Positions 1-39,951 of a stretch of 39,951 nt of DNA are shown here, one piece after another. Below the pieces are notes generated by a model. It had not been told where the DNA came from and searched no databases. It worked only from the letters and a program-made list of their open reading frames with translations. Both the position numbers and the translations under genes were made by a program. Numbering within the stretch: the first letter of the stretch is position 1; every line of letters starts with the position of its first letter. This stretch comes from an uncultured Acidiferrobacteraceae bacterium (GTDB lineage: Bacteria; Pseudomonadota; Gammaproteobacteria; Arenicellales; UBA868): positions 1-39,951 of the forward strand of contig CAJWEF010000003.1 in NCBI GenBank assembly GCA_913031305.1, written 5' to 3'.

Positions 1-99
1 GGACGGCTTTTGTCCAGCTTCGAGTCACTACTACCACAGGTTTTGTCACTTCTTCTTCCTCACGATTCTGGCGGGGTGCTGCAGCATAAACCCGCCCGC

Positions 100-1398
100 C
101 TAAGGTTTGCGATCAGAGTGAGTCGCCGTCGCCGTCGGTCGCGACAGCGCTGACGGCGCCCGCAGAAATAAGGCCACGACTGCTAAGAGTATCGGTAGAA
201 GGGCCAGGCTCCGAAGAGTCCAGTCATAAGTGCCGGAGGTATCTAAAGCCATCGCCAGAGGGAGTGGGCCCAGGGACGCTCCGACGATGACGATCATTTG
301 CCCCGTTCCCTGGATGCTGCCCAGGTGTTTGCGCCCAAAATACCTCGGCCAAAGAAATGCAACATAGTTCATGGTGGCGGCGTTATTCAGGCCAAAAATC
401 ACGGCATAAATCACGGCCCCCGTCATACTGCCCACCAGCGTGACAGACACAAGTGACGCTGCCATAACGAGGAGGCCGCCGGCGAGCATCCACTCGGTTC
501 GAAAACGATCAAGCATACGACCAATGATTGGCATCGTGATCGCTGCTGTAATGCCAGTAATGGTAAACATGGAAGTCGCGTCTTGTGCGGACAGGCCATG
601 TTTCATCAAGATGCCTTTGTTCTCTACGTGGAGTGCGGTCACCAGCATCGATAGAGCAAAAAGGCTTGCTGTAATGATATAGAACGTCGACGATCGCAGT
701 GCTTCGCCTCGAGTCAGCCCGGTCATCACAGTAGATTTACCGGAGTCGTTGGCCTGCGGGACACCGTCTGGCGTGAGACCGACCTGCTCTGGTTTGTTGT
801 AGGCCAACAGAATGATCGGCGGCAACAGAATAATCCAGGTGCTGATTCCGAGCCAGATCCAGGTCTCGCGCCAGCCGATGGTCTCGATCAACCATTGGCA
901 TAAAGGGGGGTGCACCGCCATCGAAATCGGGAACCCCAGCGACATTATGCCAAGTGCAAAGCCGCGCTTGCGGTTAAACCATTGAGAGACCAGGTTGTTG
1001 CAGCTCAGCATCAAGGAGCCTTGGCCGAGAAATCGCAAGCAGCCAAAACCGATTGCGATGGCAAGCCAACTGGATGCAAAACTAAACAACACGCAGGCGA
1101 GGCCGAGTGCCAGCGTAAGTATCCATAGTAATCGTGCCGGACCGACCCGATCAATCACGCTACCGAGCTTGGGGAGCAAAAAGGCAGCGACCAAGGTGGC
1201 GGCACCATACGCTGCCGCAATGGCGGTGCGGGAAAGCCCGAGCTCCTGCGACAGCGGATCGAAAAACAAGCCAATCAGATGTGATTGACCTGGTCCGGTA
1301 CCAAACATGGTGAGTGCAGCAACCGGAAGAATGACCCAACCATAGAATACTCGTTGGTTCACAGTTCGAAACAGCGATTGTCGAAGTCCAGTGAGCAT
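100..1398 (-). CDS. MFS transporter, monocarboxylate/oxalate-formate type
   Basis: This is a major facilitator superfamily carrier in the inner membrane that probably moves an organic acid. About twelve hydrophobic segments run through roughly 432 residues, the usual family length. The N-terminal FYGWVILP is typical of the oxalate/formate-antiporter-like and MCT-like branch, and the loop after helix 2 carries a GSVIDRVGP motif of the G-x-x-x-D-R type. The frame opens with a TTG at 1413, but I prefer the ATG at 1398 (MLTGLRQ); neither has a strong Shine-Dalgarno sequence. The alpha/beta hydrolase upstream on the same strand is about 60 bases away, so the two may be co-transcribed. The substrate is unknown; the surrounding acid-catabolic genes suggest a carboxylate. 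Confidence 0.9.
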   Translation of the reverse strand: MLTGLRQSLFRTVNQRVFYGWVILPVAALTMFGTGPGQSHLIGLFFDPLSQELGLSRTAIAAAYGAATLVAAFLLPKLGSVIDRVGPARLLWILTLALGLACVLFSFASSWLAIAIGFGCLRFLGQGSLMLSCNNLVSQWFNRKRGFALGIMSLGFPISMAVHPPLCQWLIETIGWRETWIWLGISTWIILLPPIILLAYNKPEQVGLTPDGVPQANDSGKSTVMTGLTRGEALRSSTFYIITASLFALSMLVTALHVENKGILMKHGLSAQDATSMFTITGITAAITMPIIGRMLDRFRTEWMLAGGLLVMAASLVSVTLVGSMTGAVIYAVIFGLNNAATMNYVAFLWPRYFGRKHLGSIQGTGQMIVIVGASLGPLPLAMALDTSGTYDWTLRSLALLPILLAVVALFLRAPSALSRPTATATHSDRKP

Positions 1399-1457
1399 AG
1401 ACAGATCAGGCAAGTGGGTTAGCCGTTGAGGCTAGGTGAATAATCAGGGTTTAAAAC

Positions 1458-2270
1458 CTATAGGTTTTGACCAAAGTTCAGCAGGGCCAAGATCAGTGGT
1501 TGTGGCGCTTCAGCCGGGAGCATATGGCCGGCATTTTCCACATCGACTCGGCGAACGTTCGGGATTCTTCCTACCAGTTTGTCAACAATGTTGGCGTCGA
1601 AAAATACTCGATCATTCAAGCCCATAATCACCAGGACGGGACAGGTGATGCGTTCGTAATCGACGTTCCAATCGGCTGCACCCATATTTTTCAACAGATT
1701 GTATGTGCCAGAATTTTTATCCAGCGGCTGGTAGTCGGTATCGGGTTTGATAAAGGCCTGTCGATTGGCAGCGAGCCAGTCAGGCCCCCAAAGCAGCGGT
1801 GTCATGATGTCGCCCATCAACTGAGGGCCGCCGACCTCCATGACCCGGACCACCGCATCATTGATCCACGCTATACGCGGCCCGATCTGCCGCAAGGTAT
1901 TGATAAGGACCAATCCAGCTATATCCAACCCGGCGAGATGTGACTGGGTAGCGAAAAGGCCGCCAATCGACAGTCCGACCAAGACCGGTCGCTTGATCTC
2001 GAGGGTTTCGGTGATCAGGCGCAGGTCCCCAGCGATTAGTGTGTCGTCAAGTGCTGTTCCGGGTGAGAAGGGGCTGTCGGGTTGGCCACGAAAGTTATAA
2101 GCGAGAGTGCCATAACCGGCATCACGGAGTGCTGGACCAACGTCTTGCTGCCATTGTTGGGCGGTTCCGGTGACCGGATTGACGAAAACAAAAGTGGGGG
2201 CATCGGTGTCCGATGGCGCATCATGCTCATAGTACAGACCGTCGTTGGCACTAATTCTCAGGTATGACAT
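1458..2270 (-). CDS. alpha/beta hydrolase
   Basis: A single-domain cytoplasmic alpha/beta hydrolase of 270 residues, the normal size for the fold. The nucleophile elbow is G-L-S-I-G-G (about residues 97-102, Ser near 99). The acid is probably the Asp in GLNDRVFF and the base the His in AGHMLPAE near the C-terminus, giving a complete triad. FRGQPDS after strand 4 is typical of the 3-oxoadipate enol-lactonase/haloperoxidase-like group. The start is well supported by GGAG just upstream (CAGGAGAAAAGAA-ATG). It lies directly upstream of the MFS gene on the same strand. An esterase, lactonase or C-C hydrolase role is possible; sequence alone does not decide. Confidence 0.9.
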   Translation of the reverse strand: MSYLRISANDGLYYEHDAPSDTDAPTFVFVNPVTGTAQQWQQDVGPALRDAGYGTLAYNFRGQPDSPFSPGTALDDTLIAGDLRLITETLEIKRPVLVGLSIGGLFATQSHLAGLDIAGLVLINTLRQIGPRIAWINDAVVRVMEVGGPQLMGDIMTPLLWGPDWLAANRQAFIKPDTDYQPLDKNSGTYNLLKNMGAADWNVDYERITCPVLVIMGLNDRVFFDANIVDKLVGRIPNVRRVDVENAGHMLPAEAPQPLILALLNFGQNL

Positions 2271-2819
2271 TTCTTTTCTCCTGTCAGGATTTACAAATCA
2301 TAGCCGCTCCAGAGCAATCGCAGGTACTGCCTTTTTCCCTGTGGTATGACCGTGGTGCTTGCCGGCAGGGTTATCGCGGTGCCAGTTGTCCAACTCGGCC
2401 GTAGTTTGTGGGCGTTAACCGTTGCTGGTGTCGTATCCGGTTGGAACAGCTTTGATTGAATAAGTTTCAGGCCTTCAAGTATTTAATGGCTCCCGAGCAA
2501 GTTTTGAAAAATAACATACAGCGCTGAAACGCAACCTCGAACGACTGGGTAGTCATGTTGCTCAATGGCCCGCAACAAAAAATCCCGAGGTTCAGTGGGA
2601 GGAGGTGACTCTGTCGGCATTGACAGCGCTGATGGGTGCTCTTGGGCATGAGGAAGGGCGAATTATAGCCATTAGAATTTGCCGGAAGTAGCCGAACGAG
2701 CGATATCGCCAACGTCGCGGCGTGCCCGATTCAGGCGCAGTCAACAGCGATCGGCCACACCAGGTTCAGTGTCCGGTATGATGGTCGCCTTTTCTCATTA
2801 AGAAATAGGCCTGCGCAAC
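2271..2819. other. 549-base intergenic region between divergent genes
   Basis: This gap separates the start of the minus-strand hydrolase from the start of the plus-strand aminotransferase, so promoters for both should lie here. I do not see a convincing -35/-10 pair. The middle contains a possible frameshifted coding relic, listed separately at 2486-2691. No RNA gene, transposase piece or strong hairpin was recognised. Confidence 0.6.
2486..2691 (+). pseudogene. possible frameshifted remnant of an unrecognised short gene
   Basis: An ATG at 2486 opens a 13-codon frame (MAPEQVLKNNIQR) that stops at 2525. The adjacent frame, open from about 2515, continues with protein-like sequence (LKRNLERLGSHVAQW, then NPEVQWEEVTLSALTALMGAL) to a TAG at 2689. 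Read together with one frame change the product would be about 67 residues, basic then acidic, with a helical look. I do not recognise the family, and chance open frame is a real alternative. Confidence 0.25.
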
Positions 2820-3995
2820 ATGCTGCGACTCGCAGAAAAAATGAGCCGGCTGGGTACCGAAACGGCATTCGATGTTCTGGCTCGGGCCGATGTATTGGCA
2901 CGCGGGGGACAGGACATCATTAATCTTGGGATCGGCCAGCCCGATTTCAAAACCCCGGAGCACATTGTGGAGGCGGCGGTCAAAGCACTTCATGACGGTC
3001 ACCATGGCTACACCCCTTCTCCGGGTATTCCACAGTTGCGCGAATCGGTAGCACAGGATCTTGCGAAACGTCGGGGAGCCAAGGTTTCTGCCGATCGTAT
3101 TGTGATTGTCCCAGGCGGAAAGGTAACGATGTTTTTCGCAATCCTGATGTTCGGTGAGCCGGGTGCAGAAATCCTGTACCCCAACCCTGGATTCCCTATC
3201 TACCAGTCGGTCATCGAGTTCACCGGCGCAAAGGCCGTACCCATACGCCTGCTGGAAGAGAACGATTTTTCTTTCGACGCCGACACAATCTTGAGCCAGA
3301 TTACCGAGAACACCCGGTTATTGATTCTGAATTCTCCCGCCAATCCAACCGGCGGGGCTGTGCCCAGAACTGAGATGGATCGGCTGGTATCAGGCCTCAC
3401 GCAGAAGCATCCAAACGTTGCAATATTGAGTGACGAGATCTATTCACGAATTACGTACGACGACCGGGAGCACGTATCACTCCTGTCGTATCCTGAACTC
3501 GATGATAGGCTCATTCTGCTCGATGGCTGGAGTAAGACTTATGCAATGACCGGATGGCGGATGGGCTATGCGGTCTGGCCTGAAGCGCTGGTAGAAGGCG
3601 CGACTCGTTTGGCGGTCAATTGCCACTCTTGTGTGAATTCGGCCGCTCAGTATGCCGGGATCGCTGCCTTAGAAGGACCGCAGGATGCGGTTGATGGGAT
3701 GGTGTCGGCGTTCGACGAAAGGCGGCGGGTGATTGTGGCGGGGTTAAACAGTCTTCCCGGTGTGAGTTGTCGTACACCAATTGGCGCATTCTATGTTTTC
3801 CCGAACATCCGCAAGACAGGATTGACCGCCCGGGTTCTACAGGATCGTTTGCTCGAAGAAGTGGGTGTCGCAACTGTTGCAGGCACGAGCTTTGGCGCTC
3901 TCGGAGAAGGCTACATCAGATTCTCATATGCCAACAGCGTAGAGAACATCGAGATTGCATTAGATCGTGCGGCTGAATTATTAGGTACTGTATGA
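2820..3995 (+). CDS. PLP-dependent class I/II aminotransferase
   Basis: A fold-type I aminotransferase of the aspartate aminotransferase superfamily, 391 residues and full length. It transfers an amino group between an amino acid and a 2-oxoacid. Visible landmarks: NLGIGQPDF near residue 35, NSPANPTGG at 171-179, DEIY at 205-208 (Asp binds the PLP ring nitrogen), and GWSKTYAMTGWRMGY at 236-250 with Lys239 forming the Schiff base. I keep the start at 2820 because relatives usually begin a few residues before MSRLGTE, but the ribosome site is weak and ATG 2841 is possible. The aldehyde dehydrogenase follows 46 bases downstream on the same strand, probably in one operon, which suggests an amino acid to oxoacid to acid route. 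Amino-acid specificity is not assignable. Confidence 0.92.
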   Translation: MLRLAEKMSRLGTETAFDVLARADVLARGGQDIINLGIGQPDFKTPEHIVEAAVKALHDGHHGYTPSPGIPQLRESVAQDLAKRRGAKVSADRIVIVPGGKVTMFFAILMFGEPGAEILYPNPGFPIYQSVIEFTGAKAVPIRLLEENDFSFDADTILSQITENTRLLILNSPANPTGGAVPRTEMDRLVSGLTQKHPNVAILSDEIYSRITYDDREHVSLLSYPELDDRLILLDGWSKTYAMTGWRMGYAVWPEALVEGATRLAVNCHSCVNSAAQYAGIAALEGPQDAVDGMVSAFDERRRVIVAGLNSLPGVSCRTPIGAFYVFPNIRKTGLTARVLQDRLLEEVGVATVAGTSFGALGEGYIRFSYANSVENIEIALDRAAELLGTV

Positions 3996-4041
3996 GGTGA
4001 ACTGCCCAAAGGGTGTATAAATTGAAAAGGAGATAATCGAG

Positions 4042-5529
4042 ATGGCTGAACTTTCAAAATCAAAGATGTATTTGGGCGGAGAGTGGGTGGAACCACTGAC
4101 CGGGGATTATTTCGAGTCGCACAATCCATACACCGGTAAACCATGGATGCTGGTCGGCAGAGGTGGGGAGGACGACGCCAACCGAGCAGTTGAGGCTGCG
4201 AAAAAGGCATTTCATAACCCCGAGTGGCGCGATATGACGCCAACCGCGCGCGGACATCTTCTTCGAAAATTAGGCGATCTAATAGCCGAGAATGCAGAAG
4301 CTCTGGCAAAAGTCGAGGTGCAGGACAACGGTAAGTTATACGCTGAAATGCACATGCAGATGCGTTACGCGCCGCAATGGTATTACTACTTCGGGGGATT
4401 GGCAGACAAGATTGAGGGTTCGATTTTTCCAATAGATAAACCGGAAATCTTTGCCTATACCCGGCATGAGCCTCTTGGTGTGTGTGTCGCGATTATTCCG
4501 TGGAACTCGCCACTTCTATTGGTAAGTTATAAGTTGGCGCCGGCCTTGGCGGCAGGCAATACGATCATCATTAAGCCCTCCGAATTCACCTCGGCATCAG
4601 CTCTAGAGTACGTAAAACTAGTTGAGGCGGCCGGATTCCCCAAAGGCGTGGTCAACGTGGTCACAGGATACGGGAAAGAAGTTGGCGAAGCCTTGATTAC
4701 CCACCCGGATGTGGCCAAGGTTGCATTTACCGGCGGTTCCGCGAGCGGTCGGCATGTGTACTCGCGCGCGGCTCAGTCATTAAAGAAAGTGAGTCTGGAG
4801 TTAGGTGGTAAATCTCCAAACATCATTTTTGATGACTGCAACATCGATAATGCGGTTAAGGGGGCTATATCGGGAATTTTTGCTGCCACGGGGCAGACCT
4901 GTATCGCTGGATCCAGGCTTTTGGTCCAGGAATCGATACACGATGAAGTTGTAGAAAAATTAATCGCCTTGGCCAAGACGGCAAGAATGGGTGATCCGAT
5001 GTCGAAAGATACACAGGTCGGGCCAGTCACGACCTATCCACAGTACGAAAAGGTATTGAGCTATCTGCAAATCGCCCATGATGAGGGGGTCGATTGTGTT
5101 CTTGGCGGCGATAAAGCGACGCGCCCTGAATGTGGCGAAGGCTGGTTTGTGGAGCCGACAATTTATACCAACGTCGACAATAGTATGCGGATCGCACAGG
5201 AGGAAGTTTTCGGCCCGGTGCTTTCCGTAATTCCCTTCAAGGACGAAGAAGAGGCTATTGTGATTGGCAACGACGTGGTATTTGGCCTTGCTGCTGGTAT
5301 TTGGACACAGAGTATTCGACGGGCGATCGAACTGCCGAAAAAACTGCAAGCTGGAACAGTCTGGGTCAATATGTATCGTGCGGTGAGTTACATGGCGCCG
5401 TTCGGAGGGTACAAGCAGTCCGGTTTGGGACGAGAGAACGGGCAGGAGGCAATTCGGGAATATATGCAAACGAAGACCGTCTGGTTGTCTACTTCAGAAG
5501 AGGTGCCCAACCCGTTTATCATGCGTTGA
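4042..5529 (+). CDS. NAD(P)-dependent aldehyde dehydrogenase
   Basis: An aldehyde dehydrogenase superfamily enzyme of 495 residues, oxidising an aldehyde to its acid with NAD(P)+. Catalytic residues are intact: Asn155 in PWNSP, Glu253 in SLELGGKSPN, and the nucleophile Cys287 in GQTCIAGSR. EEVFGPVLSV and the C-terminal GGYKQSGLGRENG are also standard. A strong Shine-Dalgarno (AAAAGGAGATAATCGAG-ATG) fixes the start. It follows the aminotransferase gene and precedes the class II aldolase relic, which is on the opposite strand. In context it probably removes an aldehyde formed from a 2-oxoacid, but many substrates are possible for this family. Confidence 0.94.
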   Translation: MAELSKSKMYLGGEWVEPLTGDYFESHNPYTGKPWMLVGRGGEDDANRAVEAAKKAFHNPEWRDMTPTARGHLLRKLGDLIAENAEALAKVEVQDNGKLYAEMHMQMRYAPQWYYYFGGLADKIEGSIFPIDKPEIFAYTRHEPLGVCVAIIPWNSPLLLVSYKLAPALAAGNTIIIKPSEFTSASALEYVKLVEAAGFPKGVVNVVTGYGKEVGEALITHPDVAKVAFTGGSASGRHVYSRAAQSLKKVSLELGGKSPNIIFDDCNIDNAVKGAISGIFAATGQTCIAGSRLLVQESIHDEVVEKLIALAKTARMGDPMSKDTQVGPVTTYPQYEKVLSYLQIAHDEGVDCVLGGDKATRPECGEGWFVEPTIYTNVDNSMRIAQEEVFGPVLSVIPFKDEEEAIVIGNDVVFGLAAGIWTQSIRRAIELPKKLQAGTVWVNMYRAVSYMAPFGGYKQSGLGRENGQEAIREYMQTKTVWLSTSEEVPNPFIMR

Positions 5530-5573
5530 CCTGGCGATGCGCAAAACCAGGCAACGGCGCGCAAGCCCGCCAG

Positions 5574-5810
5574 TCAGGGTAAAGAGGTGAAGTAGTGAAG
5601 TGGTGAAGTGGTGTAAGGGGTCCTCTTTCCTGGTGTCTCTGTGGTCAGGTGACCATAGATTAATTCACACCAGCCAAAGCGGTCGGCCAGACGATAGGCA
5701 GTCGCAAGTTCTATCCGTAGATTCCAGTCTTCGACAGGCACTTGGGTGTGAAGTGTTGCTTTTAGAATAACGGGTAGTGGATCTCCGTCGAATTTCAATA
5801 TGCGTAGATA
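5574..5810 (-). pseudogene. truncated class II aldolase (AraD/FucA family) remnant
   Basis: The minus strand encodes a stretch running from EDWNLRIELATAYRL through ADRFGWCELIYGHLT. It closely matches the first helices of class II aldolase/adducin-fold proteins, where the pattern R-x-x-L-A-x-x-Y-R-L-x-x-x-F-G-W leads into N-H-I-S-x-R-x-P-G. After about 60 residues (TETPG) homology ends abruptly and the frame runs into repetitive sequence (SPLHYFTSLP) and a stop. The metal-binding histidines and the rest of the roughly 250-residue domain are missing. The Asn-His-Ile-Ser step is changed to Gly-His-Leu-Thr. There is no convincing start codon (only a TTG at 5798). I read it as a decayed gene end, not a functional protein. 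Confidence 0.6.
5586..5618. repeat. short degenerate tandem repeat GTGAAGTG/GTGAAGTA
   Basis: Three to four imperfect copies of an 8-base unit (GAAGTAGT, GAAGTGGT, GAAGTGGT) follow one another at the truncated end of the class II aldolase relic, followed by TCCTCTTTCCTGGTGTCTCTG. Such low-complexity intergenic tracts are common in some environmental proteobacteria; here the tract marks the break point of the relic. Confidence 0.55.
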
Positions 5811-5950
5811 TTAATGGATCGATCGAGAACTCTGTCACTGGCACGGCAGCCGCGATCACTTGTGTTACTCCCTCGAGTCGCGTCGTCTGTAACGCCGCAG
5901 GCGTAGCTGTTTATCGTTGATGCTCGCGGTTGTCAGTGGATTACCGCCGA

Positions 5951-8347
5951 CTAAGGTATCTCGGCACAGGCTGCAATGATCGATTCAGAATCTAAATGAT
6001 ATGCCTTGTATAGCTCGGACAGAGTGCCTGATTCGCCATATCGTTCAACGCCGAGCGGCCGCACTGGATGGCCATGGACTGCGCCAAGCCAACTCAAGAT
6101 GGAAGGATGACCATCAACGACCGTCACGATTCGGCCCGAATCCCTGAGCGGTGAAAGGAGGCGTTCCACTGGCGCTGCCGTGCTGCTGTTACCCGCTTGA
6201 CGCTGGCGTTGCGCAGCAAGCCAAGCGCGATAAAGGCGATCAGGCGACGTGACCGCAAGTAAACCAACTCCCGGATTCTGTTCGGCGATCTTTGTGTATG
6301 CGCTCAATGCTTCTGGGCCTACTGCACCGGTATAGGCTATCGCGAGCGTCGAGTCTGGGTCCGGCGCCCGCAGCCAGTAGCCACCTTCAATGACAGCCGT
6401 CCGGAGGTCGGGATCGATCTGACGTTGCAATTGTGTAATACGGCGAGTGGTCAGGCGCAGATAAACAGAGCCGCCGCTTTGATCATTGAGGAGATCTTGA
6501 TTCGGCTCGCCGTCATCCTCGCGTTGAAGATGTTCGAAGCTCCAGCACAGAATCGCAGCCAACTCGTCGGCATAAGTGGGCTCGAAAGAGCTTAATCCGG
6601 GTTTTGACATGCCAATGAGGGGGGTCCCAATCGACTGATGGGCGCCACCTTCCGGTGATAACGAAATTCCGGATGGTGTGGCCACCAGAATGAATCGGGC
6701 GTCCTGATAACAGGCATAGTTCAGTGCGTCGAGGCCTCGCTCGATAAAGGGATCGTAAATCGTGCCAATCGGAAAGAGGCGTTGCCCGAAGAGGGAGTGG
6801 GAGAGCCCAGCTGCAGCGAGTAGTAAAAAAAGATTGTTCTCGGCAATACCAAGTTCGATATGTTGGCCCTTCGGGGATGGAGGCCAGCGGTGCAGAGAAC
6901 CGATATCCTGTAGTGGAAAAGGATCTTTCTGGGCCTTGGGGTGAAACAGTCCCCGTCGATTGACCCAGCCGCTGAGGTTGGTCGATATCGTGACATCCGG
7001 TGATACCGTGACGATTCGATCAGCAAGGCCGTTGCTGGTTCTGGCAATGCTGTTCAGAAGTCGTCCAAAGGCTGCCTGTGTCGACAGGTGCTCAGCTGTT
7101 GGGAGATCAAGTCGATCGAGAACGGTGACCTCGTTCGACCGGTGTCGTCGCGGCCCAGCCAACTTTAGGGAAACATCCTGAATGAATGTTTGCAACTCGT
7201 CAGTCGGGATGTCGATTCCGGCAAGCGGCGCCCATTCCTGGCCATCCGGGATGTGATGCGCCTGCTTAAGAGTCTGAATTTCTTCAGAATTCAGCAGCCC
7301 CGAATGGTTGTCTTTGTGGCCCGCGAGGGGTAGCCCGTAGCCCTTGATGGTATAGGCAAAAAAACAGGTGGGCTGTTCATCCTCAACTGCCTCGAATGCC
7401 TCCAGCACGGTCTCCATACAGTGCCCGCCAAGATTGGTCATCAAGGAAAAAAGTTCCGAGTCGTTGTAATCACCAATCAGCGATGCCGCACCGGGCCTTG
7501 CGCCAATGTCATCAAGTAGCGGTTGTCGCCATGCTGTGACACCCTTATAGACAAGCGCTGAATATTTCGAGTTGGGGCAGGCATCGATCCATTGTCGTAA
7601 AGCCTCACCACCCTTCCTATCGAACGCTTCTCGAAGTCGTTTCCCATACTTTATGGTCGTGACCTTCCATCCCATACTGATAAAGAGGCGGCTGAAACGA
7701 TTCAGCAGTCGGTCAGAAATTATAGAATCCAGGCTTTGCCGGTTGTAGTCGATCACCCACCAGACACTCTCGAGATCGTGCTTCCAGCCCTCAAGCAGCG
7801 CTTCGTAGATGTTGCCTTCGTCGAGTTCGGCGTCTCCTACTACGGCCACCATTCGGCCCTTTGCTATTTTCCAGTTGTGAGTTTCGATATATGTTTGAAT
7901 CAATGACGCGAAGCTGGTCATTGCCACGCCGAGGCCCACAGATCCAGTAGAAAAATCCACATCGTCCGTATCCTTGGTTCGTGATGGATAAGCTTGAGCG
8001 CCACCAAGGGTCCGAAATCGTTCCAGATGTTGTTGGCTTTGTTTGCCAAGAACATACTGGATAGCATGGAAAACGGGGCTACCATGGGGCTTTACCGCAA
8101 CTCGGTCTTCACGGCGAAGTGCAGAAAAATAAAGCGCAGTCATAAGGGTAACCATTGAAGCGCAAGAAGCCTGGTGGCCGCCGACTTTCAGTTGACCATC
8201 GTTTGCCCGGAGATGATTGGCGTGGTGGATGATCCAGGTCGACAGCCACAGAATCTTGCGTTCCAACGCCTGAAGAAAAACCAATCGGTCCTGGGTTGTC
8301 CGCAAAAGTGGCACTTCATCCTTGGGGTCGAAGTGAATGTTGGGCAT
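5951..8347 (-). CDS. homodimeric 2-oxoacid dehydrogenase E1 (AceE/MdeB-like) or transketolase-family enzyme
   Basis: A thiamine-diphosphate enzyme of 798 residues resembling the homodimeric pyruvate dehydrogenase E1 (AceE), which is usually nearer 890. The diphosphate-binding motif GDAELDEGN lies at residues 171-179 and closes with YN at 201-202. HGSPVFHAIQYVLG near 88-101 and the KGYGLPLAGHKDNHSG stretch are AceE-like. The central pyrimidine-binding domain (LGIAENNLFLLLAAAGLSHSLFG) and a transketolase C-terminal domain follow. E1 decarboxylates a 2-oxoacid and normally passes the acyl group to E2, but no E2 or E3 gene is in the window. It is transcribed away from an Lrp/AsnC regulator 143 bases off, as mdeB (alpha-ketobutyrate dehydrogenase E1) is from mdeR in Pseudomonas putida. 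The substrate is inferred only as a 2-oxoacid. The ribosome site is weak. Confidence 0.85.
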   Translation of the reverse strand: MPNIHFDPKDEVPLLRTTQDRLVFLQALERKILWLSTWIIHHANHLRANDGQLKVGGHQASCASMVTLMTALYFSALRREDRVAVKPHGSPVFHAIQYVLGKQSQQHLERFRTLGGAQAYPSRTKDTDDVDFSTGSVGLGVAMTSFASLIQTYIETHNWKIAKGRMVAVVGDAELDEGNIYEALLEGWKHDLESVWWVIDYNRQSLDSIISDRLLNRFSRLFISMGWKVTTIKYGKRLREAFDRKGGEALRQWIDACPNSKYSALVYKGVTAWRQPLLDDIGARPGAASLIGDYNDSELFSLMTNLGGHCMETVLEAFEAVEDEQPTCFFAYTIKGYGLPLAGHKDNHSGLLNSEEIQTLKQAHHIPDGQEWAPLAGIDIPTDELQTFIQDVSLKLAGPRRHRSNEVTVLDRLDLPTAEHLSTQAAFGRLLNSIARTSNGLADRIVTVSPDVTISTNLSGWVNRRGLFHPKAQKDPFPLQDIGSLHRWPPSPKGQHIELGIAENNLFLLLAAAGLSHSLFGQRLFPIGTIYDPFIERGLDALNYACYQDARFILVATPSGISLSPEGGAHQSIGTPLIGMSKPGLSSFEPTYADELAAILCWSFEHLQREDDGEPNQDLLNDQSGGSVYLRLTTRRITQLQRQIDPDLRTAVIEGGYWLRAPDPDSTLAIAYTGAVGPEALSAYTKIAEQNPGVGLLAVTSPDRLYRAWLAAQRQRQAGNSSTAAPVERLLSPLRDSGRIVTVVDGHPSILSWLGAVHGHPVRPLGVERYGESGTLSELYKAYHLDSESIIAACAEIP

Positions 8348-8490
8348 GAGTCAGGCTTAAGGACAATGAACAAGACGGCACTTCATCTCACTATATTATT
8401 GCTTCGGGCTGGAAATAGGTTTCTAATTTATGTAGTAAAATTAGTAATAACGAAATATTTGATCATAAAATATCAATTTTCTGGACAATT
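8348..8490. promoter_or_regulatory. A+T-rich divergent control region between E1 and Lrp/AsnC genes
   Basis: This 143-base spacer is far richer in A and T than its surroundings. It contains the imperfect palindrome ATATTT-GATCATA-AAATAT at 8455-8473, about 17 bases before the regulator start. Lrp/AsnC proteins bind A+T-rich imperfect palindromes and commonly control themselves and a divergent catabolic gene, so this is the likely operator and promoter region. No clear -35/-10 pair was assigned. Confidence 0.6.
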
Positions 8491-8964
8491 ATGCTAGAAC
8501 GCGAATGGGACAAGAAAGATCTTGGAATCTTGGAGATTCTCCAAGAACAAGCGCGGATATCAAATTCGGATCTCGCCCAGCGTGTCGGCCTTTCTCCATC
8601 GCCTTGTTGGCGCAGAGTCAGAGCCTTGGAGGATGCGGGTGTGATTCAACAGTATGTGGCGCTGGTCAGTGCAAAGTCTGTGGGACTCCCAATCAACGTG
8701 TTCGCCACCGTGACGCTGGAAAAGCAAATCGAGAAGGCGTTAGAGGTATTTGAGAAAGCGGTCGCTGAGCGACCGGAGGTGATGGAATGTTATTTGATGA
8801 CAGGAGAATTTGATTATTTACTGAGAGTCGTGGTGCCAGATCTTGAAGCTTATGAACATTTCTTGTTACAGCATCTGACTCGAATTAAAGGAATCGCAAG
8901 TATCAAATCAAGCTTTTCGTTGAAGCAGGTCTGCTACAAGACAACACTGCCACTGCCGCGTTAG
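8491..8964 (+). CDS. Lrp/AsnC family transcriptional regulator
   Basis: A 157-residue Lrp/AsnC-type DNA-binding protein. The N-terminal helix-turn-helix ([20 protein letters not shown], then [21 protein letters not shown]) occupies about residues 7-50 and reads as the family consensus, including SPSPCWRRV in the recognition helix. The C-terminal RAM effector-binding domain follows, with [22 protein letters not shown] and a final [10 protein letters not shown] strand. It is the only transcription factor in the window. It diverges from the E1 gene, the arrangement seen for mdeR/mdeB and bkdR/bkd, so it probably senses an amino acid or 2-oxoacid and switches on the E1 and perhaps the aminotransferase/dehydrogenase pair. 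The start is the first ATG after the A+T-rich operator region. Confidence 0.94.
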
Positions 8965-9001
8965 CAGCGGCAATCACCTGACCCGGCAGTAAAGCGCCGG
9001 A

Positions 9002-10141
9002 TCAGCGCGTAGATATTCCATCGCGTTCGCCGAAGACATCGTTATGTTGGGAAGGCCGGCAACGCTGGTATTGTAGTGGATACTTAATTTGCGCTCCGAG
9101 TTCGTCCGCGGCGTGCCAGACCCAGCGCGGGTTGTATAACATGCCTCGCCCCAGAGCCACCATGTCGGCTTTGCCTTCGAACAAGATAGTTTCTGCCTGA
9201 CGGGGTTCAGTGATCAATCCAACCGCGATCGTGGTCATGCCCGTTTCCTGTCGGATCCGCTCAGACAAGGGGACCTGAAATCCAGGCCCGACCGGCACTA
9301 CTTGATCTGGGGCGAGACCTCCGCTGGACACGTCGATCCAGTCGCAACCTGACTGCTTCAGCAGCTTGCAAAGGGCAATCGATTGGTCGATATCCCATCC
9401 GCCGTCAATCCAGTCGGTAGCCGATAGGCGGATGCCCAGTGGCTTTGTCGCAGGCCAGGCGGCACGTGTCGCCTCGAATACCTCAAGAGCGAAACGCATA
9501 CGATTGTCCAAAGAGCCTCCATAGTTGTCGGTTCTTCGATTGCTGATAGGGGAGAGGAATTGGTGCAGCAGGTAGCCATGGGCTGCGTGCAACTCGAGTG
9601 CGTCAATACCAATTCGTTCCGCGCGGCGGGCGGCATCGGCAAATTTGTTCACCAGGTCGGCAATTTCTGTCGAACCCAATTCTCGTGGCACAGGGGTGTC
9701 GTCCTGTAGTGCAATGGCTGATGGGGCAACGACTTCCCAGCCGCCGTCGCTGGGTAGAATCGACTTCCTCCCTTCCCACGGGCGGGCAGAAGACGCTTTG
9801 CGCCCAGCGTGGGCAAGTTGCAGGGCGATCGGAGTGTCAGCAACGTCTTTGCAAAAATTAACTACCTGCCGCAGGGCAGATTCATTGTCGTCGCTGTAAA
9901 GCCCCATGCAGTAGGGAGTGATTCGGCCGGCGGCTTCTATGTTGGTCATTTCAATACACAATAATCCGACTCCGGATGCTGCGAATTGCCCAAGATGCAT
10001 ATGATGCCAGGGCCCAGGAGAGCCCTCGGTTGCTGAGTATTGGCACATCGGCGAAACCATCACCCGGTTCTGGATTTTCAGTTGGCGCAGTTGAATCGGC
10101 GTAAACAAAACAGGGTCCAGAGAATCTTTCACAGTTTGCAT
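9002..10141 (-). CDS. NADH:flavin oxidoreductase / Old Yellow Enzyme (YqjM/XenA-like)
   Basis: An FMN-containing ene-reductase of 379 residues with the classical TIM-barrel order. VMVSPMCQYSA near residues 27-37 places a Cys (about 33) where the YqjM/XenA subclass has its redox-tuning cysteine. HAGRKAS near 120 and LELHAAHGYLLHQFLSPISNRR with the catalytic His pair are standard, followed by YGGSLDNRMRF, VGLITEPRQAE and ALGRGMLYNPRW at the FMN phosphate. It would reduce the C=C bond of an alpha,beta-unsaturated carbonyl using NAD(P)H. It is the last gene of the long minus-strand run, 118 bases downstream of the enolase-superfamily gene; its role there (enone or dehydrated-intermediate reduction) is inference. 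Confidence 0.93.
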   Translation of the reverse strand: MQTVKDSLDPVLFTPIQLRQLKIQNRVMVSPMCQYSATEGSPGPWHHMHLGQFAASGVGLLCIEMTNIEAAGRITPYCMGLYSDDNESALRQVVNFCKDVADTPIALQLAHAGRKASSARPWEGRKSILPSDGGWEVVAPSAIALQDDTPVPRELGSTEIADLVNKFADAARRAERIGIDALELHAAHGYLLHQFLSPISNRRTDNYGGSLDNRMRFALEVFEATRAAWPATKPLGIRLSATDWIDGGWDIDQSIALCKLLKQSGCDWIDVSSGGLAPDQVVPVGPGFQVPLSERIRQETGMTTIAVGLITEPRQAETILFEGKADMVALGRGMLYNPRWVWHAADELGAQIKYPLQYQRCRPSQHNDVFGERDGISTR

Positions 10142-10259
10142 CCTTTATTGGGCTTGAGGGAGTTTAGTGCGCCAAGCTTGGGTTCTTTTGACGTGACCGA
10201 CGGTGATGACTACTCCCGGTTGGCTGACAGACGAAAACTCCCCGGGTTCGACGGGCGAA

Positions 10260-11462
10260 TCAGGGCCGGTCTGTGATGATGGAGGTGGCATCTGGCCGGT
10301 CTTCAAGTCCGGGCAGAAGTTCAGTGCCAAGGCCCGGACCAGAGGGTGGCAGAATCCAGCCATTCTCGATTGTGGGTATGACGGTGACCAACTCCTTATA
10401 CCAGCCGTCGTAGAACGCTCGGACTGATTCCTGGATCAAAGCGTTTGTTATATTCATCGACAGATGCACCGCAGCCATGAATGCCACCGGCCCGGTGCAG
10501 TCATGCGGCGCAACTGGGAGATGATAGGTTTCACCGAGGGACGCGATTTTCTTCGCTTCAGTCAGTCCACCGCACCAGACGATGTCTGGCATCAGGATGG
10601 CGGGCGCACCGCTTTCAATCAAGTCGCGGTAACCCGATCGCCCTGCAATTGTTTCGCTGGCGCAAACGGGCACCCGTGTGGCTTTAGCGAAACGCGCCAG
10701 CGCTGGAAGACTGTCCATTCGAACAGGATCTTCGTACCAGTAGGGGTTGAATGGTTCGAGTGCCTGGGCGATCTGCAGCGCGGCCGGAAGCCGCCAAAGG
10801 GAATGGAGCTCGACCATGATATCCATCTGCTCGCCTACTGCTTGACGGATCTTTCTAAAGGGATCGAGACATCGGTCCAGCGATTCGTTTGAAATGTAGT
10901 AGCCATCGCTGCTTTTGGCTGCGTGGTCGAATGGCCAGATTTTCATTCCAGTAATGCCTTGTTCGATCAAACTGAGGGCCAGTTCATCAGCCCTGTTAAT
11001 GAAAGCGTCAAGATCCTCGTAAGGCCCTTCAGGAGAACCGTCAAGGCCCCAGTCAGATGTGTCCCAGTCCGGGCGATTTCGTACATATCGATAACCGGCA
11101 CAAGTGTTGTAGGTGCGGACCTTGTCCCGAGCTAAGCCCCCGAGCAACTGAAACACAGGTTGCCCAACGGCTTTTCCGAAAAGATCCCAAAGGGCAACAT
11201 CGACTGCCGAACGTCCGCGGGTTTCTACACCAGTACCCGAAAAGCCCACGTATGGCATAAGATCCAGGGCAATTCGTTCGATCTGTAGCGGGTCTCGTCC
11301 AATTAATTTTGGAGCGGCGGTCTCGTGGATGAAGGCTTCCACCGCCTTGGCCCCGAAAAAGGTTTCGCCGAGGCCGCTGATGCCTTCATCGGTGTGGACT
11401 GTGACCCACAGAATGTTGGAAAATTCATCGAGCCGGAGCGTCTGAATGGCTGTGATCTTCAT
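10260..11462 (-). CDS. enolase superfamily (mandelate racemase/muconate lactonizing type) sugar-acid dehydratase
   Basis: A mandelate-racemase-group member of 400 residues from the start I prefer, ATG 11462 (MKITAIQTLRL). The open frame reaches back to 11588, but those 42 residues are not family-like and overlap the glutathione S-transferase gene. The capping domain covers residues 1-130. Barrel landmarks: Lys174 in GMKIWPFD, metal ligands Glu218 (VELHS), Glu244 (YEDP) and Glu270 (SETIAG), then MPDIVWCGGLTEAKKIA and His320 in APHDCTGP. Lys plus His acid/base chemistry with Mg2+ usually means dehydration or epimerisation of an acid sugar. It sits 43 bases downstream of the GST gene in a likely operon. 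The precise substrate is not assignable. Confidence 0.9.
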   Translation of the reverse strand: MKITAIQTLRLDEFSNILWVTVHTDEGISGLGETFFGAKAVEAFIHETAAPKLIGRDPLQIERIALDLMPYVGFSGTGVETRGRSAVDVALWDLFGKAVGQPVFQLLGGLARDKVRTYNTCAGYRYVRNRPDWDTSDWGLDGSPEGPYEDLDAFINRADELALSLIEQGITGMKIWPFDHAAKSSDGYYISNESLDRCLDPFRKIRQAVGEQMDIMVELHSLWRLPAALQIAQALEPFNPYWYEDPVRMDSLPALARFAKATRVPVCASETIAGRSGYRDLIESGAPAILMPDIVWCGGLTEAKKIASLGETYHLPVAPHDCTGPVAFMAAVHLSMNITNALIQESVRAFYDGWYKELVTVIPTIENGWILPPSGPGLGTELLPGLEDRPDATSIITDRP

Positions 11463-11505
11463 GGCGAAAATGAACGGGTTGGGTGATACGTCGAAACCTT
11501 GTGGA

Positions 11506-12147
11506 TCACTGTGGGGAACCTGGCAGCGGAATGTCGTTGACTCTCCTGGGCACATGATAGCCGCGCTGCACCGCAGGTCGCGAAGCAATCGACAGGTACC
11601 ATCGGGTCACATTCGGGTATTGAGTAATATCGATTGTTTGCCACTCGAATCGTGATATCCAGGGCCAAAGAGCAATATCTGCGATCGAATACTCGCCAAC
11701 CACAAATTCGCGGTCTTGCAGTTTCTTGTCGAGGACGCTGTAGAGTCGATGCCCTTCGGTCAAGTATCGATCTTGTGCATAGGGGCTTTTCCCCGGATTG
11801 AATTTCGTGAAGTGGTGAATTTGCCCCAACATCGGCCCGGGTCCAGCCATCTGCCACATCAACCATTCAATAGTTTCCCAGTAGCGCGATGTTTCCGCAG
11901 GAATCAATTGACCCGACTTTTTAGCCAGATAAAGCAGGATGGCGCCTGATTCCATCAGCGATTGTCCGCTTTCTGTGTCGACAATTGCTGGAATCTTGTT
12001 GTTGGGCGACAGCGCTATAAATGCGGGATTCCGTTGCTCACCTTGTGTGATATCCACCGGATACACTGTGTAATCCCACCCGAGCTCTTCCAGAGCGATA
12101 GATATTTTTCGCCCATTTGGGGTCGACCAGGTGTAGAGCTCAATCAT
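11506..12147 (-). CDS. glutathione S-transferase (YfcG/nu-class-like)
   Basis: A 213-residue glutathione transferase with an N-terminal thioredoxin-fold domain (MIELYTWSTPNGRKISIALEE, with the TPNGRK loop typical of the YfcG/YghU nu class). The glutathione-binding KIPAIVD and ESGAILLYLA segments follow, then an all-helical C-terminal domain containing EFVVGEYSIADIALWPWI. Nu-class proteins show glutathione-dependent disulfide reductase and sometimes C-O/C-S bond cleavage activity. Its position between an aldolase and an acid-sugar dehydratase, 34 bases from the aldolase, suggests a catabolic or detoxifying role in the same transcript; that part is inference. Confidence 0.92.
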   Translation of the reverse strand: MIELYTWSTPNGRKISIALEELGWDYTVYPVDITQGEQRNPAFIALSPNNKIPAIVDTESGQSLMESGAILLYLAKKSGQLIPAETSRYWETIEWLMWQMAGPGPMLGQIHHFTKFNPGKSPYAQDRYLTEGHRLYSVLDKKLQDREFVVGEYSIADIALWPWISRFEWQTIDITQYPNVTRWYLSIASRPAVQRGYHVPRRVNDIPLPGSPQ

Positions 12148-12181
12148 GCCAGAATCGGTTTTGCAAGTTGGGTGAGTCCGT

Positions 12182-12967
12182 TCAACCCAGCATTTCTCGA
12201 ACGGTTGCGGCTTGCCGGCGGGCGCTTTGCATAAGAAAAGTAATATCGTTGCCGGCGAGGATTAACCGCGCACCTATTGCAACATATTTCTTCATCAATT
12301 CCGGTTCGTAGACACCGCCCATGCCGGCGTATTTTCCGTGATCATTACAAGCACCAACGACGCTTTGATAAGCCGCTACGATATCCGGGTGTCCCAGTTC
12401 GCCGGGGATGCCCATCTCAAGCGAAAGATCGTTGGTGCCGATGAGTAGTGCGTCGATCCCGCTGATTGCGGCAATGGCCTGGGCGTTCTCGATTGCCCGG
12501 GGAGATTCCAGCATGACGACGATCAGGGTTTCACGATTGATCGTTTCGGTGGTGTCTTTGAGTGGGTGAGTCTCAAAACCAAGATGTGGCAGAGCACCGG
12601 TGATGGATCGATGCCCAATCGGGGGATAGCGGCAATTGGAGGCAATCTGCGCTGCGGTCTGCGGGTCGTCCACGTGGGGGACCACCACGCCCTGGGCTCC
12701 GCCATCCAGCACCCGCGTAGCGTGATAGGGTTCGGGTCCCGGTACCCGGACGATCGGAGCGATACCGGCATCCTGGGCTGCGACACAGATCTGCACCGCC
12801 GTGTCGATATCCATGGAATTGTGCTCCATGTCTATGAACAGCCAGTCAAAGCCGGCAGTACGCATGGCCTTGGCAGTATCGACGGTTCTTGCCTGGCGCA
12901 GGCCAACGCCGATCGCGAGCTGTCCGCGGCGAAGTTGCTCAAGGGCCTGATTATGAAGTTCTATCAT
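12182..12967 (-). CDS. HpcH/HpaI family class II aldolase (copy 1)
   Basis: A 261-residue HpcH/HpaI aldolase/citrate-lyase-like TIM barrel, a divalent-metal-dependent enzyme cleaving 2-oxo-4-hydroxy acids into pyruvate and an aldehyde. FDWLFIDMEHNSMD near residue 40, the catalytic Arg in PIVRVPG, GAQGVVVPHVDD, the metal Glu in VVMLESPRAIEN, and the metal Asp in IGTNDLSLEMG are all present. It follows the Ldh2 gene by 78 bases and precedes the GST gene by 34. It probably acts on the 2-keto-3-deoxy acid made by the downstream dehydratase, but family members are promiscuous. It is distinct from the second paralogue at 24695-25495. Confidence 0.93.
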   Translation of the reverse strand: MIELHNQALEQLRRGQLAIGVGLRQARTVDTAKAMRTAGFDWLFIDMEHNSMDIDTAVQICVAAQDAGIAPIVRVPGPEPYHATRVLDGGAQGVVVPHVDDPQTAAQIASNCRYPPIGHRSITGALPHLGFETHPLKDTTETINRETLIVVMLESPRAIENAQAIAAISGIDALLIGTNDLSLEMGIPGELGHPDIVAAYQSVVGACNDHGKYAGMGGVYEPELMKKYVAIGARLILAGNDITFLMQSARRQAATVREMLG

Positions 12968-13045
12968 GGGGCGATGATGTCTCGTCGTTGATAATTCGGG
13001 GTCGAAGATAGTCTAGTCGGGTTGATGCTACGAGAATAGCGCAGG

Positions 13046-14125
13046 TCAGGTCATACTCTGGGCGAGGGCACAAATCTTCTGACTGTCCAGTCCGACCGAT
13101 GCTGCTGTATCGACAACCAGTTGCCAGCTGTTCTCATCAATCGGAATACCCTCCGCTTGGCGTTGAGCCATGTTTTCCCGTTCAGGGTCCCCTGGTATCA
13201 GTACGGGCTCTGCAGGATTCATTGGCAAAGACGAGGTGACATGTGTCACGGTGGAATCGAGCTCGGACTTAAAAAACTCCGGTTCGACAAATCGGTTGGG
13301 GTCGAGGATGACCGAGAACATATTGTTCAGAATCGTATCGTTGTGGTGGTCAGTCTCGGGTCGGCAGGTGCCGCCGCCACTCAGAATTCCGGCGAGCAGC
13401 TCGTTAACCAGGGCAAGCCCATAGCCCTTATAGGTTCCAACCGGGCGCAGGGCGCCGGCAGGATCTGAAAACAAGGCCTCGGGGTCCGTTGTCGGGCGCC
13501 CGTGGCCATCCAGCAATACGCCCTCGGGCAGTGTTTCTCCTTTGTTCCTTGCGACTCGTACCTTTCCATGAGCCATAACGGTAGTGGCCATATCGAGCAC
13601 TAAAGGTCCTGCTGCACGAGCGTCTGGTATGGCGCAACAGTAAGGATTGGTTGAGTAGCGCGCATCAGAGCCACGGTAAGGCGCTACGATTCCTGTGTGC
13701 CCGATCGCGTTGACGTGGTGGATCGACACTAAGCCGGCTTGTGCGCAACGTTCTCCCCACGCGCCGATACGCCCCAGGTGAAAAGAATGCCGAATGGTGA
13801 GAGTGCACACGCCCAGCGATCGCGCACGTTCGATTCCGATATCCATAGCTTCTTGTCCGATCACTTGTCCATATCCTGACCGGCCATCAACAGTAATAAT
13901 AGGGCCCTCGTCAATGACAACTTCAGCATGTTGGTTAGGAATCAGCTCAGCGGTTTTCACGCATGCAACATAACGCGGAAGCATTCCGATGCCGTGACTA
14001 TCATGTCCCGCGAGATTAGCCTGGACCAGGTTATCAGCGACGATTTTGGGTTCATCGCCAGAGCTGCCAGCAGCCAACAGGATCTCAACGGCAACCGCTC
14101 GGAGGTTTTCCTGACTAATAAGCAT
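13046..14125 (-). CDS. Ldh2/malate-L-lactate dehydrogenase family oxidoreductase (copy 1)
   Basis: A 359-residue member of the Ldh2/ComC/YlbC-type NAD(P)-dependent 2-hydroxyacid dehydrogenases, a fold unrelated to classical LDH. The catalytic motif GHDSHG lies at residues 40-45. RSGYGQVIGQEAM, LGRIGAWGERCAQAGL, NPYCCAIPDA, GKVRVARNKGE, YKGYGLALVNELLAGILSGG and IPGDPERE are the successive family signatures. It would interconvert a 2-hydroxyacid (malate, lactate, ureidoglycolate, sulfolactate or sugar acid) and a 2-oxoacid. It lies between an SDR (47 bases upstream) and an aldolase in the minus-strand run. A clear paralogue is encoded at 21643-22674. Confidence 0.92.
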   Translation of the reverse strand: MLISQENLRAVAVEILLAAGSSGDEPKIVADNLVQANLAGHDSHGIGMLPRYVACVKTAELIPNQHAEVVIDEGPIITVDGRSGYGQVIGQEAMDIGIERARSLGVCTLTIRHSFHLGRIGAWGERCAQAGLVSIHHVNAIGHTGIVAPYRGSDARYSTNPYCCAIPDARAAGPLVLDMATTVMAHGKVRVARNKGETLPEGVLLDGHGRPTTDPEALFSDPAGALRPVGTYKGYGLALVNELLAGILSGGGTCRPETDHHNDTILNNMFSVILDPNRFVEPEFFKSELDSTVTHVTSSLPMNPAEPVLIPGDPERENMAQRQAEGIPIDENSWQLVVDTAASVGLDSQKICALAQSMT

Positions 14126-14172
14126 TGCTGTAGCGTGTGGTAAGAGATTGCGCGTATCGAAGTACTTTCATA

Positions 14173-14943
14173 TCACTTCGATACAAACCCGCCATCGATG
14201 GGTAGGGCAACCCCCGTGATGTATGACGCTTCATCTGAAAGCAAGAAGAGAGCAGTGTTCGCCACTTCTTCTGGTCTGCCGACACGCTGAAGAGGAATCA
14301 TCGATTTCATCATCGCAAGGTTGGCCTCGCCATCGGTTTCCTGATCGGGTCGAGCCATAAATATTTTCATCATTGGGGTATCGATAACGCCGGGACAGAC
14401 GCTGTTGACACGAATATTGTCTGCTGCGAGGCGCCCCGCGAGAGACGCCATGAAACCATTGACGCCCCACTTTGCCGCTGAGTAGAGCGGACTGAATGGG
14501 GATCCAATGAGGCCGGCAATAGAGGAGGTGAAAAGTATGCTGCCCCCGCCACGGGCACGCATCTGCGGGATCGCTGCCCCCGTGGTCATAAAGACCGATC
14601 GAATGTTCAGGTCCATTGTGATCGCGTAATCTTCGGGCTCGATGTCCTCGACTCGAGAAAATCCAGGGTGCCCCACGTGGTTCCAGAGTAAATCGATGCC
14701 GCCAAATTGCGCCACGGCCTGGGTGATAATGCGGGTGCACTCCTGATCATCGGATAAGTCTGCACACAGCCCGATCGCTTCATGCCCGGCCTGTGTGATC
14801 TCCTTAACAACCGAGTCGAGAGCTTTCTGGTCGATGTCCACGGCAACGATTTTTGCACCTTCTTCAGCAAATCGAATCACTCCGGCTTTGCCCATGCCTG
14901 ACGCTGCTGCGGTGACGAGGGCAATTTTGTTCTCAAGACGCAT
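14173..14943 (-). CDS. short-chain dehydrogenase/reductase (classical SDR, copy 1)
   Basis: A 256-residue classical SDR with Rossmann motif TAAASGMG at residues 11-18 and Asp in VAVDID after strand 2, which favours NAD+ over NADP+. NHVG replaces the usual NNAG. Catalytic Tyr154 and Lys158 are in YSAAK, the preceding FTSSIAG holds the Ser, and GVALPIDGGFVSK closes the C-terminus. The start has a good ribosome site (AAGGAGAGATAGATC-ATG). It begins the downstream part of the minus-strand run, 47 bases before the Ldh2 gene, and probably oxidises a hydroxyl group of the cluster's substrate. Confidence 0.93.
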   Translation of the reverse strand: MRLENKIALVTAAASGMGKAGVIRFAEEGAKIVAVDIDQKALDSVVKEITQAGHEAIGLCADLSDDQECTRIITQAVAQFGGIDLLWNHVGHPGFSRVEDIEPEDYAITMDLNIRSVFMTTGAAIPQMRARGGGSILFTSSIAGLIGSPFSPLYSAAKWGVNGFMASLAGRLAADNIRVNSVCPGVIDTPMMKIFMARPDQETDGEANLAMMKSMIPLQRVGRPEEVANTALFLLSDEASYITGVALPIDGGFVSK

Positions 14944-15103
14944 GATCTATCTCTCCTTGGTAAAATTTTGTGTTGCCATCGAACCTATTTGACCGTGAAT
15001 ACGGTATCTGTGCAAGCCGATCAGAAGAATTCACCCGCTGCACCTGCTGCGCGGCCAGGCGCTCGCATCAAAGCCATCAACCTGACTCGTTACGCACGCC
15101 GAT

Positions 15104-15424
15104 TCAAGGGAGATCGACCTCAAGCCCAAGGATGAGAAAGCTCCAGGATTTTCCGTGGCTGTCCAGATTAAGCGATTCATTCACCCCGCCTTCCAGGGCT
15201 TCGTCAAGCACCAGGTTGAGCCCATGTAGCTGGGGCAGAAGATAACGCTGGATCTGGCCTGTAAATAAAGCCCCAAAAGTCTGCTGCAGCCGCTCGGGCG
15301 TGATCTGGTCAACTAAAACGGGATAGTGTTTAGGGTCGTAAGCGAATACCGATACATTCGACCGGTTGCCCTTGTCGCCTGCCCGGGCATGAGCGATCTT
15401 CCTAAGTGTGGCCCGATGTGTCAT
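15104..15424 (-). CDS. AtuA-associated small domain protein (AtuA C-terminal-like)
   Basis: A 106-residue protein beginning MTHRATLRKIAHARAGDKGNRSN. The A-R-x-G-D-K-G-N-x-x-N motif is the hallmark of the small alpha/beta domain that in many genomes is fused to the C-terminus of AtuA-family (DUF1446) proteins. Here it is a separate gene: its ATG at 15424 overlaps the TGA of the large AtuA gene (ATGA), so translation is coupled. The longer open frame reaching 15562 is not family-like. The biochemical role is unknown; the two parts probably work together. Confidence 0.85.
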   Translation of the reverse strand: MTHRATLRKIAHARAGDKGNRSNVSVFAYDPKHYPVLVDQITPERLQQTFGALFTGQIQRYLLPQLHGLNLVLDEALEGGVNESLNLDSHGKSWSFLILGLEVDLP

Positions 15425-16764
15425 ACGTCGAACACGTCCAATATGGGCGAGATTCGACTGCGATCGACCAAGGTAGAGTAGGTCAAGATGCTGGGTCGAA
15501 TGTAGCCGCGGTATCCTCCCCCACCGGCTGGGCCGCAACAGAGCAGGGACTCGACCTCCCACAGCAGGGTTTCAGCTTCTTCGCGAGCCGACGTTCGCAT
15601 GGCGCAGCGCAAGCGAACATCCTCAGAATCCGTCATGGTTTGACCTGCAGTACCGTGCACAGATGACACGCCAATCAGATCAAGTCGTGGCGCGGTCTGC
15701 ACACCGTGGACCTGGCGCAGGCGCTCAGCTATGATCTCGCCCGCCAGGCTGGCCCGCCGCTGAGCCCCAGGGCCGGCATAGGAGATCTCGGCTTCTCCAA
15801 CGAAACCGCCAGCAAATGCAACGGTGACTTTAAGTTCCTGCGGTCGTTCACGGCCACGTGCCCCCGAGATTGAAACACGATCTTTGCCAGTTGAATCTAC
15901 ACGGGCCCAGGAAAAGTCAGCAGTGACGTCTGGCGTAAGATATTGCGCAGGGTCATGGATCTCGTAGAGCAATTGCTCCTTCACAGTGCGTGGGTCGACA
16001 CAGCCTCCAGTCCCTGGCAGTTTGGTGATGACCGCGGTGCCATTATGCTGGACCTCGGCAATAGGAAACCCGACAAACGCAATATCTTCAACGTTTTTGT
16101 AGCCGGGATCAGCAAAGTAGCCACCAGTGACCTGAGCGGCGCACTCCATCACATGGCCTATCATCGTGCCTGCCCCTGCGCGTGCCCAGTCGTCATATTC
16201 CCACTGAAAAAAGTGCTGGAGGGGGGCGAGAAAAAGAGATGGGTCGGCTACGCGTCCTGTGATCACAACGTTGGCCTTTTGTTTCAGAGCCGCCACAATT
16301 CCCTCGGTACCGAGATAGGCATTGGCACCAATCATGCGGTGCTCGAAGTCTTGAAGAGCGCAGTTGGGCTCGATCAGGTGGGTATCTTTACCCAGTAGAT
16401 GTGTGGCGTCATCTCCTGTAACAACGGCCACCCGCATTCCCGGCAAGCCGAGTTCCCGCGCTATGTCGACTACCGCTTTGCCTGCAGCCAGAGGGTTTGC
16501 AGCGCCCATGTTTGTGATGAGGCAGGTGTTGCCTGCGCGGCACAAAGGCAGGACAGCCCGCATACGGGTTTCCAGAAGCCTGTTGTAACCCAGAGCGGGG
16601 TCAGATCGTTTCTCGAGAAGTCCCGAGGCAAGAGTTCGCTCACCGAGACACTCAAATACGATGGCATCGAGGTCGCCCCTTCTAGCCAGGTCGACAGCGG
16701 GGTCCAGGCGGTCGGCAGAAAATCCCGCACCTGTGCCAATCCGGAAACTCTCTGCTTTCATCAC
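15421..16764 (-). CDS. acyclic terpene utilization AtuA family protein (DUF1446)
   Basis: A 447-residue DUF1446/AtuA-family protein. Signatures: GTGAGFSADRLDPAVDLARRGDLDAIVFECLGERT at the N-terminus, LITNMGAANPLAAG near residue 90, VVTGDDA, then TEGIVAALKQKANVVITGRVADPSLFLAPL, HVMECAAQVTGGYFADPGYK and GGCVDPRTVKEQLLYEI. AtuA is needed for citronellol/geraniol use in Pseudomonas, but the family also occurs in many carboxylic-acid operons and its reaction is not established. The frame opens with GTG 16764 followed at once by ATG 16761 (MKAESFRIG), either of which could be the start. The C-terminal domain is encoded by the overlapping next gene. Confidence 0.9.
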   Translation of the reverse strand: MMKAESFRIGTGAGFSADRLDPAVDLARRGDLDAIVFECLGERTLASGLLEKRSDPALGYNRLLETRMRAVLPLCRAGNTCLITNMGAANPLAAGKAVVDIARELGLPGMRVAVVTGDDATHLLGKDTHLIEPNCALQDFEHRMIGANAYLGTEGIVAALKQKANVVITGRVADPSLFLAPLQHFFQWEYDDWARAGAGTMIGHVMECAAQVTGGYFADPGYKNVEDIAFVGFPIAEVQHNGTAVITKLPGTGGCVDPRTVKEQLLYEIHDPAQYLTPDVTADFSWARVDSTGKDRVSISGARGRERPQELKVTVAFAGGFVGEAEISYAGPGAQRRASLAGEIIAERLRQVHGVQTAPRLDLIGVSSVHGTAGQTMTDSEDVRLRCAMRTSAREEAETLLWEVESLLCCGPAGGGGYRGYIRPSILTYSTLVDRSRISPILDVFDV

Positions 16765-17012
16765 ATCATGCTAGCGACTGGACAGCGCCCGGAGGGGCTG
16801 CTCCCAGCAGAAAAACCTGGTCGAAGTCGTAATCGAAGCTTGTGGTCATACCGTTGATGCGGGCGATGGCTGACATTCGCATTCTGGTGAGCAATGGTCA
16901 GGCAAGATAAGGCGACTGCCTAACGATCGTCTAACTCTAGTTGTGGGCTCCGACTCGCTAAGGACATCTTGCTTCCACCGATGCTGTTATCTAGTTCGCC
17001 GTAGCAGCAAAA

Positions 17013-17900
17013 TCAAATCAGATGTAATTCTTCAAGTGCTGACCGAATCGCCGCTTGCTGGGATGGCTGGGGTACCGTCATCGGTTTTCGCGGCAGACCT
17101 GCGGGTATTTGCTGAAGAGTTTGAGCATATTTAGTGCAGGCTGGCAGGTTATCACCATTGATCGCGTTCCACAGCCGAAGCAATCGTTGATGTAGATCAA
17201 GAGCCTTATCGGATTCTCGCGCAACTGTGGCTTGCCAAAGCGCAACGCTGGGCCCGGGGGCCGCTGCCAGGATTGCTGCAATTGCACCATGTGCGCCAAG
17301 CGCGTAACAAGAATAAAGTAGCGCATCAACGGCGCTGAAAATGAGATCACCCGGGTTTGCCATGATCATCAGGTCAGCAAAAAGTTTCATGTCGCCTGCG
17401 CTTTGTTTAACGCCGATTACGCCCGGCACCTCTTGCATCAACCGGCAAAGAAGTTCCGGCTCGATGTAGCTCCAGGGGACCACGTTATAAATGATGACGG
17501 GCATTTGGGTTTCTTGTGTGACAGATCGAAAATGTTCAATCGTGGCCTCTTCAGTGGGTTTGAAAAGATAATGAACCGGTGTGACCTGAAGTGCTACCAC
17601 GCCAGAGTCTTTGACCAGCCGACCGCGTCTGATTGCTTCACGGGTCGAGTCGGTAATGATGCCGGCGATCACAGGCACACGCCCATCTGCAGCAGCTACA
17701 GTGGTTTCTACCAACTGCAGGTGTTCGTTTGGGCCCAGGGTGTGGCCTTCACCGGTACTGCCCCCCACCGCAATGCCATGTACGCCATTGTTGATCAGCC
17801 AGTCAATTTGCAGTGGAACCGCAGCATAATCGATCTCGCCGTCTGCATTGAAAGGGGTGGTGGCAGGAACAATCACGCCGGTTAGGTTGGGTTTGATCAT
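17013..17900 (-). CDS. dihydrodipicolinate synthase (DapA) family lyase/aldolase
   Basis: A 295-residue (beta/alpha)8 class I aldolase-family enzyme. GVIVPATTPFNADGEIDY at the N-terminus, GGSTGEGHTL near residues 46-55, the Tyr in IIYNVVPW, and the Schiff-base Lys in GVKQSAGD are conserved. The YNVVPW and C-terminal details differ from true DapA and fit catabolic members, such as 2-keto-3-deoxy acid aldolases/dehydratases and 4-hydroxy-2-oxoglutarate aldolase. It lies 56 bases after the PhyH gene on the same strand and about 250 bases before the AtuA gene. I infer a role in cleaving or dehydrating a keto-deoxy acid, not lysine synthesis. Confidence 0.9.
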   Translation of the reverse strand: MIKPNLTGVIVPATTPFNADGEIDYAAVPLQIDWLINNGVHGIAVGGSTGEGHTLGPNEHLQLVETTVAAADGRVPVIAGIITDSTREAIRRGRLVKDSGVVALQVTPVHYLFKPTEEATIEHFRSVTQETQMPVIIYNVVPWSYIEPELLCRLMQEVPGVIGVKQSAGDMKLFADLMIMANPGDLIFSAVDALLYSCYALGAHGAIAAILAAAPGPSVALWQATVARESDKALDLHQRLLRLWNAINGDNLPACTKYAQTLQQIPAGLPRKPMTVPQPSQQAAIRSALEELHLI

Positions 17901-17956
17901 TGTCTGAAATACCTGTTCACAAACTGGAAAAGAAAACGATGGTTCACAATAGTTGT

Positions 17957-18718
17957 TTATTGCCGAATACGAAAGTCGTTTCGCCCGGAAATATCGGTGC
18001 CACGCATCAGAAACAGCGTCCGTTGGGTATGATCGAGCAGTTTTTTCTCCTTTTCCTGGCGCGCAGCTAGATCACGGTCGAAAACGGAAGTTGTTGGCAT
18101 ATATCGCAAAGTCATCCCACGCCTCGGATTCGGTGATTTATTTTCTTCTGAACCGTGGACCAGGTAGATATCATGCAAAGAGATTTGTCCTGCTTCAAGG
18201 GTGAGATCGACGGCTTCGTCTTTGGAGAATTCTGTTGCGATCAATTCCTGGTTTAAAGTCAGGTCGGGGCTCGAGTTGATCTGATGTTCTCGCAACATCT
18301 GTTGCTTATGAGAGTCTGGGATCAGTCTGAGACACCCATTGTCCAGCGTTGCCTTATCGATTGCCATCCACACGGTGCAAGTGGCCAGTGGGCGCAGGGG
18401 CCAATACTCGCCGTCCTGATGCCAGGGGGTTGCCTGCCCGTCACAGGCCGGTTTTGCAAAAAAGCTGGAATTCCAAAGTGAAAAATCTGATCCCAGGATC
18501 TGTTCAACCATATCCAGAATTTCCGGGATACGAGCATAAGTCAGAAAGCGCAGGTCGTGAGCCAGGAGGTTAGGGCAATAATTGCGAAACTGGGGGTTTC
18601 GCGATACCAAGCGGTCATGGCCGCTACGAATATCAGCCAGAACCTTATCGGGCAGGCGATAGTCCGGTACGATGTAACCGTTTTCGTGGTAGTGCAAAAC
18701 TTGATCGCTAGTCAACAT
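17957..18718 (-). CDS. phytanoyl-CoA dioxygenase (PhyH) family Fe(II)/2-oxoglutarate oxygenase
   Basis: A 253-residue PhyH-like double-stranded beta-helix oxygenase. The iron ligands are His100 and Asp102 in PWHQDGEYW and the distal His188 in YLVHGSEENKS; Arg200 in NPRRGMTLRY is the likely 2-oxoglutarate anchor. The sequence SPNPRRGMTLRYMP is characteristic of the group that includes ectoine and small-molecule hydroxylases. Hydroxylation of a small acid or demethylation-type chemistry is possible. It sits between the UxaA-family gene (61 bases upstream) and the DapA-family gene, probably one transcript. No strong Shine-Dalgarno precedes ATG 18718. Substrate unknown. Confidence 0.92.
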   Translation of the reverse strand: MLTSDQVLHYHENGYIVPDYRLPDKVLADIRSGHDRLVSRNPQFRNYCPNLLAHDLRFLTYARIPEILDMVEQILGSDFSLWNSSFFAKPACDGQATPWHQDGEYWPLRPLATCTVWMAIDKATLDNGCLRLIPDSHKQQMLREHQINSSPDLTLNQELIATEFSKDEAVDLTLEAGQISLHDIYLVHGSEENKSPNPRRGMTLRYMPTTSVFDRDLAARQEKEKKLLDHTQRTLFLMRGTDISGRNDFRIRQ

Positions 18719-18779
18719 AGAACTTTGAACTCACGCTGATCGGCCAGGTGGAAAAGGCAGGCTTACACATCCCAATGCA

Positions 18780-21470
18780 TTAAAGGGAAAGACCAACGGT
18801 TCCCCTGGTTACCTGAAAATTGCTGTACCCGCGTTGGTGCAACTTCGGTGAGTATTGCTGTGTCAGCATATTTTCGATTTGAGTCATCAAGAAGTCGCTG
18901 GGTGAATCACCAGAGTCTTGAGTCAGAACAAAATCCAGATCGTCTTGGAACTTTTCGCTGGCCGCATTTTGATCGCTGAACTGCAACACAGGAACCAAGG
19001 GATGGGATGTAACGGGTAGACCGCTGGTATACATTAAAATGATCTCTACTCCAGTTCCCCCAAGCCCGGTCAAAATCTCCGTCAGGCTGGTTGTCGGAGT
19101 CGCCATAATGAAAAACCCACTGCCAGTTGGGGGGGTGCCGTAGTCGAGATTGGCCGACCAACTTTGAGCTTCCCCCAGCAGGTGTTCAGTGAATGTAGTC
19201 GAGTCAGCGATACTGGCGCTCTGGGGCACTATAACCTGTGCTCCTGACGTCACCAGGTCTCTTGCCAGCTGTGCCAGCGCGTGAGCCGTAACCTTGTCCA
19301 CGGGTCCTTGACTCATAAGGCCAATCTTAAGATCGGTAATAGCGCCGGTTCGGCGCGCCACAGGCGAATCAAGCGCGACCCGGAACTGGCCGGCAACTTT
19401 TTTAGCCACGCGATCAAGGCCGCCATCAAGTTGCACGCTGGCCCAGTCAAAGCGTGACGGATCTAATCCCTTTTGCAATAAATCATGCCGGATAGCATCG
19501 TTGTGGGTTCGTTCACACCCATGCTCCAGCAGTACCGCGTGTGTGACGAACCGGTGTTGCAGATGCCCGCTGACGATATCGAGGAATAGATCCTCCGCGT
19601 TGGCGCTGCCGCAGCCCTCTGTATGAACCAGGGCAATATAACGGTTAGCCCGGGCTAATACTGGCTCGTTTGCACGCGCTGCGTTTAATTGATTGGCGAT
19701 CAGTTGGGCGACCTGTCCTGAACATAGACTGGTTGGCATGATCAACCCGACTTTGTCACTGGTAATCCCATAGTCCGATACGTAACCCTGAAACGACAGA
19801 TGCTTTCGGTTACCGGCCCGCACCGAAACCGGACCACCGCCGACAGGGGTCGGTTTGGTGTGAGGTTGCCTCAAAGGAGAAGACTGCTGCCAGTTGCGCC
19901 ACAGCTGCACCTGCGAGTGGCCAGCAAGTTCTCCCTTGCTCTGCTCTCCCGAGGCGACTCGAATGGTGAGTGCAAAGGTTTCCTGACTAAGACTTTCCAT
20001 GTCCTCTCCATCGTTATAACGACCAGCATTGATATCCATTTCATTAGATAGCATCTCGAAACGGCCGGTGGTCGTTACAAATTTCAGGGTGGGCACGAAG
20101 GGGAAATTAGTGATTGATCCGTTGCCAGTAATAAACAGGATCGCGTTGCATCCTGAAGCCACTTGTCCGGCAATACTCTCGAGATCGTTGCCTGGACTAT
20201 CCATAAAATGGTAGCCGGGTTCAGTCATCGGGGCGCCATAGTCAATGACAGCATCCAGTCGAACTTCAGGGTCTTTTTTTCTGGCGGCCCCAATAGATTT
20301 CAAGGCAATGTTGTACAGGCCCCGGAAGTTATTACCACCGCTTGGATTACCCTCGGCACTGGCGCCATGGTTGGCTGCGTACTGTTTAAATTTCTCTATT
20401 TTCCGTAGAAACGATTTTGCAGTTCCAAGGTCCTTTACGTTAAGCAGCACATAAGATTCTGCACCGATCAGTTCATCAGTTTCGGCAAGATTGGCTTTAC
20501 CGCCATGGCGGATCACCTCTTTCGCTATGCAGCCGGCCAGCGGATTACCTGAAATTCCAGAAAATGCATCAGAGCCCCCACACTGCAGCGCCAGAGCGAT
20601 ATTCGCTATAGGCTCCGGTGTTCGGACTTGTTCACCGACAATGGGTATCCATTGGTCAACTTTCTGACTTGCGTCGATAAGTGCCTGTTCGCCAGATTGG
20701 CTGATTCGGAAGAATTCATGAGGTATGTGACTCAATGGATAATGGTTATCAAGCATGAACTGTTCAAGATCAGTCGCGGCGAAGGTTCCGTTCCCATAAT
20801 CCACGGCCAGCACTGCAGCCACATTCGGGTGCACCATGAACCCAGCCAGCGTCCGCATCACCAGTGACCAATTATTCGGGCGAGTGCTACCGTCCCCTTC
20901 TGTATGAGTTACGGCAACAACCCCATCGATATTCTTCCCAAGTTTCCGATTTGAATATGCTGACTCAACTTGACGAGCAAACGCAGCAGATTGCACGGTT
21001 AACGCAAGAATCACAATGAAGTTACGGGTGCCAACACCTCGTTGCCCTGGACGCCGATATCCAAGAAACGTCCCTACCTCACTGGTGGGCGCGACCTGCG
21101 TTCCTGGCGAAAATGTGGCTTCGTTGATCTGATGTTCCAGCATGACATCGAGAAAGTTAGCCTCGCACGGCAGCTCGAAATCGATGTCGCGTTGGCCCAA
21201 TGCAGTGAGGATTTTCTGGTTGCATACATACTCGCCAGGATCAAGAGATCGGATCGCGGTTCCAAAAGGTAATCCCCACGATAGCAGCGGTTCATCAGCT
21301 TTTATTGGGGTCAGAACAAATCGATGTCCCTCCAGTATGGTGTGATGAGTGGTGATTTGTCCGTGTTGGGTTTCGATGATGGCGCCATGGTTTATCCGTC
21401 GCGTGGCAATGGCTACGTTGTCGCCACGGTCGGCTAACCGGGCAATCTCGTTAAATTGAAACTTGATCAT
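18780..21470 (-). CDS. double-length UxaA-family dehydratase: SAF domain plus two UxaA regions
   Basis: An 896-residue protein, nearly twice the roughly 500 residues of altronate/galactarate dehydratases. Residues 1-100 are a UxaA-type SAF domain (GDNVAIATRRI, ILEGHRFVL, LDPGEYVCNQK). Residues about 136-525 form a UxaA region with RPGQRGVGTRN, CGGSDAFSGISGNP (Cys297), FMDSPGNDLESIAGQVASGCN and EMDINAGRYNDGE. Residues about 560-896 form a second, divergent copy with GYVSDYGITSDKVGL, SLCSG (Cys583), HTEGCGS (Cys620) and LLEHGCERTHND (Cys652). Copy 1 has Ser161, Asp193 and Asn227 where cysteines are expected, and copy 2 has a Ser-Gln-Gly stretch near 720 in place of CGGSD. One uninterrupted frame covers both. 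Family chemistry is metal-dependent dehydration of a hexarate or hexonate, or the related sulfo-lyase reaction of SuyAB. Substrate unknown. Confidence 0.88.
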   Translation of the reverse strand: MIKFQFNEIARLADRGDNVAIATRRINHGAIIETQHGQITTHHTILEGHRFVLTPIKADEPLLSWGLPFGTAIRSLDPGEYVCNQKILTALGQRDIDFELPCEANFLDVMLEHQINEATFSPGTQVAPTSEVGTFLGYRRPGQRGVGTRNFIVILALTVQSAAFARQVESAYSNRKLGKNIDGVVAVTHTEGDGSTRPNNWSLVMRTLAGFMVHPNVAAVLAVDYGNGTFAATDLEQFMLDNHYPLSHIPHEFFRISQSGEQALIDASQKVDQWIPIVGEQVRTPEPIANIALALQCGGSDAFSGISGNPLAGCIAKEVIRHGGKANLAETDELIGAESYVLLNVKDLGTAKSFLRKIEKFKQYAANHGASAEGNPSGGNNFRGLYNIALKSIGAARKKDPEVRLDAVIDYGAPMTEPGYHFMDSPGNDLESIAGQVASGCNAILFITGNGSITNFPFVPTLKFVTTTGRFEMLSNEMDINAGRYNDGEDMESLSQETFALTIRVASGEQSKGELAGHSQVQLWRNWQQSSPLRQPHTKPTPVGGGPVSVRAGNRKHLSFQGYVSDYGITSDKVGLIMPTSLCSGQVAQLIANQLNAARANEPVLARANRYIALVHTEGCGSANAEDLFLDIVSGHLQHRFVTHAVLLEHGCERTHNDAIRHDLLQKGLDPSRFDWASVQLDGGLDRVAKKVAGQFRVALDSPVARRTGAITDLKIGLMSQGPVDKVTAHALAQLARDLVTSGAQVIVPQSASIADSTTFTEHLLGEAQSWSANLDYGTPPTGSGFFIMATPTTSLTEILTGLGGTGVEIILMYTSGLPVTSHPLVPVLQFSDQNAASEKFQDDLDFVLTQDSGDSPSDFLMTQIENMLTQQYSPKLHQRGYSNFQVTRGTVGLSL

Positions 21471-21642
21471 AGACTCAGGGTATTGTCAGACGATGTCTTG
21501 GTCAAATTGCTGTGAGATTGCCAGGATACGCCAAAGTGGATGGAATCCTGGTTGTACCGGTTTGTGTTCTCTACAGATAAGGCGCGTTGGGTTTGTACGC
21601 CAAATAATGAATCATCCCGGGGTGGTCCAATCTGCAGTCATG

Positions 21643-22674
21643 CTAAAGATGAATATCCAGATTCTTTGCAGTGGAGACGATTTGTTGCCAGGTGACATCG
21701 TCAAGCGGTATCCCGTTTTTGCGTCGATCATTTTCGGTCGCCTGCTCCGGATCACCTGGCAACTGGACAGGATGATTGGGGTTGGCTGGGGCCGATTGGC
21801 TGACCCAGTCCGCGAATCGACTTATTTCTGAATCTACACGCTCTTGGTCAGCAAAGACGCCAGGATCCATCAGGATAGATAACATGCCGTTTGTTAATGC
21901 GGTAACTCCCGGGCGGGCACAGCCACCACCGGCAATCGCTCCGGCCAGCAAATCAGTCATGATCGCAAGACCAGAGCCTTTGTGCCCTCCCATTGGCATC
22001 AGTGTCCCCGGTGGTTCGGCATATAGATCTGCCGGATTGCAGGTCGGTTTTCCGGTCGCATCAAGCAACGAGCCCGCAGGAAGTTCCACACCTTTGTTGC
22101 GGGCCACTCTGACCTTACCCTCGGCAAGCGCAGAGGTCGCAGCATCAAAAATAATCGGACTCCCGTTATTAACAGGCATACCGATTGAAATAGGGTTGGT
22201 CGCATAACGCGCATTGATCCCGCCAAAAGGAGCGACCATCATCCCCGCGCCCGAAGTATTAACAAAATGCAGCGATACTTGCCCTGCCATCGCTGCTTTC
22301 TCGGCCCAATCTCCAATTCGACCCAGATGGCCGACATTTCCAACGCCGACCATAGCAAGCCCAGAGGTGGCGGCTTTTTGGATGCCTTCGCCGATTACCT
22401 GGTTGCCGATAGTCTGGCCAAACCCCTTGTTGCCTTCATATAGCGAGATCGTATCGTTTTCAAAAACAACAGTGGCAATCTGATTGGGCACTACATCGCC
22501 CTGACGCCAGGAGTCGATATACTGCGGGATTCGAATAACACCGTGGGAATCGTGGCCTGTCAAATTCGCACGTACCAGAAGTCGGCTGATATTTTCCGCT
22601 TCGGTGTCGTCACAACCAATCGCGCTGAAGATTTCTTTCGAAAATTCTTCCAGTTCCGTGACTATTATTTTCAT
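21643..22674 (-). CDS. Ldh2/malate-L-lactate dehydrogenase family oxidoreductase (copy 2)
   Basis: A 343-residue paralogue of the gene at 13046-14125, sharing GHDSHG at residues 40-45, GHLGRIGDWAEKAAMAGQ, INARYATNPI, EGKVRVARNKG, HKGSGLAIMTDLLAGAIAGGG and LPGDPEQ. It oxidises a 2-hydroxyacid to a 2-oxoacid or the reverse with NAD(P). It has a good ribosome site (CAGGAGCATT-ATG) and starts the minus-strand run, 172 bases upstream of the UxaA-family gene. The RraA gene diverges from it across a repeat-rich control region, so the two are probably co-regulated. Specificity is unknown; it is divergent enough from copy 1 to suggest a different substrate. Confidence 0.92.
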   Translation of the reverse strand: MKIIVTELEEFSKEIFSAIGCDDTEAENISRLLVRANLTGHDSHGVIRIPQYIDSWRQGDVVPNQIATVVFENDTISLYEGNKGFGQTIGNQVIGEGIQKAATSGLAMVGVGNVGHLGRIGDWAEKAAMAGQVSLHFVNTSGAGMMVAPFGGINARYATNPISIGMPVNNGSPIIFDAATSALAEGKVRVARNKGVELPAGSLLDATGKPTCNPADLYAEPPGTLMPMGGHKGSGLAIMTDLLAGAIAGGGCARPGVTALTNGMLSILMDPGVFADQERVDSEISRFADWVSQSAPANPNHPVQLPGDPEQATENDRRKNGIPLDDVTWQQIVSTAKNLDIHL

Positions 22675-22832
22675 AATGCTCCTGTGGGAGAATGTTTAGG
22701 GCGTTGACGGTGAATGGATCAGTGCCGCCAAGTGAAAGTGACCAAGTGAAAGTGAATAGCGATGTACGTACATAAACTATTTTGCTGTACAGAGCAAGAA
22801 GATTAACCCAAACCGGAAATGGAGAAACCCTG
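22675..22832. promoter_or_regulatory. divergent control region with tandem repeat and palindromes
   Basis: Between the divergent Ldh2 and RraA genes lie an exact head-to-tail 14-base repeat (CCAAGTGAAAGTGA at 22728-22741 and 22742-22755), a perfect 12-base palindrome (ATGTACGTACAT, 22762-22773), and an inverted repeat TTGCT-GTACAG-AGCAA (22782-22797). The palindrome resembles GntR/FadR-type operators in form. No matching regulator gene is in the window. Confidence 0.6.
22728..22755. repeat. exact tandem duplication of a 14-base unit
   Basis: CCAAGTGAAAGTGA occurs twice with no spacer. The unit itself contains two GTGA/AGTGA steps. It could be a recent slippage duplication or a pair of binding sites. 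Confidence 0.85.
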
Positions 22833-23519
22833 ATGATTGGAAAGCCAGTTAGCCTGATCGTGCGCAAGCATTTCGAAAGACCAGACATTGAGAAACTGAA
22901 AATGTTTCAGGGCGTTGCAACGGGTTTTGTCGTTGACGCCCAAAATGGGACTGGGGCGCTGGATCGAAAAATAAAGCCAGTTGATCCTGAAATGAAGTTT
23001 GCAGGTCCTGCTATGACAGCAGATGCAGAACCTCGCGACTATCTTCCTGTACAGCCTGCAATTGCATTATCTAAGCCCGGAGATGTCCTGGTGATTGCAA
23101 CGGGTGGGTATGAAGGTGCCGCGGTCATCGGTGACAATGTCGCAATGATGGCAAAGAATCAGGGCCTTGCGGCAATCGTAACCGATGGCCTGGTACGCGA
23201 TATCGAAGGGGTTCTAGCCACGGGTATTCCCGTATTCTGCTGTGGGGTATCCCCGAACTCTCCCTATGCGCGTGGCCCTGGCCGAGTAGGCCTGCCGATC
23301 GCAATATCACGATCGGTAATACAGCCTGGAGATGTCATTATTGGTGACCGAGACGGGGTAGTCGTTATCTCTCGAGATGAGATCGACGCAGTGATTGAGA
23401 GCCTCAAGAGCGTTAGGGAAAAAGAGATCGAACTTGAATCTAAGGTTAAAGCAGGACTCTGTTATGCGCCTTGGGTGGACGATTACCTGCAATCTACTCA
23501 GACACGATACCTAGACTGA
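22833..23519 (+). CDS. RraA/HMG aldolase family protein
   Basis: A 228-residue RraA-like protein of the family that includes 4-hydroxy-4-methyl-2-oxoglutarate/4-carboxy-4-hydroxy-2-oxoadipate aldolases and oxaloacetate decarboxylases. Signatures: GDVLVIATGGYEGAAVIGDN near residues 83-102, IVTDGLVRDIEGV with Arg122-Asp123 (substrate Arg and metal Asp), PVFCCGVSPNSPYARGPG, and PGDVIIGDRDGVVVI. The start at 22833 is set by GGAG in AAATGGAGAAACCCTG-ATG; the frame opens earlier but without family sequence. Length is closer to catabolic aldolases than to the 160-residue RNase E regulator. It diverges from the Ldh2/UxaA run and probably cleaves a product of it. Confidence 0.9.
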   Translation: MIGKPVSLIVRKHFERPDIEKLKMFQGVATGFVVDAQNGTGALDRKIKPVDPEMKFAGPAMTADAEPRDYLPVQPAIALSKPGDVLVIATGGYEGAAVIGDNVAMMAKNQGLAAIVTDGLVRDIEGVLATGIPVFCCGVSPNSPYARGPGRVGLPIAISRSVIQPGDVIIGDRDGVVVISRDEIDAVIESLKSVREKEIELESKVKAGLCYAPWVDDYLQSTQTRYLD

Positions 23520-23550
23520 ACCTTTGCAGTCGAAATTTCCGAAGGCAAAT

Positions 23551-23656
23551 AATGGCCAGTGAGTCATCGACCTTAAGCTTTGGCATAGCCAGATTATTGG
23601 GTAAACAAAAGCACGCTCAATTGGTTGACCCCACGAGCACGTCTATGAGAAGTTGA
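23551..23656 (+). CDS. possible short ORF after the RraA gene
   Basis: A 34-codon frame (MASESSTLSFGIARLLGK onward) starts 31 bases after the RraA stop with a GAAGG ribosome-like site and overlaps the 3' end of the convergent dehydrogenase gene. I do not recognise it. It may be the truncated front of a lost gene or simply chance. Confidence 0.2.
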
Positions 23657-24698
23657 TTCGGCAGCGTTCGAGTTTGGTCTGGAAACTTGGGTTGTTAACC
23701 ACGCTGGGATCGACCAGAACGGACGGTGGCGCCCCGCGCTTGATCGAAAATACGTGCTCGAGATCCTGAGCACCGATGCCGGCGAAACACTGGTCGGTCC
23801 AGCACAGGGCGTGCGGCGACAATATGACATTATCCAGCGTCAGTAAGGGATCGTCAGCCTCGGGGGGTTCTGGCTCGAAGACATCCAGTCCGGCACCGGC
23901 AATGATCCCGGTTTTCAGTGCCTCGACTAAAGCGTGCTGATCGACGACCGGCCCGCGTGAGGTGTTGATCAGAAATGCTGTTGATTTCATCAGCTTGAGT
24001 CTGGATGCATTGACGAGGTGTCGAGTGTCGGCAGACAGCGGAACATTCACCGACAAGAAGTCACTTTCACGAAACACCGTCTCAAGATCAGTGAGTTCGA
24101 CGTTGACGGCCCGGGCGCTGCGCGGATCAATGTAGGGGTCATGGGCGATAAAATGCATATCAAGCGGTGCGCAGACGCGAGCCAGCTCTGCACCGATGTT
24201 GCCAAGACCAATCGATCCCAGTGTTCTGCCGACCAGGCCTGTGCCCATATGATTCGAACGCAGGGCAAAACTTTCCGGGCCTCCACGGACCAGCGCGTCT
24301 TTGGCCATGAGTTTCCCGGCCAGGGCCAGGATGTAGGTCAGGATGGCTGTGGCGACCGGTCGCCTGACCCCGTCGGGCGTGATACCCACGGCAATACCCG
24401 CTGCCGTGCAGGCCGGCACATCGACGGTGTCATAACCGACGCCAAACCGCGTAACCAGGGCCAGTCGGCCGCTGCGGGGAATGCTGTCGGCGTCGAATTT
24501 CTCGAGCAACAGCACCAGAGCATCGAAGTCTTCAAGGGATTCCCCGGTCATGCGACCATCCACACCGGGCACGTAGGCAAATTCGATATCCGGGTCGCCA
24601 GCGAGCGGTGCCAGATCAAACATTGGAAATACCGGTTCACCATCGCCGGTCTGGAACGTCCCTGAAAGGGCCACACGGAACGCCTTGGGCTTGGTCAT
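23643..24698 (-). CDS. D-2-hydroxyacid dehydrogenase (phosphoglycerate dehydrogenase-like)
   Basis: A 351-residue NAD-dependent D-2-hydroxyacid dehydrogenase. The Rossmann motif is SIGLGNIGAELARV, followed by HDPYIDP. The catalytic Arg is in INTSRGPVVD, the Glu in GAGLDVFEPEPPEADDPL, and the His in LSPHALCWTDQC (the usual HxG/A-W-T region). ATPDGVRRPVA-like sequence precedes the coenzyme domain. It reduces 2-oxoacids or oxidises D-2-hydroxyacids. Its ATG overlaps the stop codon of the upstream HpcH/HpaI aldolase (ATGA at 24695-24698), indicating a coupled two-gene operon: the aldolase could make or use the 2-oxoacid handled here. Confidence 0.93.
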   Translation of the reverse strand: MTKPKAFRVALSGTFQTGDGEPVFPMFDLAPLAGDPDIEFAYVPGVDGRMTGESLEDFDALVLLLEKFDADSIPRSGRLALVTRFGVGYDTVDVPACTAAGIAVGITPDGVRRPVATAILTYILALAGKLMAKDALVRGGPESFALRSNHMGTGLVGRTLGSIGLGNIGAELARVCAPLDMHFIAHDPYIDPRSARAVNVELTDLETVFRESDFLSVNVPLSADTRHLVNASRLKLMKSTAFLINTSRGPVVDQHALVEALKTGIIAGAGLDVFEPEPPEADDPLLTLDNVILSPHALCWTDQCFAGIGAQDLEHVFSIKRGAPPSVLVDPSVVNNPSFQTKLERCRINFS

Positions 24699-25495
24699 GA
24701 TTTTCCCCTGCCTTTGCTGCCCTTACAGCCCTTACGCAACCGGCCAATGCCGTCGCTCAGGGTTTGCTGGTAGGCCAGAATGTCTGTCTGGTAGCAGATC
24801 ACATCGTAGCCTTTGCGAAAACATGTGATGCCTTGTTCGGCGGTGACCACGAGAAAGCCCAGTGCTTTGCCATGGCGCCGTGCCGCGCGTCTGATCCGTT
24901 GCTCTGCTTTGGTAAAGTCTGGATGATCAAACTGACCCGCAATGCCCAGTGCAGCGCTGAGATCAAAATGTCCTATCCAGATACAGTCGACACCTGGTAC
25001 GGCAGCAATCGTATCGACGTTCTCAAGGCCTTCCACCGTTTCAATGAGTGCGGTCATCGCAATTCTACGGTTGGCTGCGCCCAGCGCTGCGGCAGGGGTT
25101 TGCGGTGCGTAGCCGTCGTGGGCGATCCCCAGTGCGATACCGCGGTGCCCGCGAGGCGGGTAGTACATGTGCTGGATGATCTCGCGAGCTTCTTCAGCCG
25201 AGGCGACCATCGGCAGTATCAGGCCGTCAGCACCCACATCAAGCACCCGAGCGATATGCTGATAGTTTTTGGACGGTGGCCGAACCAGCGCGGGCAGGTC
25301 GGCGGTTCTCAAACTGGTGATCAGCCGTTTGAGCTCGGAGATTCCAAATCCGGAATGCTCCATATCGACAAAAACAAAATCGAGTTCAGCGATTTTGAGA
25401 ATCTGGCCGATGCCGGGTGTAGAAAACTCGAACAATAAGTGGCCGGCTTTGAGTTTGTCATTAGCGAACAATCGCTTCAAGTTGGTTCTGGCCAT
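24695..25495 (-). CDS. HpcH/HpaI family class II aldolase (copy 2)
   Basis: A 266-residue HpcH/HpaI aldolase starting at ATG 25495 (MARTNLKRLF), chosen because AGGAG lies 9 bases upstream; the frame extends to 25540 without family sequence. Motifs: FVFVDMEHSGFG, the Arg in PALVRPP, GADGLILPMVASAEEA, ALIETVEGLENV, and CIWIGHFDLSAALG. It is metal dependent and condenses or cleaves pyruvate-type donors and aldehydes. The C-terminal tail is basic (RLRKGCKGSKGRGKS), longer than usual. It is coupled to the D-2-hydroxyacid dehydrogenase by an ATGA overlap and is clearly distinct from the aldolase at 12182-12967. Confidence 0.93.
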   Translation of the reverse strand: MARTNLKRLFANDKLKAGHLLFEFSTPGIGQILKIAELDFVFVDMEHSGFGISELKRLITSLRTADLPALVRPPSKNYQHIARVLDVGADGLILPMVASAEEAREIIQHMYYPPRGHRGIALGIAHDGYAPQTPAAALGAANRRIAMTALIETVEGLENVDTIAAVPGVDCIWIGHFDLSAALGIAGQFDHPDFTKAEQRIRRAARRHGKALGFLVVTAEQGITCFRKGYDVICYQTDILAYQQTLSDGIGRLRKGCKGSKGRGKS

Positions 25496-25810
25496 TGGGT
25501 TGTTCTCCTTTGAGGTTGAAGGATGAGCGCGATCGTTCAAATCACACAGGGTATCAGGCTAGCGCACCTGGTTGGATGTAAGGATAGCAGTAGCCAATAG
25601 CCTGGTTCACACGCTCCACACGACGGGGCATGGTCAAACTGTTCGCACTTCGGCGCCCCTCAGGCGAACTTCGATGTGGCACAACTTGTCATTAGAGTCG
25701 ATCCAGAGTCACAATCATCGAAATCGCGACTCGGGTAACCGAGGTGAGGCATAGGTTCCCGGGTTGGATGTGACACACCAATCCAGGGGGCTGGGGAAGC
25801 GGAGACACAG
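25496..25810. other. 315-base divergent intergenic region
   Basis: This gap separates the minus-strand aldolase from the plus-strand amidase and must hold promoters for both. A 6-base inverted repeat (GTTCGC near 25639 and GCGAAC near 25662) with a 17-base loop is present but weak. I found no RNA gene, no remnant with recognisable homology and no convincing sigma-70 promoter. Confidence 0.5.
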
Positions 25811-27169
25811 ATGAGAGCACGCACCGCGCTGGAAGAGACCCAACGTTGTCTCGATAATATCGAGCGTTTCGATGGACAGGTAAACGCCTTCATTTCAGTG
25901 CTTTCAGAGACCGCGCTGGAAGAAGCGCGTGCAATAGATATGACCTCGCAACGCGGCGAAGGGCAGGGACTCCTGGCTGGTGTCCCGATCTCAGTCAAGG
26001 ATTGCATTGATGTGGCGGGAGTCAAATGCACCAACGGCAGCCGGTTTTTCCAGGATCATATGCCACACAGCGATGCGTTGGTTGTACAACGATTACGCGG
26101 CGCCGGGGCGGTGATTGTTGGTAAGACCAATCTGCATGAATTTGCCTATGGGTCGACGACCCAGAATCCCCACTACGGCCCGACCCGGAATCCGTGGAAT
26201 CTGGCGTGTATTCCCAGCGGTTCCAGTGGTGGTGCAGCCGCTGCACTGGCTGCCGAGATGTGTGTGGGCGCCGTTGGCTCGGACACCGGTGGCTCGGTGC
26301 GCACCCCGGCCGCGATCAACGGCGTTTGTGGGTTGCGGCCGTCGATGGGCGCGATTCCAATGACAGGCAGTTTTACCCGGATCTGTCCTGCAATCGATAC
26401 GGTCGGGCCACTTGGGCGCTCAGTGGACATTGTGGCCCGGATGTTTGCAGTCATGGCTGGCTACGATGACGAGGATCTCTATTCGGTTCGTCATACTTGG
26501 GATGATGTCCTCAGTCAGATGGCTGGCGACATCGTGGGTCTGCGCATCGGCATACCCCGTCGATTTTTTTTCGAGAATCTCGAACCGGAGATCGGTGAAG
26601 CGGTCGAACAGGCGGCAACGCAGTTGGCTGCGCTAGGGGCCGTGCTGACTGAGATCGAGCTGGACGGCGCCGAGAGTGCTCAACATAAAGTGATGCCGAT
26701 GGTCTGGGCTGACGCCTACGAGTACCACCGCGACCGCGCCGAGCATTCCCCGGAACTGTTCGGTCAGGATGTGTTGGATCGAATCCTGTTGGGCCGGGAT
26801 ATCTCGGGCAGGGACTACGCAACTGCGTTGCGGGCCCGGGAAGACTGGAACAGGATCATCGATCGGGCTTTGCAGGCAGTCGACGTGATCCTCACGCCGA
26901 CTACACCCCTGGCAGCGCCACTGATTACCTCGAGCGGTGATATGCTGGCGACTACCCACCACCTGACACGCTTTACTTACCTGTTTTCCTGGGCTGGCCT
27001 GCCCGGTTTGTCGGTCCCGTGTGGTTTTACCGCCAGCGGGTTACCCATCGGCATGTTGTTAAATGGTCGGCCCTATGACGAGGGCCTGCTGTTCAGGATG
27101 GGCTCGGCTTATCAGGCTGAGACCAACTGGCACCAGCGCCGGCCCGGATTGTTGTCCAAAGGGGCCTGA
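25811..27169 (+). CDS. amidase signature family hydrolase
   Basis: A 452-residue amidase-signature enzyme related to GatA, hydrolysing an amide bond. The Ser-cisSer-Lys triad is complete: Lys63 in PISVKDCIDV, Ser138 in PSGSSGGAAA, and Ser162 in GSDTGGSVRTPAA. NPWNLACIP and GLRPSMGAIP are typical. The start at 25811 is the first possible ATG after an in-frame stop. It leaves about 25-30 residues less than usual before the N-terminal helix, so the N-terminus may be trimmed. It is the only amide hydrolase in the window and precedes the IlvD-type gene by 179 bases. It could release an acid or amine used by the neighbouring pathway; specificity unknown. Confidence 0.92.
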   Translation: MRARTALEETQRCLDNIERFDGQVNAFISVLSETALEEARAIDMTSQRGEGQGLLAGVPISVKDCIDVAGVKCTNGSRFFQDHMPHSDALVVQRLRGAGAVIVGKTNLHEFAYGSTTQNPHYGPTRNPWNLACIPSGSSGGAAAALAAEMCVGAVGSDTGGSVRTPAAINGVCGLRPSMGAIPMTGSFTRICPAIDTVGPLGRSVDIVARMFAVMAGYDDEDLYSVRHTWDDVLSQMAGDIVGLRIGIPRRFFFENLEPEIGEAVEQAATQLAALGAVLTEIELDGAESAQHKVMPMVWADAYEYHRDRAEHSPELFGQDVLDRILLGRDISGRDYATALRAREDWNRIIDRALQAVDVILTPTTPLAAPLITSSGDMLATTHHLTRFTYLFSWAGLPGLSVPCGFTASGLPIGMLLNGRPYDEGLLFRMGSAYQAETNWHQRRPGLLSKGA

Positions 27170-27173
27170 TCAG

Positions 27174-27189
27174 CGGTTCACTCGAACCG
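27174..27189. other. short hairpin after the amidase gene
   Basis: CGGTTC-ACTC-GAACCG forms a 6-base-pair stem with a 4-base loop five bases after the amidase stop. No run of T follows, so it is not a classical intrinsic terminator; it may shape or stabilise the 3' end. Confidence 0.35.
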
Positions 27190-27348
27190 AACTAAAGGCG
27201 CCAAGAACAGGGCAGGAAAGTTGATCTTACTACTGGCACCGGACTGATAGCGGCCTGCGGGGGATACGCGTTATTCTAGCGTGTCTGGAATTACAGATTG
27301 TTGAACTGACGGTTAACGAAACAGGCTCAAAATGGAGAAACCCCACCG

Positions 27349-29076
27349 ATGAAAGCAAGCAAACGCCGCCGCAGTGCCGAATGGTTTGGCAAGGCCGACA
27401 AGGATGGATTCAATCATCGCAGTTGGATGAAGAACCAGGGGATCCCCGATGACCAGTTCGATGGCCGGCCCGTAATCGGCATCTGCAACACCTGGTCGGA
27501 ACTGACTCCTTGTAACGCACATTTTCGAGAATTGGCCGAGCGGGTGAAGCGGGGGGTTTTGGAGGCGGGCGGGTTTCCGCTTGAGTTTCCAGTAACCTCG
27601 ACTGGCGAAACTTTGATGCGGCCGACCGCAATGTTGTTCCGGAATCTGGTCAGCATGGATGTCGAAGAATCGATCCGAGCCAATCCGATCGATGGGGTGG
27701 TACTCCTGGTGGGTTGTGACAAGACGACACCAGCTCTTCTTATGGGTGCTGCGAGTTGCGATATTCCCACATTGGCTTTGTCGGGCGGTCCGATGTTAAA
27801 CGGTGTCTACCGCGGTGAACGGATTGGTTCCGGTACCCACGTCTGGAAATTCGACGCCATGGTCAAAGCGGGTGAGATCACGCTCGAGGACTTTCTCGGA
27901 GCCGAGGCGTGCAATGCCCGTTCGCCTGGGCATTGTATGACGATGGGTACGGCGTCGACGATGGCGAGCATGGTTGAAGCATTGGGCATCGGGTTGCCAA
28001 CCAACGCAGCCATTCCTGCTGCAGATTCAAGGCGTAAGACCCTGGCCCAGATCGCTGGTCGGCGGATGGTAGAGATGGTTGAGGGCGATTTGAAAATGTC
28101 AAAAATATTGACCCGGCAAGCATTTGAAAACGCGATTCGTGTCAACGCGGCAATCGGTGGTTCTACAAACGCAGTGATTCATCTTATGGCCATCGCTGGG
28201 CGAATGGGTATAGACCTGTCACTGGAGGATTGGGATTCGCTTGGGCGAGACATCCCCTGCCTGGTCAATTTAATGCCATCAGGTGAGTACCTCATGGAGG
28301 ACTTCTATTATGCCGGCGGACTTCCCGTGGTCCTTAAGGAACTTGGTGCCCACGGTTGCCTGCACAAGGATGCGTTGACCGTCAATGGCGAAACCATCTG
28401 GAACAATGTGCACGGTGCCGAGTGTTATGACCGCAAAGTCATTTTTCCGTTTAAGGATCCGTTCAAGCCTATAGGCGGTATCGCGGTTCTGCGGGGCAAC
28501 CTGGCACCCGGTGGATCGGTAATCAAGCCGTCCGCGGCATCTCCGGAACTGATGCAGCACCGTGGAAGAGCCGTGGTATTCGAGACCATAGAAGACTATA
28601 AGGCTCGCATTGATGATCCCGATCTGGATATCGATGAGACCTGCGTGATGGTGCTCAAAAATTGCGGGCCCAAGGGATATCCGGGCATGGCGGAGGTGGG
28701 CAACATGGCTTTACCGACCAAGGTACTGAAAAAGGGTATTACCGATATGGTGCGTATCTCTGATGCTCGCATGAGTGGTACAGCCTATGGCACGGTGGTA
28801 CTTCACGTTGCTCCGGAAGCTGCTGCAGGAGGACCTTTGTCACTGATTGAAAACGGGGACATCATTGAAATCGATGTGACCAAGCGCTCCATTCATGTCG
28901 ATATTTCGGCAGAAGAATTGGAGGCTCGAAAAGCTCACTGGGTACAACCAGACGCGGGACCGGAAAGAGGCTATGTTCACCTGTATGTTAAGCACGTCAA
29001 TCAGGCTGATACGGGCTGCGATTTAGACTTCCTGGTTGGCAAGAGCGGTGCAGCAGTGCCCCGGGAGAGTCACTAG
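27349..29076 (+). CDS. IlvD/Edd family dehydratase, L-arabinonate dehydratase-like
   Basis: A 575-residue IlvD/Edd-family dehydratase. The three expected iron-sulfur ligands are Cys55 (ELTPCNAH), Cys123 (LLVGCDKTTPA) and Cys196 (RSPGHCMTMG). Their spacing of 68 and 73 matches Cys59/Cys127/Cys200 reported for the [2Fe-2S] Rhizobium L-arabinonate dehydratase. MGAASCDIPTLALSGGPMLNG, NAAIGGSTNAVIHLMAIAGR and ISDARMSGTAYGTVVLHVAPEAAAGGPL also fit. It would dehydrate a pentonate or hexonate to a 2-keto-3-deoxy acid. A Shine-Dalgarno (AAATGGAGAAACCC) precedes it. It is probably a sugar-acid dehydratase and not the biosynthetic dihydroxyacid dehydratase; the substrate is inferred by family only. Confidence 0.9.
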   Translation: MKASKRRRSAEWFGKADKDGFNHRSWMKNQGIPDDQFDGRPVIGICNTWSELTPCNAHFRELAERVKRGVLEAGGFPLEFPVTSTGETLMRPTAMLFRNLVSMDVEESIRANPIDGVVLLVGCDKTTPALLMGAASCDIPTLALSGGPMLNGVYRGERIGSGTHVWKFDAMVKAGEITLEDFLGAEACNARSPGHCMTMGTASTMASMVEALGIGLPTNAAIPAADSRRKTLAQIAGRRMVEMVEGDLKMSKILTRQAFENAIRVNAAIGGSTNAVIHLMAIAGRMGIDLSLEDWDSLGRDIPCLVNLMPSGEYLMEDFYYAGGLPVVLKELGAHGCLHKDALTVNGETIWNNVHGAECYDRKVIFPFKDPFKPIGGIAVLRGNLAPGGSVIKPSAASPELMQHRGRAVVFETIEDYKARIDDPDLDIDETCVMVLKNCGPKGYPGMAEVGNMALPTKVLKKGITDMVRISDARMSGTAYGTVVLHVAPEAAAGGPLSLIENGDIIEIDVTKRSIHVDISAEELEARKAHWVQPDAGPERGYVHLYVKHVNQADTGCDLDFLVGKSGAAVPRESH

Positions 29077-29091
29077 ATACTGATTGGCAAT

Positions 29092-29286
29092 CTAGAACTG
29101 ATGCACCGGTCGAGTTGGACGCGCAGGGTTACGCACCCAACTGATCATCTGATGCTCAGGGCCGCAGGCCAAATCGATTAGCAACCGGATCAAAAAGCCG
29201 ATGGTGTTATACCAGCCGTAGTTCAGATCGTGGCCTGGGCTGGCCACAGGTCGACTTGATGCAGCGGTGCTGCTAATGGCTGACAG
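29092..29286 (-). pseudogene. possible coding remnant, unrecognised
   Basis: Just downstream of the enolase-superfamily gene the minus strand is open for 64 codons with a protein-like run (PGHDLNYGWYNTIGFLIRLL, then a stretch ending PVHQF) before TAG. There is no ATG at its front; a GTG would give 51 residues. Codon choice looks coding. It could be the C-terminal end of a gene whose front was lost, or a tiny protein. I do not recognise the family. Confidence 0.3.
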
Positions 29287-30439
29287 TCAGGCGTTGGAGT
29301 ACAGCCTCATCAATTTCGACACCGAGGCCCGGCCCAGCCGGCACCGCCAGGTATCCGTTCTCTAGACGAAATGGCTGCTGCAGCAGGTCATCTCGAATGG
29401 GATTGGGTGTGCGATCGAATTCGATCATGGGCTCGTTTTGCAGAGCAATCGGATATGCCGTGTGTGGACAAGGCGGGGCTGTGGCAATGGCTTGCAATGC
29501 GGCAGCGACCGCAATACCTGAGCCCCAGACATGCGGCAGAACCGGCTTGCTGAATGTGCTTGCCAGGGCAGAAATCTTCTGCCACTCGGTGAATCCACCC
29601 GCACAACAAAGGTCCAACTGCACAATATCTACGCAATCCTCGATCAGGTCGCGAAAACCGTATCGCGTAAATTCGCACTCGCCGCCTGCAATCGGGATGT
29701 CGAGCGAGCGGCGCACTTGTTGGTACCCGGCATGGTCTTCCGGCGTTACCGGCTCCTCGAACCACAGAATCTCGTTGCTCTGGACTCGCCGACCCATTCG
29801 CGTTGCAGAAGTGGCGTTGTAGGCGTGATTGGCATCGATCATTAATGGGAAATCTGGGCCAAAGATCTCGCGAACCAGATCGACTCGCTGCCCATCGATC
29901 TCAATCGGCAACAGCCCGATTTTTATCTTAACTGCGCGCAGGCCCGATTCTTTCAGTTGTTGGGCTTCGCTCTCCAGGGCCACCAGCATTTTTGGCGTGT
30001 CAGCAAAGAAATCCGGGTAGTAACATCCAGTACCGTAAGCCTTGACCTGATTACGGAATGCCCCGCCCAGCAGGGCATGCACGGGTCGGCAAAGAGACTT
30101 GCCCATGATGTCCCACAAGGCAATGTCTATAGCACTGAGCGCCTCAATGTAAGTGCCTTTTTGTCCAAAATCTCGGCTGAAGGCATAAAGCTCTTCAAAT
30201 GTCCGGTTGGGCGTATCGGCAGGAGTATTGATAAGCCTCGGGGCCAGAACATCATTGATGCAGCACGCAACAGGTTCAGGAGGACCATACTGGCCACCCT
30301 CTCCCCATCCCACGATTCCGTCGTCGGTGCAAATACGAACCAGCAGGCTATTGCGGTCTGTGAACCGGGCCTGGGAAGAGTAGAACGGTTGATCAAGCGG
30401 GCTTCGCAGAATATAAGTTTGAATTGTTTTAATCTTCAA
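29273..30439 (-). CDS. enolase superfamily (mandelate racemase group) sugar-acid dehydratase/cycloisomerase
   Basis: A 388-residue mandelate-racemase-group enzyme with complete active site: Lys171 and Lys173 (KIKIG), metal ligands Asp202 (DANHAYN), Glu229 (FEEP) and Glu254 (GGE), Asp276 in the DIVQLD strand, and His303 in LPHVWGSG. The N-terminal capping domain starts MKIKTIQTYILRSPL. The start codon is TTG at 30439, supported by GGGAG nine bases upstream and by family-like N-terminal sequence. Such Lys-x-Lys plus His/Asp members dehydrate, epimerise or cycloisomerise acid sugars and lactones. It follows the NAD epimerase gene by 41 bases, suggesting oxidation of a sugar or uronate and then dehydration/isomerisation in one operon. 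Confidence 0.92.
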   Translation of the reverse strand: MKIKTIQTYILRSPLDQPFYSSQARFTDRNSLLVRICTDDGIVGWGEGGQYGPPEPVACCINDVLAPRLINTPADTPNRTFEELYAFSRDFGQKGTYIEALSAIDIALWDIMGKSLCRPVHALLGGAFRNQVKAYGTGCYYPDFFADTPKMLVALESEAQQLKESGLRAVKIKIGLLPIEIDGQRVDLVREIFGPDFPLMIDANHAYNATSATRMGRRVQSNEILWFEEPVTPEDHAGYQQVRRSLDIPIAGGECEFTRYGFRDLIEDCVDIVQLDLCCAGGFTEWQKISALASTFSKPVLPHVWGSGIAVAAALQAIATAPPCPHTAYPIALQNEPMIEFDRTPNPIRDDLLQQPFRLENGYLAVPAGPGLGVEIDEAVLQRLTVSH

Positions 30440-30480
30440 GAAAGAACTCCCAGCGGTGTATTGTGCCGACTCCTTAGGAT

Positions 30481-31446
30481 TTAACTGTTTTTTGGGAGTA
30501 ACCCATTGGCGATCGCATTTTCGAAATGGGCCATGGTTTTTGCGACACCTTCTTCGAGTGGCGTGTAAGGGATCTCCCCGAGCAAGGCATGTAATTCGGC
30601 GTCGGTCGCGCCATGTGGAAACGGCAATGCGGTTTCTTCGTGAGTGATTTGTGCTGTGGGCAGCACCGACTTAATTGCGGCAACCACTTCACTCATCTGC
30701 GCCACAGAGCCCGCTAAGTTGAATACGTCGGCACCTTGCTTTGGCGTTCTGGCTGCCTGTATAAATATTTTCGCCACATCATCAACGTATTGAAATCCAT
30801 TGTAACCACCAAAGCTGATGCGGTAATTCTCATTTCGCACTGCCGCGAGCATCGCCTGGGTGGGGGTGGATGTCACACCTTGGTCACGCCCTGGCCCGTA
30901 GACGGTATAAGGGCGAAGGCCAATGCTGGCGATCTGGTTATCCTGCCAGTAGACCGTTGCGGTACCCTCGTTGGCTTGCTTGTAGACGCCATAATGTGTT
31001 TGTGGATGCAGTACCGCATCATGTTGCAAGAGTTCAGTTGAATAAAATTCACTGCTACCAAAGACCGCTATGCTGCTGGCATAGACCAACTGGCCGATAC
31101 CGGCTTCCTTGGCGGCTTCGAACAGATTTGCGGTGCCCACGACATTGACTGCAGCACCGAGCGGTGGGTCTGCCCTGCAAAAAGGAACCTGAAGGGCGCC
31201 CAGGTGAATGATATGGGTCGCACCGGATTGGGTTACTGATCGTTTGACGGTATCGGTATCAGTAACATCTCCTTTTATAAAATTTACAGCGTCGAGCTCT
31301 TGTTGGGTCATGATCAACTCGAGTCGGTGCCGATTCGAACTGAGGTCAAACACAGTAACATGGGTGTTTGATTGCACCAGGTTCCGAACGACCCAAGCGC
31401 CAATACAACCCATGGCGCCCGTGACAAAAAAGTGTTCATTACTCAT
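30481..31446 (-). CDS. NAD-dependent epimerase/dehydratase family protein (extended SDR)
   Basis: A 321-residue extended SDR. The Rossmann motif FVTGAMGCIGAWVV is at residues 7-20, VTVFDLS follows strand 2, and the catalytic Tyr-x-x-x-Lys is YGVYK with SSIAVFG before it. YTVYGPGRDQG, FQYVDDVAKIF and DVFNLAGSV are standard for the group. GAGGAATTCCG before ATG 31446 is a good ribosome site. Family members epimerise nucleotide sugars or, in catabolic operons, oxidise sugars or uronates. Its place upstream of an acid-sugar enolase-superfamily gene favours a catabolic dehydrogenase, but this is inference. Confidence 0.92.
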   Translation of the reverse strand: MSNEHFFVTGAMGCIGAWVVRNLVQSNTHVTVFDLSSNRHRLELIMTQQELDAVNFIKGDVTDTDTVKRSVTQSGATHIIHLGALQVPFCRADPPLGAAVNVVGTANLFEAAKEAGIGQLVYASSIAVFGSSEFYSTELLQHDAVLHPQTHYGVYKQANEGTATVYWQDNQIASIGLRPYTVYGPGRDQGVTSTPTQAMLAAVRNENYRISFGGYNGFQYVDDVAKIFIQAARTPKQGADVFNLAGSVAQMSEVVAAIKSVLPTAQITHEETALPFPHGATDAELHALLGEIPYTPLEEGVAKTMAHFENAIANGLLPKNS

Positions 31447-31534
31447 CGGAATTCCTCGTTAGTTATCGGTTCGGTACGCAGTGGGTTTGTATAGCGTTGG
31501 CAATATTCCAATGGGAGATACTCCCTGTTTACGA

Positions 31535-31552
31535 CGTCGGTTGCAACCGACG
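31535..31552. promoter_or_regulatory. perfect 18-base palindrome, candidate operator
   Basis: CGTCGGTTGCAACCGACG is a perfect 18-base palindrome with a TTGCAA centre, in the 349-base gap between divergent genes (epimerase minus, MFS plus). Its position upstream of a good sigma-70 promoter suits a dimeric regulator of the LacI or GntR type. No T-run follows, so it is not a terminator. Confidence 0.6.
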
Positions 31553-31594
31553 CCGGCGGAAAAATTAAAAGCAGGTGTCATCTAGCCCAAATTC

Positions 31595-31623
31595 CTGACA
31601 ATTGTGTATCGAGAATGTATAGT
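31595..31623 (+). promoter_or_regulatory. predicted sigma-70 promoter for the MFS gene
   Basis: CTGACA (31595-31600) and TATAGT (31618-31623) each match five of six consensus bases and are separated by exactly 17 bases. Transcription would begin near 31630, giving a leader of about 165 bases before the MFS start. Confidence 0.55.
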
Positions 31624-31640
31624 GCGACTCTGCCAGTATC

Positions 31641-31673
31641 GCTCAGCGGCAAAGGTTTACCCACCGCTGGAGC
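31641..31673 (+). other. hairpin at the start of the MFS leader
   Basis: GCTCAGCGG (31641-31649) pairs with CCGCTGGAGC (31664-31673), leaving one bulged base and a 14-base loop. It lies just inside the predicted transcript start of the MFS gene. The remaining leader to 31795 holds nothing else I recognise beyond a four-codon frame. Confidence 0.45.
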
Positions 31674-31795
31674 CGCGTTGTTCTAACCGGCAACAGATTG
31701 TCTGTCGACGATGTCTTTCGTCTAAGCGATCTGGCTCAATCCACCCGTTTTGAGTTGGCGATTACAAACTCGGTTTTCCTGGTATCTGTCGGGAG

Positions 31796-33133
31796 ATGCG
31801 GTTTGTGGCAACCCACGAGTCAGGCAATAGTGAGAATGCAAGAGTGAGTCATCGATCGAACTGGTTTTATGGTTGGACCGTTGTCGCGGTTTGCACGGTG
31901 ACCATGACGCTGGGTTATGGTGTGCGCCATTCCTTTGCAGTTTTCTTCACGCCGATACTTGACCAGTTTGGGTGGAGTCGAGGCAGTACCGCAATAATGT
32001 TGTCCATTCACCTGTTGGTCTATGGCAGTGTTGCGCCATTTACGGGGGCGCTGAGCGATCGTTGGCGGCCCAAGCGAATGATTTTACTCGGCGCCGGCAT
32101 CACCGCCTTAGCAACCGCAGCTTGTGGTTTTGCCTCCGAGTTGTGGCACTTCTACATTATCTTTGGCGTTGTCACACCCATTGGCCTGGCGCTTATCGGG
32201 GCTCCCGTAATCAATCCGACGATTACCAACTGGTTCTACAAGTTCCGGGGGATAGCCTTTAGTTTGGCGCAGATGGGTGGCGGACTCAGTTTTCTCTTCG
32301 CCATTTATGCAGAAACCATGATCGCGGCTTTCGGCTGGAGGAGGGCCTATTTTGTACTGGGCCTGACCTTGTTGGTGATATTGGTGCCGTTGTTTCTTCG
32401 TTTCTATGTATACCATCCCAGAGAAAAGAATTTGGAGCCGCTGGGCAGCAAGGACGGAAATTTGGAAAAAGAAGATGTCGCGACCGGAGAAATGGACCAA
32501 GGCGGCTGGACCCTAAAACAGGCAAGTCGCACTTATCAGCTGTGGCTGCTGGTTCTGTCACAGACGTTGTTCTGGGGTGTGGGTTGCTACATGTTGCTTG
32601 CACATCAGGTTAAGTTTGCTCAAGACATGGGCTACAGCGCCGGTTTTGCAGCAGCGACTTTTGGCCTTTTCGGTATTTCAATGGTGATTGGACAATTGAG
32701 CGCGTCGATTTCTGACAAGATTGGAAGGGAGACAGTATTGGTTTCGGGTTGCGCCCTTGCTATTGGATCGGTGTTTGTCTTGACCTTGGTGAAGGATGCT
32801 TCGCAACCTTGGATGTTATACACGTACGCAATAGGATTTGGATTGGGGGCCGGTCTTCAGGCGCCCACGGTTTTTGTGGGTGCATCGGATATTTTTTCCG
32901 GCCGCCACTTTGGTGCAATCAATGGGTTGATCCTCGGTGGCATGGGGGTCGGTGGCGCAGCCGGCCCGTGGATCGGCGGATACATTCATGATCTTTTTGG
33001 CAGTTACCGATATGCCTTTGGCCTGTCTATGTTGTGTTTTGCACTATCGGCAACTGCTTTCGTGATCGCCGCGCCAAGACGCACACTGCCACCGCCGCCG
33101 GGTTATCTCAGTGTGGCGCCGGCAAAAGAATAA
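31796..33133 (+). CDS. MFS transporter, monocarboxylate/oxalate-formate type (copy 2)
   Basis: A 445-residue twelve-helix MFS carrier of the same broad branch as the one at 100-1398, with NWFYGWTVVAVCTVTM before helix 1, GALSDRWRPKRMI after helix 2 and a soluble central loop of charged residues (LEPLGSKDGNLEKEDVATGE). GGMGVGGAAGPWIGGYIHDLFGSYRYAF is the usual helix-11 region. It probably imports an organic acid. It has its own predicted promoter and palindromic operator, diverges from the epimerase/enolase pair, and converges on the FAH-family gene with a 21-base gap. It likely serves the sugar-acid genes around it. Confidence 0.92.
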   Translation: MRFVATHESGNSENARVSHRSNWFYGWTVVAVCTVTMTLGYGVRHSFAVFFTPILDQFGWSRGSTAIMLSIHLLVYGSVAPFTGALSDRWRPKRMILLGAGITALATAACGFASELWHFYIIFGVVTPIGLALIGAPVINPTITNWFYKFRGIAFSLAQMGGGLSFLFAIYAETMIAAFGWRRAYFVLGLTLLVILVPLFLRFYVYHPREKNLEPLGSKDGNLEKEDVATGEMDQGGWTLKQASRTYQLWLLVLSQTLFWGVGCYMLLAHQVKFAQDMGYSAGFAAATFGLFGISMVIGQLSASISDKIGRETVLVSGCALAIGSVFVLTLVKDASQPWMLYTYAIGFGLGAGLQAPTVFVGASDIFSGRHFGAINGLILGGMGVGGAAGPWIGGYIHDLFGSYRYAFGLSMLCFALSATAFVIAAPRRTLPPPPGYLSVAPAKE

Positions 33134-33154
33134 AAGGGCTGTTGTGGCTAAGAT

Positions 33155-34000
33155 CTAGGCGCTGTCTACCACTTGCTGCTGTTGCAGACCGAGACCCTCG
33201 ACACTGAGTCTGACGACATCTCCAGATTGCAGATAAACAGGCGGATTCATGCCGTGACCGACGCCGGGTGGCGTACCAGTGGCTATGATATCTCCCGCTT
33301 GCAGGCTCATGCACTGACTAAGGTAGGAAACAATCTGACTTACTGGAAAGATCATCGTGCGGGTATTGCCATCCTGATGGCGCTTATCATTAACTTCTAA
33401 CCACATATCCAGATTTTGCGGGTCAGGAACTTCGTCGCGTGTGACCAGCCAAGGTCCGATCGGACCATAGGTATCACCTGATTTCCCTTTAATCCATTGG
33501 CCGCCTTGTTCCAGTTGCCATTGCCGTTCAGAGACGTCATTGACTACACAATACCCGGCCACATGATCGAGTGCGTTCTCCTGGGACACATATTTGGTGT
33601 GCGCCCCAATAACGATGCCGAGTTCTACTTCCCAGTCGGTTTTGACCGATCCACGAATTAATTCGATGTTGTCGTTAGGCCCCGAGATAGCACTGGTGGT
33701 TTTCATAAACACGATCGGTTCGGTTGGAATAGGCATTCCAGATTCCTTGGCGTGATCGGTGTAATTAAGGCCAATACAGACAAATTTACCGATTTGACCG
33801 ACACAGGGTCCGAGACGGGGACTGCCTTCAACGCGGGGCAGACTGTTTGGGTCTATCGATGCAATCCGCTCCAGTTCACCCGCTTCGACGGTCGCAGGCG
33901 AAATGTCGCCTACTATGGATGATAAATCTCGAATGTTGCCTTGCTCATCGAGCATGCCAGGTTTCTCAGCACCGACTTCTCCATATCGCACTAATTTCAT
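33155..34000 (-). CDS. fumarylacetoacetate hydrolase family protein, 2,4-diketo-3-deoxy-L-fuconate hydrolase-like
   Basis: A 281-residue FAH-family hydrolase. The metal-binding acids are Glu124 and Glu126 (KTDWEVELG) and Asp155 (VVNDVSER). KFVCIGLNYTDHAKESGMP, EPIVFMKTTSAISGPND, GGQWIKGKSGDTYGPIGPWLVT and IIATGTPPGVGHG closely follow the subgroup containing the 2,4-diketo-3-deoxy-L-fuconate/rhamnonate hydrolases, which yield pyruvate and L-lactate. The start has GAGGGAG upstream. A divergent SDR at 34311 could supply the preceding step (oxidation of 2-keto-3-deoxy acid), making a two-step module. The subgroup also contains enzymes annotated as ureidoglycolate lyase, so the substrate remains inferred. 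Confidence 0.88.
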   Translation of the reverse strand: MKLVRYGEVGAEKPGMLDEQGNIRDLSSIVGDISPATVEAGELERIASIDPNSLPRVEGSPRLGPCVGQIGKFVCIGLNYTDHAKESGMPIPTEPIVFMKTTSAISGPNDNIELIRGSVKTDWEVELGIVIGAHTKYVSQENALDHVAGYCVVNDVSERQWQLEQGGQWIKGKSGDTYGPIGPWLVTRDEVPDPQNLDMWLEVNDKRHQDGNTRTMIFPVSQIVSYLSQCMSLQAGDIIATGTPPGVGHGMNPPVYLQSGDVVRLSVEGLGLQQQQVVDSA

Positions 34001-34310
34001 AATGGCTCCCTCGCCGTTTATTTAGATGAAAACCCAGTGGTGGCCCCTTAAAAAAATTCGCGGTAACAATGAGTTCCACACACCGGTGCTATTGTATGCA
34101 ATCGCGTCGCCAGCGGCGACTCCAACCGGCTAGGTTGGTTGGTAACGCACAAGAGTTTCGATTGGCCGTGCAACTGGTGTAGCGTAGAATGCCGATGGAC
34201 AGGAAATCTGGATTGTGGGTGCTCCAAAAAAGTTGTATTCCAAGGTGCTGCTGGCACTTGGCTGCACGAGGCCGCAATCTTCAATTAATACAGGATAAGA
34301 GCATAAGAAA
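34001..34310. other. 310-base divergent intergenic region
   Basis: This spacer lies between the FAH gene (minus) and an SDR gene (plus) and should hold both promoters. It contains the inverted repeat CCAACC-GGCTA-GGTTGG at 34122-34138, a possible operator. I see no gene, RNA or clear -35/-10 pair. Confidence 0.5.
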
Positions 34311-35063
34311 ATGAGCATGGAACTTGCGAACAAAGTGGCCCTGGTGACGGGAGGCTCCCGTGGCATCGGCCGGGCAGCCAGCATTGCCCTTGGGCAGGCC
34401 GGGGCAAAGATTGCTGTGAACTATATGCACGATGATGCAGCGGCGCAGGCGACATTGTCCGAGATTGAAGAGGTTGGTGGCGCCGGTGCAATCTACCAGG
34501 CAGACGTGGCAAACGAGTCAGCTGTTCAGGGAATGACCAAGGACATTGAGCAGGCACTTGGCCCGATAGACATACTGGTCACCAGCGCAGGCATCATGAG
34601 TGCGCAGCATCACAGCAAGCTAACGCTTGAAAATTACCGCGAAATTATGACCACCAATGTCGATGGAACCTTTGTCCCCATCATGGCGGTTAAAGATGGC
34701 ATGATTGCTCGAGGTGGCGGATCTATTGTTTGTATTGCGTCGGTTGCCGGATTACGGGCGCGACCAAAGATGATTCCATACAGTATCTCAAAAGCCGCTG
34801 TGATCGGGTTGACACGTAGTTTCGCTGCTGCCTTGGGACCACAGGTCCGGGTTAACGGTGTGGCGCCAGGGCTCATTCAAACAGATATGACTAAGGATAT
34901 GCAGTCCTGTGCAATAGAGGCGGTGAAAGAAGAGGCGTTTCTCAAAAGACTGGGTGTGCCTGAAGATATTGCCCAGGCGATCGCGTTTCTGGCTTCTGAT
35001 CGTGCAAGTTTTGTTTCTGGGCAGACATTTGTAGTTGACGGCGGACGAGTGACGATTCCCTGA
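34311..35063 (+). CDS. short-chain dehydrogenase/reductase (classical SDR, copy 2)
   Basis: A 250-residue classical SDR: Rossmann motif TGGSRGIG at residues 13-20, TSAGIM in place of NNAG, CIASVAG with the catalytic Ser, and Tyr157/Lys161 in YSISK. The C-terminus is GQTFVVDGGRVTIP. The SRG/AVNY region (basic after Gly-rich loop, no Asp after strand 2) hints at NADP preference. Two nearby starts exist (34311 and 34317). It diverges from the FAH-family hydrolase, and in L-fuconate or L-rhamnonate pathways an SDR oxidises the 2-keto-3-deoxy acid before that hydrolase acts. The DMT transporter gene follows about 22 bases later. Confidence 0.92.
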   Translation: MSMELANKVALVTGGSRGIGRAASIALGQAGAKIAVNYMHDDAAAQATLSEIEEVGGAGAIYQADVANESAVQGMTKDIEQALGPIDILVTSAGIMSAQHHSKLTLENYREIMTTNVDGTFVPIMAVKDGMIARGGGSIVCIASVAGLRARPKMIPYSISKAAVIGLTRSFAAALGPQVRVNGVAPGLIQTDMTKDMQSCAIEAVKEEAFLKRLGVPEDIAQAIAFLASDRASFVSGQTFVVDGGRVTIP

Positions 35064-35085
35064 ATGTTGGTTGATTTTTAGTTAG

Positions 35086-35994
35086 TTGAGCGCCTTTCGC
35101 CACCATACAATTGCCGCATTGCCACTGCAGGCGGTTCTCGTCGCCATCGTGATGCACGCCTTGTGGGGTGGCAACCCTGTTGCCGTTAAATTCGGCCTGC
35201 TTGTTTTCCCCCCCATGTGGAGCGCTTTTATTCGCTTTGTTATCGGTATTGTTTGTATTGCCAGTTGGGCGGCAGTTCGTGGAATACCCATGTGGCCCAA
35301 ACCCGGGGAGTGGCGCTTATTGATGATGATCGGGATTCTGTTTGTCCTGCAGATTGGCGCCATGAATATTGGATTCGACCTCACCCAGGGCTCCATCGCA
35401 GCAATCTTGATTTCTACTAACCCGTTTTTTGCTGCCCTCGCAGCGCATTTCATGATCGTCGGTGACCATTTAAGCGCTCGTAAGGTTATAGGACTCATCG
35501 TCGCGTTCGCTGGCATTGTCGTGGTGTTGCTGGGTGGCTTTAGCTTTGAAAACTTGAACCGCATTGGTTTGGGTGGTGTCGTAGTGCTCTTGAGTGCAGC
35601 TTTGTTAGGGCTGCGGCTGGTATTCATGGCCAGGATACAGCAGAAGATTTCTGGTGTTCGTGTAGTGCTCTGGCAGATGATTCTTTCGTTGCCACTGTTC
35701 GCCATCGCTGGAGCCACACTGGAAACTATTCGCTGGGAGAATCTCGCTTTTGCGCCAATTGCCGGGCTACTTTACCAGGGCGTTGTAATCGCTGGCGTGG
35801 GGTTTATGGTGATTTCCTACCTATTGAGTCGATACACACCAAGCGTAATTGCCAGTTTCAACTTTATCTCTCCAGTGTCGGGGGTATTGCTCAGCGCTGC
35901 TTTCCTGGGAGACCAAATAACCCCGGCTATTGTTTGCGGCGTGGCACTCGTCGGCGTGGGACTTTACTTTGTCTCTCGGCCCAAGGTAGCTTGA
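35086..35994 (+). CDS. EamA/DMT family transporter
   Basis: An inner-membrane protein of about 302 residues with ten hydrophobic segments and two EamA repeats. HALWGGNPVAVKFGLLVFPP is the first-repeat signature, and FNFISPVSGVLLSAAFLGD with a following helix is the second-repeat end. The DMT superfamily exports metabolites or amino acids. The frame opens with TTG at 35086, just after the SDR stop, but no ribosome site is evident; ATG 35152 would remove part of helix 1, so TTG or another non-ATG start is more likely. It probably forms an operon with the SDR and exports a metabolite of the pathway. Confidence 0.85.
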   Translation: MSAFRHHTIAALPLQAVLVAIVMHALWGGNPVAVKFGLLVFPPMWSAFIRFVIGIVCIASWAAVRGIPMWPKPGEWRLLMMIGILFVLQIGAMNIGFDLTQGSIAAILISTNPFFAALAAHFMIVGDHLSARKVIGLIVAFAGIVVVLLGGFSFENLNRIGLGGVVVLLSAALLGLRLVFMARIQQKISGVRVVLWQMILSLPLFAIAGATLETIRWENLAFAPIAGLLYQGVVIAGVGFMVISYLLSRYTPSVIASFNFISPVSGVLLSAAFLGDQITPAIVCGVALVGVGLYFVSRPKVA

Positions 35995-36090
35995 ACGGCG
36001 CGGCACAGGACTGGAGTATCGGTGGTGCTAATATCTGGTCAGACCCCAGACATTCAACAATCAGATAACAATTCAGACAAGGAGGCTCCG

Positions 36091-36453
36091 ATGGCTATTG
36101 AAACTCGTTATTTGTTCACAGCGAGCATGGATGTGGATCCGGACAAGGAAGATCTTTTTAATGAGGTATACGATACAGAGCATGTACCGAACCTGTGTGA
36201 GGTACCGGGTTTGTTGTCAGTCACTCGATTGGTGAATGAGCCGTTTACCATGGCGATTGGGGGTGAGCTACGGTCGGTTGAGCCGGGCAGTGAGCCTCGG
36301 TACAGTGCGATCTATGAGATTGAAAGCCCCGACGTGATTGCCAGCCCGGAATGGGCGACGGCAGTGGAGAAGGGTCGCTGGCCAACGGAGGTGCGCCCCT
36401 TTACCCATAACCGCCACCATCGCTTACAGAAGGTGACAAAAGCGGCCGAGTAG
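36091..36453 (+). CDS. EthD/dimeric alpha-beta-barrel-like small protein
   Basis: A 120-residue protein starting at ATG 36091, which has a perfect AGGAGG eight bases upstream; the frame opens earlier at 36022 without family sequence. YLFTASMDVDPDKEDLFNEVYDTEHVPNLCEVPGLLSVTRL follows the ferredoxin-like dimeric barrel pattern of EthD/DUF4286-like proteins (beta strand, W/Y-x-x-x-H-x-P, second strand). Such proteins handle or shield small hydrophobic or oxidised molecules, and some are isomerases or monooxygenases. It is not part of a tight operon. Function is unknown. Confidence 0.75.
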   Translation: MAIETRYLFTASMDVDPDKEDLFNEVYDTEHVPNLCEVPGLLSVTRLVNEPFTMAIGGELRSVEPGSEPRYSAIYEIESPDVIASPEWATAVEKGRWPTEVRPFTHNRHHRLQKVTKAAE

Positions 36454-36497
36454 AAGGGACGGGTACTGGATCAGGCCGGACTCAGGTTTTAGCCTGC

Positions 36498-37244
36498 TCA
36501 GACTACGCTGGCGCCCCCATCCATCGGCAGAATAGCCCCGGTCACCTGGCGCGATTCGTCTGAAGCAAGATATACAGCCAGTGGTGCGGCGTCTTCTGGC
36601 TCGCTGGGGCCTAGCGGTGTTTTCAAGCGTATTGGGTCATCATCGCTGAGTAGTCCACGTACCCGGTCGGTCAGGACGACCCCTGGCGAGATCGCGTTGA
36701 CCCGAATACGGGCGTGTGCCCATTGCAAGGCAAGCGCCCGGGTCAAAGTAACGATACCGCCTTTGGCTGCAGTGTACGCATCCGCACCCGATGTCCCTAT
36801 CAGTGCCCGAATAGAGGCGCTATTGATAATGGCGCCACCACCTGCTTCGAGGAGGTACGGAATTCCGTAGCGGCAACCGAGCACTGCGCCAAAGAGGTTC
36901 AGCCGGATCGCGTGCCAGAATTCCTCCAACTCAATTTCGGTGATCAGTCCGTCATTTCCGGTGGCACCGCCGGCGTTGTTATAAATCACATCCAAGCCGC
37001 CAAAAGCTGCGGCTGCCTGCTGGAAAGCGGTTTGCATGGCCTCGGCATCGCCTACGTCGACATGAATGGCCAGCGCTTCCCCTCCTATATCACGGATTTC
37101 CTCGGCTAGTGTGTCGTTCTCTTCAGCCTTGATGTCACAGAGAATCAGTCGGGCCCCTTCCTTCGCAAACAACCGGGCTGTGGCTCGGCCGATCCCGCTC
37201 GCGGATCCTGTGATGAGTGCTCGCTTTCCATCCAGTCGTCCCAT
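36498..37244 (-). CDS. short-chain dehydrogenase/reductase (classical SDR, copy 3)
   Basis: A 248-residue classical SDR from ATG 37244 (MGRLDGKRALITG); the frame extends 12 residues further but only with hydrophobic non-family sequence. Motifs: TGSASGIG (12-19), CDIKAEE (Asp after strand 2, favouring NAD+), NNAGGATG, INSASIRAL with catalytic Ser, Tyr157/Lys161 in YTAAK, and LPMDGGASVV at the end. It converges on the EthD-like gene and diverges from the VOC gene. It probably oxidises or reduces a hydroxy/keto group of the local substrate. Confidence 0.93.
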   Translation of the reverse strand: MGRLDGKRALITGSASGIGRATARLFAKEGARLILCDIKAEENDTLAEEIRDIGGEALAIHVDVGDAEAMQTAFQQAAAAFGGLDVIYNNAGGATGNDGLITEIELEEFWHAIRLNLFGAVLGCRYGIPYLLEAGGGAIINSASIRALIGTSGADAYTAAKGGIVTLTRALALQWAHARIRVNAISPGVVLTDRVRGLLSDDDPIRLKTPLGPSEPEDAAPLAVYLASDESRQVTGAILPMDGGASVV

Positions 37245-37344
37245 GACACAACTCACTGGTAAAAGAAAAAAGTATAGCAAAGTCCAGCAAGTGCCTAGCC
37301 CCGATTAGAATGTTGGTTGGACCATCGTTAACCAGGAATAGCAA

Positions 37345-37794
37345 ATGCCGGATTTCCAAATTTTGTCGACCAATCACACCAGCTTTACCGTTTCCGATCT
37401 CGATCGTACGGTGGCGTATTTTCGCGACGCACTGGGGTTTGAAGTCACGTCCAAAGCGCCGAGGGACCCGAAGAAAGTGGCCGAGATCACGGGTATCGAA
37501 GGGGCCCAGGTCATGATTGCTTACGTTCGTGGCGCTGGACACAGCATCGAGCTAATCGAATATCTGGGCCCGAGCGATCGCGCGTCGGTTCGACCCAGGC
37601 CATGCGACGTTGGATTCGCTCACCTTGCCTATGATGTCGATGACATCGATGCGGCAATTGATAGATCAGCCGAGCACGGCGTTTTTCCGATCGGGTTGGT
37701 CACGGTAATAGACCAGGGTCCGAATCAAGGCGGCAGACTGGCCTACCTGCGGGACAGCGACGGAATTACGATTGAATTTATCCAGAAACCGTGA
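37345..37794 (+). CDS. VOC/glyoxalase-fold protein
   Basis: A 149-residue vicinal-oxygen-chelate protein with two beta-alpha-beta-beta-beta modules. HTSFTVSDLDRTVAYFRDALGFE is the start of the first, with His in NHTSF as a metal ligand; HSIELIEY provides the first-module Glu. FAHLAYDVDDIDAAIDRS starts the second (His), and GITIEFIQKP ends with the second Glu. A full His-Glu-His-Glu metal site is therefore present. Methylmalonyl-CoA epimerase-like, glyoxalase and dioxygenase members share this form. AGGA precedes the ATG. It is 98 bases upstream of the epimerase relic and probably part of that small plus-strand group. Confidence 0.88.
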   Translation: MPDFQILSTNHTSFTVSDLDRTVAYFRDALGFEVTSKAPRDPKKVAEITGIEGAQVMIAYVRGAGHSIELIEYLGPSDRASVRPRPCDVGFAHLAYDVDDIDAAIDRSAEHGVFPIGLVTVIDQGPNQGGRLAYLRDSDGITIEFIQKP

Positions 37795-37892
37795 CCACCC
37801 CAAGGCCGCGATGAGACCTGGTCGTGTTGTGACCGGCCAGAGATGTGCTGCCGATAGTGACTACACCAACAAAAACTATTCAGGAGGGGGTG

Positions 37893-38075
37893 ATGACAAA
37901 AAAAACCATCGTCGTAACGGGCGCTTGTGGGTACATCGCGCAATGCATGTGGCCGGAGCTCAGTGAGCGTTACCATCTCGTTGCCCGCCGTGTGATTGGG
38001 TACCAGCCGCAGGACAACAGCCAGGTTAATTTTGCCGACCGCATCGCTAATATTGCCCGTGAGGGATCCGAATGA
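37893..38075 (+). pseudogene. internally deleted NAD-dependent epimerase/uronate-dehydrogenase-like mini-gene
   Basis: A 60-codon frame with a very good ribosome site (CAGGAGGGGGTG-ATG). It begins MTKKTIVVTGACGYIAQCM, the Gly-rich N-terminus of an extended SDR, and runs on for about 30 residues (PELSERYHLV). It then jumps to RRVIGYQPQDNSQVNFADRI, which resembles the extreme C-terminal tail of uronate-dehydrogenase-like epimerases. The coenzyme and catalytic centre (Tyr-x-x-x-Lys) are missing, yet the frame is intact. Its TGA overlaps the ATG of the next gene (ATGA at 38072-38075). This looks like a clean in-frame deletion that preserved translational coupling. A real mini-protein or an assembly artefact is possible. 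Confidence 0.6.
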
Positions 38076-39169
38076 AGATTGTCGAGGTCGATACTATTCC
38101 GCTCGCCATACCGTTCACTCATGGGGGCAGGCCCGCTGGCTGGGGCGGCCAGGCGTGGACATCGCTCAGTATTCTCCTGGTTAAGGTCACCACAGAAACC
38201 GGTGTCACCGGTTATGGAGAAGCATTCAGTTATGGCTGCCTTCGTGCCGTCCAGGCAGCGCTAGAGGATATGGTCGCGCCTATCGTCATCGGCCAGGAGT
38301 TTGACGACATCGGCACCTTTGTTACCCAACTGCAACAGAAATTGCATCTATTTGGGCGTTACGGTATCACGATGTTCGCCTTGTCCGGCCTTGATATCGC
38401 CTTGTGGGATATCGCGGCGAGGACGGTTGAACTGCCGCTTTGGCAATTGCTCGGCCGCAGACAGAGGAATCGACTGCCAGCATACGCAAGCCTGTATCGG
38501 TACGCGGAGCCCGAGATCGTTGCAAAGCGTTGTAGCCAAGCGATCGCCCAAGGGTATGGCTGGATAAAATTACACGAGACTGAGGACCGTGAAGTGGCCG
38601 CAGCGCGACGAGCGGTGGGAGAAGACTTTCCGATCATGCTCGACACCAACTGCCCCTGGACAGAGGCCGAGGCACATGAGAGGGCTGCGTCCTTACGTCA
38701 GTATGGGTTGTACTGGCTGGAGGAGCCAATTTTCCCGCCCGAGAACTTCAAGGCGCTGGCGACGCTCCAGGCTGCCTGTAATATTCCTATTGCTGCCGGT
38801 GAGAATGCCTGCACTGCATTTGAATTCGAGAAAATGTTCGAAGCGAAAGCGGTCCGTTACGCTCAACCCAGCGTGACCAAGGTAGGGGGTATTACGGAAT
38901 TCAGGAAAGTTGCCTCTCGTTGTTCGGCCGCCGGAGTACACCTGATGCCGCACTCACCGTATTTTGGGCCTGGGTTCCTGGCGACCTTGCACCTCGCGGC
39001 CCTGGAGCCAAAGAACTGCATGATCGAACGTTTTTACCTCTCACTGGAGGCGAGCCTCTATGGAGATTGGATCGAGCCGACCCAGGGCGCTTTTGATCTT
39101 CCTGACGGGCCGGGGCTCGGTTCGCTGCCAGACCCCGATGTTATTAGAGAATACCGGGTCCGGACATAA
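38072..39169 (+). CDS. enolase superfamily (mandelate racemase group) enzyme
   Basis: A 365-residue mandelate-racemase-group enzyme. Active-site residues: Lys166 and His168 in IKLHE (Lys-x-His instead of Lys-x-Lys), metal ligands Asp191 (MLDTNCPW), Glu217 (WLEEP) and Glu244 (AAGEN), and His294 in LMPHSPYFGPG. The capping domain begins MKIVEVDTIPLAIPFTHGG. Chemistry would be proton abstraction next to a carboxylate, leading to racemisation or dehydration. Its start codon overlaps the stop of the epimerase relic, so it was probably the second gene of a dehydrogenase/dehydratase operon. It is a third, distinct member of the superfamily in this window. Confidence 0.92.
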   Translation: MKIVEVDTIPLAIPFTHGGRPAGWGGQAWTSLSILLVKVTTETGVTGYGEAFSYGCLRAVQAALEDMVAPIVIGQEFDDIGTFVTQLQQKLHLFGRYGITMFALSGLDIALWDIAARTVELPLWQLLGRRQRNRLPAYASLYRYAEPEIVAKRCSQAIAQGYGWIKLHETEDREVAAARRAVGEDFPIMLDTNCPWTEAEAHERAASLRQYGLYWLEEPIFPPENFKALATLQAACNIPIAAGENACTAFEFEKMFEAKAVRYAQPSVTKVGGITEFRKVASRCSAAGVHLMPHSPYFGPGFLATLHLAALEPKNCMIERFYLSLEASLYGDWIEPTQGAFDLPDGPGLGSLPDPDVIREYRVRT

Positions 39170-39177
39170 AAGACACA

Positions 39178-39227
39178 CTTTCGATCAGAGATTCATCCGG
39201 TCGCAATGAACGGCGTTCGATCGAAAG
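39178..39227. other. 9-base inverted repeat after the enolase-superfamily gene
   Basis: CTTTCGATC (39178-39186) and GATCGAAAG (39219-39227) are perfect inverted copies separated by 32 bases, in the gap between convergent genes. The loop is long and no T-run follows, so terminator function is doubtful. Confidence 0.35.
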
Positions 39228-39294
39228 AGAGTATTACAGCGCTGCGAGCAGGATTTCATACAGATGCCGGTGCGCCCCGACAGCTCCGCACGTA

Positions 39295-39630
39295 CTAGCG
39301 GCTGCGTTCGGTATGGGGGGTGACACTCGGATCGCCTTCACTAATCCGTTTCTCGATACTGCCTATGTGATCAAAGTCGTAACTACTTGTTTGAAGATCC
39401 AGCACCCGGTCAGCTGCCCATTCATCATCTGCATCGAGGGCGCCGACGATGAAATAGTGAATCGCCAGTACGACACCCCACAGAAGCATCGGCCAGAACA
39501 GCCACCAGTTTCCCACCGTCAGGAATTCTAAGGTCACCAGAACCAGAATGCTTAACCCATAGGCTGCAACATGGCGACGAAACCCAAACCGGGCAGGGCA
39601 AAAACGGCCGCCGGGGGCCCTCAGCATCAT
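39295..39630 (-). CDS. 2TM domain-containing small membrane protein
   Basis: A 111-residue protein with two predicted transmembrane helices, FRRHVAAYGLSILVLVTLEF near residues 17-36 and WWLFWPMLLWGVVLAIHYF near 42-60. The R-x-H-x-x-x-Y and F-W-P-x-x-x-W-G-x-x-L-x-x-H pattern is that of the bacterial 2TM domain, found alone or next to sensor proteins. A charged C-terminal tail follows. Its ATG overlaps the stop of the upstream gene (ATGA at 39627-39630), so the pair is coupled. Function unknown. Confidence 0.8.
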   Translation of the reverse strand: MMLRAPGGRFCPARFGFRRHVAAYGLSILVLVTLEFLTVGNWWLFWPMLLWGVVLAIHYFIVGALDADDEWAADRVLDLQTSSYDFDHIGSIEKRISEGDPSVTPHTERSR

Positions 39631-39951
39631 CGCTTAAAGAGTCGCCGCTGGGGTGATTTCTCGTCACCGGGTTCTGGAAAGTTAGTATAGGAATACGCCA
39701 GCGCGACAAGCCGCAACGAGTACCAAAGGAACAGTAAGGCAATGATCGCGACAACAATCGTATCGACGCGCGCCCGATCGGGGCCGAACCCGTAGATGAA
39801 AAGGTAAACAAGCCCGGCCAGTGGCGTTGCGCCGAGGTAGAGGGCCGCTGGGTAACTCTTGGTAAATCCCAACACGATACAGGCGCAAACTACCGTGAAC
39901 GCGTAGAGGCCGATGCCGGGAGATCGCCCATGCGGTGTTGCGTCGCTTAAT
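39627..39951 (-). CDS. small membrane protein, 5' end beyond the window
   Basis: At least 108 codons are open to the edge with no stop, so the gene is partial. Three hydrophobic stretches are visible (LYAFTVVCACIVLGF, AALYLGATPLAGLVYLFIY, VDTIVVAIIALLFLWYSLRL), followed by a soluble charged C-terminus. A GTG at 39875 could serve as an internal start but would cut the first helix. It overlaps the 2TM protein gene by ATGA. No family is recognised; a hypothetical inner-membrane protein is the safe call. Confidence 0.65.
   Translation of the reverse strand, partial: LSDATPHGRSPGIGLYAFTVVCACIVLGFTKSYPAALYLGATPLAGLVYLFIYGFGPDRARVDTIVVAIIALLFLWYSLRLVALAYSYTNFPEPGDEKSPQRRLFKR

Follow-up and report, generated by a model that had tools for sequence, protein, structure and literature searches.

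The UxaA/GarD/SuyAB family covers enzymes of uronate, galactarate and sulfolactate breakdown. Cys134, Cys173, Cys208 and Cys276 of D-arabinonate dehydratase are the only cysteines conserved across the UxaA/GarD superfamily, sulfolactate sulfo-lyase excepted, and they have been proposed as ligands of a rubredoxin-type iron (Watanabe and co-workers, PMC6336799). The protein described here shares the order SAF-like domain, second domain and C-terminal domain with UxaA (D-altronate dehydratase) and D-arabinonate dehydratase C785_RS13685 (COG2721), and the four cysteines and the CGGSD motif of these enzymes also exist somewhere in its chain. In contrast to them, it is a tandem with two second domains and two C-terminal domains but one SAF-like domain, its cysteines are divided between the two copies, the HVHxHN motif of the SAF domain is replaced, and family-invariant residues are changed, for example the equivalents of R344 and D317. 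E. coli GarD (galactarate dehydratase, PDB 6U7L) is the best solved-structure match (residues 45–511, E 4e-32); however, GarD is a single-copy protein, and the tandem scores 158.7 bits against the equivalog cut-off of 730.85 for TIGR03248 (NCBIfam). SuyB, the large subunit of (R)-sulfolactate sulfo-lyase, resembles the first copy of the tandem in that SuyB-like proteins keep the fourth cysteine only, but in SuyB there is no second copy to supply the other three, and the replacements at the lost positions are fixed in SuyB and not in the tandem. The absence of the first three cysteines that marks SuyB does not extend to the tandem as a whole, the second copy of which keeps all three invariantly. 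Double-length proteins of this kind are rare, and some are already annotated: two plasmid-borne relatives (see below) stand in public records as 'UxaA family hydrolase'. No description of a tandem UxaA or of the cysteine split was found in the searchable literature.

Gene and domain layout

The tandem gene was found in the window, a 39,951-nucleotide stretch from an uncultured Acidiferrobacteraceae bacterium. It occupies 18780–21470 on the minus strand (stop codon 18780–18782), where the 896-residue frame of the initial annotation was confirmed as complete. Pfam finds two stretches each of GD_AH_C (275 bits, cut-off 26.8) and GD_AH_second (118.5 bits, cut-off 27.3), which places the protein in the UxaA/GarD superfamily, taken here as COG2721 and PF04295 plus PF20629. 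The domain order is SAF, S1, C1, linker, S2, C2, with all positions on the minus strand. The SAF-like N-terminal domain (residues 1–100; 21171–21470) is followed by S1, the second domain of copy 1 (residues 137–270; 20661–21062; PF04295 and alignment with single-copy proteins), and by C1, the fully conserved C-terminal domain of copy 1 (residues 289–527; 19890–20606; PF20629, 255.8 bits), in which the CGGSDAFSG motif (residues 297–305; 20556–20582) holds the fourth conserved cysteine, C297. After an inter-copy linker with 20% mean identity (residues 528–570; 19761–19889), in which no second SAF domain was found, come S2, the second domain of copy 2 (residues 571–690; 19401–19760), which keeps three cysteines and Q680, and C2, a degenerate C-terminal domain (residues 706–896; 18783–19355; a weak PF20629 match, aligned with hhalign). 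Copy 2 is homologous to single-copy UxaA along its length (hhalign 99.3%, E 1e-20). C2 is without CGGSD and about 45 residues, a stretch that has invariant N, G and K positions in single-copy proteins.

The SAF region aligns with the SAF domains of 3k3s and 6u7l, at a Pfam score of 17.9 bits that lies under the 21-bit cut-off. It carries Y81-x-C83-N84 where the HVHxHN motif would stand. The initial annotation had read GEYVCNQK as replacing the usual His-rich SAF motif; the replacement stands, and as G-x-Y-x-C-N it is invariant in all five diverged tandems compared below, but the His-rich motif is not universal in the family, being absent in the alignment from E. coli GarD and from the single-copy proteins L062 and L039 as well.

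L062 and L039 (~527 aa) are the closest single-copy matches to S2 (48–54 bits versus ~25 or less for the remaining single-copy proteins) and stand near both tandem copies in the tree, with long branches; they differ from the tandem in being single copy with all four cysteines. Together with L064 they form an uncharacterised single-copy UxaA group (G536:C221, G064:C189 and G528:C120 for L062, L039 and L064, respectively) with TEGCGC and GCEQTN motifs, a SAF domain without HVHxHN and a conserved QRQFQ-W-TAGKL tail.

Distribution and gene neighbourhood

The search for other proteins of about 900 residues with the same split, suggested in the initial annotation, found them in four relatives, 39–77% identical to the window protein. 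Tandems of the same genus are 96–97% identical; a full-length tandem of a second genus is 77% identical, one from another family of the order (L043) 56%, one on a Rubrobacter indicoceani plasmid 48% and one on a Pantoea soli plasmid 39%. The relatives of the window are metagenome-assembled genomes named Acidiferrobacteraceae or Arenicellales, of a gammaproteobacterial lineage. Within the order, 6 of the 109 genomes searched carry a tandem, the window genome included, and one of these tandems is cut by a contig end. Samples of 369–398 genomes of the class and phylum, with long frames checked, yielded no further tandem; long open frames in four genomes (G673, G573, G664 and G010) were rejected as single-copy proteins in long stop-free stretches. 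Split two-gene versions, with S1-C1 and S2-C2 as separate proteins, were not found with copy 2 as the query, and viral contigs searched with three further family alignments returned two single-copy contigs or nothing. Five diverged tandems were compared in what follows (window, L007/L012, L043, L103 and L104). The branching orders of the two copies in the tree are compatible across them, which is consistent with copies that were fused once, long ago, and have descended together since.

The tandem gene of the window is preceded by an Ldh_2-family dehydrogenase (21643–22674) and followed by a PhyH-family dioxygenase (17957–18718) and a DHDPS-family aldolase or dehydratase (17013–17900), all on the minus strand. 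This order (Ldh_2, tandem, PhyH, DHDPS family) is common to two genera, and HpcH/HpaI aldolases, SDRs and an AtuA-like protein surround the locus in both; an HpaI-type aldolase and an enolase-superfamily dehydratase lie near the tandem in the window. The order is different in the third genus (L043), where a class II aldolase-family protein, an MFS transporter, an SDR and an Ldh_2 dehydrogenase are close by. In Pantoea soli the order is GntR regulator, tandem, FAH-family protein and 2-keto-3-deoxygluconate permease, and in Rubrobacter an Nramp metal transporter precedes the tandem and a GntR-type regulator follows it. These neighbourhoods suit sugar acid dehydration to a 2-keto-3-deoxy acid. 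The initial annotation had offered a sugar-acid dehydratase or a related C-S or C-O lyase; a C-O dehydratase is preferred here, and a C-S lyase is less likely because SuyB-like proteins are without the three cysteines of S2 and the neighbourhoods look sugar-acid catabolic.

More broadly, positions 10260–24698 of the window form a dense catabolic cluster with two Ldh_2 dehydrogenases, two HpcH/HpaI aldolases, the DHDPS-family lyase, an enolase-superfamily dehydratase, an AtuA-like protein, an RraA-like aldolase and the PhyH dioxygenase. The last matches chlorinating enzymes and ectoine hydroxylase weakly, and it consistently adjoins the tandem in this lineage.

Division of conserved residues between the copies

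Among 58 aligned single-copy proteins, the fourth cysteine (that of CGGSD) is present in 58/58 and the first three in 41–42/58, with the exceptions mainly in the SuyB-like clade. In the window protein, the first three positions are lost in copy 1, where they are Gln160, Asp193 and Asn227, and kept in copy 2 as Cys583 (TSLC; codon 19722–19724, minus strand), Cys620 (HTEGC; 19611–19613, minus strand) and Cys652 (EHGCE; 19515–19517, minus strand); at the fourth position, copy 1 has Cys297 and copy 2 has Ser720. Alignment with the single-copy proteins bears out what had been read from the sequence for Asp193, Asn227, the three kept cysteines and the loss of CGGSD from copy 2; only the residue at the TVNC cysteine of copy 1, given as Ser161, had to be corrected to Gln160, neither being a cysteine. 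No single pair of second and C-terminal domains holds all four cysteines: three are found only in copy 2 and one only in copy 1 in 5/5 diverged tandems, including those on Actinomycetota and Enterobacterales plasmids, and all four are present only across the whole chain.

The kept cysteine positions never vary across the five tandems. In contrast, the lost positions carry Q/K/D/R/Q, D/D/G/G/G, N/D/Q/F/D and S/T/G/A/S; residues that differ so among tandems indicate that no substitute function is conserved, and the lost sites look unconstrained. The division extends beyond the cysteines. Among the 56 positions that are nearly invariant in the family, copy 1 alone keeps 25 (nearly all in C1) and copy 2 alone keeps 6 (the three cysteines, Q680 and two others), with 6 kept in both copies, 7 in neither and 12 mixed; evolution has in this way assigned ~30 positions to one half or the other. 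Catalytic positions are retained in complementary fashion across diverged tandems.

The degree of conservation follows the same division. Mean pairwise identity among the five tandems is 68.9 for C1, 57.6 for S2, 44.4 for S1 and 36.5 for C2, and C1 exceeds C2, as S2 exceeds S1, in 10/10 tandem pairs. Where the C-domain identity of single-copy proteins is near 65–72, that of their second domain averages 48–53; by this measure the constraint on S2 equals or exceeds that in a working enzyme, and the constraint on S1 falls below it. Purifying selection acts in all domains, with dN/dS well below 1: 0.036–0.039 for C1, 0.037–0.053 for S2, 0.10–0.12 for S1 and 0.13–0.15 for C2. The split is beyond chance, as five diverged tandems preserve both it and the frame and no domain has a dN/dS anywhere near 1. 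A live copy beside a dead one would keep S1-C1 or S2-C2; the retention of C1 and S2 instead argues for a divided site, not decay, and the pairing of a dead with a live copy was rejected, the four cysteines being complete in neither half.

Probable active site of the tandem and competing explanations

The initial annotation had pictured a duplicated dimer that was fused and then divided its active site, an idea now well supported by the split common to five tandems, by the domain-matched selection and by the 25 versus 6 positions. We consider it probable that the tandem is a dehydratase of the UxaA/GarD family in the form of a fused pseudo-dimer, and that S2 and C1 together make up its one functional, composite active site. 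S2 would give C583, C620 and C652 to an iron centre, both the metal and the physical assembly of the S2-C1 site being predicted, and C1 would give CGGSD (C297) and the remaining conserved substrate pocket, so that the substrate would lie mainly on C1. S1 and C2 would then be degenerate leftovers of a second, mirror-image site, retained as scaffold. Against this reading stands N216 of the HPN motif, which S1 retains and S2 does not, so that S1 is not fully dispensable. Most likely the enzyme dehydrates a polyhydroxy acid, an aldonate or aldarate, to a 2-keto-3-deoxy acid. R344, replaced by N in 4/5 tandems, is one of the seven family-invariant positions kept by neither half, which suggests that the tandem may act on a substrate different from that of any known member. 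AlphaFold2 on the tandem with only 7 sequences (P0001, L005–L008, L126 and L128) gave a mean pLDDT of 51.5 and a pTM of 0.42, too poor for geometry.

If one site is assembled from S2 and C1, we infer that in ordinary UxaA/GarD homodimers each site would lie between two subunits, one giving its second domain and the other its C-domain. The second domain of GarD reportedly forms its dimer interface, which would fit a site shared across subunits and serves here as a lead only. A fuller proposal, which we put forward tentatively and as slightly less than an even chance, is that the sites of the family cross the subunit interface, that the fused lineage kept one and dismantled the other, and that its substrate is one on which no known member works. 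The tandem can be regarded as a natural separation-of-function experiment on which domains of the two copies have to cooperate, and it predicts subunit-shared active sites across the whole family; if this is true, it would be a natural single-site dimer, usable to tell apart, in UxaA, GarD and SuyAB, the residues that bind metal and those that handle substrate. Mammalian adenylyl cyclase, in which the C1 and C2 domains of that enzyme form a pseudo-symmetric fused pair whose halves share one active site, the second site having degenerated, provides an analogy and not a homology, since fold and chemistry are unrelated.

It is unlikely that catalysis is the work of copy 1 alone, in the manner of SuyB-like proteins and with no need of the three cysteines, and that copy 2 is a regulatory, stabilising or separate metal-binding module. 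The lost-cysteine state is by itself not unique, as single-copy proteins of the SuyB-like clade likewise have just the cysteine of the CGGSD type (L, R or a gap at the other positions), and both the rank of C1 as the most conserved domain and the retention of N216 in S1 would be expected of such an enzyme. However, these substitutes are fixed in the SuyB-like proteins and drifting in S1, and a passive module would need neither the invariance of the S2 cysteines, HTEGC and EHGCE, nor a dN/dS as low as that of C1.

A different division of chemical roles, in which S2 binds an iron or Fe-S centre through three cysteines with an open coordination place (aconitase-type), C297 is catalytic and C1 binds the substrate, appears improbable to us. 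A mononuclear rubredoxin-type iron with four cysteines is favoured by PMC6336799, against which can be set the joint segregation of three cysteines in S2 and of the fourth with the substrate domain, the retention of the fourth alone in SuyB-like proteins, and the EPR of D-arabinonate dehydratase, where a high-spin ferric signal was accompanied by a g~2 signal near that of [3Fe-4S]. That the tandem is a pseudoenzyme, dead or repurposed, for example as a sugar-acid sensor, is very improbable: the complete residue set of the family is found in neither half and a GntR-type regulator is among the neighbours in each plasmid locus, but the chain as a whole has the four cysteines and at least 37 of the 56 family-invariant positions one or two times each, the presumed catalytic domains are under the strongest selection, and the operons contain catabolic enzymes. 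A sequencing or assembly artefact or a decaying fusion, for which rarity alone could speak, has a practically negligible chance given the low dN/dS in every domain and the recurrence of the same 875–897-aa frame across independently made assemblies and on two complete plasmids, conserved full-length relatives that rule out an assembly artefact.

The genome of the window contains other UxaA-family loci. One (L002/L036; G000:C20:4247-5383) encodes a SuyB-like protein of 390 aa, which has KCGESD but none of the other three cysteines and may be a C-S lyase or a lyase of another kind, and is followed by a TRAP-type substrate-binding protein; its relatives (L021–L028, L034 and L035) are widespread in the genus. 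At the third UxaA-family locus (L001/L033/L037; G000:C119:555-2023), a small separate SAF gene adjoins that of a 406-aa large subunit with the full set of four cysteines; the arrangement is heteromeric, like that of SuyAB.
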